A DNA stretch of 49,795 nt from Clostridia bacterium (GTDB lineage Bacteria > Bacillota > Clostridia > Oscillospirales > UBA644), in NCBI GenBank assembly GCA_017623475.1, contig JAGAPC010000022.1:1-49795 (forward strand), read 5' to 3'. The position numbers were made by a program, and so were the translations under genes. This document shows positions 1 through 49,795 of the stretch, piece after piece. The notes below the pieces were generated by a model. The model ran no database searches, was not told the DNA's origin, and saw only the letters and a list, made by a program, of their open reading frames with translations. How positions within the stretch are numbered: position 1 is the first letter of the stretch; every line of letters begins with the position of its first letter.

Positions 1-114
1 GATGCCCAGATCCATGGTGATTTTTTTGCATTCCTCAATGGAGGAGATGCCGTATTCTTTCAGAACTTCGTTGATTTTGTCAACGCGTCTTTCATAACTT
101 TCAAACAGAGTCAT
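1..114 (-). CDS. GGGtGRT protein, N-terminal fragment (cut by the window edge)
   Basis: The reading frame starts at ATG 114-112 behind a strong AGGAGG site and runs off the left edge, so only 38 residues are visible. They begin MTLFESYERRVDKINEVL and include EECKKI. I recall this as the N-terminus of the GGGtGRT family, named for a motif that lies outside the window. The gene lies 17 bases downstream of the NifU-like scaffold gene on the same strand, the arrangement I recall for this family in anaerobic Firmicutes, so the two are probably co-transcribed. The molecular function of the family is not established; a role in Fe-S metabolism is inferred only from its partner. Confidence 0.75.
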   Translation of the reverse strand, partial: MTLFESYERRVDKINEVLKEYGISSIEECKKITMDLGI

Positions 115-131
115 CTTTCATTCCTCCTTGA

Positions 132-824
132 TTATTCTTTACGGGGATCGATATACTTAACAGCACCGTCGAAGCGGCCGTAAGTGCCCATAGCCTTGTT
201 GTAAGCGGTGGTGGGATCGTCGCCCTTCTTGATGAAGTCGGTCATTTTGCCAAGGGAAACGAATTCGTAACCGATGACCTGATCGTCAGCGTCAAGAGCC
301 ATACGGGTAACGTAGCCTTCCGCCATTTCCAGATAACGAACACCCTTCGCCTTGGTGCTGTACATGGTACCGACCTGAGAGCGAGCGCCCTTACCCAAGT
401 CTTCCAGACCGGCGCCGATGGGAAGTCCGTCTTCCGAGAAGGCAGACTGAGAGCGACCGTAAACGATCTGCAGGAACAACTCACGCATCGCGGTGTTGAT
501 GGCGTCGCAGACCAAGTCGGTGTTCAGCGCTTCCAGAATGGTTTTGCCGGGGAGAATTTCGGAAGCCATCGCGGCAGAGTGGGTCATACCGGAGCAGCCG
601 ATGGTTTCAACGAGGGCTTCTTCGATGATGCCTTCCTTGACGTTCAGGGTCAGCTTGCAGGCGCCCTGTTGGGGGGCACACCAGCCCACACCGTGGGTCA
701 AAGCAGAGATGTCTTTGACTTCCTTCGCCTGGATCCATCTTCCTTCTTCGGGGATGGGTGCGGGACCGTGGTGCGGACCCTTGGCGACGATACACATGTT
801 TTCAACTTCGTGGGAATAGATCAT
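132..824 (-). CDS. NifU-like iron-sulfur cluster assembly scaffold protein
   Basis: This 230-residue protein resembles the IscU/NifU-type scaffold proteins that pair with GGGtGRT proteins. Visible cysteines are C11, C49, C56, C77 and C106; the stretches GVGWCAPQQGAC and ETIGCSGMTHSA are the likely cluster-binding parts, by analogy with the conserved cysteines of IscU. The start ATG at 824 has an AAAGGAG site 8 bases upstream. The gene is first in a short operon with the GGGtGRT gene and has a near-consensus promoter about 50 bases upstream. Expected role: cytoplasmic assembly or transfer of Fe-S clusters, fitting a genome rich in Fe-S enzymes such as the hydrogenase at the right end. Which target proteins it serves cannot be told. 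Confidence 0.8.
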   Translation of the reverse strand: MIYSHEVENMCIVAKGPHHGPAPIPEEGRWIQAKEVKDISALTHGVGWCAPQQGACKLTLNVKEGIIEEALVETIGCSGMTHSAAMASEILPGKTILEALNTDLVCDAINTAMRELFLQIVYGRSQSAFSEDGLPIGAGLEDLGKGARSQVGTMYSTKAKGVRYLEMAEGYVTRMALDADDQVIGYEFVSLGKMTDFIKKGDDPTTAYNKAMGTYGRFDGAVKYIDPRKE

Positions 825-872
825 ATTGTGTAACTCCTTTCAAAAATCCGGGATATGATATTCAACTCTATT

Positions 873-901
873 ATTATAATATAATTTTTTCCATTTTGCA
901 A
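873..901 (-). promoter_or_regulatory. SigA-type promoter of the scaffold/GGGtGRT operon
   Basis: Reading the minus strand, TTGCAA (901-896), a 17-base spacer and TATAAT (878-873) match the housekeeping promoter consensus (4/6 and 6/6). It lies 48 bases upstream of the scaffold start codon. Confidence 0.8.
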
Positions 902-974
902 GAGTTTTTTTCGTTGGGGACGGGCTTTTAACAAAATTTTCGGAATTGCAGGGGGGATCGGGCGGAAATTCGGG

Positions 975-1003
975 TTGATTTTTCCGAAAAAGTATGGTAA
1001 AAT
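975..1003 (+). promoter_or_regulatory. Promoter of the phosphoribosyltransferase/ABC-F operon
   Basis: TTGATT (975-980), a 17-base spacer and TAAAAT (998-1003), with TG one base before the -10 (extended -10). It lies 29 bases upstream of ATG 1033. Confidence 0.7.
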
Positions 1004-1032
1004 GAAAGAAATGTTGGATTGGAGTGACTCTT

Positions 1033-1590
1033 ATGAAAGAATATTACGGCATCACCGTGGCAGGCGTCAATCGGGATCTGCCTATTTGCCCTTTGAACGA
1101 TTCTCTTTCCATCGCCGGCTTCGTCATTTTCGGGGACGTGGAATTGACCCGTGCCTGCGCCCGGGATCTTTTGAAAAAAGCCCCGGAATTTGATCTTCTG
1201 ATTACCGCAGAATCCAAGGGAATCCCCCTGGCGCACGAAATGGCGGCACAGGCGGGGATGAACAAGTATATTCTTGCCCGCAAAGCCCCGAAGCTGTACA
1301 TGAAGGATCCGGTTGCGGTTCAGGTTCAGTCCATTACCACCACCGCCCGTCAGACCCTGTACCTGGATCAGCTTGATATGGACGCCATGAAGGGCAAAAA
1401 AATTCTCATCGTGGACGACGTGATCTCCACCGGGGAATCCCTTGCGGCTCTTGTTTCTCTCGTGGAGCAGGCAGGAGGCAATATCGTCGGCAAAATGGCG
1501 ATTTTAGCCGAGGGCGACGCCAAAGATCGGGACGATATTATTTATTTGGAATATTTACCTTTGTTTGACAAGGACGGCAATCAACTGTAA
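1033..1590 (+). CDS. Phosphoribosyltransferase family protein (adenine PRT-like)
   Basis: A 185-residue type I phosphoribosyltransferase. The PRPP-binding loop VDDVISTGES is at about residues 127-136, preceded by the hydrophobic strand KKILI. The family transfers ribose-5-phosphate from PRPP to a nucleobase. The order of elements and the TAESKGIPLA segment resemble adenine/xanthine PRTs, but the true substrate is not readable. I chose ATG 1033 over the in-frame GTG 1024 because GGAG at 1021-1024 sits 8 bases before 1033 and overlaps the GTG. The ABC-F gene follows after 32 bases with no terminator between, so the two are probably one transcript. Confidence 0.85.
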   Translation: MKEYYGITVAGVNRDLPICPLNDSLSIAGFVIFGDVELTRACARDLLKKAPEFDLLITAESKGIPLAHEMAAQAGMNKYILARKAPKLYMKDPVAVQVQSITTTARQTLYLDQLDMDAMKGKKILIVDDVISTGESLAALVSLVEQAGGNIVGKMAILAEGDAKDRDDIIYLEYLPLFDKDGNQL

Positions 1591-1622
1591 TTTTATTTGA
1601 AATTTCGGAAAGGAGAAGCCCC

Positions 1623-3521
1623 ATGGGAACGATTCTTCAGGCGGACGGATTGAAAAAGACCTTTTCCACCCGCACCCTGTTTCACGACGTGTCGTTTAAG
1701 GTCAACGAAGGCGATCGGATCGGAATCATCGGGGTGAACGGCGCAGGAAAGACCACCCTGTTTCGGATCCTGACCGGAAAAGAAGAATACGACGGCGGAT
1801 ATCTGACCAAGGAAAAGGGTCTGACCGTGGCGTATATGGAGCAGTATTCGGAATTTACGTCGGGCAGCACCGCCTACGAAGAGGTGTTGACGCAATTTTC
1901 CCATCTGCTGGAAAAGGAAGCGGAATTGGAGCAGGTCAACGGAATGCTGGAGGCCTCCTCCGAGGAATCGCTGATTCGCCGCCAGCACGCCCTGTTGGAA
2001 GCCTTTGAACGGGACGGTGGCTTGACCTTTCGGGGCAGAGTCCGTTCCACTCTGTTGGGGCTTGGGCTGACTGAGACCGAAATTTCTCTGCCCATGGCTT
2101 CCCTGTCCGGGGGGCAGAGAACGAGAGTTTTGTTGGCGAAAATTTTGTTGTCGGGGGCAAAACTGCTTCTGTTGGACGAGCCGACGAACCACTTGGATAT
2201 TCCGTCCATCGCGTGGCTGGAAGGGTTTTTGGCGGAATACAAGGGGTCGGTCATCGTGGTTTCCCACGACCGTTTCTTTTTGGATCGGGTTACCAACCGC
2301 ACCTTTGAATTGGAGCATGAAAAGGTCACCGTTTACGACGGAAATTATTCTTATTATAAAGAGAAGAAAGCCTTCGACCGCTTGACGCTGGAACGGGAGT
2401 ACGAAAAGAAGAAAAAGGAAATTTCCCGCATCGAGGGGATCATCGCCCAGCAAAAGCACTTCGGGCAGGAGCGCAATTACGTCACCATCCGAAGCAAGCA
2501 AAAGCAGATCGACCGCATCGCCGCCGGATTGGAAAAGCCGGAGGACGATCCGGAAAGCATCGGCTTCTCCTTCCGCGCCGAGGGAGGCACGGGGAATGAG
2601 GTTCTGAAGGTTGAAAATCTTGCCATGTCTTTTGAGGACAAGCGTCTGTTCCGGGACGTGACCTGGACGTTGTACAAGCAACAGCACGCCTTCCTCGTAG
2701 GACCCAACGGCTGCGGAAAAACCACGTTGTTGAAGCTGGTTTTGGGGCAGGAAACTGCCGACGCAGGAAGCTCGGAATTCGGCGCGCGGGTCAAGGTGGG
2801 GTATTACGATCAGACCATCGGGGATCTGCACGACGAAAAGACGGTGTTTGAGGAGGTCTCGGACGCCTATCCAAAATTGGGTAATACTGCGATCCGTACC
2901 GCGTTAGGGGCGTTTTTGTTCCGGGGCGACGACGTGTTTAAGCAGATTTCCGTCCTGTCCGGGGGAGAACGGGCGCGGGTCGCCCTGACGAAATTGATGC
3001 TGTCCGGAGCAAATCTTTTGATCCTGGACGAGCCCACGAACCATTTGGATATTCCGTCGAAGGAGGCGTTGGAAGACGCTCTTTTGTCTTACGACGGAAC
3101 GCTGTTGGCGGTTTCCCACGACCGTTATTTTATCAACCGTCTGGCGGATCGGATCTTGGAATTGACGCAGGAGGGAATGACCTCCGTTTCGGGGAATTAC
3201 GACGATTATCTGTCTTACCGTCAGCGTTACGCCGTCAAGGAAGCGGCGCCGGTCTCCGTGGCGGAAGCGCCCAAGGAAAACGAATACGTCAAAAAGAAGG
3301 CGGAACAGGCCGCCGCCCGCAAAAAGCAGGCACGCCTGTCCCGAATCGAATCTGAAATTGCAAAAAACGAGGAACGGATGAGCGAATTGACCGCCCTGTA
3401 CTCCGATCCCGACGTTGCGTCCGATTACGCCCGCGTCGGCGAAATTTCCGCCGAGTTAGAGGCTCTGAAAACCGCCACCGACGCTCTTTACGAGGAATGG
3501 GACGCTTTGTCCACCGACTGA
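1623..3521 (+). CDS. ABC-F family ATP-binding protein (ribosome-associated type)
   Basis: A 632-residue soluble protein with two ABC ATPase domains and no membrane segments. Domain 1 has Walker A GVNGAGKT (37-44), signature LSGGQ (161-165) and LLLLDEPTNHLD (181-192). A charged helical linker of about 240-305 (the P-site tRNA interaction motif region of ABC-F proteins) follows, then domain 2 with Walker A GPNGCGKT (360-367) and LSGGE (445-449). The last 90 residues are charged and helical, like the C-terminal coiled coil of Uup/YdiF-type members. Members act on the ribosome to ease stalling or protect from antibiotics; which applies here is unknown. GGAAAGGAG lies 9 bases before ATG 1623. The 3' end overlaps a small convergent gene by 34 bases. 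Confidence 0.9.
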   Translation: MGTILQADGLKKTFSTRTLFHDVSFKVNEGDRIGIIGVNGAGKTTLFRILTGKEEYDGGYLTKEKGLTVAYMEQYSEFTSGSTAYEEVLTQFSHLLEKEAELEQVNGMLEASSEESLIRRQHALLEAFERDGGLTFRGRVRSTLLGLGLTETEISLPMASLSGGQRTRVLLAKILLSGAKLLLLDEPTNHLDIPSIAWLEGFLAEYKGSVIVVSHDRFFLDRVTNRTFELEHEKVTVYDGNYSYYKEKKAFDRLTLEREYEKKKKEISRIEGIIAQQKHFGQERNYVTIRSKQKQIDRIAAGLEKPEDDPESIGFSFRAEGGTGNEVLKVENLAMSFEDKRLFRDVTWTLYKQQHAFLVGPNGCGKTTLLKLVLGQETADAGSSEFGARVKVGYYDQTIGDLHDEKTVFEEVSDAYPKLGNTAIRTALGAFLFRGDDVFKQISVLSGGERARVALTKLMLSGANLLILDEPTNHLDIPSKEALEDALLSYDGTLLAVSHDRYFINRLADRILELTQEGMTSVSGNYDDYLSYRQRYAVKEAAPVSVAEAPKENEYVKKKAEQAAARKKQARLSRIESEIAKNEERMSELTALYSDPDVASDYARVGEISAELEALKTATDALYEEWDALSTD

Positions 3522-3679
3522 AGATATCCGTTGGTGCAGCCTCCGTTGGCTTGACAGCGGCTGAATTCCGTACATTCTTCATGGGCACATTCCCCGAAAT
3601 AAACGCGGATAATGACGTTCTTTTGCCGGGATGGACAGTATTTTTTGCGAATTTCGTATTGATTCTCTGAACGAAACAT
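3488..3679 (-). CDS. Small Cys-rich protein of unknown function
   Basis: A 63-residue frame begins MFRSENQYEIRKKY, with five cysteines (C15, C31, C36, C42, C48) spaced as if to bind a metal. I do not recognise a named family, though similar short Cys-rich proteins with a CPSR start seem familiar from clostridial genomes. AAGGAG lies 8 bases upstream of ATG 3679, which is preferred over GTG 3688. That ribosome-binding site lies inside the 3' arm of a terminator-like hairpin (3688-3716), so translation would need that stem open. The stop TAA (3490-3488) lies inside the convergent ABC-F gene. A chance frame is possible, but the strong site and Cys pattern argue for a real gene. Confidence 0.55.
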   Translation of the reverse strand: MFRSENQYEIRKKYCPSRQKNVIIRVYFGECAHEECTEFSRCQANGGCTNGYLQSVDKASHSS

Positions 3680-3687
3680 AAAAATCA

Positions 3688-3716
3688 CTCCTTACGGACA
3701 GTATATCCGTAAGGAG
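3688..3716. terminator. Two-way terminator between ABC-F and the aldo/keto reductase
   Basis: A perfect 11-bp stem, CTCCTTACGGA (3688-3698) with TCCGTAAGGAG (3706-3716), encloses a 7-base loop. Five T residues follow three bases beyond the stem on both strands (3720-3724 on plus; 3684-3680 on minus). It would stop the ABC-F transcript from the left and the long minus-strand operon from the right. On the minus strand the stem also contains the ribosome-binding site of the next small gene. Confidence 0.75.
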
Positions 3717-3736
3717 CCGTTTTTATGTTCTGATTT

Positions 3737-4817
3737 TTACCACTTCATTCCCTGCTTTGCCGCGGCAAGAAGGCGGCGGATGGGAAGCTTTTGGGGACAT
3801 TGTTTTTCGCATTTTCCGCATCCGATGCAATCGGCGGGGGTGGGGCGGTCCTTTGCCAGTGCTCGTCCGTCGTCCCCCCTGTTGTAGGCGTCAAACCATT
3901 GGGGAATGGGAATGGATTTCGGACAGTCGGCGGTGCAGTATTCGCACCCGGTGCAGGAGACGGCAAGGGAACGGTTGATCAAATCTCCGCATCGGAAAAG
4001 CATGGCTTTTTCTTCCTCGGTTAAGGGGGAGAGATGATTGAAAAACGCCGTATTTTCATCCAACTGCTTTAAATCGGACATTCCGCTTAACACCATGATC
4101 ACGCCGGGTAAGGTTGCGGCAAATTGCAACGCCCATTGAACCGGCGTTTTCTTCGGATCTGCCGCTTCCATCAACGCCCTTGCTTCCGGCGGAACGTTGG
4201 CGAGCGCGCCGCCCTTGATGGGCTCCATGATGATGACGTCTTTTCCGTGCTTGCGGGCAACCTCGTAGCAAAGGCGGGATTGAACGGTGGGGGATTCCCA
4301 ATCCAGATAATTGATCTGCAGTTGAACGAATTCCACCTCCGGATGCTCCGTAAGGATCCTGTCCAACACGTCGGCAGTATCGTGGAAGGAAAAGCCGAAT
4401 CGTTTTACCTTCCCCTCGGCTTTTTTCTGTTGGACGAAATCAAAGGCGCCGAGGCGGACGGCAAGGTCGTAGAGCCCGGCGTTGAGACAATGGAGCAGGT
4501 AATAATCAAAGTATTCCACGCCGCATTTTTCCAACTGCTCGTTGAAGATCCGTTCCATATCCTCCGGCACCTCCAATTTGGGGGTGGGAAGCTTGGTTGC
4601 CAAAAGGTATTTGTCTCGGTCGATTCGGCTGGTCAGCGCCTTTTTCACGGCGCGTTCACTTTCGTGGTTGTGGTACATATACGCCGTGTCAAAATAGGTA
4701 TATCCCCGATCCAAAAACCGATCGGTCATTTCTTTGAATTGTTCCAAGTCGATGGCTTCCTGCAGGTTCGGGTCGGTTCTCGGAAGACGCATCAGACCAA
4801 AGCCGAGATTTTTCATG
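3737..4817 (-). CDS. Aldo/keto reductase with C-terminal [4Fe-4S] ferredoxin domain
   Basis: A 359-residue protein. Residues 1-270 are an aldo/keto reductase barrel with the likely tetrad D43 and Y48 (FDTAYMY), K75 (ATKLP) and H109 (LLHC). The C-terminus has two ferredoxin motifs, CTGCEYCTADCP and CIGCGKCEKQCP, predicting two [4Fe-4S] clusters. Such ferredoxin-fused reductases are common in Clostridia; physiological substrate and electron donor are unknown. ATG 4817 is chosen because AAAGGA lies 9-10 bases upstream; an in-frame ATG at 4843 would overlap murC and has no such site. It follows murC after 15 bases and is the last large gene of the long minus-strand run. Confidence 0.88.
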
Positions 4818-4832
4818 GATGTGATTCCTTTC

Positions 4833-6254
4833 TTATTCGGCAAGAAACTTTTTCTCTCCGTATTTTTTCGCGGTCAGGATCGCCGCCTTGTTGATGTCGC
4901 CGCAGCCCAGGGTGATGAACAGATCTCCCGGTTGCGCCAGCTCCTTGATTCGGTCGGCGATATGCTCAAAATCTTCCATAAATTCCGCGTTGTTCAGCCG
5001 CGCCACCACGTCTTGGGCGTAAATATTGTACTCGTCGTTGGTTTCCCGCGCCGGATAGATGGGGGGGATCAGAACCTTATCCACCGTGGATAAAACCTCC
5101 ACGAATTCGTCCATCAGCATTTTCGTTCGGGAGAAGGTGTGGGGCTGATGAATGGCGATGATCCGTCGGAATCCCAAATCCCGCGCCGTTTTAAAGGTGA
5201 CCTTGTAGGCGTCGGGGTGGTGACCGTAATCGTCGGCGACGATCGCCCCGTTGACGGTGCAGTGATATTCAAACCGCCGACCGGCGCCGTTGTAGGCGGC
5301 AAGCCCGCGGAGAATTTCTTCCCTGGTCAACCCCAAGGTGTATCCCGCCGCGGCGGACGCTAAAGCGTTCAGTACGTTGTGCCGTCCGGGGACGGACAGA
5401 TTTACCCTGCCGAAATATTCTTTCTTTTCGTTATTTTCAGGGTGATAATACAGGTCAAAGGAAGGTAGCCCCTGATTCAGCGTAATATTTTCTGCCCGGA
5501 AATGACCGTTATTCAAGCCGAACAACAGAAGGTTTCCGTCATATCCTTCCAGCATTTTTTTAACGTTTTCGTCTTCCGCGTTGGTGATAAGCGTTCCGCC
5601 GGGTTTGATGTTTTTCAGATAATTTCGGAAGGCAAGAATCACGTTATCCAGGGTCTTGAAATACTCCATGTGATCCTCGCCCACGTTCAGAATAATGGAA
5701 ACGTCGGGACGGAAGAAACGGAAGGATTCTTTAAATTCACAGCTTTCAAAAATGCAAAGATCCTCCTTTGCCCCCAAACGGTAGGACGCGCCGATGAGGT
5801 TCATGTGTCCGCCGATGATGGCAGAGGGATCTTTTTTTGCAGAAAGAAACAGGGCGGTAACCATTGACGAGGTGGTGGTTTTTCCGTGGGTTCCGGCGAT
5901 GCCCACCGTGGTCTGATAGCCGTCCAGAATCTCCCCCAAAAATTCGGCTCTGCGATAGAGGGGAATCTGCAATTCCTCCGTGCGCAGCCGTTCCGGATTG
6001 GTGGGGGCGATGGCGTCGGTCATGATGACGGCGTCGGGCTTTTCCAGATCGATATTGTCTGCCACCTGCCCGATGCGAACCGAAATTCCCATCTTTTTCA
6101 GCTGTTCCGTTGCCTTATTCGTCTGCATATCGGAACCCGAAACGGTATAACCGCGGCGGAGTGCGATTTGAGCAAGGGAGCTCATGGAAGATCCGCCGAT
6201 GCCCATAAAATGCAGTTTTTTTGCAGTTTGAAGGGTAGTTTTGATGTCGTTCAT
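4833..6254 (-). CDS. murC: UDP-N-acetylmuramate--L-alanine ligase
   Basis: A 473-residue Mur ligase that joins L-alanine to UDP-MurNAc with ATP, the first peptide step of peptidoglycan precursor synthesis in the cytoplasm. Visible are the N-terminal nucleotide motif MGIGG (17-21), the ATP loop GTHGKTTT (121-128), the central ESCEFKESF and NVGEDHMEYF segments, YGHHP, the QPHTFSR motif typical of MurC, and a C-terminal LGCGD. Length matches the family. The start at 6254 has GGGAG 10 bases upstream. It lies between a membrane protein gene and the aldo/keto reductase in a continuous minus-strand series, not with other mur genes. Confidence 0.95.
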   Translation of the reverse strand: MNDIKTTLQTAKKLHFMGIGGSSMSSLAQIALRRGYTVSGSDMQTNKATEQLKKMGISVRIGQVADNIDLEKPDAVIMTDAIAPTNPERLRTEELQIPLYRRAEFLGEILDGYQTTVGIAGTHGKTTTSSMVTALFLSAKKDPSAIIGGHMNLIGASYRLGAKEDLCIFESCEFKESFRFFRPDVSIILNVGEDHMEYFKTLDNVILAFRNYLKNIKPGGTLITNAEDENVKKMLEGYDGNLLLFGLNNGHFRAENITLNQGLPSFDLYYHPENNEKKEYFGRVNLSVPGRHNVLNALASAAAGYTLGLTREEILRGLAAYNGAGRRFEYHCTVNGAIVADDYGHHPDAYKVTFKTARDLGFRRIIAIHQPHTFSRTKMLMDEFVEVLSTVDKVLIPPIYPARETNDEYNIYAQDVVARLNNAEFMEDFEHIADRIKELAQPGDLFITLGCGDINKAAILTAKKYGEKKFLAE

Positions 6255-6275
6255 TGGTTTAAAACTCCCGTAAAA

Positions 6276-6902
6276 TTATTTTTTGCCGCCAAAGGTACGC
6301 TCTTTGACCAATTCCTTAGAGCCGGTCAGCATTTCCTGACTGTCTTTCATGACGAACCACGCGGCGGCGATTGCCAGAAGGGAGGCAGGATAGGCGATCC
6401 AATTCCAGGAGAAGGGGAGAATGACGAAGACGGAGCCCAGATGACAAAGCCCCGCGATGCCGCACAATCCCATTCCTATTTTACAAACGGTACGTTGCAA
6501 TTTATGCTGCTCGTTTTGTTCCCAATACTCCAAAAGACCAAAGAGAAGCCACGCCAAAATCAGCACCCCGACCAAAAGAACCAGCCCGGAGAAATTGATC
6601 GTAACGTAGGTCACGCCGTCTAAAAGCCAGCCGATCCAGGTCAGATTCCCGGTCAGCGCGTTGGCAAAAAAGATTTTGATCTGTCCAAGGAAGAACAAAA
6701 ACGAAATCAGCGTCATGACCGAAACTGCGGTGTACAGACTGCCGATCCGTTTGTTGACCCGGCGTTTTTCCAGCCCGACCCACAGAATCAGATATCCGAT
6801 AAAATCGGGGAGAAGATCAATGACCTGCGGGGTATTATCTACGCGGTACGAGGTGTTGAAGCAAAGAACGATCAGCACCAAGCCGAAAATCATCAGATTC
6901 AT
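6276..6902 (-). CDS. Multi-pass membrane protein of unknown function
   Basis: A 208-residue hydrophobic protein. By eye it has about five or six membrane segments: near residues 1-14, 28-43, 58-80, 95-120, 145-165 and 168-185. The ends are charged (C-terminal KELVKERTFGGKK). The segment LLPDFIGYLILWVGLEK recalls a conserved motif in small clostridial membrane proteins, but I cannot name the family. The start ATG 6902 follows rnc by 5 bases; its likely site GGAG is inside the end of rnc, suggesting translational coupling. The gene sits between rnc and murC. Confidence 0.7.
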   Translation of the reverse strand: MNLMIFGLVLIVLCFNTSYRVDNTPQVIDLLPDFIGYLILWVGLEKRRVNKRIGSLYTAVSVMTLISFLFFLGQIKIFFANALTGNLTWIGWLLDGVTYVTINFSGLVLLVGVLILAWLLFGLLEYWEQNEQHKLQRTVCKIGMGLCGIAGLCHLGSVFVILPFSWNWIAYPASLLAIAAAWFVMKDSQEMLTGSKELVKERTFGGKK

Positions 6903-6907
6903 AAGTA

Positions 6908-7588
6908 TTATTTCTCCAATCCCATCAGTTCCAGGGCTTTTTTTGCCGCCGCCTGCTCCGCCGCCTTCTTCGACCGTCCTCTGCCTTCGGAGATGCGGTT
7001 ACTGTTTAAGTATAGATGGCAAAGGAAGGTTTTTTCATGCTCCGGTCCGAAATCGTCGGCGATGACGTATTTCAAGGCTTCCCCCGGATTTTTCTGAATC
7101 ACTTCCTGCAGAACGGTCTTGTAATCGTGCTGACGGAAGTTTTCCGCCCCCCGGATCAAAAAGGGGAGAATAAAATCCCGGGCGTTTTCATATCCGCCGT
7201 CTAAGTAAATGGCGCCCAAAATGGCTTCCACCTCGTCGCAGAGAATGGAGCTGCGATGCTCCGCCCCCGCTAACTTTTCCCCTCTGCCCAAAAGGAGGCT
7301 TTCTCCCAAATTCAGTTCCTTTGCGTAAGTAGAAAGGGCTTCCTCGCAAACCAAAAGGGCTTTGGTTTTGGTCAGATCCCCCTCGTCGCCCTTTCGGGTG
7401 TGGTAGAGGTGGTCGGAGCAGATGAGGGATAATACCGAATCCCCCAAAAATTCCAGCCGTTCGTTACATTCCTCCGCATCCCGATGCTCGTTGAGGTAGG
7501 AGGAATGGGTCAGCGCCTTGCGCAGCAGGGTCTTGTCTTTGAATACGTAACCGATCTTTTCTTCGGTTTTTGCCAAATGCTCAATCAT
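6908..7588 (-). CDS. rnc: Ribonuclease III
   Basis: A 226-residue dsRNA endonuclease for rRNA and mRNA processing. The catalytic domain carries the signature NERLEFLGDSVL (42-53) and the second acidic motif DEVEAILGAIYLDGG (D118, E121), giving the expected four acidic metal ligands. A dsRNA-binding domain fills about 155-224, with the terminal RSKKAAEQAAAKKAL helix. The ATG at 7588 overlaps the stop of the upstream carrier-protein gene by 8 bases, so translation is probably coupled. The order plsX-acp-rnc is a classic bacterial arrangement. Confidence 0.96.
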   Translation of the reverse strand: MIEHLAKTEEKIGYVFKDKTLLRKALTHSSYLNEHRDAEECNERLEFLGDSVLSLICSDHLYHTRKGDEGDLTKTKALLVCEEALSTYAKELNLGESLLLGRGEKLAGAEHRSSILCDEVEAILGAIYLDGGYENARDFILPFLIRGAENFRQHDYKTVLQEVIQKNPGEALKYVIADDFGPEHEKTFLCHLYLNSNRISEGRGRSKKAAEQAAAKKALELMGLEK

Positions 7589-7820
7589 TCCGATGTTCCT
7601 CGATATAGGCGATCAGATCTCCGACGGTGACGATGTTTTCGTAATCCTCGGGATCCACGAAGACGTCAAATTCTTCCTCCACCGCCATGAAAATTTCCGT
7701 CATGTCCAATTCGTCGGCAACGAGATCGTCGGCAAAATGGACGGCAGGGGTAATATTATCTTCTTCCTCGGCAAAAATGTCCGAAAGAATCGGTTTTAAG
7801 ACGTTCAGGGTTTGGATCAT
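7581..7820 (-). CDS. Acyl carrier protein homologue lacking the phosphopantetheine serine
   Basis: This 79-residue acidic protein aligns end to end with bacterial ACP: the FADDL turn, then the recognition helix and a MAVEEEF segment. The invariant attachment motif DSL is here DEL: residue 37 is Glu (codon GAA), in VADELDMTEIF. Ser to GAA needs at least two base changes, so a single read error is unlikely. Position between plsX and rnc is that of the standard acpP gene. Without Ser the protein cannot carry a 4'-phosphopantetheine arm, so it may be a structural or regulatory relic, with a functional ACP elsewhere. The start is 7 bases after plsX, with a weak ribosome-binding site (GAAAGTGAG). 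Confidence 0.85.
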   Translation of the reverse strand: MIQTLNVLKPILSDIFAEEEDNITPAVHFADDLVADELDMTEIFMAVEEEFDVFVDPEDYENIVTVGDLIAYIEEHRND

Positions 7821-7827
7821 AATCGGC

Positions 7828-8844
7828 TCACTTTCCCGCTTGTTCGGTTTCCTTTTGTGCTTTCAACTGTTCGGTGATCTTTTCCACCGCGCCGGATCTT
7901 GCAAAGTTCGCCGCTTGGCGAATGGCGTTCTTGAACGCCTTTGCGTTGGAGCTTCCGTGGGCTTTTACCACCGGCTTTGCCACGCCCAACAGAACGGCGC
8001 CGCCCTCTTCCGTGTAATCCAATTTCCGCTTCATAACCCGAAGCTGAGGCTTCAGCATGGCGGCAAGAAGCTTGGAAAAGAGGGTGGACGTCAGGGCGTC
8101 CTTCATAATGCTCATCATAAACATGGCGGTGCCTTCCACCGTTTTCAGCAGAATGTTTCCCGCAAAGCCGTCTGCCACGAGAACGTCGCAGGTGCCGTCG
8201 AAAATCCCTCTGCCTTCCACGTTTCCGATAAATTCAAAGGCGTTGTTTTCTTTCAAAAGAGCGTGTGCCTGCTGATACAGTTCGGGACCTTTGGTTTCTT
8301 CGGTTCCGTTGTTCAGAAGTCCCACCTTGGGCTTGGTGCAGAAGCCGGCGTTTTTCATGTACAACGCGCCCATGGTCCCGAACTGATCCAGATATTCCGG
8401 CGTGCACACTTCGTTTGCGCCGCTGTCGATCAGCATAAAATGTCCGGTTTTGGAGGGGAATACGGGGGCAAACGCCGCCCGCTTTACGTTGGCGATCCGC
8501 TTGACGATCAAGGTGCCGCCCGCCAGAATCGCGCCGGAATTCCCGGCAGAAACGAAGGCGTCGCCCTCGCCGTTCTTCAACAGATCAAACGCCAGCCCCA
8601 TGGAAGAATTGCGTTTTGCCTTCAGTACGCTTCCCGCGTCGTCCTCCATGGTAATGATCTCTTCCGCGTGGCGGATCTCAATGTTGTTATCGTCGATGTC
8701 GTTTTCGTCCATCGTTTGCTTCAGCAGTGCTTCCGGGCCGGTGACGATGATCTTCACGCCCAGCTCTTCCACTGCCATAGCGCAGCCTTTCAGGATTTGC
8801 AGAGGGGCGTTGTCACCGCCCATGCCGTCAACGATGATGGTCAT
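7828..8844 (-). CDS. plsX: Phosphate acyltransferase
   Basis: A 338-residue protein that makes acyl-phosphate from acyl-ACP for phospholipid synthesis (PlsX/PlsY route). Recognisable features are the N-terminal VDGMGGDNAP, the SAGNSGAILAGG segment, the LIDSGANEVC stretch and the C-terminal ADGFAGNILLKTVEG region, all typical of PlsX. Length matches the family. AGGAAGG lies about 9 bases before ATG 8844. It is followed after 7 bases by the unusual carrier protein and then rnc. Because PlsX uses acyl-ACP, its adjacency to a carrier protein lacking the attachment Ser is notable. Confidence 0.95.
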   Translation of the reverse strand: MTIIVDGMGGDNAPLQILKGCAMAVEELGVKIIVTGPEALLKQTMDENDIDDNNIEIRHAEEIITMEDDAGSVLKAKRNSSMGLAFDLLKNGEGDAFVSAGNSGAILAGGTLIVKRIANVKRAAFAPVFPSKTGHFMLIDSGANEVCTPEYLDQFGTMGALYMKNAGFCTKPKVGLLNNGTEETKGPELYQQAHALLKENNAFEFIGNVEGRGIFDGTCDVLVADGFAGNILLKTVEGTAMFMMSIMKDALTSTLFSKLLAAMLKPQLRVMKRKLDYTEEGGAVLLGVAKPVVKAHGSSNAKAFKNAIRQAANFARSGAVEKITEQLKAQKETEQAGK

Positions 8845-8867
8845 AGTTTATACCTTCCTCTCTGAAT

Positions 8868-10205
8868 TTATCCGCAGATTTCCGTTTCTTCTTCTGCAGG
8901 AAGCGTGATAGGAATATTTTTTTCGTTACAATAGTCGGTAAGGGTGTTTAACGCCCGGGCGGACAACAGCCCTTTCCGTTCTTTTTTCTTGATTTTGCCT
9001 TCCAACACAGGGAGCAGCCCGAAGTTTACGTTCATGGGCTGAAACTCGGTGACCGACGGATCGGATACGTAATGGGCAAGGGCGCCGATTGCCGTCTCCC
9101 GCGGAAATTCCGCCGTATCGCCCAAGACGGCGTTTAACCCTGCCACGAATCCCGACGAGGCGGATTCGATATATCCCTCCACCCCGGTGATCTGTCCGGC
9201 AAAATACAGGTTTTCCCGATTGCGCACCCGATAGGTGGGCGTGAGAATTTGGGGAGAATTCAAAAACGTGTTGCGGTGCATGACGCCGTAACGGACGAAT
9301 TCCGCCTGCTCCAGCCCGGGGATCATTCCGAAGACCCGACGTTGCTCTCCCCAGGTCAGATGGGTCTGAAAGCCCACGATGTTGTAAAGGGAAGAGGCGG
9401 CGTTGTCTTTTCGCAGCTGAACGACCGCCTTCGGCAATTTTCCGGTGTGGGGATTCATCAATCCCACCGGCTTCAACGGACCGAACAATAAGGTTTCGTA
9501 TCCCCGGGACGCCATAACCTCCACCGGCATACACCCTTCGAAAACCTTGTTGTTTTCAAAGCCGTGCAGATGGGCGGTTTCGGCGGAGATAAGCGCCTTG
9601 TAAAAGGCGTCGTATTCCTCCTCGTTCATGGGGCAGTTGATATAATCCGGCGTTCCCTTGTCGTAGCGGGAGGCAAGATACGCCTTGGACATATCAATGC
9701 TTTCCGCCGTAACGATGGGTGCCGCGGCGTCAAAGAAGGAAAGACCTTCTCCGAATTGCTTGACGATCTCTTCCGCCAACGGTTCCGATGCCAGGGGACC
9801 TGCGGCGATGACGGTGGGTTCGTCAAAATCCAGGGTGGAAATTTCCTGCTCCACCACGGTGATATTGGGATGATTCCGGATCTTTTCGGTGACATAGGCG
9901 GCAAAGGCGTCCCGATCCACCGCCAAAGCACCTCCGGCAGGAACCCGGGTGGCAACGGCGGCTTCCATGACGAGGGAGCCCATGCGCAGCAATTCTTCCT
10001 TCAAAAGTCCGATGGCGTTCTGTAGCCCCTCCGCCCGCAGAGAATTGGAGCAGACCAGCTCGCAGAACAGGTCCGATTTATGGGCAGGGGATTTTTTCAG
10101 GGGCTTCATTTCGTACAGGGTTACCGTTGCCCCGTGTCGGGCGCATTGCCACGCCGCTTCGCACCCTGCAAGCCCCGCCCCGACGACGGTTACGGAGCGA
10201 TTCAT
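8868..10205 (-). CDS. trmFO: Methylenetetrahydrofolate--tRNA-(uracil-5-)-methyltransferase
   Basis: A 445-residue flavoprotein that makes m5U54 in tRNA using methylene-THF and reduced FAD. The N-terminus has the dinucleotide fold [13 protein letters not shown] (7-19); further motifs are [20 protein letters not shown], and [19 protein letters not shown] near residue 340. ATG 10205 is chosen because its ATGA overlaps the topA stop and the upstream extension to 10313 lies in topA. The neighbours dprA-topA-trmFO are a conserved Firmicute order. The end, EEETEICG, precedes plsX by 23 bases. Confidence 0.94.
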
Positions 10206-12379
10206 TTGCCTTCGCTCTCCGTTTTGTCGCTCTTCTTGTAAGGGGTTTGATATCCGCAGCCCTCGGTGACGCAGTTCAGCGTGCCGAAATGACGGAAGAG
10301 GGTTTTTCCGCATTTGGGGCAGGTATCCGCCGTGGGAATATCCCAGGTGCGGAAGCCGCAGGCGGCACCCTTTTCACAGGAATAATAGGTTTTTCCCTTT
10401 TGGGTCTTGCGGACGACCAGATTTCCTCCGCAGATCGGACAGGTACCGGCGGCCTTGGTGTAAACCGGCTTGGTGTTTTTACATTCCGGATATCCGGGGC
10501 AAGCCAAAAATCTTCCGAATCGGCTGACCTTATAGACCATTTTCCGTCCGCACAGCTCACAGATTTCGTCGCTTTCCTCTACGGGGGTTTCCACCTTGCG
10601 GCGTTCGGTATTGCTTTCCGCCTTTTCCAAAGCGGCGGCAAAGTCACCGTAGAAGTTCTGCATGACCTCTACCAAGGTCTTTTTCCCTTCCTCCACGTTG
10701 TCCAACTGCTTTTCCATTTCGGCGGTGAAGGCGGAATCTACGATATTGCTGAAGTTTTCAATCATCAGATCGGTGGTAACGACGCCCAAATTGGTGGGCT
10801 TCAGGGCTTTTCCTTCCCGTTCCACGTAATCCCGTTCGATGATCGTTCCCACGATGGGCGCAAAGGTGGAAGGTCTGCCGATGCCGTTTTCTTCCAGGGT
10901 TTTGATCAGCGATGCTTCGGTATAACGGGAGGGGGGCAGGGTGAATTTCTGTTCGGATTTCAGTTCCTTGAAGTCCAATTTATCCCCTTCCTTCACGTCG
11001 GGGAAGGCGGAAGATTCCTCCTGCTCGTCGGAATAACGGTAGAGACGGCTGTAACCGTCGAAGACTCTCTTGGTGTCGGAGGCGCGGAACAGATATCCGG
11101 CGGCTTCGATCTCAATGCTTCTGACGTGCTGAACCACGGATGCCATCTGGCTTGCGGTAAACCGTTCCCAGATCAATTTGTACAACCGATACTGATCGTG
11201 GGAAAGGCTTGCCTTGATCGCGTCGGGGGTCAGGTTGATATCGGTGGGACGGATGGCTTCGTGGGCGTCCTGCGCGCCCTGGCGGGTCTTGAACACCCGG
11301 GCGGTCTTGGGATAATACTGCTCCCCGTAGGCGTTGACGATATATTCCTTCGCGCTGTTTCTCGCTTCGTCGGAGATCCGCAAGGAGTCGGTTCTCATGT
11401 AGGTAATCAAACCGACGGGACCGTGGCCGACCACGTCGATACCTTCGTACAAGGCCTGTGCCACGGACATGGTCTTTTGGGGGTGCATATTCAAATGAAC
11501 CGACGCGTCCTGCTGTAACGAGGAGGTGGTGAAGGGCGGGGGCGGATTTTTCAGCTTTTCCTGTTCCTTCAGAGAACGGACGACGTAATCCTTGCCCTCC
11601 AGCTCTGCCCGGATCTTTGCGTTTTCCTCGGCGTTGGCAACGGTGATTTTGCCCTTATCGTTTCCGAAGAAGCGGGCGGTGTATTCCTTCTTCCCGTTGC
11701 GGAAGCAGGCGTCTAAATTCCAATATTCCTGGGGAATAAACGCTTCGATCTCCCGTTCCCGATCCACAACCCAGCGGGTGGCGACCGATTGAACGCGTCC
11801 GGCGGAAAGACCGTATTTTACCTTGTGCCACAGGAAGGGGGACAATTTATATCCCACGATCCGATCCAGCACCCGGCGGGTCTGTTGCGCGGAGACCAGA
11901 TCCTGATCGATGGCGCGGGGATGCTGAATCCCCTCGGTGACGGCTTTCCGTGTAATTTCGTTAAAGGTAACCCGGTTTGCGGCGCTTTCGTCCAATTCCA
12001 GCACTTGGGCAAGATGCCACGCAATCGCTTCTCCTTCCCGGTCAGGGTCGGTTGCCAGATAGACGGCCTTGCTGTTTTTCGCCGCGGTTTTCAGCTCCTT
12101 CAGAAGGGCGGCCTTACCGTCCTTGCGGGGAACGATATATTCGGGGGTAAAGCCGTTTTCGATGTCAACCCCCAAGCGGGAGGCGGGAAGATCCCGAATG
12201 TGCCCCTTGGAGGAAAGAACCTCGTACTTGCTTCCCAAATATTTTTTAATGGTTTTCGCTTTGGAGGGAGATTCCACGATCAAAAGATTTTTCGTGGGAC
12301 GGGTGGTCTTTTTTGCAGTGGTTTTTGCAGTCCCGGTTTTCTTTCGGGTGGTTTTGGTTGCGGTGGTTTTCGTTGCCAT
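10202..12379 (-). CDS. topA: DNA topoisomerase I (type IA) with three C-terminal zinc ribbons
   Basis: A 725-residue enzyme that relaxes negative supercoils. The Toprim domain begins [13 protein letters not shown] (E36), with DPDRE at 111-115; the active-site tyrosine is Y327 in LITYMRTDS. Three Cys4-type zinc ribbons follow in the last 150 residues (starting CELCG, CPICG and CPKCG). Before the Toprim fold is an unusual 30-residue tail made almost only of Lys, Thr, Ala and Arg. ATG 12379 is preferred over ATG 12409 because AAGGAG lies 10 bases before it. It follows dprA and overlaps trmFO by 4 bases. Confidence 0.95.
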
Positions 12380-12409
12380 TACGGTTCTCCTTTTCGGATG
12401 GTTTTTCAT

Positions 12410-13573
12410 TTATTTTCGGCGAAACATCGACCCCGGCAGTGCTTCAATGCAACCGGACAATTCCAGTGCCTGCAGGAGTGGAAGGACGCGGTGGAAGGGC
12501 AGACCCGTTTGCTGACAGATCTCGTCGGCAGACAGGGGCTGATCCTCCGGGAACGCCCGATAGACCGCCGTTTCTTCAACGGAAAGTGCCGGCGGCGGAT
12601 TGACCGCAGGCTCTTTTCCTTTCGGCTTCGGCGCTTCGGGGTGTGACGGAGCAGAACGTTCCCCCATCGCCGGAACGTATCGGACGGTGGTGGGTGTGAT
12701 TCGGTCTCCGTAACGGGGTAAGAACTCGTTGAATATATCATCAGGCTCGGTGCAAAAAACAGCGCCGTGCTTAATGAGCTGATTGGTTCCGGTGTTGATC
12801 CGGTCGGAGGGGGCTGCCGGAAGGGCAAACAACATCCGATTTTGCTCTACCGCGTGGCGGGCGGTACTCATCGATCCGCTTTTGGGCGGACATTCCACGA
12901 CTAAAACGCCGTCGGAAAGCCCGGAGATAATGCGGTTTCTCCGCGGGAAATTCCGGGCAAGGGGCGGGGTGGAGGGAAGATATTCCGAAATCAATCCCCC
13001 GTGCTCCCTTAATAAGCGGTAAAGGGTTTCGTTGGATTTGGGATAAATAATATCAACGCCGCATCCCAAAATGGCAAAGGAGGCTTTCCCCTTGATCAAA
13101 GAGCCCTTGTGGGCGTAGGTGTCAATGCCGTTCGCCATTCCGCTGACGATCTGAAAGCCGGACAGCGCCAAGGAGCAGGAAAAGGTTGCGGCGGCAGCGG
13201 CGGCGTCGGAAGAGCATTTCCGCGTCCCCACCACGCCGACGGTGGGCTTGTTCGGATCGGGAAGCTGACCGATGACGAAAAGCGCCGGGGGCGGATCGTC
13301 GATCTCCCGCAAGGGGGCGGGGTAGTTTGCATCGTGATAGCAGACCACGTCGATGCCCTTTTGACGGCAATCGTCCAAAACCCGTTGGGCTTCCCGCAGA
13401 TCCTTGTTTAAAAACGGGGCGGCGTCCTTTTCGCCCAGATGGGGGATCAGCTCCGCCTTCGTGGCGTGATACGCCTGTTTCACGTCCATCGCCTGAATCA
13501 GCCGGGAGGTCTTTACCGTACCCTGCTTTCCCGCAAGGAGAAGCCATAGGGTATAGAGTGCGTTTTCAGTCAT
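12410..13573 (-). CDS. dprA: DNA-processing protein DprA
   Basis: A 387-residue Smf/DprA protein, which binds incoming single-stranded DNA and loads RecA during transformation. The central Rossmann domain shows VGTRKCSSDA, VSGMANGIDTYAH, AILGCGVDIIYP, and FPRRNRIISGLSDGVLVVE. The GSLIT-type stretch is SGSMSTARHAVEQNR. A Pro-rich linker of about 300-330 leads to a C-terminal winged-helix domain (residues 335-385). AAAGGA lies upstream of ATG 13573. It lies 22 bases after the rRNA methyltransferase and just before topA. Presence of dprA alone does not prove competence. Confidence 0.93.
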   Translation of the reverse strand: MTENALYTLWLLLAGKQGTVKTSRLIQAMDVKQAYHATKAELIPHLGEKDAAPFLNKDLREAQRVLDDCRQKGIDVVCYHDANYPAPLREIDDPPPALFVIGQLPDPNKPTVGVVGTRKCSSDAAAAAATFSCSLALSGFQIVSGMANGIDTYAHKGSLIKGKASFAILGCGVDIIYPKSNETLYRLLREHGGLISEYLPSTPPLARNFPRRNRIISGLSDGVLVVECPPKSGSMSTARHAVEQNRMLFALPAAPSDRINTGTNQLIKHGAVFCTEPDDIFNEFLPRYGDRITPTTVRYVPAMGERSAPSHPEAPKPKGKEPAVNPPPALSVEETAVYRAFPEDQPLSADEICQQTGLPFHRVLPLLQALELSGCIEALPGSMFRRK

Positions 13574-13595
13574 AGGCTTTCCTTTCCGGGCGGAA

Positions 13596-14336
13596 TTATT
13601 TCAAGCGGTAGATCATAATAGACGCTGCCGAGGCGGCGTTCAGGGAATTGATGGGGTTTTGCATGGGAATATAAACGGTTTGATCCGCCTTGGACAGGAC
13701 GGCGGGGGAGATTCCGTTCCCCTCGCTTCCGATCACTACGGCGCGCTTCTCTCCAAAGGTAATTTCTTCGGGGGAGATCGCCGAGGAATCCAGCGCCGTT
13801 GCAAATACGGTAAAGCCGTCGTTCTGCAATTCCGTTACGGTGGCGGAAAGATCGTCGGACTGTTCGATATGACAGGCGCGGAAAGCGCCGGCGGTAGCCA
13901 TCAGGGTCTTTGCCGACCAGGGATTTGCGCAGCCGGGGGAGAGCACGACGCCGAAGCCGAAGGCGTAGGCGGTGCGGATGACCGTTCCCACGTTGCCCGG
14001 ATCCTGTACTCCGTCCAGCAGAACCAATTTATTCGGACGTTGGGTTTCCTTCCGGGTTACGGTGCAGGCGACGGTCTGCTCCGATACTGCGGCGCAGATC
14101 TTTTTCATCGCTTGCGTCGAGAGTCGATAGACCGACACGGTGTTCGGCAACGAAGAAAGAAACGCCGCGTGCTTTTCAACGTCGGTGGTAAATACCTCCA
14201 GGATGCAATCGACCGGCAATTCTTCTACGAAGCGCGTTCCCTCGATAAAAAAGGTTTCCCGGGTTGGGTTTTTGCGGATTTTTGCGATTTCTTTTAAATA
14301 GGGGTTTGCCCCCGAAGAAATCTCCTTAAAGCTCAT
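13596..14336 (-). CDS. TrmH/SpoU-family RNA 2'-O-methyltransferase
   Basis: A 246-residue SPOUT-class methyltransferase. The N-terminal 100 residues form the substrate-binding domain (FFIEGTRFVEEL). The catalytic domain carries DPGNVGTVIRTA (112-123), VIGSEGNGIS near 196-205, and the knot-forming SLNAASAASIMIYRL at the end. Homologues ribose-methylate rRNA or tRNA, but the target base cannot be read from sequence. ATG 14336 overlaps the trkA stop (ATGA), so the two genes are translationally coupled. dprA follows after 22 bases. Confidence 0.9.
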   Translation of the reverse strand: MSFKEISSGANPYLKEIAKIRKNPTRETFFIEGTRFVEELPVDCILEVFTTDVEKHAAFLSSLPNTVSVYRLSTQAMKKICAAVSEQTVACTVTRKETQRPNKLVLLDGVQDPGNVGTVIRTAYAFGFGVVLSPGCANPWSAKTLMATAGAFRACHIEQSDDLSATVTELQNDGFTVFATALDSSAISPEEITFGEKRAVVIGSEGNGISPAVLSKADQTVYIPMQNPINSLNAASAASIMIYRLK

Positions 14337-14977
14337 TTCAGCATCCTCGCAATATTTTGGGACATTCCGATAACCATCAACGTGTCCCGTTCGTCAAACC
14401 GATGGTCGGGATCCAGATTGGTGTCGATAAATTCCGCACCGTCTTTGCGGATTCCGATTACGTTGACCCCGTAATTGACGCGGACGTTCAGCTCCCGAAG
14501 GGATTTTCCCACCCACGGAGAGGGTGCGTTGATCTCCACGATGGATTGGTCTCCTCCCAAGGGGATGAAGTCTAAAAGATCCGCGGAAAATTTCCGTGCG
14601 ATGCGATCCCCCATATCCACCTCGGGGCAAACGATATAATCCGCACCGATGCGGCGGAGAAGTCGGGAGTGCTTTTCATCGTAGGATTGGCAAATAATGT
14701 GCTTTGCCCCCATTTCCTTTACCAGGGTGGTCACCAGGGCGCTTGCCTGAATATCCTCGGAAATGGCAACGATGACGTGGTCGTAATCGGGAACGTCCAG
14801 GGCTTGCAGTACCGTTTCGTCCAGGCAGTCTCCCTGCCGGGCATCTACTTCTCCGGCGATGCGGTCAATCTTTTCCAAATCGATATCTACCGCAAGAACT
14901 TCTTCTCCCAGCCGTACCAGTTTCCGGGCGGTTTCCCGTCCGAATTGGCTTAATCCGATAATCAAAAAAGAATGCAT
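14333..14977 (-). CDS. trkA: TrkA/KtrA-family potassium channel regulatory subunit
   Basis: A 214-residue cytoplasmic RCK protein. The N-terminal Rossmann fold begins FLIIGLSQFGRETA and continues with VDIDLEKIDRI and QGDCLDETVLQALD, the nucleotide-binding half. A TrkA-C domain occupies about 135-214. It gates the membrane subunit encoded next to it (trkH, 12 bases upstream) in response to nucleotides. AAGGAG lies 9 bases before ATG 14977. Size and single RCK unit fit KtrA-type regulators better than the double TrkA of E. coli. No c-di-AMP riboswitch fits in the short leader. Confidence 0.92.
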   Translation of the reverse strand: MHSFLIIGLSQFGRETARKLVRLGEEVLAVDIDLEKIDRIAGEVDARQGDCLDETVLQALDVPDYDHVIVAISEDIQASALVTTLVKEMGAKHIICQSYDEKHSRLLRRIGADYIVCPEVDMGDRIARKFSADLLDFIPLGGDQSIVEINAPSPWVGKSLRELNVRVNYGVNVIGIRKDGAEFIDTNLDPDHRFDERDTLMVIGMSQNIARMLK

Positions 14978-14989
14978 AGCTGTAACTCC

Positions 14990-16363
14990 TTATCCGATAA
15001 GAATGTCGCCTTCGGGATAGCGAAGGGTATTTTGCCGCTTGCGGCGGTCGGTGAGAAGGGCGTAGGAAATTGTTAACATTCCTACCCTTCCGGAAAACAT
15101 TAAAAGCATTAAAAGAACTTTAGAAAGAGCCGTCAGCGTGGGGGTAACCGAAAGGGACAGCCCCACGGTAGCAAAGGCGGAGGTACATTCGTATAACGCT
15201 TCGAGAAAGCTTATTTCCGGTTCGATGCCGTTGATGAGAAAGGTGCAGATCAAAATCGCCACGATGGGGAGAAATACCAAGGCAAAGGCGCGGTAAACCA
15301 AATCGGAGGAAAGACGGCGCTTTAAGAGAATGGTGTCCTTCCGCCCGGTCAGAACGGAACGGATCGCTGCTGCCAGAACCGCAACGGTGGTTACCTTGAC
15401 GCCGCCTCCGGTGGAGCCGGAGGATGCGCCGATGAACATCAGAAGAATCGTCAGCACCTGGCTTGCCTCGGTCATCGCCGTAAGGTCGATGGTGTTCATG
15501 CCTGCCGTACGGGGGGAGATTGACTGAAAAAAGGAGGTCAGGATCTTTTCACTCCACGTTAGTCCCTCCAGCGTCGCGGCGTTGTCGAATTCAAATAAGA
15601 AAATGAAAAACGCTCCGCCCAAAATCAAGGATGCGGTCAAAATCAAAACGGTTTTGGAAAAGAGGGAAAGGTTTTTCCAGCGGCGCTTCGTGTACAGATC
15701 CTCCCAAACCAAAAAGCCCAATCCTCCGATGACGATCAAGCCCATGACCGTCAGATTTACGGTCACATCTCCGGCGTATCCGGTGAGAGACGAGAAGGGA
15801 GCGTCTGTGCCCAGCAGATCAAATCCGGCGTTGCAAAAGGCGGAAACCGAAACGAAGCAGCCTTTCCAGATTCCTTCCCACCAGCCGTATTCCGGAATAA
15901 AGCGGGCAGACAAAATCAATGCGCCGGTTCCTTCAAAGAGGGCGGTTCCCAAAAGAACGTGCTTCATGGTCCGGGCTGCGGTTTTGTAATCGGTCATGTT
16001 GAGGGATTCGGCAATCTGTTTCCGGTTGGACAGGGAAGAATCCCCCCGAAGCAAAAGAATCAGCGCCGAGCCCAAGGTCATAAATCCGAGTCCGCCGATC
16101 TGGATCATGCAAAGGATCACCGCTTCCCCGAAAAAGGACCACTGGGTTGCGGTGTCGTAAACGACCAGCCCCGTAATGCAGGTGGCAGAGGTTGCGGTAA
16201 ATAACGTATTGATCAGCGGAGTGCTTGCTCCGTCTTCTGCCGCGACGGGCAGGGTCAGAAGCAACGCTCCGGCAAGAATGATGAAAAGAAATCCGAAGAC
16301 CAGGAGCCGGGGCAAATTGAGCTTGCGGCGGTTTTTTTCGATGGGAGCAATTCGTTTTGCCAT
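14990..16363 (-). CDS. trkH: TrkH/KtrB-family potassium transporter, membrane subunit
   Basis: A 457-residue integral membrane protein with about ten hydrophobic segments and four pore-loop repeats, as in K+ uptake channels of the Trk/Ktr/HKT superfamily. Recognisable pore-region pieces are TSATCITGLVVYDTATQW, the SVSAFCNAGFDL segment, SISPRTAGMNTID, and SAFATVGLSL. The basic N-terminus (MAKRIAPIEKNRRKLN) is cytoplasmic by the positive-inside rule. AAAGGAGAG precedes ATG 16363. It is first in the long minus-strand run and has its own strong promoter about 35 bases upstream, giving an mRNA leader of only about 30 bases. Confidence 0.93.
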   Translation of the reverse strand: MAKRIAPIEKNRRKLNLPRLLVFGFLFIILAGALLLTLPVAAEDGASTPLINTLFTATSATCITGLVVYDTATQWSFFGEAVILCMIQIGGLGFMTLGSALILLLRGDSSLSNRKQIAESLNMTDYKTAARTMKHVLLGTALFEGTGALILSARFIPEYGWWEGIWKGCFVSVSAFCNAGFDLLGTDAPFSSLTGYAGDVTVNLTVMGLIVIGGLGFLVWEDLYTKRRWKNLSLFSKTVLILTASLILGGAFFIFLFEFDNAATLEGLTWSEKILTSFFQSISPRTAGMNTIDLTAMTEASQVLTILLMFIGASSGSTGGGVKVTTVAVLAAAIRSVLTGRKDTILLKRRLSSDLVYRAFALVFLPIVAILICTFLINGIEPEISFLEALYECTSAFATVGLSLSVTPTLTALSKVLLMLLMFSGRVGMLTISYALLTDRRKRQNTLRYPEGDILIG

Positions 16364-16399
16364 GGCTTTCTCTCCTTTTCTGCAAAAATTAACTACTAT

Positions 16400-16428
16400 A
16401 TAATAGCATTAAATTTTGTTTCTGTCAA
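16400..16428 (-). promoter_or_regulatory. SigA-type promoter at the head of the trkH...murC run
   Basis: On the minus strand: TTGACA (16428-16423), a 17-base spacer and TATTAT (16405-16400). It lies 37 bases before the trkH start. No other terminator or clear promoter was seen down to the hairpin at 3688-3716, so this may drive a 12-gene transcript. Confidence 0.85.
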
Positions 16429-16577
16429 GCCCCTTTCTTTTTGGAAAAAAAATCTTACGGGAAATTTCCTCTTTCGCGACATTCTGTTTAAAAAAAAGTT
16501 TCCGTTTTTTTGATTATTCCCGCGAAATTTGTCACCTGTTCGGAGAAAAGTCACATTTTTGCCGAAAAGAGTTGCGG

Positions 16578-16617
16578 AGTTTATGGTAAACTTTTTTATG
16601 TTCTCATAGTATATGAG
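16578..16617. repeat. Two perfect 6-3-6 palindromes upstream of the acetyltransferase gene
   Basis: AGTTTA-TGG-TAAACT (16578-16592) and CTCATA-GTA-TATGAG (16603-16617) lie 10 bases apart, just before the ribosome-binding site of the gene at 16629. They could be operator half-site pairs or leader hairpins. No convincing promoter could be assigned: a possible TTGCCG with a weak -10 at TATGGT is below standard. Confidence 0.5.
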
Positions 16618-16628
16618 GGAGGAAGCTT

Positions 16629-17801
16629 ATGGTAACGATAAAAGAAGTAACGAATCAACGGGATCTTCGGCGGTTCGTGGATTTTCCCAATCAACTGTAT
16701 CGGGACGTTCCACAGTTCGTACCGCCTCTTCTTTCCGACGATCTTTCCGATTGGAACCGAAAGAAAAATCCCGCCTTTGAATATTGCGACGCAAAGTGTT
16801 GGTTAGCCCTTCGGGACGGGCAGATCGTAGGACGGATCGGCGCCATTTTAAGCCGAAAAGCCAACGAGAAATGGAACACCTCCCGGATGCGGTTTACCCA
16901 GGTGGATTTTATCGATGATCCGGAAGTGTCCGAGGCGTTGTTTTCTACCGTTGAAAATTACGCACGCACGCGTGGGTGCACCCAGGTGCAAGGTCCTTTG
17001 GGCTTTACCGATATGGATCGGGAAGGGATGCTGGTAGAGGGCTTCGATCGCCGCAATATGTTTATCACGTATTATAACCACCCCTATTACAACGATCACT
17101 TGACGCGCCTCGGGTATGAAAAGGACGTGGATTGGATCGAATATATGATCACCGTCCCCGAGGAGAATTCTCCGCAGATTGAAAAGGTTCGCCGCGTTGC
17201 CAAATACGTGACCCGCCACGGTCAGTATCGGGTGGTTCAGCTGAAAAGCCGAAGAGAATACGGACCTTATATTGAAAAAATCTTCAATCTGGTCAACGAA
17301 GCCTACGCCCACCTTTACGGAACGGTGGATCTCTCCGACGCCCAGATTCGGCGGTACGCAAAAAAATTCATCCCCATGATCTCTCCCGACTACGTCTGCT
17401 TCGTGGAGGATCAACAGGACGAGTTGGTTGCCTTCGGCATTTCCGCGCCTTCCCTGGCAGACGCCTTTAAAAAGAGTCGGGGACGCCTGTTCCCCTTCGG
17501 GTGGATCGGCGTTCTGAAGGCGATGTGGAAAAACGACGCCGCCGACCTGTTCTTGATCGCCGTTCGTCCCGATCTGCAGGGCAGAGGCGTGAACGCGGTG
17601 ATCTTGAATCATATCTACGATCTTTACCGCAAAAACGGAATCCGTCGGATCGAAACCGGTCCGCAGCTGGAGACCAATTCCAAGATTTTGAGCCAATGGG
17701 AAATGTTCGACAAGGAACAGCATAAGCGCCGTCGGTGTTACGTCAAAACCCTGGAATCCCAAAAAACGGAAGCGGAAGAAGCGCAAGCAGTTCCCGTATA
17801 A
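16629..17801 (+). CDS. GNAT-fold N-acetyltransferase-like protein (YghO-like)
   Basis: A 390-residue soluble protein resembling the large GNAT-like proteins related to E. coli YghO. Visible are the N-terminal FVPPLLSDDLSDWNRKKNPAF region, GRIGAILSRKANEKW near residues 70-85, TQVQGPLGFTDMDREGMLVEG near 117-140, and a C-terminal half with VRPDLQGRGVNAVILN (about 314-330), the acetyl-CoA-binding motif A with Q-x-x-G. Substrate and function are unknown. AGGGAGGAAG lies 5 bases before ATG 16629. It is alone, divergent from trkH, and ends at a strong terminator. The last residues are Glu/Ala-rich. Confidence 0.75.
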   Translation: MVTIKEVTNQRDLRRFVDFPNQLYRDVPQFVPPLLSDDLSDWNRKKNPAFEYCDAKCWLALRDGQIVGRIGAILSRKANEKWNTSRMRFTQVDFIDDPEVSEALFSTVENYARTRGCTQVQGPLGFTDMDREGMLVEGFDRRNMFITYYNHPYYNDHLTRLGYEKDVDWIEYMITVPEENSPQIEKVRRVAKYVTRHGQYRVVQLKSRREYGPYIEKIFNLVNEAYAHLYGTVDLSDAQIRRYAKKFIPMISPDYVCFVEDQQDELVAFGISAPSLADAFKKSRGRLFPFGWIGVLKAMWKNDAADLFLIAVRPDLQGRGVNAVILNHIYDLYRKNGIRRIETGPQLETNSKILSQWEMFDKEQHKRRRCYVKTLESQKTEAEEAQAVPV

Positions 17802-17811
17802 TTTAAACCAC

Positions 17812-17842
17812 GACTGCATGGGAATCCGTGCAGTCTTTTTTT
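17812..17842 (+). terminator. Rho-independent terminator of the acetyltransferase gene
   Basis: A stem of GACTGCATGG with CCGTGCAGTC (one T-G pair) around a GAAT loop, followed by seven T residues (17836-17842). Confidence 0.92.
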
Positions 17843-17881
17843 GCGTTTTTTTATTTGTCCGGTTTATCGGACGGTTCTTTT

Positions 17882-17889
17882 GATATACT
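17882..17889 (+). promoter_or_regulatory. Possible extended -10 of the macro-domain gene
   Basis: TGATATACT offers an extended -10 about 24 bases upstream of ATG 17913, but no good -35 is seen. A small inverted repeat, GTCCG-GTTTAT-CGGAC (17857-17872), lies just upstream, where a -35 would sit. Confidence 0.4.
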
Positions 17890-17912
17890 ATTCTTGTGAA
17901 AGGAGGAGAATT

Positions 17913-18377
17913 ATGGCTTTTGAACTTGTTTCGACCCCCCTGTTGTCCCTCCCTGCGGAGGCGGTGGTAAATCGGGCGAACAGCGGGTTGCAGTATTCTT
18001 CGGGGCTGTGCGGACGGATCTTTGACGCCGCAGGAAAATTGCCGCTGCAACGGGCGTGCGTTTCCATCGGCTCCTGCAAGGTGGGAAACGCGGTGGCGAC
18101 CGACGGCTTTGATCTGAAGGCGAAGTATATCATTCACGCCGTTCCGCCCCGGTGGTGCGGCGGAAAGCACGGTGAAGATCAGCTGCTTGCCGGATGCTAT
18201 AACGCCGCGCTGGAGCTTGCCCGAAAATTAGGGGTTCGCTCCGTCGCTTTTCCTCTGTTATCCCAGGGCTTGTGCGGATATCCCTCCGACCGGGGGTTAA
18301 AAGTGGCAAAGGAGACGATCTTGTCCTCGCCCCTTCAAAAGGAGATGCAGGTCTATCTTACGGTTTCCGATACGTGA
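17913..18377 (+). CDS. Macro-domain protein (ADP-ribose-binding fold)
   Basis: A 154-residue macro domain. The strand-and-loop AVVNRANSGLQYSSGLCGRIF is the counterpart of the usual VNAANxxLxxGGGVxGAI, and YIIHAVPPRW and FPLLSQGLCGYP match the typical later motifs (the second the phosphate-binding loop). Family members remove ADP-ribose or acetyl groups from ADP-ribosylated products. Two features are atypical: the usual AAN is RAN, and the glycine run before the catalytic loop is YSSG, so activity may differ. AAAGGAGGAG precedes ATG 17913; the frame extending upstream to 17841 lies over the terminator and is discarded. It is a single gene between two terminators or promoters. Confidence 0.82.
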   Translation: MAFELVSTPLLSLPAEAVVNRANSGLQYSSGLCGRIFDAAGKLPLQRACVSIGSCKVGNAVATDGFDLKAKYIIHAVPPRWCGGKHGEDQLLAGCYNAALELARKLGVRSVAFPLLSQGLCGYPSDRGLKVAKETILSSPLQKEMQVYLTVSDT

Positions 18378-18431
18378 CAGGCTTCGGTGGAATCTTCTGC
18401 GTTTTTCCGTGAATCGCCCCTGCTGTTCGCA

Positions 18432-18469
18432 ACATTTTATTACAAAATGTAAATTTTGTGTTAAAATTT
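18432..18469. repeat. Two abutting 19-bp perfect palindromes upstream of hppA
   Basis: ACATTTT-ATTAC-AAAATGT (18432-18450) is followed without a gap by AAATTTT-GTGTT-AAAATTT (18451-18469). Both have 7-base arms and 5-base centres. The pair ends 11 bases before the -35 box at 18481, a usual place for an operator or activator site. The protein that would bind is not known. Confidence 0.6.
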
Positions 18470-18480
18470 CGATTTTTCTC

Positions 18481-18508
18481 TTGACAAACCGCGATTCTGT
18501 GGTAGAAT
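18481..18508 (+). promoter_or_regulatory. Promoter of hppA (consensus -35, extended -10)
   Basis: TTGACA (18481-18486), a 16-base spacer and TAGAAT (18503-18508), with TG one base before the -10. It is 51 bases upstream of ATG 18560. Confidence 0.85.
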
Positions 18509-18510
18509 AT

Positions 18511-18527
18511 AGGATTATAGTAATCCT
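18511..18527. repeat. Palindrome at the expected hppA transcription start
   Basis: AGGATTA-TAG-TAATCCT, with perfect 7-base arms, begins 3 bases after the -10 box and spans the likely +1. It could be an operator overlapping the start site or, if transcribed, a hairpin at the 5' end of the mRNA. Confidence 0.6.
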
Positions 18528-18559
18528 GTAAAAATTGTGAAGAAAGAGAAGTGTCGAAA

Positions 18560-20662
18560 ATGGAAAAATGGCTTGCTATTGCCACCCTGTCCGGCGCCGT
18601 CATCGCGCTGTTGTTTGCCGTTGTGACTGCTCTGAAGGTGCTGAAGGCTCCTGAGGGCAACGACAAGATGAAGAAGATTGCATCGTCCATTCGCCAGGGC
18701 GCAAACGCCTTTTTGAAGCGTCAGTATAAGGTCGTCGTAATTTTCTTTGCCTGCATTTTTGCAGTCCTTGGGGTCATGACCGCCTTCGGATTGTTGTCTC
18801 CCTTCGTTCCCTTTGCCTTCGTCACCGGCGGATTTTTCTCCGCCCTGTCCGGCTTTATCGGCATGAAGATTGCCACCGCCGCCAACTCCCGTACTGCCAA
18901 TGCTTGTATTAAAGGGTTGAATCCCGGTCTGCGGATCGCCTTTTCTGCCGGCTCTGTCATGGGCTTTACGGTGGTCGGATTGGGACTTTTGGATATTTCC
19001 GTCTGGTTTATTTTGCTCCGTTTCGTATTTCATCTGGATGCCTCTGCCATCACCAGCGCCATGCTGACCTTTGGTATGGGGGCTTCCTGTATGGCGTTGT
19101 TTGCCCGGGTCGGGGGCGGTATTTTTACCAAAGCCGCCGACGTGGGTGCGGATTTGGTGGGTAAGGTCGAAGCCGGAATTCCCGAGGACGATCCCCGCAA
19201 CCCCGCAGTCATCGCCGATAACGTAGGAGATAACGTAGGAGACGTTGCCGGTATGGGCGCGGATCTGTACGAATCCTACGTCGGGTCGGTCATTTCCGCT
19301 TCTGCGCTGGGCGTGGTTGCCTTCTCCGGATTCCACGCTATGGCAGTTCCCATGCTCCTTGCGGCAGTGGGAATCCTTTGCTCCATCGTCGGAACCTTTT
19401 TGGTTCGCACCAAGGAAGGGGCAACCCAAAAGGATCTTTTAAAATCCCTCAGCCGGGGGACCAATTTCTCCGCCGTGCTGATTGCGCTGATCTCGTTCCC
19501 CTTGGTTTGGTTTACCTTAGGTAAGGATCATATCGGCTTGTATTTTGCCATTCTTGCCGGATTGGTTGCCGGGGTTCTGATCGGTCAGTCCACGGAATAC
19601 TACACCTCCGACAGCTATAAGCCCACCCGCAGCGTTTCTGCCGACGCGGAAACCGGCTCTGCCACCGTTATCATCGGCGGCTTGAGTCTGGGAATGTTAT
19701 CCACCGCCCTTCCCATCGTCATCGTTGCCGTGGCGGTCATTATTTCCTTCTTCGTTTCCGGCGGTGCAGGCTCCGCTTCTTTGGGGTTGTACGGAATTTC
19801 TTTGGCTGCAGTTGGAATGCTCTCCACCCTGGGAATTACCCTTGCCACCGACGCTTACGGCCCCGTGGCGGATAACGCCGGCGGAATTGCCCAAATGGCA
19901 GGCTTGGATGAAGAGGTTCGGGAACGGACCGACGCCCTGGATTCTTTGGGGAACACCACCGCCGCCACCGGAAAGGGCTTTGCCATCGGCTCTGCGGCAC
20001 TGACCGCCCTTGCCCTGATGGCGTCCTACGTAGATAAGATCAAAGAGGTTTCCGCTTCCTCCGGAATTGCCGTTGATACCACCTTCGATCTGATGAACCC
20101 CCTGGTTTTGATCGGTGTGTTCGTGGGCGGATGTCTGCCCTTTGTGTTCGCGGCGCTGACCATGTCTTCCGTCGGTCGGGCGGCTCGGAGCGTCGTGATC
20201 GAGGTGCGCCGTCAGTTCAAGGAAATTATCGGGCTGATGGACGGAAACGCCGATCCCGATTACGCCTCCTGCGTGGATCTCTGCACCAAGGCGTCCCTGC
20301 GGGAAATGGTTCTTCCCACGGTGGTTGCCGTTGCCGTTCCCGTCATCGTCGGGATGATTCTCGGCCCCCAAGGAGTCGTCGGAATGCTCGGCGGGGCGAC
20401 CGTGACCGGATTTTTGATGGCGATCTTTATGTCCAATTCCGGCGGCGCCTGGGACAATGCGAAAAAGCACATTGAATCCGGCGTCCACGGAGGAAAGGGC
20501 AGCGAGCCCCACAAGGCGGCCGTCGTCGGAGATACCGTCGGGGATCCCTTCAAGGATACCGCAGGTCCTTCCATCAACATTCTGATCAAGCTTCTCTCGA
20601 TGGTTTCCATCGTCTTTGCGGCGTTGGTTCTGAAGTTTAATCTGCCGTCCCTGTTCTTTTAA
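18560..20662 (+). CDS. hppA: K+-dependent membrane-bound pyrophosphatase (ion pump)
   Basis: A 700-residue, many-pass membrane protein that hydrolyses pyrophosphate and pumps H+ or Na+. Catalytic loops are visible: [11 protein letters not shown] (194-204), then the Asp-rich [18 protein letters not shown], and near the C-terminus [15 protein letters not shown]. The motif [10 protein letters not shown] (464-473) has Ala and Gly where K+-independent enzymes have Lys and Thr, marking the K+-dependent class. Na+ versus H+ cannot be decided by eye. ATG 18560 is preferred to GTG 18551 because GAGAAG lies 8 bases before it. Its own promoter with several palindromes suggests regulation; a strong terminator follows. 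Confidence 0.95.
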
Positions 20663-20677
20663 GTAAATATAAAAGAT

Positions 20678-20710
20678 ACGCCGTCCCGTAGGTTGCGGGA
20701 CGGCGTTTTT
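20678..20710. terminator. Two-way terminator between hppA and metA
   Basis: ACGCCGTCCCG (20678-20688) pairs with CGGGACGGCGT (20696-20706) around a 7-base loop, with five T residues at 20706-20710. On the minus strand the stem is followed by ATCTTTTAT, so it can also end the metA transcript. Confidence 0.9.
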
Positions 20711-20714
20711 GCGT

Positions 20715-21632
20715 TTATTTGATTTCGGAAATGTCGTAGGGCGTGGTTTGATACACGAAATAGTTCAGCCAGTTGGAATACAACAGATTTGCATGGGAAC
20801 GCCAACGGACGACGGGGTCTTTTTTCGGGTCGTTTTCGGGGAAATAATTTTTCGGGACGTTGGGATTGATCCCGGCGTTCAGATCTCTGAAATACTCGTT
20901 TTTCAGGGTTTCTCCGTCGTATTCCGAATGACCCGTGATAAAGATCTGCTTTCCGTTGGGGGTGGTGACGGCGTAAACCCCTGCTTCGGGGGAGGAGGCG
21001 ATGATCCGCAGGGCTTTTACCGCTTCGATATCTTCTCGGCGGACGGTGGTGTTTCGGGAATGAGGAACCCAGAATTTATCGTCGAAGCCCCGCAAAAGAA
21101 TGGATCGGGGATAATCCTTGATATGCTCAAAGACCCCGGACATCTTTTCCGGCAGCGGAACCTTTTCGATTCCGTAATGATAATACAACCCTGCCTGCGC
21201 CCCCCAGCAAATGTGGAAGGTGGAGGTGACGTGGGTTTTGGACCATTCCATGATCCGACACAGCTCTTCCCAATAATCTACCTCTTCAAAGGGCAGATTT
21301 TCCACCGGAGCGCCGGTGATAACCATTCCGTCGAATTTCTGATCCTTTACGTCGTCGAAGGTTTTGTAGAATTCCGCCAAATGGCTTGCGGAGGTGTTTT
21401 TGGATTGATGGGATTTGGTGTGGATCAGCTCCAGCTCCACCTGTAAGGGGGAGTTGCCCAAAAGCCGGGAAATCTGCGTTTCCGTGACAATTTTCGTGGG
21501 CATCAGATTCAAAAGCAAAATTTTCAACGGGCGGATGTCCTGGGTGATGGCTCTCGTTTCGGTCATCACGAAGATGTTTTCTTCCTCCAGCGTTTTGACC
21601 GCAGGAAGCTTGTTGGGGATGCGAATGGGCAT
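20715..21632 (-). CDS. metA: Homoserine O-acetyltransferase (MetA type)
   Basis: A 305-residue MetA-fold enzyme activating homoserine for methionine synthesis. The catalytic Cys is C142 in [16 protein letters not shown]235 and E237 are in GHSEYD. Residue 111 is Glu ([15 protein letters not shown]). In studied MetA proteins Glu at this site goes with acetyl-CoA and Gly with succinyl-CoA, so this should make O-acetylhomoserine, agreeing with the metY gene upstream. ATG 21632 has GGAGG 9 bases before it; the longer frame to 21815 lies inside metY. It is the last gene of the minus-strand unit, 23 bases after metY, and ends at a two-way terminator. Confidence 0.94.
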
Positions 21633-21655
21633 TTTATAAAACCTCCGAAAAGGGA

Positions 21656-22945
21656 TTATTCGTCGATGGAGTTCAACGCTTGCGCCAGATCGTCGATCAG
21701 ATCCTGCGCGTCTTCGATTCCGCAGGAGTACCGCACCAGATCGGGGGAGACGCCGGCGGCAAGCAGCTGCTCGTCGTTCATCTGACGGTGGGTAGCGGAA
21801 GCCGGGTGCAGACAACAGGTTCTTGCGTCGGCAACGTGGGTTTCAATGGCGGCGATTTTCAATTCCTTCATGAATTTCTCCGCCCCCTTGCGTCCACCCT
21901 TTACGCCGAAGGAAACGACCCCACAAGAGCCGTTGGGCAGATATTTCCGTGCAAGTTGGTAGTCCTCGTCGCCGGGAAGTCCGGGATATTTCACCCAAGA
22001 AACGTTTTTGTGATTCTGCAAAAATTCCGCTACCGCCTGACCGTTTTCACAGTGACGCATCATGCGGACGTGCAAACTTTCCAAGCCCAAATTCAACAGA
22101 TATGCGGATTGGGGCGCCGGGGTGGCTCCCAGATCCCGCATCATTTGTGCGGTGGCTTTCGTGATGTACGCGCCGCCCTGACCGAACCGTTGGGCGTAAG
22201 TAATGCCGTGATAACTGTCGTCGGGGGTGCAAAGACCGGGGAATTTTTCGGCGTTTGCCATCCAATCAAAGTTTCCGCTATCGACGATACAACCGCCCAC
22301 CGCAGAGCCGTGTCCGTCCATGTACTTGGTGGTGGAATGGGTTACGATATCCGCGCCCCATTCAAAGGGACGGCAGTTGACCGGCGTTGCGAAGGTGTTG
22401 TCGATAATCAGGGGCACGTTGTGGGCGTGGGCTGCCTTGGCAAACCGTTCGATATCCAAAACCCGCAGGGAGGGATTGGAGATGGTCTCCCCGAAGACTG
22501 CCTTCGTGTTGGGACGGAACGCCTGCTCCAATTCCTCGTCGGTGCAGTCGGGGGTGACGAAGGTAAATTCGATGCCCATCTTCGCCATCGTGACGGCAAA
22601 CAGGTTGAACGTGCCTCCGTAAATGGCAGAGGATGCGACCACGTGATCTCCGTGCTCCGCAATATTGAAGACTGCAAAGAAGTTTGCCGACTGCCCGGAG
22701 CAGGTCAGCATGGCGGCAGAACCGCCCTCCATTTCGCAGATCTTTTTGGCGACGGTGTCGCAGGTGGGATTCTGAAGCCGGGAATAGAAATATCCGCTGG
22801 CTTCCAGATCAAAGAGCTTTCCCATCTCCTCGCTGGTGGCGTATTTAAACGTGGTGCTTTGAATAATGGGGATTTGACGGGGTTCTCCGTTGCCGGGGGT
22901 ATATCCCCCCTGAACGCATTTCGTTCCGATGCGATGCTTGTTCAT
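21656..22945 (-). CDS. metY: O-acetylhomoserine sulfhydrylase (PLP enzyme)
   Basis: A 429-residue Cys/Met-metabolism PLP enzyme that makes homocysteine from O-acetylhomoserine and sulfide. Cofactor Lys is K207 in [12 protein letters not shown]; the family pieces [16 protein letters not shown] and the PLP-binding DNTFATP are present. The extended length and central insertion after K207 fit MetY rather than the shorter cystathionine enzymes. TAGGAGG precedes ATG 22945 at 9 bases. It lies 20 bases after the AEC carrier gene and is followed by metA, which supplies its substrate. No SAM riboswitch can fit in the short gaps. Confidence 0.94.
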
Positions 22946-22965
22946 CGTATATTCCTCCTAAAGGG

Positions 22966-23901
22966 TTATTTCAAAAGAAAAGGTAAAAACAGCTCCGACA
23001 TGACCGGAATGGTAATTACGCAGAGCAGCGTGGCGATCAGCACGGTGTTTGCCGCCTGCTTTTGTCCTTGCCCGATCAGCTCCGAGAGGGATTGGATCAT
23101 GCTGGCACAGGGGCAGCACGCCAGCAAAAAGATCGACGCTTTTACGTAGGGCTCTACCGGAATCAGAAGCATGACCGCCAGGGCAAAGAGGGGAAACAGG
23201 ATCATTTTCGTCCCCGACGCCAGGATCGAACGCCAATCGGTGATCAGAGCCTTAAATTCCACCGTGGCAAGGCGCATCCCCAAAATAATCATACAAAGCG
23301 GGGTTGACATCCGCCCCAAAAGCTGAATGGCTTCCGCCACCATCGGCGGGAAATCCCAACCGAAAAGGAACATGGGATAAGCGATAACCATGGAAAGCAC
23401 CAAGGGAACGGTCAAAAGCTTTTTCGGACGGATAAATTTTTTATCCAGGGAGATGACGAACAGCCCCACCGTCCAGGCGACGATATTCATGGTCAGGGAA
23501 AAGATTTGGGAGAAGACCGCCGCAAAGGGATATTCCGCCAAAAAATGCTCCAAAAGGGGCACGCCGAAATATCCTACGTTCCCCAGGGAGGTGGCGATGA
23601 TAAAGACTCTCCAGCGCACGTCGTTGTATTTGCGGCGCAGAATCAGACGAAAGACCAGGATCATCGCCAAAAGCAAAAACAACGTGGCAAAAAAGCAAAG
23701 CCAGATCATTCCGTGCAGCTCGGGGGAGTATTCCGCCCGGGAAAAGGAGTACAGGGAAAGACAGGGGGAGCAGACGTACAACAGAAGCTTTGCAAAGGCG
23801 GGGATCGCCTCTTCCTTGACTGCCTTGGTTTTAATGAATAAAAATCCGGGGATGGCGTAAGCCAGCATCGTGGCAACGCGGATCAGGGTAGGGATAAACA
23901 T
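22966..23901 (-). CDS. AEC-family (auxin efflux carrier-type) transporter
   Basis: A 311-residue membrane protein with about ten hydrophobic segments arranged as two similar halves. Pieces such as TSLGNVGYFGVPLLEHF and TPLCMIILGMRLATVEF are typical of the AEC/BASS-like membrane transport family. Bacterial members move small organic acids; substrate here is unknown, though linkage to metY/metA hints at a sulfur or amino-acid compound. ATG 23901 is preferred: the reading frame continues upstream to 24045, but that part is low-complexity and lies in a repeat element. The ribosome-binding site is weak (AAAGG, 8 bases). The protein ends LPFLLK. Confidence 0.85.
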   Translation of the reverse strand: MFIPTLIRVATMLAYAIPGFLFIKTKAVKEEAIPAFAKLLLYVCSPCLSLYSFSRAEYSPELHGMIWLCFFATLFLLLAMILVFRLILRRKYNDVRWRVFIIATSLGNVGYFGVPLLEHFLAEYPFAAVFSQIFSLTMNIVAWTVGLFVISLDKKFIRPKKLLTVPLVLSMVIAYPMFLFGWDFPPMVAEAIQLLGRMSTPLCMIILGMRLATVEFKALITDWRSILASGTKMILFPLFALAVMLLIPVEPYVKASIFLLACCPCASMIQSLSELIGQGQKQAANTVLIATLLCVITIPVMSELFLPFLLK

Positions 23902-23916
23902 GGGATTACCTTTCAG

Positions 23917-24058
23917 GAATGCAAAATGCAGCCCCTTCCACCATCCTTCGGATGGTCCCCCTTCCCCTCGCCTCTGAGGCGGGGGACGGCAGGGAAATGG
24001 GAGAATGCAAAATGCAAAATAATATCTTAACTCTTCAATCTCCACTCTTCACTCTCAA
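23917..24058. repeat. Composite palindromic intergenic repeat element
   Basis: Exact 14-base direct repeats GAATGCAAAATGCA lie at 23917-23930 and 24003-24016. Between them are two hairpins: ACCATCC-TTC-GGATGGT (23940-23956) and a GC-rich stem centred on CGCCTC-T-GAGGCG (about 23965-23985). After the second direct repeat is a pyrimidine-rich tail with CTCTTCA at 24031 and 24045. I recall similar dispersed elements in related clostridial genomes, but cannot confirm this here. No transposase is present. The element fills the whole gap between two genes and runs into the phosphatase end. Confidence 0.65.
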
Positions 24059-24688
24059 AAGATCAAGTGGGTGTTCCAAGAATAGTTTGGGAGAGTATGG
24101 GGTCAATTCTTCCTTTTCCCGAAATCCCCAGCCGACGGCGACGGGGATCACGCCGGCGTTTTTCGCGGTTTGAAGATCGACCTCCGAATCCCCCACGAAA
24201 AGGGTGGTGTCGGGGTCGGCGTTCAGCTCCTTCATGATTTCAAAAACGCTGTCGGGATGAGGTTTTCTTCGGATTCCGGGGCGTTCTCCCACCGCAAGGG
24301 AAATTTGGGGAAAGTGCTTTTTTGCCAACGCCTTTACCTGCGCGTCTCCTTTGTTGGAAATCACCGCCAGGGAAACGCCTTGCTCCCGCAGAGCGTCCAG
24401 CAGTTCGGGGATTCCCTCGTAGGGCGCGGTCTTGATCGCCGCGTGGGCGTCGTACCAAATCAGATATTGGGCGTGGACGGTTTCGATTTGCTCGGGCGGG
24501 GTGCCCTCGGGGAGAGATTTCGTAAGCAAATGCTTGGATCCGTTGCCCAAAAACCGACGGATTTCCCCCTCGGTTCTCGGAGGATACCCGAAATCCTGCA
24601 GGGTATGATTGACCGCGTCGGTCAAGTCGGAGAGGGTGTTGAGCAGCGTTCCGTCCAAATCAAAAATTGCCGTTTTGAAAAATAACAT
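24035..24688 (-). CDS. HAD-superfamily phosphatase (phosphoglycolate phosphatase-like)
   Basis: A 217-residue HAD hydrolase. Motif I is FDLDGTLLNT (D10, D12), motif II is VISNKGD near residues 109-115, motif III Lys lies in RRKPHPDS, and motif IV is FVGDSEVDLQTAKNAG. This arrangement and size match Gph-like phosphatases with an alpha-helical cap (residues about 16-85). Substrate is not determined. The ribosome-binding site before ATG 24688 is poor. The final seven codons and the TGA stop lie within the adjacent repeat element, so the present C-terminus (RVKSGD) was probably altered by its insertion. It heads the AEC-metY-metA unit. Confidence 0.88.
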   Translation of the reverse strand: MLFFKTAIFDLDGTLLNTLSDLTDAVNHTLQDFGYPPRTEGEIRRFLGNGSKHLLTKSLPEGTPPEQIETVHAQYLIWYDAHAAIKTAPYEGIPELLDALREQGVSLAVISNKGDAQVKALAKKHFPQISLAVGERPGIRRKPHPDSVFEIMKELNADPDTTLFVGDSEVDLQTAKNAGVIPVAVGWGFREKEELTPYSPKLFLEHPLDLLRVKSGD

Positions 24689-24726
24689 ATAAAACCAATT
24701 CTTTACAATTTAAATAATACGAATTT

Positions 24727-24756
24727 AGTATATCATATTTTACCCCCTTTTGTCAA
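24727..24756 (-). promoter_or_regulatory. Promoter of the phosphatase-AEC-metY-metA unit
   Basis: Minus strand: TTGACA (24756-24751), an 18-base spacer and TATACT (24732-24727), with TG one base before the -10. It is 38 bases before the phosphatase start. Confidence 0.8.
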
Positions 24757-24910
24757 GGGTGGAATTTTTGGATTTTGGATATTTTGCACGGCATTTCCAG
24801 TTCCTTTTTGTGCAATTCGCTGAAAAATTACAAAAAAAGAGGAAAGGCAGAAAAATCTGCGTATTAGTAAGATGTAAGGGATTAAAATGTCGAAGGGAGG
24901 AATCAAACCG

Positions 24911-26707
24911 ATGGCTCAATTTTTCGGAGAAGAATTTTTGCATGAATTACGAAGCCGCGTAGATATCGTTTCGGTGGTGGAGCAGTACGTGACGTTGAAG
25001 CGGTCGTCTTCTTCGTCGATGGTGGGGCTTTGTCCCTTCCATAACGAAAAAACCCCCTCCTTCCACGTGGACGGACAAAAGCAGTTGTTTTATTGCTTCG
25101 GATGCGGCGCGGGCGGCGACGCCATTACGTTTTTGATGAAAATGCAAAATATGTCGTACCCCGAAGCCGTCACCTTTTTGGCGGAATCGGTGGGGATGAC
25201 CGTTCCGACCAGGGATACCTTTGACAGCGAAATTACCCAGCTTCGGAAAACGATTTTGGAGATGAACAAAAAGGCCGCCCGGTTTTTCCACGAATGTCTG
25301 TTCCGTCCCGAAGGGCAAAAGGCGCTGGAATATATTACCCGCCGCGGACTTTCCAAAAATACCCTGATCCGCTTCGGCATCGGATATTCTCCCGCCGGCT
25401 GGACGGGACTTTATGAAAAGCTGCGGGAATGGGGCTATAAGGACGAGCAGATCAAGGCCTCCGGACTCGTCATCACCCCCCAGAAAAATGACGGAAGAAG
25501 CCGTATTTTCGACCGTTTTCGGGATCGGGTGATGTTTCCCATCATCGACGCAAACGGAAACGTCATCGGCTTCGGGGGACGTTCCATGGACCCCAACGAT
25601 CCGGCAAAATATCTGAACTCTCCGGAGGTAATCACCTTCCGCAAAGGGAATAATCTGTACGCCTTGAATTACGCAAAATCCACCAAAAAAGATTGTCTGA
25701 TCCTGTGCGAAGGGTACATGGACGTCATCGCCATGCACCAGGCAGGCTTCGACAACGCGGTGGCAGGGCTCGGAACGGCGCTGACGCCGGAGCAGGGAAG
25801 ACTTTTGAAAAAATACACCGATCGGGTGGTGCTTTGCTACGACAACGACGAGGCGGGGCGGAAGGCAACCCAACGGTCGATGCAGGTGTTGTCCTCGCTG
25901 GATCTGAACGTGCGGGTGCTGACCCTCCGGGGCGGAAAGGATCCGGACGAAATCATCAAAAACGAAGGACGCGCCTTCTTCCAGGCGTTGGTGGACGGCT
26001 CGGAAACCGGAATGGATTTCCGCTTGAACGAGATCTTCCGCAAGTACGACCTTTCCATCGACAGCCAGCGGGTTCAATGCTCCAACGAGGTGTTTGACCT
26101 GCTTGCCTCCATCCGCCAGGACGCCCAGCGGGAGATCTACGCTTCCCGCGCCGGAAAACGGCTGGAATTGACCGACGAAACGGTGAAGCGGGAATTGAAC
26201 CGCCGTCTGCGGAATCTGGAACGGCTGCGTAAAAAACAGCAGGAAAAGGAAGAAAGCAACAAGCTTCGCGGCGTGGGAGATCGGATCAATCCCCAACGGA
26301 TGACCTATCTTCGGGCAGCCCGTGCGGAGGAGGATTTAATTTCCGTGCTGTTAGCATTCCCCGAAAAGGCGGAAAAAATTGCGGCCCAGCTTCCCCCGGA
26401 AGAATTTGTCACCGATTTCAACCGCAGGGTTTATATGGCGCTTTTGGAGCAGATCCGTCAGAATCCCACCGCGTCGGAGCCGGGGCTTCTGCTGACCCAA
26501 TATTTCCAGCCCGACGAGATGGGACGCATCGTCAGCTTTATCTCCTCCTGTGAAGCCATTCGGGGGGATGAAAAGGAAATTCTTCGGGCAATCGAGGTTT
26601 TGAAGGAAGAAAAGACGAAAATAGATCGGCGTGCCGCCGGAGGCGACGATGCCTTCGCCGCAAATCTGGAACGGCTGCGCAACAAACGAAAAGAAGCAAA
26701 GGAGTAA
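24911..26707 (+). CDS. dnaG: DNA primase
   Basis: A 598-residue primase that makes RNA primers for replication. The N-terminal CHC2 zinc finger has C41, H44, C62 and C65 ([12 protein letters not shown] ... [10 protein letters not shown]). The Toprim catalytic core includes [18 protein letters not shown] near 260 and [12 protein letters not shown] near 310. The C-terminal helicase-binding region (about 450-598) is less conserved. ATG 24911 has GGGAGG 9-10 bases upstream; the earlier in-frame start at 24887 includes that site. No clear promoter was seen in 24757-24910, though a small hairpin GCAGA-AAAA-TCTGC lies at 24847-24860. rpoD follows after 7 bases. Confidence 0.95.
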
Positions 26708-26714
26708 TTACGTC

Positions 26715-27845
26715 ATGGAAGAATTGAAAAACAACGCCCCCCAAGCAGAATCCGAGGCAAAGGGAATTTTACGGGAGCTTTTGGAGCGCTCCAAGGAGCA
26801 GGGCACCAACCTGACCGAAAACGAAATCCGCGACGCTCTTCGTCCCACCGGTATGACCAAGGAGCAGATCAATACCATCATTGACGAGCTTCGCATCGGC
26901 GGCATGGAGATCGAAGAGGATATTGATCCGGACGAATTGGGGGAATTGGAAGAAGAGGTTCCCCTGCTTCCCGTCGATCCGGAGGACATGGAAGCCATGC
27001 TTCAGTCGGAAGGGATCACCATCGACGACCCGGTCAAGGTCTATCTGCACGACATCGGTAAGGTTCCTCTTTTGACGACCGAAGAGGAAGCGGAATTGGC
27101 ACAGCGGATCTCGGAAGGGGATCAGGACGCAAAGCGCCGTTTGAACGAAGCAAACCTTCGGTTGGTCGTCAGTATTGCAAAGCGTTACGTGGGCAGAAAT
27201 CTGCTCTTTTTGGATTTGATCCAAGAGGGAAATTTAGGCTTGATCAAGGCGGTGGACAAGTTCGATTCCACCAAGGGATATAAGTTCTCCACTTACGCCA
27301 CCTGGTGGATCCGTCAAGCCATTACCCGCGCCATCGCCGATCAGGCGCGTACCATTCGTATTCCCGTCCATATGGTGGAGACCATCAACCGTCTTTCCAA
27401 GGTGGAAAAGACCTTGACCCAGGAATTGGGAAGACAGCCCCAGGTGGAAGAGATCGCCGCCGAAATGGGGATGCCCCTGGAACGGGTTCGGGAAATTATG
27501 AAGGTGGCGCAGGATCCGGTTTCCCTGGAATCTCCCGTCGGGGAAGAGGAAGACTCTCATTTGGGTGATTTCATCGCCGACGACGACGTTCCTTCTCCCT
27601 CCGACGTGGCGGCGCAGACCATGCTGAAAAGCGAGCTGAACGAGGTTCTCAAAACCCTTTCCGAACGGGAAGCAAAGGTGTTGCGTCTCCGGTTCGGCTT
27701 GGACGACGGACGCACCCGCACCCTGGAAGAGGTGGGCAAGGAATTCAACGTCACCCGGGAACGGATCCGTCAGATCGAAGCCAAAGCCCTGCGGAAGCTG
27801 CGTCATCCCAGCCGGATCAAGCTGCTGAAGGATTATATGGATTAA
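26715..27845 (+). CDS. rpoD: RNA polymerase primary sigma factor
   Basis: A 376-residue housekeeping sigma. A region 1.1-like part at about 18-60 ([20 protein letters not shown]) is followed by an acidic stretch, then region 1.2 ([15 protein letters not shown]), region 2 ([36 protein letters not shown]), region 3, and region 4 with [19 protein letters not shown] and [21 protein letters not shown] precedes ATG 26715 at about 10 bases; the upstream frame is the dnaG end. dnaG-rpoD is the core of the macromolecular-synthesis operon; rpsU is not beside it here. Confidence 0.97.
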
Positions 27846-27855
27846 GGAGTATTTT

Positions 27856-28662
27856 ATGGCACATAAGGTATTTTACGATTTGGATCGCATCCGGGCGAAA
27901 AAAGGGTTCATCTGCGATATGGACGGCGTGATCTATCACGGCAATATGCTTCTGCCCGGCGTCAAGGAATTCGTGGAGTGGCTGACGACCGAAAACAAGC
28001 GGTTTTTGTTTCTGACCAATTCCAGCGAGCGTTCCCCCCGGGAATTATCCCAAAAGCTTTCCCGTCTGGGGCTGAACGTTTCGGAGGATCATTTCTATAC
28101 CTCCGCCATGGCGACCGCCGCCTTTTTGAAATCTCAAAAGCCGGAAAACGGCTCGGCGTACGTCATCGGAGAGCCGGGGCTGATCAACGCTCTGTACGAC
28201 GCGGGATTTTCCATGAACGATATCAATCCCGACTACGTGGTGGTGGGCGAGACCTCCTCCTATAATTGGGAAAAGATTGAAAAAGCTACCCTGCTGGTCA
28301 ACAACGGTGCGAAGCTGATCGGGGCAAATCCCGACGTTTCCGCCCCCTCGGAGCGAGGCATTATCCCTGCCACCGGATCGATGGTTGCGCCCATCGCCCA
28401 GGCGTCGGGGAAGCGCGCCTATTTCGTGGGTAAGCCCAATCCCTTGATGATGCGCCACGCCATCCGCCTTCTTCAGGTGGAGGTGGAAGACGCCATGATT
28501 ATCGGGGATCGGATGGATACGGATATTATTGCCGGCATTGAAAGTGAAATTGACACCACCCTGGTGTTAAGCGGCGTTTCTACCTTAGATACCATCAAGG
28601 AATTCCCCTACCGTCCCACCTACATCATGAACGGCGTTTGCGATTTTACGTCGGAAAACTGA
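27856..28662 (+). CDS. HAD-IIA family phosphatase (NagD-like)
   Basis: A 268-residue HAD hydrolase. Motif I is ICDMDGVIYHGN (D21, D23), motif II is FLTNSSERSPREL, motif III Lys is in VGKPNPLMM, and motif IV is IIGDRMDTDIIAG. The inserted C2-type cap domain (about 90-180) fits the NagD/4-nitrophenylphosphatase class, which dephosphorylates sugar or nucleotide phosphates. Substrate is not readable. GGAG lies upstream of ATG 27856, which is 10 bases after rpoD, so it belongs to the dnaG-rpoD transcript. GH95 follows after 23 bases. Confidence 0.9.
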   Translation: MAHKVFYDLDRIRAKKGFICDMDGVIYHGNMLLPGVKEFVEWLTTENKRFLFLTNSSERSPRELSQKLSRLGLNVSEDHFYTSAMATAAFLKSQKPENGSAYVIGEPGLINALYDAGFSMNDINPDYVVVGETSSYNWEKIEKATLLVNNGAKLIGANPDVSAPSERGIIPATGSMVAPIAQASGKRAYFVGKPNPLMMRHAIRLLQVEVEDAMIIGDRMDTDIIAGIESEIDTTLVLSGVSTLDTIKEFPYRPTYIMNGVCDFTSEN

Positions 28663-28685
28663 ACCGTTATTTCGGAGGATTTTGT

Positions 28686-31076
28686 ATGCGGATATGGTAC
28701 GATCACCCTGCCTCGGCGGGGGAAAATATTCTGGACACTTCGATCAGTGAAAAAAATCTTTGGCAACAGCATACGTTACCCATCGGGAACGGCGATATGG
28801 GCGCCAATATTTACGGCGAGATTCTGCAGGAACGGCTGACCTTTAACGAAAAAACCCTTTGGTCGGGCGGTCCGTCGGCGCACCGTCCCGATTATATGGG
28901 CGGAAATCTGCCGGAAAAAGGAAAGTACGGAGAAACGCTGAAGAAAATTCAATCTCTGTTTTTGGCAGGGGAAAACGCCGCCGCCCACGATCTGTGCGAG
29001 GATCTGGTGGGCGCAAGCGACGACGGCTACGGCAGCTTTTTGTCCTGGGGAAATCTTTACTTTGATTTTAAGGATCTCCCCGAGGACGGGGTTTCCGATT
29101 ATTCCAGAGATCTGGATCTGACCACCGCCGTGGCGTCGGTACGATTCCGCAAAAACGGAACCGAGTACCTTCGGGAATTCTTTATCAGCCACCCGGATAA
29201 CGTCCTGGCGGCGCGCTTCGTTGCCACGGGATCGGACACGCTGAATTTGGAGATCCGCTTCGTTTCCGGTCAGGAGAGCGCTACTATTGCGAAGGGCAAT
29301 ACCCTGGAGCTTGCGGGACAGCTGGAGGATAACCAATTACGGTACGCTTCCTATCTGACGGCCGTCAACGACGGGGGATCCGTGGTTGCCGTAGGGGATA
29401 AATTGACGGTAATCGGCGCTTCTGCCCTGACGGTCTGTCTTTCTGCCGCCACCGATTATAAAAACGAATATCCCAAATACCGCACCGGGGAGGATTTGGA
29501 TTCCTTGAAGGCGCGGGTGCTTGCGACGGTGCAGGCCGCAAGTCGGAAATCCTACGATTCGGTCAAGGAAGACCATATCAAGGATTATCAGAATTTGTAT
29601 TGCCGCACGTCTCTGAATTTTGGGCAGATGCGGAGTGAAAAGCCCACCGACCGCCTGCTTGCCGCCTACAAATCGGGAAACGCCGACGAGGGCGAGCAAC
29701 GACTGCTGGAAACGCTTCTCTTCCAATTCGGCCGCTATCTGACGATTGCTTCTTCCCGGGAGGATTCCCAATTACCCGCCAACCTGCAAGGGGTTTGGAA
29801 TAACCGCAACAATCCCCCCTGGCATTCGGACTATCATCTGAACGTCAATCTTCAGATGAATTATTGGCCGACCTATTCCACCAATTTGGCGGAATGTGCC
29901 AACCCCATGATTAAATACATAGATTCGCTCCGCATCCCGGGGCGGATCACCGCACGCATCTACGCAGGGGTGGAAAGCACCGAGGAAAATCCCGAAAACG
30001 GATTTATGGCGCATACCCAAAATACCCCCTTCGGCTGGACCTGTCCCGGACGGTTGTTCGTATGGGGATGGTCTCCTGCGGTGATTCCCTGGATGCTGCA
30101 AAACTGCTGGGAGTATTACGAATATACCGGAGATATTGAATACCTTCGGAAGGAGATCTATCCGAGCCTGCGGGAATCTGCGGTGTTTTACGATCAGATC
30201 CTGGTTCGGGACGCCGACGGAAAATTGGTATCTTCCCCCGCCTCTTCTCCCGAGCACGGTCCGAGAACTCCGGGTAATACTTACGAGCAGTCCTTGATCT
30301 GGCAGTTGTACGAGGACGCGATTGCCGCCGCGCAGGTGCTGCAGGTTGATGAAGACAAGGTTTCTCAATGGAAGCAAAACCAGGCGGATCTGAAAGGTCC
30401 CATCGAGGTGGGCAGTGACGGACAGATCAAGGAATGGTACGAGGAAACGGCGTTGAACAGCGTCCAGCCCGACGCTTCGGGACATCGGCATATGTCCCAT
30501 TTGCTGGGTCTGTTCCCCGGAGATCTGATTCAGAAAAACGACGCCTGGATCGAGGCGGCAAAGGTCTCCCTCTACGATCGCACCGAGCAAACCACCGGCT
30601 GGGGCTTGGCGCAACGGCTGAACAGCTGGGCGCGGCTGGGCAACGGAGAAAAATGCCACGGCTTGATCCGTCAGCTTTTCAATACCGGAATTTTCCCGAA
30701 TCTGTGGGACACCTGTCCTCCTTACCAGATCGACGGAAATTTCGGCTATACCGCCGGGGTTTCCGAAATGTTGATTCAGAGTAATATGGGATATATTCAT
30801 CTTCTTCCCGCCCTTCCCGACGCTTGGAAGGACGGTACGCTGAAGGGCTTCGTCGCCCGCGGAAACTTCGAAATTTCCATGGATTGGTCGAAGGGAACCC
30901 TTACGGAAGCCACGATTCTTTCCCGCAACGGAGGCACCGCCCAGGTGCGATACGAGGGGATTTCTTCCGCCACGGTTACCGATAAAAACGGAAACGAGAT
31001 TCCGGTCACCGTCGTTGCCGAAGACCGCGTTTCCTTCGAGACCGTCCAAGGGGAAAACTACACGGTTCGGATTTAA
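28686..31076 (+). CDS. Glycoside hydrolase family 95 (alpha-fucosidase type)
   Basis: A 796-residue protein with the GH95 layout: N-terminal beta domain (AGENILDTSISEKNLWQQ, LPIGNGDMGANIYG, NEKTLWSGGP), then the (alpha/alpha)6 barrel containing NLQGVWNNRNNPPWHSDYH, the Asn pair in HLNVNLQMNYWP, Glu in SSPEHGPRTPG, and HRHMSHLLGLFPGD. These match the catalytic Asn, Glu and Asp regions of GH95 enzymes, which remove terminal alpha-L-fucose or alpha-L-galactose. There is no signal peptide, so it acts in the cytoplasm. GGAGG precedes ATG 28686. It is unusual to find it behind dnaG-rpoD; it ends at a strong terminator. Confidence 0.9.
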   Translation: MRIWYDHPASAGENILDTSISEKNLWQQHTLPIGNGDMGANIYGEILQERLTFNEKTLWSGGPSAHRPDYMGGNLPEKGKYGETLKKIQSLFLAGENAAAHDLCEDLVGASDDGYGSFLSWGNLYFDFKDLPEDGVSDYSRDLDLTTAVASVRFRKNGTEYLREFFISHPDNVLAARFVATGSDTLNLEIRFVSGQESATIAKGNTLELAGQLEDNQLRYASYLTAVNDGGSVVAVGDKLTVIGASALTVCLSAATDYKNEYPKYRTGEDLDSLKARVLATVQAASRKSYDSVKEDHIKDYQNLYCRTSLNFGQMRSEKPTDRLLAAYKSGNADEGEQRLLETLLFQFGRYLTIASSREDSQLPANLQGVWNNRNNPPWHSDYHLNVNLQMNYWPTYSTNLAECANPMIKYIDSLRIPGRITARIYAGVESTEENPENGFMAHTQNTPFGWTCPGRLFVWGWSPAVIPWMLQNCWEYYEYTGDIEYLRKEIYPSLRESAVFYDQILVRDADGKLVSSPASSPEHGPRTPGNTYEQSLIWQLYEDAIAAAQVLQVDEDKVSQWKQNQADLKGPIEVGSDGQIKEWYEETALNSVQPDASGHRHMSHLLGLFPGDLIQKNDAWIEAAKVSLYDRTEQTTGWGLAQRLNSWARLGNGEKCHGLIRQLFNTGIFPNLWDTCPPYQIDGNFGYTAGVSEMLIQSNMGYIHLLPALPDAWKDGTLKGFVARGNFEISMDWSKGTLTEATILSRNGGTAQVRYEGISSATVTDKNGNEIPVTVVAEDRVSFETVQGENYTVRI

Positions 31077-31095
31077 TTTTACAAAACAAAGGAAT

Positions 31096-31124
31096 GAGCC
31101 ACGCAATTGCGTGGCTCGTTTTTT
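31096..31124 (+). terminator. Rho-independent terminator after the GH95 gene
   Basis: A perfect self-complementary 11-bp stem, GAGCCACGCAA with TTGCGTGGCTC, followed by G and six T residues. Its T-run reaches the stop codon of the convergent symporter gene. Confidence 0.92.
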
Positions 31125-32406
31125 ATCGGAATTTTATTGCGGAAAGACGTTTTAGCTCCTTTCGGTAGCCTAAAAGTCCGGTCAGATTCAAAATCATCAT
31201 AATGCCGTTGATGATTTCCGCCCATTCCCAAAGATTTCGTTCCGGGGAAAGAAGGGCAAGCAGGGGCGTTGCCGTAAACAGAACCCGAAACACGGCGGCA
31301 CTCTTTTTTCCGCACAGCCACACGAAGCAGGTCTCTCCGTAACAGCTCCAGCTTAACACCGACAAAAAGGCGAACAGGATCAGACATCCGCTGACCGTCC
31401 ATCCTCCTACCGTTCCCAAGACGATTTCTGCCGCCAGCAAAACCCCCTCGGAGTTTCCGACGGTGTCGGCTGTCAGGATCATCAACGCCGATACGGTAGA
31501 AATCACGACGGTATCTGCAAAAACCTCGAACATCCCCCAAAGCCCCTGTGTTTTCGGATCGGCTCCGCACGCCCCGTGGGCAAGCCCCGCGCTTCCCAGC
31601 CCCGCCTCGTGGGAAAACAGTCCGTTCCCCACGCCGTGGCGAAAGGCGACGACCATCCCGGAGCCGAAAAATCCTCCTGCGGCGGAGGAAAGGGAAAACG
31701 CCTGACGGAAAATGCTTTCAAGCGCCGGCAAGATCCGATCGTACCGCAACGCGATGACCAAAAGACCGATCAGGATAAATACGCCTCCCAGGACGGGGAC
31801 TGCCTTCTCCAGCGCTTTGGTAATTTTTTTGATTCCCCCGGTCAAAAAAAATCCAACTCCTGCGGAAAAGAGAAGCCCGATGATCCACGGAGAGCAGGAA
31901 AAGGACAATTTTGCCGCGCTTGCGGCGGCGTTGGTTTGAATCATGCTTCCCATGACCAGGGCGGAAAAAACGCCGAACAAGGCGAATAATCCGGCAAAGC
32001 CCTTGCTTTCGGTAATTTTTTTTAAATATTCCATGGGAGCAAAGCCGTAATGGGTTTCCTGCTTCGGCTGATGCTTCAAGGCAAGATAAACTTCAAAATA
32101 TTTTACCGTCATACAGACCAGCGCGGAGATCCACATCCAAAATACCGCCCCCGCCCCGCCCAGGGTGATGGCAAGGGAGACCCCCGTCAGGTTTCCCACG
32201 CCGATGGTTCCCGCCAGGGAGGTGGCAAAGGCGCGAAAGGGGGAGACGGTCCTCTCGGTTCGTTGGGGGGCTCTGATCTGACGGAGCATGGCGCGAAACC
32301 CCCGAAGGGGCAAGCCGCGGGTTTTGACCGTGGCGTACAAGCCAAACGTCATCAACGCCCCCGCCGTCACCGTGCCAAAGCCCGCCGCAATATGTGTCAA
32401 CATCAT
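31123..32406 (-). CDS. AGCS-family sodium:alanine/glycine symporter
   Basis: A 427-residue transporter with about ten hydrophobic segments. Family pieces are FATSLAGTIGVGNLTGVSLAI (about 62-82), the GGAGAVFWMWISALV stretch, SAALxGG-like FRHGVGNGLFSHEAGLGSA near 265-285, and WSCYGETCFVWLCG near the end. The AGCS family imports alanine or glycine with Na+. The start is probably ATG 32406 (a second ATG follows at once); upstream is an 8-base G run (minus strand) rather than a normal ribosome-binding site, so initiation is uncertain. The gene is divergent from the small gene at 32503 and convergent with GH95. Confidence 0.88.
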   Translation of the reverse strand: MMLTHIAAGFGTVTAGALMTFGLYATVKTRGLPLRGFRAMLRQIRAPQRTERTVSPFRAFATSLAGTIGVGNLTGVSLAITLGGAGAVFWMWISALVCMTVKYFEVYLALKHQPKQETHYGFAPMEYLKKITESKGFAGLFALFGVFSALVMGSMIQTNAAASAAKLSFSCSPWIIGLLFSAGVGFFLTGGIKKITKALEKAVPVLGGVFILIGLLVIALRYDRILPALESIFRQAFSLSSAAGGFFGSGMVVAFRHGVGNGLFSHEAGLGSAGLAHGACGADPKTQGLWGMFEVFADTVVISTVSALMILTADTVGNSEGVLLAAEIVLGTVGGWTVSGCLILFAFLSVLSWSCYGETCFVWLCGKKSAAVFRVLFTATPLLALLSPERNLWEWAEIINGIMMILNLTGLLGYRKELKRLSAIKFR

Positions 32407-32453
32407 CCATCCCCCCCCGGTTCATCTTATGGGGGATAGGAAAATTTTATGTG

Positions 32454-32483
32454 TTGACTTGCGGGGGCAATTTATGGTATCAT
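32454..32483 (+). promoter_or_regulatory. Promoter of the small membrane protein gene
   Basis: TTGACT (32454-32459), an 18-base spacer and TATCAT (32478-32483), with TG one base before the -10. It lies 20 bases upstream of ATG 32503. Confidence 0.7.
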
Positions 32484-32502
32484 AGATACAGAGGTGAAAA
32501 AA

Positions 32503-32766
32503 ATGATGAAATTTGCCGATAAGATTTTCGGTTCTCCCTATTACCCGCGGGAATTGTCTTTTGCTGGCAAATACGCCGCATTGCTTCAGTTTTTTGCGGG
32601 GATCTTGTTTTGCGGTCTTGCCCGCTTCGGAGGACCTTTGGGCAGTCTTGCGGCGGCAGAGACGTTTCGGGAATCTGCCTTGGTGACGTTGACCCTTACG
32701 CTGATCGTTGATCTTCTTTTGGGATTTCTTCGATACACAGAACGAAAATCCGACTCGATTTCATAA
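32503..32766 (+). CDS. Small two-helix membrane protein of unknown function
   Basis: An 87-residue protein with two likely membrane helices (about residues 26-40 and 58-76) and a basic C-terminus (RYTERKSDS). No family is recognised. ATG 32503 is favoured: AGAGGTG lies 8 bases upstream and overlaps the alternative GTG at 32494. It has its own promoter, follows no other gene, and ends at a two-way terminator shared with proA, so it appears to be a separate unit. Confidence 0.6.
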   Translation: MMKFADKIFGSPYYPRELSFAGKYAALLQFFAGILFCGLARFGGPLGSLAAAETFRESALVTLTLTLIVDLLLGFLRYTERKSDSIS

Positions 32767-32786
32767 ACCGTTTTGGCATAAAAACA

Positions 32787-32815
32787 CCCCCGCAGAGACG
32801 CGTTCTCTACGGGGG
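32787..32815. terminator. Two-way terminator between the small gene and proA
   Basis: CCCCCG-C-AGAGA pairs with TCTCT-A-CGGGGG (one mismatch) around a short loop. Read on the minus strand it is followed by TGTTTTTAT, a good terminator for proA. On the plus strand it is followed by CAATTCTTT, which is weaker. Confidence 0.75.
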
Positions 32816-32828
32816 CAATTCTTTGATA

Positions 32829-34085
32829 TCAGCGGATTTGTCCGTCTCCGTGAATGACGTATTTGTAGGCGGTCATTTCTTCCAGCCCCATCGGACCTCT
32901 TGCGTGGAGCTTTTGGGTGGAAATTCCCATCTCACAGCCAAGCCCGAATTCTCCGCCGTCGGTGAATCGGGTGGAGGCGTTGACGTAAACGGCGGCGCTG
33001 TCCACGGCTTGGGTAAAGGCGTCGGCGTGTTCCTTCGTGCGGGTCAAAATCGCTTCGCTGTGTCCGGTGGAATGGGCGGCGATGTGGGAAACGGCGGCGG
33101 CGGTGTCTTCCACCACGGCAACCGCTAAAATGTAATCCAAAAATTCCGTATCAAAATCTTCTTCACCGGCAGGGATTCCGTCGATGATTTCGGCGGCGGC
33201 AGGGCAGAGGCGCAGCTCTACTCCTTGCTTCCCTGCGGCGATGCGGTCGTCAACTAAATGGGTCTTGAGCATCGGCAAAAAGGTGCTTGCGATATTCTTA
33301 TGCACCAGCAACACTTCTTCCGCGTTGCAGACCGACGGACGGGAGGTTTTTGCATTTTCGATGATTTTCAACGCTTCCTGCAGGTCGGCAGATTCGTCCA
33401 CGTAAATGTGGCAGATGCCGGTTCCGGTCTGAATACATGGAACGGTGGCGTTTTCCACGCAGGCGCGGATCAGTCCGGCGCCTCCTCGGGGAATCAGCAG
33501 ATCTACCAAGCCCACCGCTTTCATCAGCTCGTTGGCGCTCTGCCGGGTGGTGTCCTGGATCAGTTGCACCAAATCGGGGCTTGCCCCCTGCCGTTGTAAC
33601 CCTTCCCGCAAGGCGTTCGTTACGGCGTTTGCGGAACGGAAGGCTTCCTTGCCGCCCCGTAATACGCAGGCGTTTCCGGATTTCAGAGTCAGCGCCGCCG
33701 CGTCGGAGGTGACGTTGGGACGGCTTTCGTAGATGATCGCCACCACGCCCAGGGGAACCGAAATTTTTTCAATCACAAGTCCGTTGGGACGTTGGGTTTT
33801 CGTAATCACTCTACCCACCGGGTCGGGCAGATCTGCTACTTGGCGGATTCCTTCCGCCATAGCCTTAATGCGCTCTGGGGTCAGCTTTAAGCGGTCGATC
33901 ATCACGTCGGAGACGGTGCCCCTTGCGGCGGCAACGTCCTGCTCGTTTGCCTCAAGAATTTTTTCGGTATGCTCCACAAGGCAATCCGCCATAGCGTGTA
34001 AGTAGTTGTTTTTTTCCGCTTCCGAGGCAGAGCGAAGCAGGGGCGCCGCTTCCTTTGCCCGAAGAAGAATTTCTTGCGTCGTCAT
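32829..34085 (-). CDS. proA: Glutamate-5-semialdehyde dehydrogenase
   Basis: A 418-residue aldehyde-dehydrogenase-fold enzyme that reduces glutamyl-5-phosphate with NADPH, the second step of proline synthesis. Typical segments are the [21 protein letters not shown] stretch, [23 protein letters not shown], and the catalytic Cys in [14 protein letters not shown]; the end has [11 protein letters not shown] and [15 protein letters not shown]. Length is normal. Its ATG overlaps the proB stop by 4 bases (ATGA), coupling the two proline enzymes. It is the last gene of the pheS-led unit, ending at a terminator. Confidence 0.96.
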
Positions 34086-34858
34086 GCCTTTTTCCCCTTC
34101 CCCAAGAAGCGCGTGCCTACGGATTTTCCGCTGAAGAGGTCGTAAAGGATCTGCGGATCACTTCCGTTCAGAATCACCGTGTCCGTGCCCTGTTCGGTGG
34201 TAATCTGGGCGGCGTGTAGCTTCGTTGCCATGCCGCCGGTTCCCAGATCCGAGCCCTTGCCCCCGGCAAGAGCAATGATTTCGGGAGTGATTTCTTCCAC
34301 CACCGGGATCAGTGTTGCCGTCTCATCCTTGTGGGGATCTGCGGTGCAAAGTCCGTCGATGTCCGACAGTATCACCAAAACGTCCGCCTTACAGCAAACG
34401 GCGACGATGGCGCCCAAAGTGTCGTTATCCCCGATGACGATCTCCTGGGTTGCGATGGTATCGTTTTCGTTGATGACGGGGATTGCACCCAATTCCAGCA
34501 GGCGGGACAGGGTATTTTCAAAATTCTGCCGACGGTCTTCGTGATTCAGATCGTCACCGGTCAGTAGAATCTGCGCCACTGTGTGACGGTATTCGGAAAA
34601 GAGTTTGTCGTAGGTGTACATCAATTCGCATTGACCGACGGCGGCGGCGGCCTGCTTGGTGGGAATGTCCGTGGGGCGGGACTTCAGCGAAAGCTTCCCG
34701 ACGCCCATGCCGATGGCACCGGAGGAGACCAAAATAATCTCGTTTCCGGCGTTTTTCAGGTCGCTGATGACCTTGCACAAGGTTTCAATGCGGCGGATAT
34801 TTAAGTGCCCTCCCGCGTGGGCAAGGGTGGACGTTCCGACTTTAATGACGATTCTCAT
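34082..34858 (-). CDS. proB: Glutamate 5-kinase, short form without PUA domain
   Basis: A 258-residue amino-acid kinase that phosphorylates glutamate, the first step of proline synthesis. Visible are [37 protein letters not shown]-type [18 protein letters not shown], and [16 protein letters not shown]. It lacks the C-terminal PUA domain of the roughly 367-residue E. coli form, as in many Clostridia. The start ATG 34858 is set by the kinase N-terminus; the frame to 35050 is within alr. The ribosome-binding site is weak (GGAA). It follows alr by 14 bases and overlaps proA. Confidence 0.95.
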
Positions 34859-34872
34859 AGCGTGTTCCAATC

Positions 34873-36003
34873 TTATTTTTCGTGATAAATTCTGGGGATT
34901 CGCTTCCCGATACTGCACAAAATTTCGTAATGAATGGTATCGGCGTAGTCTGCCAGATCCGCGGCGGAGACCGTCTCGGTTCCGCTTGCGCCGATAAAGG
35001 TTACCGTGTCGCCTGCGTTGGCGGGGATCCCCGTCACGTCGATGACGCATTGATCCATGCAGATTCTTCCCAAAATTTTCGTTTTTCTTCCGTTGATCAG
35101 CACCGGTGCCCCCGACAGCGCCCGATGCAAGCCGTCCCCGTAGCCGATACAGACGGTGGCAACGTCCATGGGGCGTTCCGCCCGAAAGGCTCGGTTATAG
35201 CTGACCGTATCGCCCGCCTTGACGTGATGGATCTGCGCCACGTAGGCTTTCAGCTCCAGCGCGGGCTTGAAGCCGAATTTCTCTCCCTCCGGGGCAGGGG
35301 CGTATCCGTAAAGAAGGATCCCGGGACGTACCATGTCCAAATGGGTTTCCGGAAACGACAGGGTGGCTCCGCTGTTGGCACAATGGCGCAGAGGAAAGGT
35401 CACGCCCCGCTGCTCCAACGCCTTCAAAACCTGCAGAAAGCAAGCGAATTGCTCCTTCGTGTGGGGGAGATTCGGTTCGTCCGATGAGGTAAAGTGCGTA
35501 AAGATCCCCTCGTATTCCAAGGAGGGGGTTTCGCCGATCAGGGAGGCAATTTCTTCCGCCGTTTCGGCGATGGAATCTTCATCGTGGGCGTAGAACCCCA
35601 AACGGCTCATGCCGGTGTCGATTTTTAAATGGATTTTCAGTTTTTGTTCCGGCTGTAACGCCTGTTGCAGCTGATAAAGATATTCTTTTTCAAAGGCGCA
35701 TTGGGTCAAGCTCCAACGGACTAACAGCCGTGCTTCCTTGGGAGAGGTATATCCCAAAATCAGGATGGGCGTTTCAATCCCGTTTTCCCGCAATTCAATG
35801 GCTTCGTCGATACACGCAACGCCGAAATAATCGCTGTCCCGCAAGGTTTTTGCAACCTCCACCGCCCCGTGTCCGTACCCGTCCGCCTTGACCACCGACA
35901 GGATCTTACATCCCGGTTGAAGCCGGGATTTTACGGTATGAAAATTATGGCGGATGGCAGACAGATCCACGGAGGTATAGGTGCGATAATGGGATTGCTC
36001 CAT
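34873..36003 (-). CDS. alr: Alanine racemase
   Basis: A 376-residue PLP enzyme interconverting L- and D-alanine for peptidoglycan. The PLP lysine is K39 in VVKADGYGHGA; the catalytic Tyr is in AGDTVSYNRAF near 265-270. Other family stretches are HLKIDTGMSRLGF, ANSGATL and CMDQCVIDVTG. AAGGAG lies 8 bases before ATG 36003. It sits between nnr and proB, 11 and 14 bases apart. The order nnr-alr is seen in other bacteria, so the placement is not surprising. Confidence 0.96.
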   Translation of the reverse strand: MEQSHYRTYTSVDLSAIRHNFHTVKSRLQPGCKILSVVKADGYGHGAVEVAKTLRDSDYFGVACIDEAIELRENGIETPILILGYTSPKEARLLVRWSLTQCAFEKEYLYQLQQALQPEQKLKIHLKIDTGMSRLGFYAHDEDSIAETAEEIASLIGETPSLEYEGIFTHFTSSDEPNLPHTKEQFACFLQVLKALEQRGVTFPLRHCANSGATLSFPETHLDMVRPGILLYGYAPAPEGEKFGFKPALELKAYVAQIHHVKAGDTVSYNRAFRAERPMDVATVCIGYGDGLHRALSGAPVLINGRKTKILGRICMDQCVIDVTGIPANAGDTVTFIGASGTETVSAADLADYADTIHYEILCSIGKRIPRIYHEK

Positions 36004-36014
36004 AAAAATTCTCC

Positions 36015-37484
36015 TTAGGCGATGGTTTCAAAATCCTTCATCAGCCGCGCAACGGCGTTTGGAAGGTCCGAGGGGAGCATTCCGTGCTCCGAAAAAGTCT
36101 TTTTTAATTCGTCGGCGGCAGCTCCGTGAAGGTAAACGCCGCAAACCGCCGCATCCCGGGGGGCGTACCCTTGCGCCAAAAAGGATGCGATCATGCCGGC
36201 AAGAACGTCGCCGCTGCCTCCCTTGGAAAGCCCGGAATTTCCGTTCCGATTGATCAGCGTCCTTTCCCGGTCGGCAATTACGGTGTGGTGTCCCTTTAAG
36301 ACCACCGTGACGTTCCAGCGGTCGAGACATTCTTTGACCGCCCCCAGACGGTCTGCTTCGATTTGAGAGGGGGTTGTGTTCAATAGGCGGGCAAATTCCG
36401 CCGGATGAGGGGTTAAGATCACGTCCGCGCCGGGATTTTCCTGCAGGAAGGCGTCCAAAAGCGCGGGGTTTTCGCCGATCAGATTGATGGCGTCGGCGTC
36501 CAGCACCATCGACCGCCCCTGCTGGAAGGCAAATTGCAGAGCCTTCTGATCCTTCCCCATGCCGCAGCCGACCAGCACCGCCGAGGCTTTGACCGTCCCC
36601 TTCCGTTCCGTAAAGACCGGCTCGGACAGGCGGGCTTGCAGGATGGGAATGATCTGCCGGGGCAGGGCTAATTTCAACAGCCCCACACCGCACCGAAGCG
36701 CCCCCATGGCAGAGAGATACGCAGCGCCGGTCATATCCCGCGATCCGCAGACCGAAAGCAGTGTTCCGAAGGTTCCCTTGTGGGAATTTTCCGGGCGGGG
36801 TTGAATTAAGGATTTTACGTAATCCTCGTCGATCAGATCCACGCCGGGGCTTTGCCGCAGGGCTTCCTTGGGGATTCCGATATCCGCAAGGATTACTTTT
36901 CCGCAGAAATTTTTCCCCGGGAACAGGAAAAAGCAGGGCTTGTATGCGGCAAAGGTGACGGTAATCGTTGCTCCGATGGCTCCGTCGCAAACCGTTCCGT
37001 CGTCACAGCATACGCCCGAGGGAATATCGCAGGCGACGATGGGTTTCTTTGGAACGGCGCGAAAAATTTTTTTGACTTGATGGGGCAGATCCCCCCGAAA
37101 TCCGGTTCCGTAAACGCAATCGACGATAAAATCCGCATTTTTGAGCGCGGAAAGGATTTCTTCTTCCGTTTCCACGATCAGCGATTCCGGTACGGTACGG
37201 AACATGACGGCGGCGTCGGGAGAAAAATCCCTGCCGCACAACAACGCCACCGTGACGGCGTAGCCCATTTCTTTTAAAATGCGCGCCGCCGCAAAGCCGT
37301 CGCCTCCGTTGTTTCCCTTTCCGCAAAGGAACAGTACCTTCGCCGGGGGAGGGGCGATTTTTCCGCACCCCTTCGTCAACGCCAAGGCAGCCTTGCTCAT
37401 TAGCGTCAGAGTGGGGATATTCAGTTTTTGCTCGCAATAACTGTCCGCGTCGCGCATCTGACGGGCGGTATAGACGGATTTCAT
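36015..37484 (-). CDS. nnr: Bifunctional NAD(P)H-hydrate epimerase/dehydratase
   Basis: A 489-residue fusion that repairs hydrated NAD(P)H. The N-terminal epimerase half (about 1-210) has GKGNNGGDGFAAARIL, VDCVYGTGFRG and CDIPSGV. The C-terminal ADP-dependent dehydratase half (about 220-489) has KGTFGTLLSVCGSRDMTGAA, GCGMG, LDADAINLI, LTPHPAEFARL and GNSGLSKGGSGDVLAG. The start is set at ATG 37484 with AAAGGA about 11 bases before it; a TTG at 37508, overlapping the upstream stop, is possible but has no good site. It lies between a small membrane protein and alr. Confidence 0.93.
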   Translation of the reverse strand: MKSVYTARQMRDADSYCEQKLNIPTLTLMSKAALALTKGCGKIAPPPAKVLFLCGKGNNGGDGFAAARILKEMGYAVTVALLCGRDFSPDAAVMFRTVPESLIVETEEEILSALKNADFIVDCVYGTGFRGDLPHQVKKIFRAVPKKPIVACDIPSGVCCDDGTVCDGAIGATITVTFAAYKPCFFLFPGKNFCGKVILADIGIPKEALRQSPGVDLIDEDYVKSLIQPRPENSHKGTFGTLLSVCGSRDMTGAAYLSAMGALRCGVGLLKLALPRQIIPILQARLSEPVFTERKGTVKASAVLVGCGMGKDQKALQFAFQQGRSMVLDADAINLIGENPALLDAFLQENPGADVILTPHPAEFARLLNTTPSQIEADRLGAVKECLDRWNVTVVLKGHHTVIADRERTLINRNGNSGLSKGGSGDVLAGMIASFLAQGYAPRDAAVCGVYLHGAAADELKKTFSEHGMLPSDLPNAVARLMKDFETIA

Positions 37485-37504
37485 CGGTGCTTGCGTCCTT
37501 TCAA

Positions 37505-38032
37505 TCAATCTTCAAAAGGAACTTGAACCCGGCGCTTCATGTCGTTTAAAATTTCGTCCTTCGGCTCCCAGATCAGAAGCACGTTTCCCATCTGCCGATG
37601 GCGGAGGGTCAGAAAGCAGACGGTATTTTCGGTTTCGTATCCGGAGGTAACGTCGATGACCTTATCAAAGGGAACGTTGGATTTGACCGATTCCCGATAT
37701 CTGCCGAAGCGGGTCACGTCGGCGGCTTTCATGGACAGAATCCGCTTGCGGGTGGATTTTGCCGTAATGCGGTCGAAATCGATATCTCCGTTGAAATAGA
37801 GATATTCGTATTCCCGGTCAAATTGTTGAAACCATTGATATTTAAAGACGAAATAGGCGATGATAACCACCACGAGGGTGCCTGCCATCAGTCCGTACTG
37901 CTTCGACATGGAGGCAAAGAACATGAGGATAACCACAGACCCGACCACGCACGCCCCCATGAGAAGAATCTGCAAAAGCCATTCTAAGGGAGTTTTGCGT
38001 TTTCGGTAAAGCTGTTCGGTATAAAGATCCAT
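37505..38032 (-). CDS. Two-helix membrane protein of unknown function
   Basis: A 175-residue protein: a short basic N-terminus (YRKRKTP), two membrane helices at about 18-40 and 47-64, then a soluble part of about 110 residues that includes EYEYLYFNGDIDFDRI and ends in PKDEILNDMKRRVQV. This looks like a two-helix hairpin followed by a cytoplasmic domain of the PH-like kind, but the fold is a guess and I cannot name the family. AAAAGGAG precedes ATG 38032. It lies between ireB (12 bases upstream) and nnr (its stop is 20 bases before ATG 37484). Confidence 0.7.
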   Translation of the reverse strand: MDLYTEQLYRKRKTPLEWLLQILLMGACVVGSVVILMFFASMSKQYGLMAGTLVVVIIAYFVFKYQWFQQFDREYEYLYFNGDIDFDRITAKSTRKRILSMKAADVTRFGRYRESVKSNVPFDKVIDVTSGYETENTVCFLTLRHRQMGNVLLIWEPKDEILNDMKRRVQVPFED

Positions 38033-38044
38033 GGCGCGCTCCTT

Positions 38045-38296
38045 TTAACGAAGCCCCAGGTAGGCTTTGACCAGCTGGTGCAGCATTTCGTCCCGATCGA
38101 ATTTGCGGATCAGAGAACGGGCTCCGTTGTGGCTGGTGATGTAGGTGGGGTCTTCCGAGAGCAGATAACCGACGATTTGATTCAACGGATCGTAGCCCTT
38201 TTCCACCAAGGCGTCATAGACCTCGGTCAGGGTGCGCTTCATCTCGTCGTCCTTTTGGTTTTTCAGAGAAAAGGTAATGGTATTGCGGTCTGCCAT
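38045..38296 (-). CDS. ireB: IreB-family regulatory phosphoprotein (UPF0297)
   Basis: An 83-residue protein that matches the IreB/UPF0297 family: TITFSL near the N-terminus, then [36 protein letters not shown] and a C-terminal [15 protein letters not shown]. In Enterococcus faecalis, IreB is a target of the IreK Ser/Thr kinase and affects cephalosporin resistance; Thr residues near the start are the phosphosites there, and T6 and T8 are the candidates here. AAAGGAG precedes ATG 38296. In many Firmicutes it lies near ruvX and alaS; here it follows pheT. Confidence 0.92.
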
Positions 38297-38331
38297 AATC
38301 AACGTCTCCTTTCAAAACTGTTGAGAGATCC

Positions 38332-40716
38332 TTATTTTCTTAAAGTAATTCCGTCGGCTTCCAGGGCGGTCAGAAGGTTGTTGACCACCGGATCGATGTC
38401 GCCGTCGGTCAGCGTCTTTTGGGCATCCCGAAGGATCAGGGAGTAGGCGATACTCTTCTTGCCCTCGCCCAATGCGGCGCTGCGGTAAACGTCAAATGCC
38501 TTGACGTCCTCCAGAATTTCTCCGGCAACGGCGCGGATCTTTGCTTCGATATCGCCGGAAAGCACCCCTTCGTCGCAGACCAACGCCAGGTCGCGGGTTA
38601 CGGCGGGGAATTTGGGCAGGGGCTTATATCCCTTCGTGCCGCAGGCGCAGGCGATGAGATCTTTGAGGGACAATTCCGCGGCGTAAACTTCGCCGGAAAG
38701 CTCAAAATTCTTTACCGTTGCAGGATGCAACTGACCGAACACCCCAAGGACGGTGTCGCCGACCTTGATCTGCGCGGTTCTTCCGGGATGGTAGGAGGGA
38801 TTGGTTTTGCAGGGGAGATAGGAAGCGTTACCGATGCCCATCACGTCCAGCACCTCGCTAAGGCGTCCCTTCAGCTCATAGAAGTCGATGCCGTCGCCGT
38901 AAGCGCCTACGGTAACGATCTTGGGCTCTTCCGGCAATTTCCCTTCCTCGGCGTTCTTCCGATAGACCGTTGCAACCTCGTAAAGGTGCGCGGCGGGAAT
39001 CCGATTGTTGTAGTTGGTTGCAAGAACCTCCAGCATGGACGGCAGGGCTGTGGTGCGCATGACCGACGTATCCTCGCCCAAGGGATTTTTGATCTTCAGA
39101 TAATTGCGTCTTTCGTCGTTTTCGTCCAGAAGGATCTTGTCCAGACCCTTGGGGGAGACGAAGGAGTAGGTTTCGATCTCGCTGAATCCCACGGAGCGCA
39201 GGGCGATGCGCAGATTCTTTTCAAATTTTTGTTCCTCGGTCAGTCCGCCGGACTTGATATCCGCCGAGAAGAAGAGGGAGGGAATGTTGTCGTAGCCGTA
39301 GAATCGGGCGACCTCTTCCGAAATATCGTATTTGTTTTCCACGTCGGCGCGGAAGGAGGGAACGGTGACGGTTCCGTCGGAGAGATCCACGGCAAAGCCC
39401 ACCCGTTCCAGCAATTCCTTGATCATCTCGTCGGTGGCGTTGACGTTGACGTAACGGCGGATCCAATCGGCCTCCAGGGGGATTTTCCGCAGCTCTTTGT
39501 TGCTGAAATCCACGTCGATGACGTTGGGGGAGACCTTTCCTGCCCCCAATTCTTCTACTAATTCGCAGGCTCGGTTCAGGGCGGCGACGGTCATCCGGGC
39601 GTCCAGGTTCTTTTCAAAGCGGGCGGAAGATTCGGTGCGCATCCCCAATTTCTTTGCGGTGCGGCGAACCGAAGCCCCGAAGAAATTTGCCGATTCAAAA
39701 ACGACGGTGGCGGTGCTTTCGGTAATTTCGCTGTTTGCACCCCCCATAACGCCGGCAACGGCGACGGGCTTCACGTCGTCTGCGATGACCAGCATATCGG
39801 AATCCAGCGCCCGATCCTGATCGTCCAGCGTCTTCATGATTTCCCCGTCCTTTGCTCTGCGGACGGTAATGTGTCCGCCGTCGAGACAGGTGTAATCAAA
39901 GGCGTGCATGGGTTGACCGTATTCCATCATCACGTAGTTGGTAATGTCAACGATGTTGTTGATGGCGCGGATGCCGCAAGCCCGGAGCCGTTCCACCATC
40001 CACATGGGAGAGGGGGCGATCTTCACGTCGGTGACGATGCGGGCGGAATAGCGAGGGCAGAGATCCTTGTCTTCAATGGTAACCTTCAGATATTTTTCCG
40101 CGTCTTCGCCTTCGCCCTTGACCGCGGGTTCTTTGACCGTCAAGGGAAGACGGAAGGTTCCGGCGGCTTCCCGCGCCACGCCGATCATGGAAAGGCAGTC
40201 GGGACGGTTGGTCATAATGTCGGCTTCAAATACCGTATCGTCCAAGCCTAATTGCTCACAGATATTTCTGCCGACCACACCCTCTTTTAAGATCAGAAGT
40301 CCGTCGGAAACGGCGTCGGGATAATCGTTGACGGTCAATCCCAATTCCTCCACGCCGCAGAACATTCCGTTGGAGACGACGCCGCGGAGCTTTCCGCGCT
40401 CGATCTTCGTGCCGTCGGCAAGGGTGGATTTATGCTTTGCCAGGGGAACCAAGTCCCCGACCTTCATGTTCTTCGCCCCGGTGACGATCTGCAGCGGCTC
40501 TTCTTCCCCTGCATCCACCATGCAGACCACCAATTTGTCTGCGTCGGGGTGTTGCTCGATGGAGAGGATCTTGCAAACGACAACGTTGCGGATCCCTTCG
40601 TCCATCCGCCGGAATCCTTTGATCTCGGTTCCGGTCATATTCAATTCGTGGGCGACGGTCTTATCCGGCGCGTCCACGGGAGTGTATTCTTTCAACCAGC
40701 GGTAAGATACGTTCAT
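38332..40716 (-). CDS. pheT: Phenylalanine--tRNA ligase beta subunit
   Basis: A 794-residue subunit with full domain order: N-terminal B1 and OB-fold tRNA-binding domain (about 40-150, ending at MFCGVEELGL), B3/B4 editing region (around 200-380, with SARIVTDVKI and YGQPMHAFDY), B5 (about 400-475), the catalytic-like core (LRSVGFSEIETYSFVS) and a C-terminal ferredoxin-fold anticodon-binding domain (PLPKFPAVTRDLALVC onward). It joins two PheS subunits. GAAGGG precedes ATG 40716; pheS is 24 bases upstream. Confidence 0.97.
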   Translation of the reverse strand: MNVSYRWLKEYTPVDAPDKTVAHELNMTGTEIKGFRRMDEGIRNVVVCKILSIEQHPDADKLVVCMVDAGEEEPLQIVTGAKNMKVGDLVPLAKHKSTLADGTKIERGKLRGVVSNGMFCGVEELGLTVNDYPDAVSDGLLILKEGVVGRNICEQLGLDDTVFEADIMTNRPDCLSMIGVAREAAGTFRLPLTVKEPAVKGEGEDAEKYLKVTIEDKDLCPRYSARIVTDVKIAPSPMWMVERLRACGIRAINNIVDITNYVMMEYGQPMHAFDYTCLDGGHITVRRAKDGEIMKTLDDQDRALDSDMLVIADDVKPVAVAGVMGGANSEITESTATVVFESANFFGASVRRTAKKLGMRTESSARFEKNLDARMTVAALNRACELVEELGAGKVSPNVIDVDFSNKELRKIPLEADWIRRYVNVNATDEMIKELLERVGFAVDLSDGTVTVPSFRADVENKYDISEEVARFYGYDNIPSLFFSADIKSGGLTEEQKFEKNLRIALRSVGFSEIETYSFVSPKGLDKILLDENDERRNYLKIKNPLGEDTSVMRTTALPSMLEVLATNYNNRIPAAHLYEVATVYRKNAEEGKLPEEPKIVTVGAYGDGIDFYELKGRLSEVLDVMGIGNASYLPCKTNPSYHPGRTAQIKVGDTVLGVFGQLHPATVKNFELSGEVYAAELSLKDLIACACGTKGYKPLPKFPAVTRDLALVCDEGVLSGDIEAKIRAVAGEILEDVKAFDVYRSAALGEGKKSIAYSLILRDAQKTLTDGDIDPVVNNLLTALEADGITLRK

Positions 40717-40740
40717 TTCAATTACCCTTCTTTCGTCCGA

Positions 40741-41760
40741 TTAAAACATATTCAGGAAACGGACGTCGTTATCGTAAAACATCCGGATGTCGTCAACGCC
40801 GTAGCGTCCCATAACCAATCGCTCCAGCCCCATGCCGAAGGCAAAGCCGGAATAAACCTCCGGGTCGATGCCGCAGTGGGAGAGCACCTTGGGGTTGACC
40901 ATGCCGGCGCCGCCGATTTCGATCCAACCCTCGTTTTTGCAGAATTTACAGCCCTCTCCGCCGCACTTGAAGCAGGAGATGGAAATTTCCGCGGAAGGCT
41001 CGGTGAAGGGGAAAAAGTCGGGACGGATTCGGGTTTTGGTCTCCGGTCCGAACAGCTTTTTGCAGATCAGATCCAGCGATCCCTTCAGATGCGCCATGGT
41101 AATTCCCTTATCGACCACAAGCCCTTCGATCTGATGGAAGATGGGGGAGTGGGTGGCATCTACTTCGTCGATGCGGAACACCCGACCGGGAGAGATCACG
41201 CGGATGGGGGGCTGGGTCTGTTCCATGACCCGAACCTGCACCGAGGAGGTCTGGGTTCTCAAGAGCATTTCGGGAGAGAAATAGAAGGTGTCCTGGGTGT
41301 CTCTTGCCGGGTGATCCTGGGGAATATTCAACGCTTCAAAGTTGTAGTAGTCGTACTCTACCTCCGGACCGGAGGCGATGGAAAAGCCCATGCTGATAAA
41401 GGCGTCCTTGATCTCGTCCAACACCATGTTCAGCGGATGCTGTTTTCCGATGACGCGCTCTTTCCCGGGCAGGGTCACGTCCAGGGCTTCTTTTTCCAGA
41501 CGGCGGTTCAGTTCCGCCTGCTCCAGCGTTGCCTTCTTTGCCCGAATCTCCGCGTCGATGAAGGTTCTTACCTCGTTGGCGATCTGTCCGATAACGGGGC
41601 GTTCTTCGGGGGAAAGCTTGCCCATTTGAGATAACAGGGCGGTCAGCTCCCCTTTCTTTCCGGAAAAGCGGACGCGGACCGCTTCCAGCTCTTCCGAAGT
41701 GGTCGCCTGATCCAGGGCTTCCCGTGCCCGTTCCTTGACTGCGTAAAGTTGTTCTTTCAT
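40741..41760 (-). CDS. pheS: Phenylalanine--tRNA ligase alpha subunit
   Basis: A 339-residue class II synthetase subunit that charges tRNA(Phe). An N-terminal coiled coil (1-85) is followed by HPLNMVLDEIKDAFISMGF, the motif 2 region TQTSSVQVRVME and GRVFR, and motif 3 FAFGMGLERLVMGRYGVDDIR near the end. The GGEGCKFCKNEGW insert is common in Firmicute PheS. It has a strong promoter about 60 bases upstream and AAAGGTG before ATG 41760. The leader of about 52 bases is too short for a T-box, so control is unlike that of many Firmicute synthetase operons. Confidence 0.97.
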   Translation of the reverse strand: MKEQLYAVKERAREALDQATTSEELEAVRVRFSGKKGELTALLSQMGKLSPEERPVIGQIANEVRTFIDAEIRAKKATLEQAELNRRLEKEALDVTLPGKERVIGKQHPLNMVLDEIKDAFISMGFSIASGPEVEYDYYNFEALNIPQDHPARDTQDTFYFSPEMLLRTQTSSVQVRVMEQTQPPIRVISPGRVFRIDEVDATHSPIFHQIEGLVVDKGITMAHLKGSLDLICKKLFGPETKTRIRPDFFPFTEPSAEISISCFKCGGEGCKFCKNEGWIEIGGAGMVNPKVLSHCGIDPEVYSGFAFGMGLERLVMGRYGVDDIRMFYDNDVRFLNMF

Positions 41761-41818
41761 GTTCTGTCACCTTTTACAATTCGCACGTGGGTGCGTTAAT
41801 TTACTTAATTTATCTTAT

Positions 41819-41847
41819 ATTATATCATATCCTGCAAAAAAAAGCAA
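41819..41847 (-). promoter_or_regulatory. SigA-type promoter of the pheS...proA unit
   Basis: Minus strand: TTGCTT (41847-41842), a 17-base spacer and TATAAT (41824-41819), with TG one base before the -10. Within the leader, CGCAC-CCAC-GTGCG makes a short hairpin. Eight genes down to the terminator at 32787-32815 follow without another clear promoter. Confidence 0.8.
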
Positions 41848-41889
41848 GGCGCAAGCCGTACTTTTTTATGACAATTCCTTGGATTTTTG

Positions 41890-42681
41890 TCACGTCAGGG
41901 CGGCGCACATGGTCAAAAAGTCTCTCATTTTCGTATATTGACCGGTATCTGCAGGGGAAAGATGAACCTCAACGGTCTTAACTCCGCGGTCGGTCAGCCA
42001 TTGGAGGGGCGTGCCGTCGGTGTCCGACGCTTGGGTTGCGGAGAGGGCGGCGTAATGCCCCAAAAACACCGCCTCCCGAAGCTCTCTTTCCGTCGCCTCC
42101 CACGGGTAATATAACGCCCTTTCTCCCCAACGCAAAATCACCGCCGATTTGGGAAGATTTCCTTTCAGACGGGCGGTGAGAAACGCCACCTCCGGCTCGC
42201 TTTCCGGGAAGGCGCCGATGTGGTTGCTTCGGGGATGTTTTTCCCTCATTTTGATCCAATTTGCATTGAAGTTTCGGTTTAAATCCACAGAAGAAATTTT
42301 TCTTGACGTTTTTGATTCTTTCCAATAAAAGTCCTTGGATTTCAACGGATATTGCAGTTCTTCCGAATAATATTCTAAACCGTTTCGGTTTATTTTATAA
42401 GAATCCGGATTTAAAATCGGAATGATCCGCACGCTGCACTTGTTTTTCAGGGTTTTTAAGTCGAAATCTCCTAAAATTCCTCCGTACCGTTCCGCTTCGA
42501 ACAGATCTCGCCGCCAGCGGAATAAAAGGTCGGAAAGGGGCGCGTCTTCTTGGCGGAAGCCCGAAAGAAAAAGAATGGATTTTTCGTGGGTTCCCCATCG
42601 GTATTCCATCAGGTCGTTTCCTCCCCGGCTCCGCCCGAATCGGGTGGCGTTTTCGGGCGGAAAGGATTCTCTGAATTCCAT
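41890..42681 (-). CDS. M14 carboxypeptidase-like protein, zinc ligands apparently lost
   Basis: A 263-residue protein aligned by eye with small bacterial M14 metallopeptidases of the murein tripeptide/gamma-D-glutamyl type. Conserved are IIPILNPDSYKINRNG, the SSVDLNRNFNANW substrate-binding segment and FPESEPEVAFLTARL. The zinc site is not: the HxxE position reads GFRQED, and the third His (normally LHSQGE) reads ILRWGERALYY, so both His ligands seem to be Arg. A Glu in KTVEVHLS may be the catalytic Glu. It is probably a pseudoenzyme, perhaps binding peptidoglycan peptides. AAAAGGAG precedes ATG 42681. It is divergent from nudix-lexA and stands alone. Confidence 0.6.
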   Translation of the reverse strand: MEFRESFPPENATRFGRSRGGNDLMEYRWGTHEKSILFLSGFRQEDAPLSDLLFRWRRDLFEAERYGGILGDFDLKTLKNKCSVRIIPILNPDSYKINRNGLEYYSEELQYPLKSKDFYWKESKTSRKISSVDLNRNFNANWIKMREKHPRSNHIGAFPESEPEVAFLTARLKGNLPKSAVILRWGERALYYPWEATERELREAVFLGHYAALSATQASDTDGTPLQWLTDRGVKTVEVHLSPADTGQYTKMRDFLTMCAALT

Positions 42682-42721
42682 AGCGCAGGACTCCTTTTAC
42701 AATGAATTTTCGAACAATTTG

Positions 42722-42735
42722 CGAACACGTATTTA
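42722..42735. promoter_or_regulatory. Candidate LexA (SOS) box upstream of nudix-lexA
   Basis: CGAACACGTATTTA matches the Bacillus-type LexA box CGAACRNRYGTTYG at 12 of 14 positions. It overlaps the -35 box at 42733-42738 by three bases, where it could repress the promoter. The two mismatches leave it tentative. Confidence 0.4.
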
Positions 42736-42760
42736 CAAACCGCCCAAACTGTGTTATAAT
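42733..42760 (+). promoter_or_regulatory. Promoter of the nudix-lexA unit
   Basis: TTACAA (42733-42738), a 16-base spacer and TATAAT (42755-42760), with TG one base before the -10. The stretch TGTGTTATAATA is shared exactly with the hndA promoter. Confidence 0.8.
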
Positions 42761-42793
42761 AGGTGCAGAATAACGGGAAGAGGGGGTTGCCCG

Positions 42794-43327
42794 ATGGCAC
42801 AGCGAAGGATTCTTGATTCCGTCCGGAGGTTTGAGGGCAAAATTCTGTCGGTTCGGGTTGATCAAGTGGAGATGGAAGACGGCTCTTACGCCCCTCGTGA
42901 GGTGGTGGAGCACGCTCCGTCGGTCTGTGTCCTTCCCGTGGATGGGGACGGCAACGTATATCTCGTGCGTCAGTACCGCCATCCCTTCGGGTGTGAATTG
43001 CTGGAGGCCCCTGCCGGAGTGATGGAAGGGGACGAATCTCCCGAAGCCGCCGCCCGCCGCGAATTGAGGGAGGAGACCGGGGCGGTCGGAACGCTGATTT
43101 CCCTCGGAGAATTCCTGCCCACGCCCGGATATTGCAACGAGCGAATGTTCCTGTTCCTTGCGCGGGTAGAACGGTTCGGGGAGACCGATCCGGACGAGGA
43201 CGAATTTTTACAAACGGTAACGATGCCCTTTTCGGAGTTTTTCCGCAGGGCTGTCAACGGAGATTTGAGGGATGGACGCCTCTTGGCGCTCGCCTTGCGC
43301 GCCGCCCCTCTTTTGAAGAACGAATAA
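42794..43327 (+). CDS. Nudix hydrolase, ADP-ribose pyrophosphatase-like
   Basis: A 177-residue Nudix protein. The Nudix box runs from G75 to about A97 (GVMEGDESPEAAARRE and LREETGA), fitting Gx5Ex7REUxEExGU. The preceding VYLVRQYRHPFGCELLEAPAG and the later PTPGYCNERMFLFLA are typical of ADP-ribose pyrophosphatases (NudF type), which cleave ADP-ribose to AMP and ribose-5-phosphate. AGAGGGGG precedes ATG 42794; the longer frame to the left covers the promoter and the divergent gene. lexA follows after 13 bases, so the two are probably co-transcribed. Confidence 0.9.
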   Translation: MAQRRILDSVRRFEGKILSVRVDQVEMEDGSYAPREVVEHAPSVCVLPVDGDGNVYLVRQYRHPFGCELLEAPAGVMEGDESPEAAARRELREETGAVGTLISLGEFLPTPGYCNERMFLFLARVERFGETDPDEDEFLQTVTMPFSEFFRRAVNGDLRDGRLLALALRAAPLLKNE

Positions 43328-43340
43328 AGGAGAGATTTCG

Positions 43341-43946
43341 ATGTCGAAACGGGATGAAAAACGGGCGGAAATTCTGGAATTCGTCACCAATAAGGTGACC
43401 GAAGAGGGATACGTTCCTTCCGTGCGTGAAATCTGCAAGGCGGTGGGGCTTTCTTCCCCCGCAACGGTGCATTATCATCTGAACCAGCTTTGTGAAGAAG
43501 GCTTGATTTCCAAAGAGCCGAATAAAAAGCGCGTGATCCGCCTGTCCAATCAGACCTCGGGCGGGGCCTTCGTAAAAATTCCCGTGGTAGGGAGGGTAAC
43601 TGCCGGTCAACCCATCCTGGCGCAGGAGGATATTGAGGATTATATTCAGGTTCCTGCCGATCAGATCCGGGGGCGGGAGACCTTTGCCCTTACCGTTCGG
43701 GGAGACAGCATGATCAACGCCGGGATCCTGGACGGAGATATCATTATTGTATTGCGCACCCCCGTGGCGGAAGACGGACAGATCGTCGTCGCCCTTCTGG
43801 GGGATGAAGCCACGGTGAAGCGGTTTTACAGGGACGGACGTCGGATTCGTCTTCAGCCGGAATACGACGCCTACGCCCCCATTTATGCCGACGAGGTGCA
43901 GATCTTGGGCAAGGTCATCGCCCTGCATCGGTACGAGATTAACTGA
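43341..43946 (+). CDS. lexA: LexA repressor of the SOS response
   Basis: A 201-residue repressor-protease. The N-terminal winged helix (1-65, YVPSVREICKAVGLSSPATVHYHL) binds DNA. The self-cleavage site is A88-G89 in GRVTAGQP; the Ser-Lys dyad is S123 (RGDSMINAGI) and K160 (EATVKRF). AAAGGAG precedes ATG 43341. It is the second gene after nudix; a candidate LexA box overlaps their promoter, consistent with self-control. A terminator follows. Confidence 0.96.
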   Translation: MSKRDEKRAEILEFVTNKVTEEGYVPSVREICKAVGLSSPATVHYHLNQLCEEGLISKEPNKKRVIRLSNQTSGGAFVKIPVVGRVTAGQPILAQEDIEDYIQVPADQIRGRETFALTVRGDSMINAGILDGDIIIVLRTPVAEDGQIVVALLGDEATVKRFYRDGRRIRLQPEYDAYAPIYADEVQILGKVIALHRYEIN

Positions 43947-43956
43947 AAACGGAAAA

Positions 43957-43992
43957 TTCCTTCGGAGCAATTTACGCTCCGGGGGATTTTTT
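43957..43992 (+). terminator. Rho-independent terminator of lexA
   Basis: TTCCTTCGGAGC pairs with GCTCCGGGGGA, with two T-G pairs in the stem, around a short loop (AATTTAC), followed by a run of seven T residues from 43987. Confidence 0.8.
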
Positions 43993-44068
43993 TATGCAAA
44001 ATCTGGCTCTACATGAAAATATTATAATATAATATACGTTAATTCGCAATTATTTTACAAAATACCCC

Positions 44069-44097
44069 TTTACTTGAAGCGGAATTTGTGTTATAAT
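44069..44097 (+). promoter_or_regulatory. Promoter of the hydrogenase operon
   Basis: TTTACT (44069-44074), a 17-base spacer and TATAAT (44092-44097), with TG one base before the -10. An even palindrome TATTTT-AC-AAAATA (44051-44064) lies just upstream. Confidence 0.7.
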
Positions 44098-44109
44098 AAG
44101 ATGCAAGAT

Positions 44110-44129
44110 ACCGTCCCCCTGCGGACGGT
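44110..44129 (+). promoter_or_regulatory. Hairpin in the 5' leader of the hydrogenase operon
   Basis: ACCGTCC-CCCTGC-GGACGGT forms a 7-bp GC-rich stem with a six-base loop, beginning about 6 bases after the expected start of transcription. No T-run follows, so it is not a terminator; it may protect the 5' end or be part of a control element. Confidence 0.55.
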
Positions 44130-44168
44130 CTATGATAGCAAAAACAAACCAAGAGAGGAAGTAACACT

Positions 44169-44666
44169 ATGGGTAACAAAATCTCGAAGGTCCCTTTTAA
44201 GGGAACGCCCGAACAGGAACGGGAATTGCGTGACATCATCGCATCCCTGAAGGATCAGCCCGGTGCCCTGATGCCCGTCATGCAGAAGGCGCAGGATATC
44301 TACGGCTACCTTCCCATCGAAGTCCAGACCATCATCGCCGAGGGTCTGAACGTCCCCGTGGAAGAAGTTTACGGCGTTGCCACCTTCTACGCTCAATTCG
44401 CCCTCAATCCCAAGGGCAAGTACGTCATCGGCGTTTGTCTCGGAACGGCCTGCTACGTTAAGGATTCTCAGGCAGTTTACGACAAATGCTGCGAGGTTCT
44501 GAAGATCAAAGGCGGGGAAATCACCGACGACGGTCTGTTCTCCCTGGAAGCCACCCGCTGCATCGGCTGCTGCGGTCTTGCTCCCGTTATGACGGTGGGC
44601 GACGACGTTTACGGCAAGATCACCGCTGCGGACGTCCCCGGAATTCTCGCAAAATATACTAACTGA
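44169..44666 (+). CDS. hndA: NADH-linked [FeFe]-hydrogenase subunit A (NuoE-like)
   Basis: A 165-residue thioredoxin-fold [2Fe-2S] protein like NuoE/HndA/HydC. The four ligands are C90, C95, C131 and C135 (CLGTAC ... CIGCC). The N-terminal helical half (LMPVMQKAQDIYGYLPI) and the YGVATFYAQFAL segment are standard. In bifurcating hydrogenases this subunit passes electrons between NADH-linked HndC and the rest of the complex. GAGAGGAAG precedes ATG 44169. It is first in the operon; its partners hndB and hndC come only after six regulator-like genes. Confidence 0.93.
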   Translation: MGNKISKVPFKGTPEQERELRDIIASLKDQPGALMPVMQKAQDIYGYLPIEVQTIIAEGLNVPVEEVYGVATFYAQFALNPKGKYVIGVCLGTACYVKDSQAVYDKCCEVLKIKGGEITDDGLFSLEATRCIGCCGLAPVMTVGDDVYGKITAADVPGILAKYTN

Positions 44667-44713
44667 TTCTCCGTTTTCGGCATCGACCGAATTCGGTTTG
44701 GAGGAATCATCGA

Positions 44714-45070
44714 ATGAAAATCAGCACCATTGCCGATCTTCTGGACGCACAGGTTCTCTGCGGGGAAGATCATCTGGAAAACGAAGTCCACTCCGCCTGC
44801 GGGTCGGATATGATGAGTGACGTGCTTGCCTTCGTGAAGGATCAAGCGGTTCTGCTCACCGGGCTCGTCAATCTCCAGGTCGTGCGCACCGCAGAAATGA
44901 TGGATATGCGTTGTATCGTCTTCGTCCGTGGCAAAAAGCCCCCCGAGGAAGTGATCGAAGCCGCCCGGGAAGCAGGGATCGTCGTCCTTGCTACCACCGA
45001 ACGGATGTATCCTGCCTGCGGAAAGCTGTACGCCACCGGCCTTGTGGGCGGGAGCGTGTCCGTATCATGA
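44714..45070 (+). CDS. DRTGG-domain-like protein (first copy)
   Basis: A 118-residue protein similar to small DRTGG-domain proteins encoded in clostridial hydrogenase operons. Sequence: LLDAQVLCGEDHLENEV followed by the degenerate HSACGSDMMSDVLAF (counterpart of DRTGG), then VVRTAEMMDMRCIVFVRGK and AAREAGIVVLAT. The DRTGG fold is found in regulators, but its binding partner is unknown. It follows hndA by 47 bases with GGAGGA upstream, and its stop overlaps the next start as ATGA (45067). A second such protein lies at 46843. Confidence 0.8.
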   Translation: MKISTIADLLDAQVLCGEDHLENEVHSACGSDMMSDVLAFVKDQAVLLTGLVNLQVVRTAEMMDMRCIVFVRGKKPPEEVIEAAREAGIVVLATTERMYPACGKLYATGLVGGSVSVS

Positions 45071-45504
45071 GTGAGCCTGTAAAATTTCACTTTGACGTTG
45101 CCGGAGATAATTTTTCTTCCGCGGGAGAAGCTTCCGTAAAGGTCAAAAAATTACTCCGCCAGCTGAGTATGGATCCTGAAACCATCCGCCGGGTCTCCAT
45201 CGCCATGTACGAGGGGGAGATCAATATGGTAATTCACGCCAACGGCGGCACCGCAGACGTTGTTCTTTATCCCGATCGGATTCAGATCATTCTTGCCGAT
45301 ACCGGACCGGGGATCAAGGACGTTTCTCTTGCCATGCAGGAGGGATATTCCACCGCGAAGGATAACGTCCGTTCTCTGGGCTTCGGCGCAGGGATGGGTC
45401 TGCCGAACATGAAGCGCTATACCGATCGGATGGAAATTGAATCCGAAGTCGGAAAAGGAACGACGGTTACCATGGAAGTATTTCTTCCCGGTGCAAACGC
45501 CTGA
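45067..45504 (+). CDS. RsbW/RsbT-like HATPase (serine-kinase type)
   Basis: A 145-residue GHKL ATPase domain like anti-sigma/anti-sigma-antagonist kinases. N box YEGEINMVIHA (about 48-58), G1 box ADTGPGI (about 77-83) and G2 box GFGAGMGLPNMKRYTD are present, and there is no phosphoacceptor His domain. Such proteins phosphorylate a partner Ser or bind a sigma factor. Here the possible targets are DRTGG1 upstream or an element elsewhere. Start ATG 45067 is set by ATGA overlap with DRTGG1. HydS-like hydrogenase follows after 34 bases. Confidence 0.85.
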   Translation: MSEPVKFHFDVAGDNFSSAGEASVKVKKLLRQLSMDPETIRRVSIAMYEGEINMVIHANGGTADVVLYPDRIQIILADTGPGIKDVSLAMQEGYSTAKDNVRSLGFGAGMGLPNMKRYTDRMEIESEVGKGTTVTMEVFLPGANA

Positions 45505-45538
45505 TCTTCCGTTTCCGTTCTGAAAGGAGGTTTTCCGG

Positions 45539-46846
45539 ATGTCAAATCTGCATTCCGTATCCCTTCTTCGGGATCGGTGCAAAGGATGTACCGCTTGCTT
45601 GAAGCGTTGTCCCACCGAGGCGATTCGGATCCGGGACGGTCACGCCGTCATTCGGTCCGAACGCTGTATCGACTGCGGTGAATGTATCCGAGTTTGCCCC
45701 CACAAGGCAAAGAAAGCAACCTACGACGACTTTTCCGTTTTGGAAAATTTCCGTTGGAAAATCGCCTTGCCTGCCCCCGCGCTGTACGGGCAGTTCGATA
45801 ATCTCGAAGACGTGGATTTCGTTCTGACCGGGCTTTTGGGGTGCGGCTTCGACGACGTTTACGAGGTTGCCCGGGCGGCGGAATTGGTTTCCGAATACAC
45901 CCGTTGTTATCTGCGCCGTCCCGATATTAAAAAACCGGTGATCTCTTCTGCCTGTCCCGCCATCGTGCGGATGATCTCGGCACGGTTCCCTTCCCTGTGC
46001 GGAAACGTTCTGCCCATGCTTCCCCCGGTGGAAATGGCAGCCCGTCTTGCTCGGGAAGAAGCCAAGAAGAAGCATCCGGAACTGAAGGATGAGGATATCG
46101 GCGTTTTCTTCATTTCTCCCTGTCCCGCAAAGGTCAGCTACGTGAGAAATCCCATCGGAATCGAAAAAAGCGCCATTGACGGAGCGCTGTCCATGAGCCA
46201 CGTCTATTTCCGCCTCGTTCCGGTGATGAATAAGATCACCACGCCCATCTCCCTGTCCAAAACCGGACTGATCGGCATCAGCTGGGCAGGCTCCGGGGGA
46301 GAATCGTCCGCCCTGTTTAACGACAAATACCTTGCCGCAGACGGCATCGAAAACGTCATCAAGGTGTTGGACGAGATCGACAACGGCAACATTTCCGGAG
46401 TGGAATTCGTGGAATTAAACGCCTGCAGCGGTGGCTGCGTGGGCGGGGCACTGACCGTAGTGAACCCCTACATTTCCAAAGCGCGGCTTCAATCCCTTCG
46501 TCGGTATCTGCCCGTGTCCCGCAATCGGGTCGGGTCGGCGCTGACGCCGGATTCTACGGAAATTCCTACGGACTATCTCTGGAATATACCATTAAAATAC
46601 GCACCGATTTTACAGCTGGACGAGGATATCTCCGCCGCCATGCGGAAAATGTCCGAAATTCAGCGGCTTCGGGGGCAGTTCCCCGATCTGGATTGCGGTG
46701 CCTGCGGCGCTCCCACCTGTCTCGCCCTGGCGGAAGACGTGGTCTGCGGAGACGCTTGTGAAAACGACTGCATTATGAAATGGAAAGACGTTTTGCGGGA
46801 AATGCCCCTCAATAACGTCGCCCCGGGAGGGGAGGAACCGAAATGA
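45539..46846 (+). CDS. Sensory-type [FeFe]-hydrogenase (HydS-like, group C/D)
   Basis: A 435-residue protein. N-terminal 2[4Fe-4S] ferredoxin (C14, C17, C20, C24; C43, C46, C49, C53), then an H-cluster domain with C139 (SSACP), C195 (ISPCPAK), C296 and C300 (CSGGC), and a C-terminal [4Fe-4S] motif DCGACGAPTC (C386, C389, C394) with further Cys near 403-411. The proton-relay Cys before C139 is Ala (SSACP, not TSCCP), as I recall in sensory HydS proteins, so catalysis should be slow. No PAS domain is present. AAAGGAGG precedes ATG 45539. It is the centre of the regulatory cassette. Confidence 0.88.
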   Translation: MSNLHSVSLLRDRCKGCTACLKRCPTEAIRIRDGHAVIRSERCIDCGECIRVCPHKAKKATYDDFSVLENFRWKIALPAPALYGQFDNLEDVDFVLTGLLGCGFDDVYEVARAAELVSEYTRCYLRRPDIKKPVISSACPAIVRMISARFPSLCGNVLPMLPPVEMAARLAREEAKKKHPELKDEDIGVFFISPCPAKVSYVRNPIGIEKSAIDGALSMSHVYFRLVPVMNKITTPISLSKTGLIGISWAGSGGESSALFNDKYLAADGIENVIKVLDEIDNGNISGVEFVELNACSGGCVGGALTVVNPYISKARLQSLRRYLPVSRNRVGSALTPDSTEIPTDYLWNIPLKYAPILQLDEDISAAMRKMSEIQRLRGQFPDLDCGACGAPTCLALAEDVVCGDACENDCIMKWKDVLREMPLNNVAPGGEEPK

Positions 46847-47175
46847 CCGTGAAGGAATTGCGGGAACGCCTGGATCTTCAGATCCTTTCCGAGTCGGATC
46901 CCGACCGCGCCGTTACCGGCGGTTACGCGGGGGATCTTCTCAGCTGGGTGATGGGACGTGCCCAAAGCGGCGACGCCTGGGTGACCATCATGACCAACCG
47001 CAATATCATCGCCGTTGCATCTCTGGCGGATACCGCCTGCATTATCGTGGCGGAGGATTCCGCGGTGGAGCCGGACGTGATCGCCCTTGCTTCCGAGAAG
47101 GAGATCAACCTTTACCGCAGCCCGTTGAATATCTTCGATCTGTGCTGCCGCGTCGGTTCTCTTTTCGACCTATGA
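46843..47175 (+). CDS. DRTGG-domain-like protein (second copy)
   Basis: A 110-residue protein similar in layout to the one at 44714: VKELRERLDLQILSESDPDRA, then VTGGYAGDLLSWVMG where the DRTGG signature falls, then VTIMTNRNIIAVASL and EKEINLYRSPLNIF. Sequence identity to the first copy is low, so they are likely old paralogues with separate roles. Its start ATG overlaps the HydS stop (ATGA), and its stop overlaps the PHP gene start (47172). The three are therefore probably made in fixed proportion. Confidence 0.8.
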   Translation: MTVKELRERLDLQILSESDPDRAVTGGYAGDLLSWVMGRAQSGDAWVTIMTNRNIIAVASLADTACIIVAEDSAVEPDVIALASEKEINLYRSPLNIFDLCCRVGSLFDL

Positions 47176-47897
47176 GCCGGTATTATTACGATTTACACAT
47201 TCATTCCTGCCTCTCGCCCTGTGCGGAGGATGATATGACCCCTGCCAACATCGCCGGAATGGCGTCTCTGAAGGGGTTGACTCTTCTGGCGTTGACCGAT
47301 CACAATTCCTGTCGCAACTGCCCCGCGTTTTTCGAGGCTTGCAACGCCTTTGGGATCGTGCCCGTGCCCGGGATGGAGTTGACCACCGCGGAAGACATCC
47401 ATTTGGTCGTGTTGTTCCCAACCCTGGAGCAGGCGATGGCGTTTGACGCGCAGATCCACCCTCGGATCATTCCGGTAAAAAACCGTCCCGAAATTTTCGG
47501 GAATCAATGGGTGGTGGACGGCGACGACAATCTTCTGGAAACCGAAGAGACGTTGCTGATCAACGCCACCGATCTGGACGTGGATTCCGCCATCGAATTG
47601 GTGGAACGGTACGGCGGCGCCGTCTATCCGGCACACATCGACCGCCCGTCCAACGGAATGATCGCCATCCTCGGTTCCGTCCCCAAGGATTACCGCTTTC
47701 GCTCGGTGGAATTCAACGATTTCGAACAGCGGGATCGGATCTTGGCGGAGCAGGGCTTGGATTGTATCACCCTTTGCTCTTCCGACGCCCACGATCTGGG
47801 GCGGATCAACGAGGCGGAGCATTTTCTCGATCTGGAGGACGAACCCTATTCTTCCGCATTGGTTCGCCGGCGGTTGATAGAGTTGTTGAAGCGATGA
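47172..47897 (+). CDS. PHP-domain metal-dependent phosphatase-like protein
   Basis: A 241-residue PHP protein. Metal ligands are visible in YDLHIHSCLSPCAEDD, LALTDHNSCRNCPAF, GMELTTAEDIHLVV, YPAHIDRP and SSDAHDLG, so the site looks intact. PHP proteins hydrolyse phosphoesters such as nucleotides or phosphohistidine/phosphotyrosine. In this cassette it may undo or read a phosphate signal made by the neighbouring HATPases; this is inference. ATG 47172 overlaps the DRTGG2 stop and its own stop overlaps the next start (47894). An earlier in-frame start at 47142 would lie in DRTGG2. Confidence 0.85.
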   Translation: MSRYYYDLHIHSCLSPCAEDDMTPANIAGMASLKGLTLLALTDHNSCRNCPAFFEACNAFGIVPVPGMELTTAEDIHLVVLFPTLEQAMAFDAQIHPRIIPVKNRPEIFGNQWVVDGDDNLLETEETLLINATDLDVDSAIELVERYGGAVYPAHIDRPSNGMIAILGSVPKDYRFRSVEFNDFEQRDRILAEQGLDCITLCSSDAHDLGRINEAEHFLDLEDEPYSSALVRRRLIELLKR

Positions 47898-48454
47898 AAG
47901 AGTTATCCCTGAACATTCTCGATATTGCGCAGAATTCCGTTTCTGCCGGTGCGAAAAACATTCTCATTTCCCTCGAGGAAGATGAAAAAGGTCTTCTGAC
48001 CCTGACCATCACCGACGACGGAAAGGGGATGGACCCGGAAATGGTAAAAACCGTGACCGATCCCTTTTGCACCACCAGAACCACCCGAAAGGTGGGGATG
48101 GGGATCCCCCTTCTCAAGCTTGCAAGCGAGCAGGCGGGCGGAAGTCTTTCCATCGTTTCGGTCTCCAAAAAAACCGATCCCGTAAATTGCGGAACTACCG
48201 TCAAAGCAACCTTTGACACGACCAGCATTGATTTCACTCCCCTTGGGGACGTGGTCGATACGGTGGTGGTTCTGATCCAAGGGCATCCGGAGATCGATTA
48301 TCTATTCTTACATTCTACCCCGAAGGGCGTCGTTCGGCTCGATACCAAAGAGCTGCGTGACGTGTTAGGGGAAGAAATATCCCTCGGAGAGTTTGAGATC
48401 CTTGCCTGGATCCGCGGCTCTTTGGAGGAACAGTACCAAGCGTTAAAAAAATGA
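47894..48454 (+). CDS. HATPase protein (histidine-kinase-like ATP-binding domain)
   Basis: A 186-residue protein. N box ELSLNILDIAQNSVSAGA (2-19), G1 ITDDGKGMD, an F-box-like PFCTTRTTRKV and G2 GMGIPLLKLASEQAGG form an ATP-binding domain of histidine-kinase type, followed by about 60 residues of unknown role (DVVDTVVVLIQGHPEIDY). There is no dimerisation/His domain, so it could act as a separate kinase or switch. Start ATG 47894 overlaps the PHP stop (ATGA). It precedes hndB by 26 bases and ends the regulatory cassette. Confidence 0.83.
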   Translation: MKELSLNILDIAQNSVSAGAKNILISLEEDEKGLLTLTITDDGKGMDPEMVKTVTDPFCTTRTTRKVGMGIPLLKLASEQAGGSLSIVSVSKKTDPVNCGTTVKATFDTTSIDFTPLGDVVDTVVVLIQGHPEIDYLFLHSTPKGVVRLDTKELRDVLGEEISLGEFEILAWIRGSLEEQYQALKK

Positions 48455-48480
48455 ATCATATAAATGGAGGCGTAAAATTC

Positions 48481-48855
48481 ATGAAAACACTTGCAGAACT
48501 TGAAGCCATCAGAGAACGGATGAGAGGAAAGGTCGCGGTTCGTGAAGCCAGCGATAACACCATTCGTATTGTTGTCGGTATGGCAACCTGCGGTATTGCC
48601 GCCGGGGCCCGTCCCGTACTCAACGCCGTCGCTGAGGAAGTTTCCAACCAAGGCTTGTCTGAAAACGTAACCGTTACTCAGACCGGCTGCATCGGCCTTT
48701 GCCAATACGAGCCCATCGTTGAGGTTTATCAGCAGGGCAAGGAAAAGGTCACCTACGTCAAGATGGATGCCGACAAGGCGAAAAAGGTCGTCGAGCAGCA
48801 CATCAAGGGCGGTAAGGTCGTAGCGGAATATACCATTACGAACTACAAAAAATAA
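48481..48855 (+). CDS. hndB: [FeFe]-hydrogenase subunit B, small [2Fe-2S]-type protein
   Basis: A 124-residue thioredoxin-fold protein like HndB of Desulfovibrio NADP-linked hydrogenase. Cys are C37 (MATCGIAAGARP), C70 and C74 (TGCIGLCQYEP); a fourth ligand in the usual place is not visible, so the cluster may be atypical. GGAGG lies 10 bases before ATG 48481. It follows the cassette and precedes hndC by 14 bases, and is expected to move electrons within the complex. Confidence 0.85.
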   Translation: MKTLAELEAIRERMRGKVAVREASDNTIRIVVGMATCGIAAGARPVLNAVAEEVSNQGLSENVTVTQTGCIGLCQYEPIVEVYQQGKEKVTYVKMDADKAKKVVEQHIKGGKVVAEYTITNYKK

Positions 48856-48869
48856 GGAGGAGATAATCA

Positions 48870-49795
48870 ATGATTCGCTCTCACGTTTTGATTTGCGGCG
48901 GCACCGGTTGTACGTCCTCCGGCAGTAACAAGCTGCATACCAAACTCGAAGAAGAAATTAAGGCAAAGGGGCTGGAAAACGAAGTCAAGGTCGTTCAGAC
49001 CGGCTGCTTCGGTCTCTGTGCCCTCGGCCCCATTATGATCGTGTACCCCGACGGTACCTTCTACAGCATGGTAAAGGAAGAGGATCTTCCCGAAATCGTA
49101 GAAGAACATCTGCTGAAGGGTCGTCCCGTTGAACGGTTGGTTTACAAAGACAAAGCCGATGACGTCGTTGCAGAAGCCATGGAACAGTATTCTTTGAACG
49201 ATACTGCCTTCTACAAAAAGCAAATGCGCGTTGCTCTCCGCAACTGCGGTGTCATCGATCCTGAAATCATCGACGAATACATCGCCATGGACGGTTACAA
49301 GGCGTTGGGTAAGGTTCTGACCGAAATGACCCCCGAGGACGTCATTCAGACCATGCTCGATTCCGGTCTCCGCGGCCGCGGCGGCGCAGGCTTCCCCACC
49401 GGTATGAAGTGGAAATTTGCCCGCGCTTCCCAATCCGACAAGAAATTCGTCTGCTGTAACGCCGACGAAGGCGACCCGGGCGCATTCATGGACCGTTCCG
49501 TTCTGGAAGGAGATCCCCACGCCGTCATCGAGGCTATGGCAATCGCCGCTTACGCCATCGGTGCCGACCAAGGTTACGTGTACATCCGTGCCGAATACCC
49601 CATCGCCGTTAAGCGTCTTTCCATTGCTATTCAGCAGGCGCGGGAATACGGTCTGTTGGGTAAGGACATTTTCGGCTCCGGCTTTAACTTTGATCTGGAC
49701 ATCCGTTTGGGTGCCGGTGCTTTCGTCTGCGGTGAAGAAACCGCTTTGATGACTTCCATCGAAGGTAAGCGCGGTGAACCCAGACCCCGTCCTCC
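48870..49795 (+). CDS. hndC: NADH-binding subunit of the [FeFe]-hydrogenase (NuoF-like), partial
   Basis: The first 308 residues are visible; the right edge cuts the gene. The N-terminal [2Fe-2S] thioredoxin domain has C9, C14, C46 and C50 (ICGGTGC ... TGCFGLC). The FMN/NADH core starts at about 165 with GLRGRGGAGFPTGMKW and CNADEGDPGAFMDR, and GAGAFVCGEETALMTSIEGK near the end. It oxidises NADH (or NADPH) with FMN in a bifurcating complex. TAAGGAGGAG precedes ATG 48870. The catalytic hndD/hydA subunit is expected next, beyond the window. Confidence 0.95.
   Translation, partial: MIRSHVLICGGTGCTSSGSNKLHTKLEEEIKAKGLENEVKVVQTGCFGLCALGPIMIVYPDGTFYSMVKEEDLPEIVEEHLLKGRPVERLVYKDKADDVVAEAMEQYSLNDTAFYKKQMRVALRNCGVIDPEIIDEYIAMDGYKALGKVLTEMTPEDVIQTMLDSGLRGRGGAGFPTGMKWKFARASQSDKKFVCCNADEGDPGAFMDRSVLEGDPHAVIEAMAIAAYAIGADQGYVYIRAEYPIAVKRLSIAIQQAREYGLLGKDIFGSGFNFDLDIRLGAGAFVCGEETALMTSIEGKRGEPRPRP

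Follow-up and report, generated by a model that had tools for sequence, protein, structure and literature searches.

Acyl carrier proteins (ACPs) are defined by the serine that carries phosphopantetheine; the group cannot attach without this residue, and phosphopantetheinyl transferases (PPTases) require Ser at this site. A close described counterpart of the gene analysed here is AcpB of Enterococcus faecalis. The gene for this auxiliary ACP is apparently cotranscribed with plsX; in the reaction with PlsX the protein accepts acyl groups better than the main ACP and donates them less well, and it is required for FabT control (PMC6509188). Two further cases concern ACPs without a load. Unloaded apo-ACP was reported to inhibit the glycerol-3-phosphate acyltransferase of E. 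coli, in work cited in PMC3896788, and growth was suppressed on overexpression of S39A, an obligate apo form of the Synechococcus ACP (PMC4736557). Both cases show that lipid enzymes can be affected by an ACP that carries nothing. No description of a Ser-less ACP was found in the open-access PMC papers searched.

The window, i.e. the whole stretch of 49,795 nucleotides from a Clostridia bacterium that was analysed, contains a gene of this kind between plsX and rnc. The features of the locus are:

7581..7820, minus strand: Ser-less ACP paralogue with Glu37 at the phosphopantetheine position, assigned from the ORF of 79 aa, the profile match and the predicted fold
7710..7712, minus strand: codon 37, GAA (Glu), the site of the modified Ser in carrier proteins
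7828..8844, minus strand: plsX, acyl-ACP:phosphate acyltransferase (PF02504), directly upstream with a gap of 7 bases
6908..7588, minus strand: rnc, RNase III with RNase III domains, downstream, its start codon lying within the acp frame (8-base overlap)

Translation of the ORF at 7581-7820 on the minus strand gives 79 aa, MIQTLNVLKPILSDIFAEEEDNITPAVHFADDLVADELDMTEIFMAVEEEFDVFVDPEDYENIVTVGDLIAYIEEHRND, in which the tripeptide D36-E37-L38 is found where ACPs have DSL. An earlier note, made from the letters alone, had claimed that Glu replaces the modified Ser at the acpP locus, and this was borne out: residue 37 is Glu, encoded by GAA, and Ser is absent at this position from each of the 20 genomes in the window's family. 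The statement that a change from Ser to GAA takes at least two base changes holds for any Ser codon. The protein scored 29.3 bits with the Pfam model PP-binding (PF00550), above the cut-off of 20.8, and stayed below the cut-off of every NCBIfam acyl-carrier model (56.3 vs 70.45 for TIGR00517). Since the DSL-bearing ACP of the same genome is likewise below the NCBIfam cut-offs, the failure of the Ser-less protein alone says little. In comparison with AcpP (TIGR00517) at plsX-acp-rnc loci, the window protein shares the locus, the length, the predicted fold and the acidic face of helix II, and it occupies the position of the DSL ACPs of related families; it differs in that Ser37 is replaced by Glu, Leu, Phe or Val in its family and in its scores below all NCBIfam ACP cut-offs.

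The window's family consists of uncultured gut bacteria. Residue 37 of the plsX-linked ACP was Glu in 16 of its genomes, Leu in two and Phe and Val in one each, and Ser in none of the 20. The objection that relatives might carry DSL and so expose an assembly error fails for the family, and with Ser in 0 of 20 genomes a mutation of a single genome is ruled out as well. Glu37 is a clade character and not an error. The ACP-like gene adjoins rnc in all 20 genomes, and plsX was seen on the opposite flank in 18 of them; in the two loci where plsX was not seen beside the gene, one lies at a contig end. DEL is likewise present in JAGAOB010000077.1 of Clostridia bacterium RGIG8618, a MAG of unclassified Clostridia.

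In order to define the distribution of the Glu form, 394 genomes of the order were searched with a DNA pattern for the signature A-D-E-x-D-x-x-E...E-E-E-F, and the reversed pattern served as control. The signature was present in 14 genomes, all of the window's family and all in the same gene; the reversed pattern gave no match in the 394 genomes. In a wider survey, 80 stretches downstream of plsX were examined across the order. Some families retain a DSL ACP between plsX and rnc, and in several families plsX directly adjoins rnc with no ACP gene between them. Ser-less ACPs outside the window's family were found at three loci, with Ala and Pro in family f9 and Trp in family f15; all three (L064 of G027 with Pro, L063 of G051 with Ala and L083 of G171 with Trp) occupy the same plsX-acp-rnc position, and at loci related to them DSL is retained or the gene is gone. 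In the RNase III tree the window's family forms one clade (SH-aLRT 91), f9 also contains a Ser form (G069), and the Trp form of f15 adjoins a Ser form. Mapped onto this tree, the residue states require three switches between presence and absence of Ser. Ser was lost at the plsX-linked locus at least three times in the order, at least two of them outside the window's family. In a class-wide search with a Ser-less profile, the best-scoring matches outside the family that were examined were ordinary ACPs with Ser.

Purifying selection acts on the Ser-less gene. It is intact in 20 of 20 family genomes, with no internal stops, and its pairwise dN/dS values range from 0.05 to 0.42, with dS often near saturation. 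For comparison, values of 0.02-0.07 were obtained for true ACP copies and of 0.045-0.14 for PlsX of the window's genus; judged by these lower values and a near-saturated dS, the constraint on the Ser-less gene is looser and imprecise. Neutral simulation at a divergence of 1.16 left about 14% identity vs 77% seen for the nearest pair. A pseudogene is ruled out by this mismatch, by the intact frames and by dN/dS well below 1.

Residues I15, F16, L33, D39, E42, E48, E49 and E50 were invariant across 17 aligned rows, and D36 was present in 16 of the 17. The ACP length, acidic surface and helix II context described earlier are retained (79 aa; D39, E42, E48, E49 and E50 invariant in the 17 rows). 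Pairwise identity in the D-x-L and helix II region was 0.64 for the Ser-less proteins vs 0.70 for Ser-type plsX-linked ACPs, with shifts mainly at positions 34, 37, 38, 41 and 46, and other regions were about equal. Established work on ACPs places the docking face at these helix II residues, and the putative partner-recognition face (D36, D39, E42, E48-E50) is, as judged from the alignment, as conserved as in true ACPs. Glu itself is not essential at position 37, which is occupied by Leu, Phe or Val in some family members and by Pro, Ala or Trp elsewhere in the order; an obligatory phospho-mimic is therefore unlikely. In most members of genus g6 (L015, L016, L018, L019, L020, L022, L029) helix II is kept and the helix III segment is rewritten (LPKKGP...), so the ACP surface is not kept in full.

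The AlphaFold model of the window protein (pLDDT 93.8) shows the four-helix ACP fold and superposes on PfACP 3gzl with a TM-score of 0.92. In this model the protein has a normal ACP fold in which the predicted docking face is kept and the attachment point is gone. Among the structural matches are ACPs that serve as subunits of other machines (MmpL5-AcpM, ISD11). Retention of the rest of the protein without its Ser suggests that it works by docking onto other proteins and not by carrying fatty acids.

Carriers with the attachment Ser are encoded elsewhere in the same genome (G000):

L002:1480-1761 (contig C7): DSL-bearing second ACP, between a DUF6062 gene and ruvX
L188:6069-7991 (contig C2:22069-23991), minus strand: fusion of an AMP-binding enzyme with a Ser-bearing carrier domain at its C-terminus, 640 aa

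The second ACP has DSL in all 11 copies examined in the family, with ruvX or a DUF6062 gene close by. Its existence had been expected near fab genes; the DSL ACP was indeed found, and the expected neighbourhood was not, as the searches of the window's genome yielded neither FabF nor FabD nor FabH. In some relatives (G012:C22, G006:C2) a DegV/FakB-type gene lies within about 1-2 kb of the DSL ACP. The window's genome encodes an Sfp-type PPTase, and 17 of 20 family genomes gave PPTase matches. Contig C2 also carries, in a cluster, FakA, two DegV/FakB-type genes and a PlsC-type acyltransferase that adjoins the AMP-binding/carrier fusion. The arrangement resembles a cluster for the import and acylation of fatty acids that has a carrier of its own.

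Profile searches of the draft genomes, several of which are incomplete, placed FabF (PF00109) and FabD (PF00698) in the same five of 20 family genomes and in no genome of the window's genus, and FabH (PF08541) in none of the 20. Each of the 20 family genomes has FakB-type genes, and 18 have PlsY. As no FabF, FabD or FabH was found and FakA, FakB-type proteins, PlsX and PlsY are present, the host is probably a fatty-acid importer; fatty acid synthesis was probably lost in the window's genus and exogenous fatty acids are imported. FabF-positive and FabF-negative family genomes alike retain the Ser-less protein, so its role is independent of fatty acid synthesis.

Against this background the plsX-linked paralogue may be read as a permanently apo ACP that would act as a docking, competing or tuning subunit, most likely for PlsX, a reading that we adopt tentatively and at somewhat less than even probability. 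The ancestral ACP of the plsX-acp-rnc locus would have ceased to carry acyl chains, a task left to the ruvX-linked ACP that retains DSL; the attachment Ser would have been lost in the ancestor of the family and the copy retained since as an apo ACP. With the attachment Ser absent, the claim of the earlier note that no holo form can be made is supported as far as the residue goes. We infer that the protein goes unmodified and acts through contact with other proteins: it would fold normally and present the acidic helix II docking face, and could not be loaded. PlsX of a fatty-acid-importing host would exchange acyl groups between acyl-phosphate (from FakAB) and holo-ACP, and the Ser-less protein would dock on PlsX and might compete in or tune this exchange. 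Among possible partners PlsX ranks first, since it is encoded in the same operon and is an ACP-binding enzyme. The suggestion of a permanent mimic fits the apparently retained recognition face together with purifying selection. Several families have plsX-rnc and no ACP gene, which argues that deletion is easy, yet the window's family retains the Ser-less gene. A more specific version, in which a clade-wide natural regulator that can never be loaded docks on PlsX or on a PlsX/holo-ACP complex and sets the balance of acyl-phosphate and acyl-ACP in fatty-acid importers, is possible but somewhat unlikely.

AcpB resembles the window protein in being a second ACP encoded with plsX (at a gap of 7 bases here) besides a separate main ACP (DSL, contig C7), in its low identity to the main ACP and in a host that imports fatty acids by FakAB; it is known to interact with PlsX differently from the main ACP, a partner that is putative here. 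AcpB retains the Ser and bears both phosphopantetheine and acyl chains, whereas the Ser-less protein lacks the attachment residue family-wide and therefore cannot act as an acyl-AcpB ligand. With Synechococcus ACP S39A and E. coli apo-ACP it shares the ACP fold and loading that is impossible or absent; those cases are mutants or overexpression effects, whereas the window protein is natural, evolutionarily kept and found in a host with PlsX/PlsY.

The same retention evidence, namely the gene intact throughout the family, purifying selection and the kept face, would also suit a partner other than PlsX. The protein would then be a subunit, with a structural or a regulatory part to play, of RNase III, of a membrane or Fe-S complex or of another ACP-binding protein. 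The adjoining rnc in 20 of 20 loci and the solved ACP-subunit complexes (MmpL5-AcpM, ISD11) among the structural matches speak for such a role; these complexes, however, are generally known to use holo or acyl-ACP, rnc is retained in families without an ACP at the locus, and no family-specific partner gene was found, so that we consider it unlikely. A slowly decaying leftover, superseded by another ACP, of little further use except for translation coupling or a mild influence of dosage and now on its way out, would account for the three or more Ser losses at the locus in the order, the variable residue 37, the absence of the gene from several families, dN/dS above that of true ACPs and the overlap of the acp stop with the rnc start in the window. 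It is quite unlikely, as the gene is intact in all 20 genomes with dS near saturation, the recognition face is invariant in the 17 rows and the neutral expectation (about 14% vs 77% identity) fails. The overlap with rnc is missing in several genera, with gaps of about 50-140 bases in g6; together with the families that have plsX-rnc and no ACP, this leaves operon coupling, proposed earlier as the reason for keeping the gene, as a weak idea that does not explain the family-wide pattern.

Very improbable is a protein that is still a carrier, loaded at another residue or binding lipid non-covalently in its helical bundle. The intact predicted fold and the Sfp-type PPTase retained in the family would fit it, but PPTases are established to require Ser at position 37, and the alignment shows no Ser, Thr, Tyr or Cys conserved as a substitute for S37; the sole near-invariant hydroxyl, T65, is common to ordinary ACPs, and an alternative attachment residue was rejected for want of a conserved candidate.

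With a Ser-less ACP kept family-wide under selection in a phospholipid operon, nature itself tests which functions the ACP surface has beyond acyl carriage. As a putative docking protein of PlsX it would offer a genetic handle on PlsX control in bacteria without fatty acid synthesis. For annotators and metabolic modellers it is a warning: in these genomes the acpP locus does not encode the acyl carrier.

The five genomes of the window's family (f1) with FabF and FabD and without FabH by PF08541 are G002, G003, G004, G006 and G012. The fab cluster of G004 comprises fabD, fabG, fabF, an accB-like and a fabZ-like gene, as named from reading of the translations.

Follow-up and report, generated by a model that had tools for sequence, protein, structure and literature searches.

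A short heptamer-flanked repeat at the end of a clostridial HAD phosphatase gene and its probable kinship with PF05635 elements

A 139-nt repeat element forms the end of a HAD-family phosphatase gene in the window, by which is meant the whole 49,795-nucleotide stretch of clostridial DNA analysed here. It is probably a short, non-autonomous composite mobile repeat: its ends correspond to the arrays of elements that carry a PF05635 gene, its middle is a palindromic module, and it would have inserted at the end of the HAD gene. Comparison of sequences, the sole foundation of this account, establishes that the element belongs to a repeat family, that it is absent from the site in all four same-genus relatives, that the predicted C-terminus of the phosphatase is altered, that one array is in part identical to that of a PF05635 element and that heptamer arrays are associated with PF05635 genes in several phyla. 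On the best reading it is related to heptamer/PF05635 mobile elements, akin to the intervening sequences of 23S rRNA, and is non-autonomous. It falls short of full membership, as it harbours no gene and its ends are not inverted.

The element and the end of the phosphatase gene

The features of the locus are the following.

22966-23900, minus strand: AEC-type transporter gene (the name is that of the preliminary description, without a family search); start ATG at 23898-23900 by comparison with relatives
23909-23915, minus strand: TGAAAGG beyond the element, matching the stop codon and Shine-Dalgarno-like stretch at the HAD end of the relative G003
23917-24055, plus strand: whole composite element, from the family alignment of copies and the junction compared with G003; boundaries accurate to 1-2 nt
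23917-23930, plus strand: left A-type heptamer array (GAATGCA AAATGCA), from the repeat search and genome pattern matches
23931-24002, plus strand: palindromic module A with two hairpins, from core-pattern matches in the genome and a 12-sequence alignment
24003-24023, plus strand: inner A-type heptamer array, a direct copy of the left array, running into AATAAT
24024-24056, plus strand: T-type heptamer array (TTAACTC TTCAATC TCCACTC TTCACTC type)
24035-24055, minus strand: six new HAD codons (RVKSGD) and new stop, derived from the T-type array by comparison with relatives
24035-24688, minus strand: HAD-family phosphatase gene (PF13419), 217 aa, from the ORF translation and a Pfam match

The preliminary description of this DNA had reported exact direct repeats, two hairpins and a pyrimidine-rich tail, and each of these is borne out: the 14-nt repeat GAATGCAAAATGCA occurs at 23917-23930 and 24003-24016, the hairpins ACCATCCGAAGGATGGT and CGCCTCAGAGGCG form in the minus-strand fold, and the tail, at 24024-24056, consists of degenerate TTCACTC-like heptamers. 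The minus-strand fold of the element has a predicted energy of -56.5 kcal/mol (z -3.1), equalled by one of 200 shuffles. The parts follow one another in the order A-type array, module A, A-type array and T-type array, which matches other copies in the genome. All the arrays of the window copy run in one direction and those on the left and right differ, so that the ends are not inverted copies of one array, and no PF05635 open reading frame is accommodated within the 139 nt. Periodicity of 7 nt is by itself weak in this copy, with a single run at 11 of 14 positions, and the seven other periods tested gave between 1 and 8 such runs in the window; membership of the family rests on sequence identity to it and not on periodicity. 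A search of 22000-26000 against Rfam 15 returned no family match up to an E value of 1, and a scan of 23850-24120 found no terminator-like site. That the hairpins may influence mRNA levels of AEC-metY-metA, as the preliminary description suggested, is thus no more than a possibility.

On the minus strand the HAD reading frame ends at 24035 with LRVKSGD and the stop. It had been proposed that the element supplies the last seven codons and the stop; six codons and the stop (24035-24055) do derive from it, and the seventh, TTG, is ancestral according to the alignment with G003, the nearest relative (73% identity). The codons align as GAC CTT TTG CAG TGA in G003 and GAT CTT TTG AGA GTG in the window. 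The HAD proteins of the four same-genus relatives (G001-G004) end in DLLKEWGN, DLLKNWEA, DLLQ (G003) and QQLL, the RVKSGD tail being present in none of them, and in all four the HAD gene is followed directly by the AEC gene without the element in between. The G003 junction CTTTTGCAGTGAAAGG corresponds in the window to CTTTTG, the element and CCTGAAAGG; followed as far as the AEC start, G003 reads GACCTTTTGCAGTGAAAGG...ATG and the window GATCTTTTG, the element and then CCTGAAAGG...ATG. On this alignment the element lies after the LL codons and ahead of the old stop, whose sequence, together with the AAGG that follows, persists beside the AEC start. The junction is precise only to 1-2 nt, because the relatives compared are other species.

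Read on the minus strand, the tail array contains stops in all three frames, since the reversed T-type unit includes TGA or TAA and a unit of seven, not being divisible by three, shifts the reading frame from one repeat to the next. As a consequence the HAD protein is lengthened by six codons only.

The repeat family and its palindrome

The genome to which the window belongs (G000) comprises 1.57 Mb in 53 contigs and is 84% complete. The element is not single copy in this assembly: blastn yields 33 matches at E<=1e-3, the query itself included. With the tail also missing from orthologues, the central claim of the preliminary description, a palindromic repeat element that supplies a protein C-terminus, is supported; heptamer arrays and a relation to PF05635 did not figure in that description. 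The A-type pattern (A/GAATGCA)n has 78 matches in the genome and the T-type pattern (TCTTCAC)n has 75, with no match in the control of either (that of the A-type being the reversed pattern), and the palindromic core of module A has 26 against 1. The true copy number is probably higher, as several contigs start or stop at such repeats. Within the genus A-type arrays are nearly private to G000, with 64 matches compared with 2, 1, 0 and 0 in G001-G004.

Some arrays stand alone; others accompany module A or a second palindrome termed module B. In one copy (C25:9008-9228; L019 1209-1429) a module-B-like palindrome lies cleanly inside module A, reading CCCCCACC, the inserted palindrome and ACCGTC with no visible duplication, which indicates that the modules insert independently. 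In a 12-sequence alignment the first hairpin of module A retains its pairing where G-C is replaced by A-U (8 and 4 sequences), and two of ten predicted pairs are changed on both sides.

Other copies likewise occur at gene ends: 16 of 35 elements are within 6 nt of a gene 3' end and only one is within 6 nt of a 5' end. This set was drawn from 43 rows by removing one duplicate, merging four pairs and adding C1:80570; C31:4427, C43:17267, C45:40919 and C50:8596 were left out as weak or situated at a contig end. Genes were called with a simple codon-bias script, which makes 5' ends approximate and 3' ends exact. A minus-strand ORF at C4:198-1499 was considered as a second heptamer-written C-terminus in G000 and rejected, given a plus-strand start with a good Shine-Dalgarno site there.

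The palindrome raises the question of whether a conventional transposase, of either the Y1/RAYT or the DDE type, moves the element like any REP or MITE-like repeat, with the heptamer arrays being accidental or merely preferred landing sites. We regard this as unlikely, even though the palindromic core is conserved with pair-preserving changes, a Y1 transposase family is present once in G000 and compact module-A-like palindromes exist without heptamers. The only Y1_Tnp match, at C30:1300-1608 (L033), has in-frame stops and an IS200-like context, and the ends of this IS200-like copy are, by eye, unlike those of the element. Neither inverted ends nor a target-site duplication, both features of MITEs, is visible at the HAD junction, and heptamers flank every full-length copy of module A except that on C47; DDE transposases were outside the search. 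A REP/REPIN system with a RAYT was set aside, as G000 has no full-length Y1 transposase with matching palindromes and only the single broken copy. The compact palindromes occur in G000 (C48, C26 and C52) and in the wider genus and family (L010 in G002, L012 in G005), several of them at contig ends. Given these heptamer-free copies, the palindrome may be a repeat in its own right, for which the arrays are no more than shared landing sites.

PF05635 genes between heptamer arrays

The reading of the element as a relative of PF05635 elements draws on other genomes of the order, in which heptamer arrays often occur as inverted pairs, some of them enclosing a small gene of the 23S_rRNA_IVP family (PF05635). 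G000 itself possesses such a gene (C50:31391-31705), bracketed by inverted T-type arrays in a full element that spans C50:31353-31755. Positions 24036-24056 of the window, a stretch of 21 nt that encodes most of the new HAD tail, are an exact match to the right array of this element at C50:31732. In three further genomes (G038, G119 and G124) PF05635 genes lie between A-type arrays that resemble those in the window. Inverted heptamer pairs separated by approximately 150-200 nt with no evident gene were observed at C13:34642-34883 and C13:17488-17743 in G038 (L130, L131) and at C4:4-241 in G000 (L098); these are candidates for gene-less members with intact ends.

The association was surveyed in Clostridia with the 30 loci of the best matches, one per genome, and the next 40 on the list, of which one was too short, leaving 69. 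A locus was scored as two-sided when an array of period 7 reached at least 12 of 14 positions on both sides. Two-sided arrays of this period are present at 14 of the 69 loci, whereas periods of 4, 5, 6, 8, 9, 10 and 11 give none, and none of 32 control positions 3 kb away shows a two-sided period-7 array. The remaining 55 loci lack two-sided arrays at the set cut. The heptamers vary between genomes, with the two ends of one element resembling each other: mean end similarity is 13.1 for the ends of one element and 9.8 for ends of different elements. Orientation was scored in 16 loci, namely the 14 two-sided ones and two below the cut, L150 (11 and 12) and L168 (14 and 10). In 15 of these the two ends match as inverted copies at no fewer than 12 of 14 positions, and in L146 they are direct.

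These results bear on a second alternative, in which replication slippage expanded the arrays in situ as simple-sequence repeats, the palindromes were added later and nothing is mobile. Among the long simple repeats of many bacteria, heptamer arrays are reportedly the most frequent kind, and slippage has been proposed as their cause in the part of that paper available here (PMC4679880). Growth in place is nevertheless very improbable as an explanation: the same degenerate arrays and order of modules recur at many unrelated sites, the element is missing from this site in all four same-genus relatives, and among the eight periods tested only 7 brackets PF05635 genes. Retention of the element as an RNA-processing or terminator hairpin that sets HAD expression relative to AEC-metY-metA, with the repeats secondary, is scarcely credible: a stable minus-strand fold, a location within a likely operon and the frequency of copies close to gene 3' ends would suit it, but no terminator-like site and no Rfam match came out of the regions searched, the relatives retain the HAD-AEC pair without the element, and purifying selection on any insert would also leave copies after stop codons.

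The same organization is encountered on plasmids. Among all 18 plasmid records with a relative of the C50 protein, which served as an independent sample, two-sided period-7 arrays are present at 15 loci, which come from Cyanobacteriota, Spirochaetota and Chloroflexota, and other periods at none. Thirteen of the 15 pairs are inverted and two (L220, L223) are direct. Below the cut, the Monoglobus and Bernardetia loci (L212, L214) reach 11 on one side and L229 has no array. When every annotated gene in two 50-kb plasmid stretches was used as a control, two-sided arrays were found at 1 of 38 CDS, the PF05635 gene, and at 2 of 32, the PF05635 gene and one other. On the Anabaena plasmid pANACY.01 a DUF4384 gene (L243 18499-19266) lies between inverted heptamer arrays (13 and 14 of 14) and is possibly a captured passenger.

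Sites with and without the element can be compared in two plasmid genes. A DNA cytosine methyltransferase gene, intact in three other records, is interrupted by a PF05635 element on three Nostoc plasmids (L225, L226 and L227, approximately 541-1006); aligned with one of the loci compared (L230), the flanks agree as far as position 540 and do so once more from 1007 onwards, and 328 bp of target sequence are absent. In Anabaena cylindrica PCC 7122 and Nostoc TCL26-01 a PF05635 element is located between cas2 and cas1 (L220 1254-1703, L215 1090-1703), two genes that touch or overlap in two other Nostoc plasmids without it. The predicted Cas1 C-terminus is heptamer-encoded in these two strains, EEVKSQKIKVKREESEEVKSQKVKVLR before the stop compared with HSDFAKISESQKAPLTLVK where the element is absent. 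Judged from the translations, this is the same effect as that inferred for the HAD tail in the window, in a different phylum.

A further array was noticed in a Fibrobacter record (L048 4700-4800), downstream of a HAD gene, where heptamers of GAATATC type are followed by a purine-rich repeat region.

Possible movement and related systems

In the mechanism envisaged, full members would consist of a PF05635 gene between heptamer arrays and short members, such as the window copy, of arrays and palindromes only. The PF05635 protein is inferred to recognise the arrays, for which there are no binding data, and either this protein acting in trans or the DNA or RNA of the array itself could have moved the window copy into the final one or two codons of HAD, after LL and ahead of the old stop; the chemistry of strand transfer is unknown. 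PF05635 proteins are not known to have transposase activity, and for this reason movement by them remains conjecture. It counts against the kinship with PF05635 elements that the window copy is geneless, that its arrays are not inverted and that most clostridial PF05635 loci lack two-sided arrays.

The PF05635 protein is a four-helix bundle, and its relatives, Avd among them, form pentamers and act together with a reverse transcriptase; the PDB structure for the family, 2rld, has five chains. A reverse transcriptase was considered as a partner and rejected, RVT_1 not being found in the 84% of G000 that is covered. Of 147 genomes of the order, 44 have RVT_1; the 16 array-bracketed loci are spread over 14 genomes, nine of which lack it. 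It does not look required, in view of its absence from G000 and from these nine, with the reservation that several of the genomes are incomplete.

The closest described system is the 23S rRNA intervening sequence (IVS) of Coxiella burnetii (PMC4990558, available in part). This selfish element of 428 nt carries an S23p ORF, immediately preceded by tandem heptamers (GACAGAT), and its terminal inverted repeats pair in a 28-bp stem. According to the authors, neither the functionality nor the origin of such elements is clear (PMC4990558). As far as that partial text goes, the plan of a PF05635-type ORF, inverted ends and heptamers is common to the IVS and the heptamer-bracketed PF05635 elements. 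In contrast to the IVS, the latter are intergenic or located in protein genes and have many different heptamers, and the window copy lacks an ORF, lacks inverted ends and is not in rRNA. The cyanobacterial small dispersed repeats and STRR heptamers, reportedly described by Elhai in 2008 and Mazel in 1990, are small mobile repeats that occur together with heptamers in tandem.

Heptamer repeats of unexplained origin, TAACTGA and others, are recorded from Beggiatoaceae, Cyanobacteria and Bacteroidetes, and the portion of that study available here gives no mechanism of spread (MacGregor 2015, PMC4679880). Most of them closely precede start codons and are interpreted there as binding sites for regulators; for the terms searched, the same partial text contains no mention of four-helix, S23, 23S or intervening sequences. 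A precedent for the effect on the protein is provided by an ERIC-type repeat at a gene 3' end, which removed the normal stop and wrote a new C-terminus in the amidase ECA3499 (Delihas 2007, PMC2759123, likewise available in part). ERIC/RU repeats and the palindromic elements of Rickettsia, which lie inside ORFs or at their ends, differ from the window copy in sequence and structure, no heptamer arrays being described for them in the available text (PMC2759123). A literature search of open-licence papers retrieved, besides the Coxiella paper (PMC4990558), none that joins heptamer arrays with four-helix-bundle or IVP genes, and no statement of a general link between the arrays and PF05635 genes.

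A wider reading is that PF05635 genes within mostly inverted heptamer arrays constitute a widespread class of mobile elements without a recognisable transposase or reverse transcriptase, of which the 23S rRNA intervening sequences would be one lineage, and that scattered arrays are largely its ends or gene-less derivatives, rewriting C-termini where they land. This is advanced tentatively, as a proposal that could well fail. If the genes and the arrays do make up one kind of element, the puzzles of the IVS and of the heptamers become one testable question, namely whether a PF05635 protein binds heptamer arrays and moves what stands between them, and the window would present the case of a gene-less copy editing the end of a protein. 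A stop codon carried by the array unit and met in every frame would limit damage at gene ends.

Outside G000, none of the five same-genus PF05635 loci examined has two-sided arrays. A different setting prevails among the loci that do not belong to the array-bracketed set: 32 of 54 PF05635 genes, including L172 and L179 (G000:C41:10842, C40:34464), start 231-481 nt beyond a tRNA or tmRNA gene on the same strand, downstream of it. This is the case for none of the 16 array-bracketed loci and none of the 32 control positions. The PF05635 family therefore has at least two settings. Duplicated tRNA 3' ends behind the PF05635 genes were sought in 27 tRNA-linked loci and discounted, none reaching 15 of 20 positions. 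Immediately after the tRNA, most of these 27 loci have a strong palindrome.
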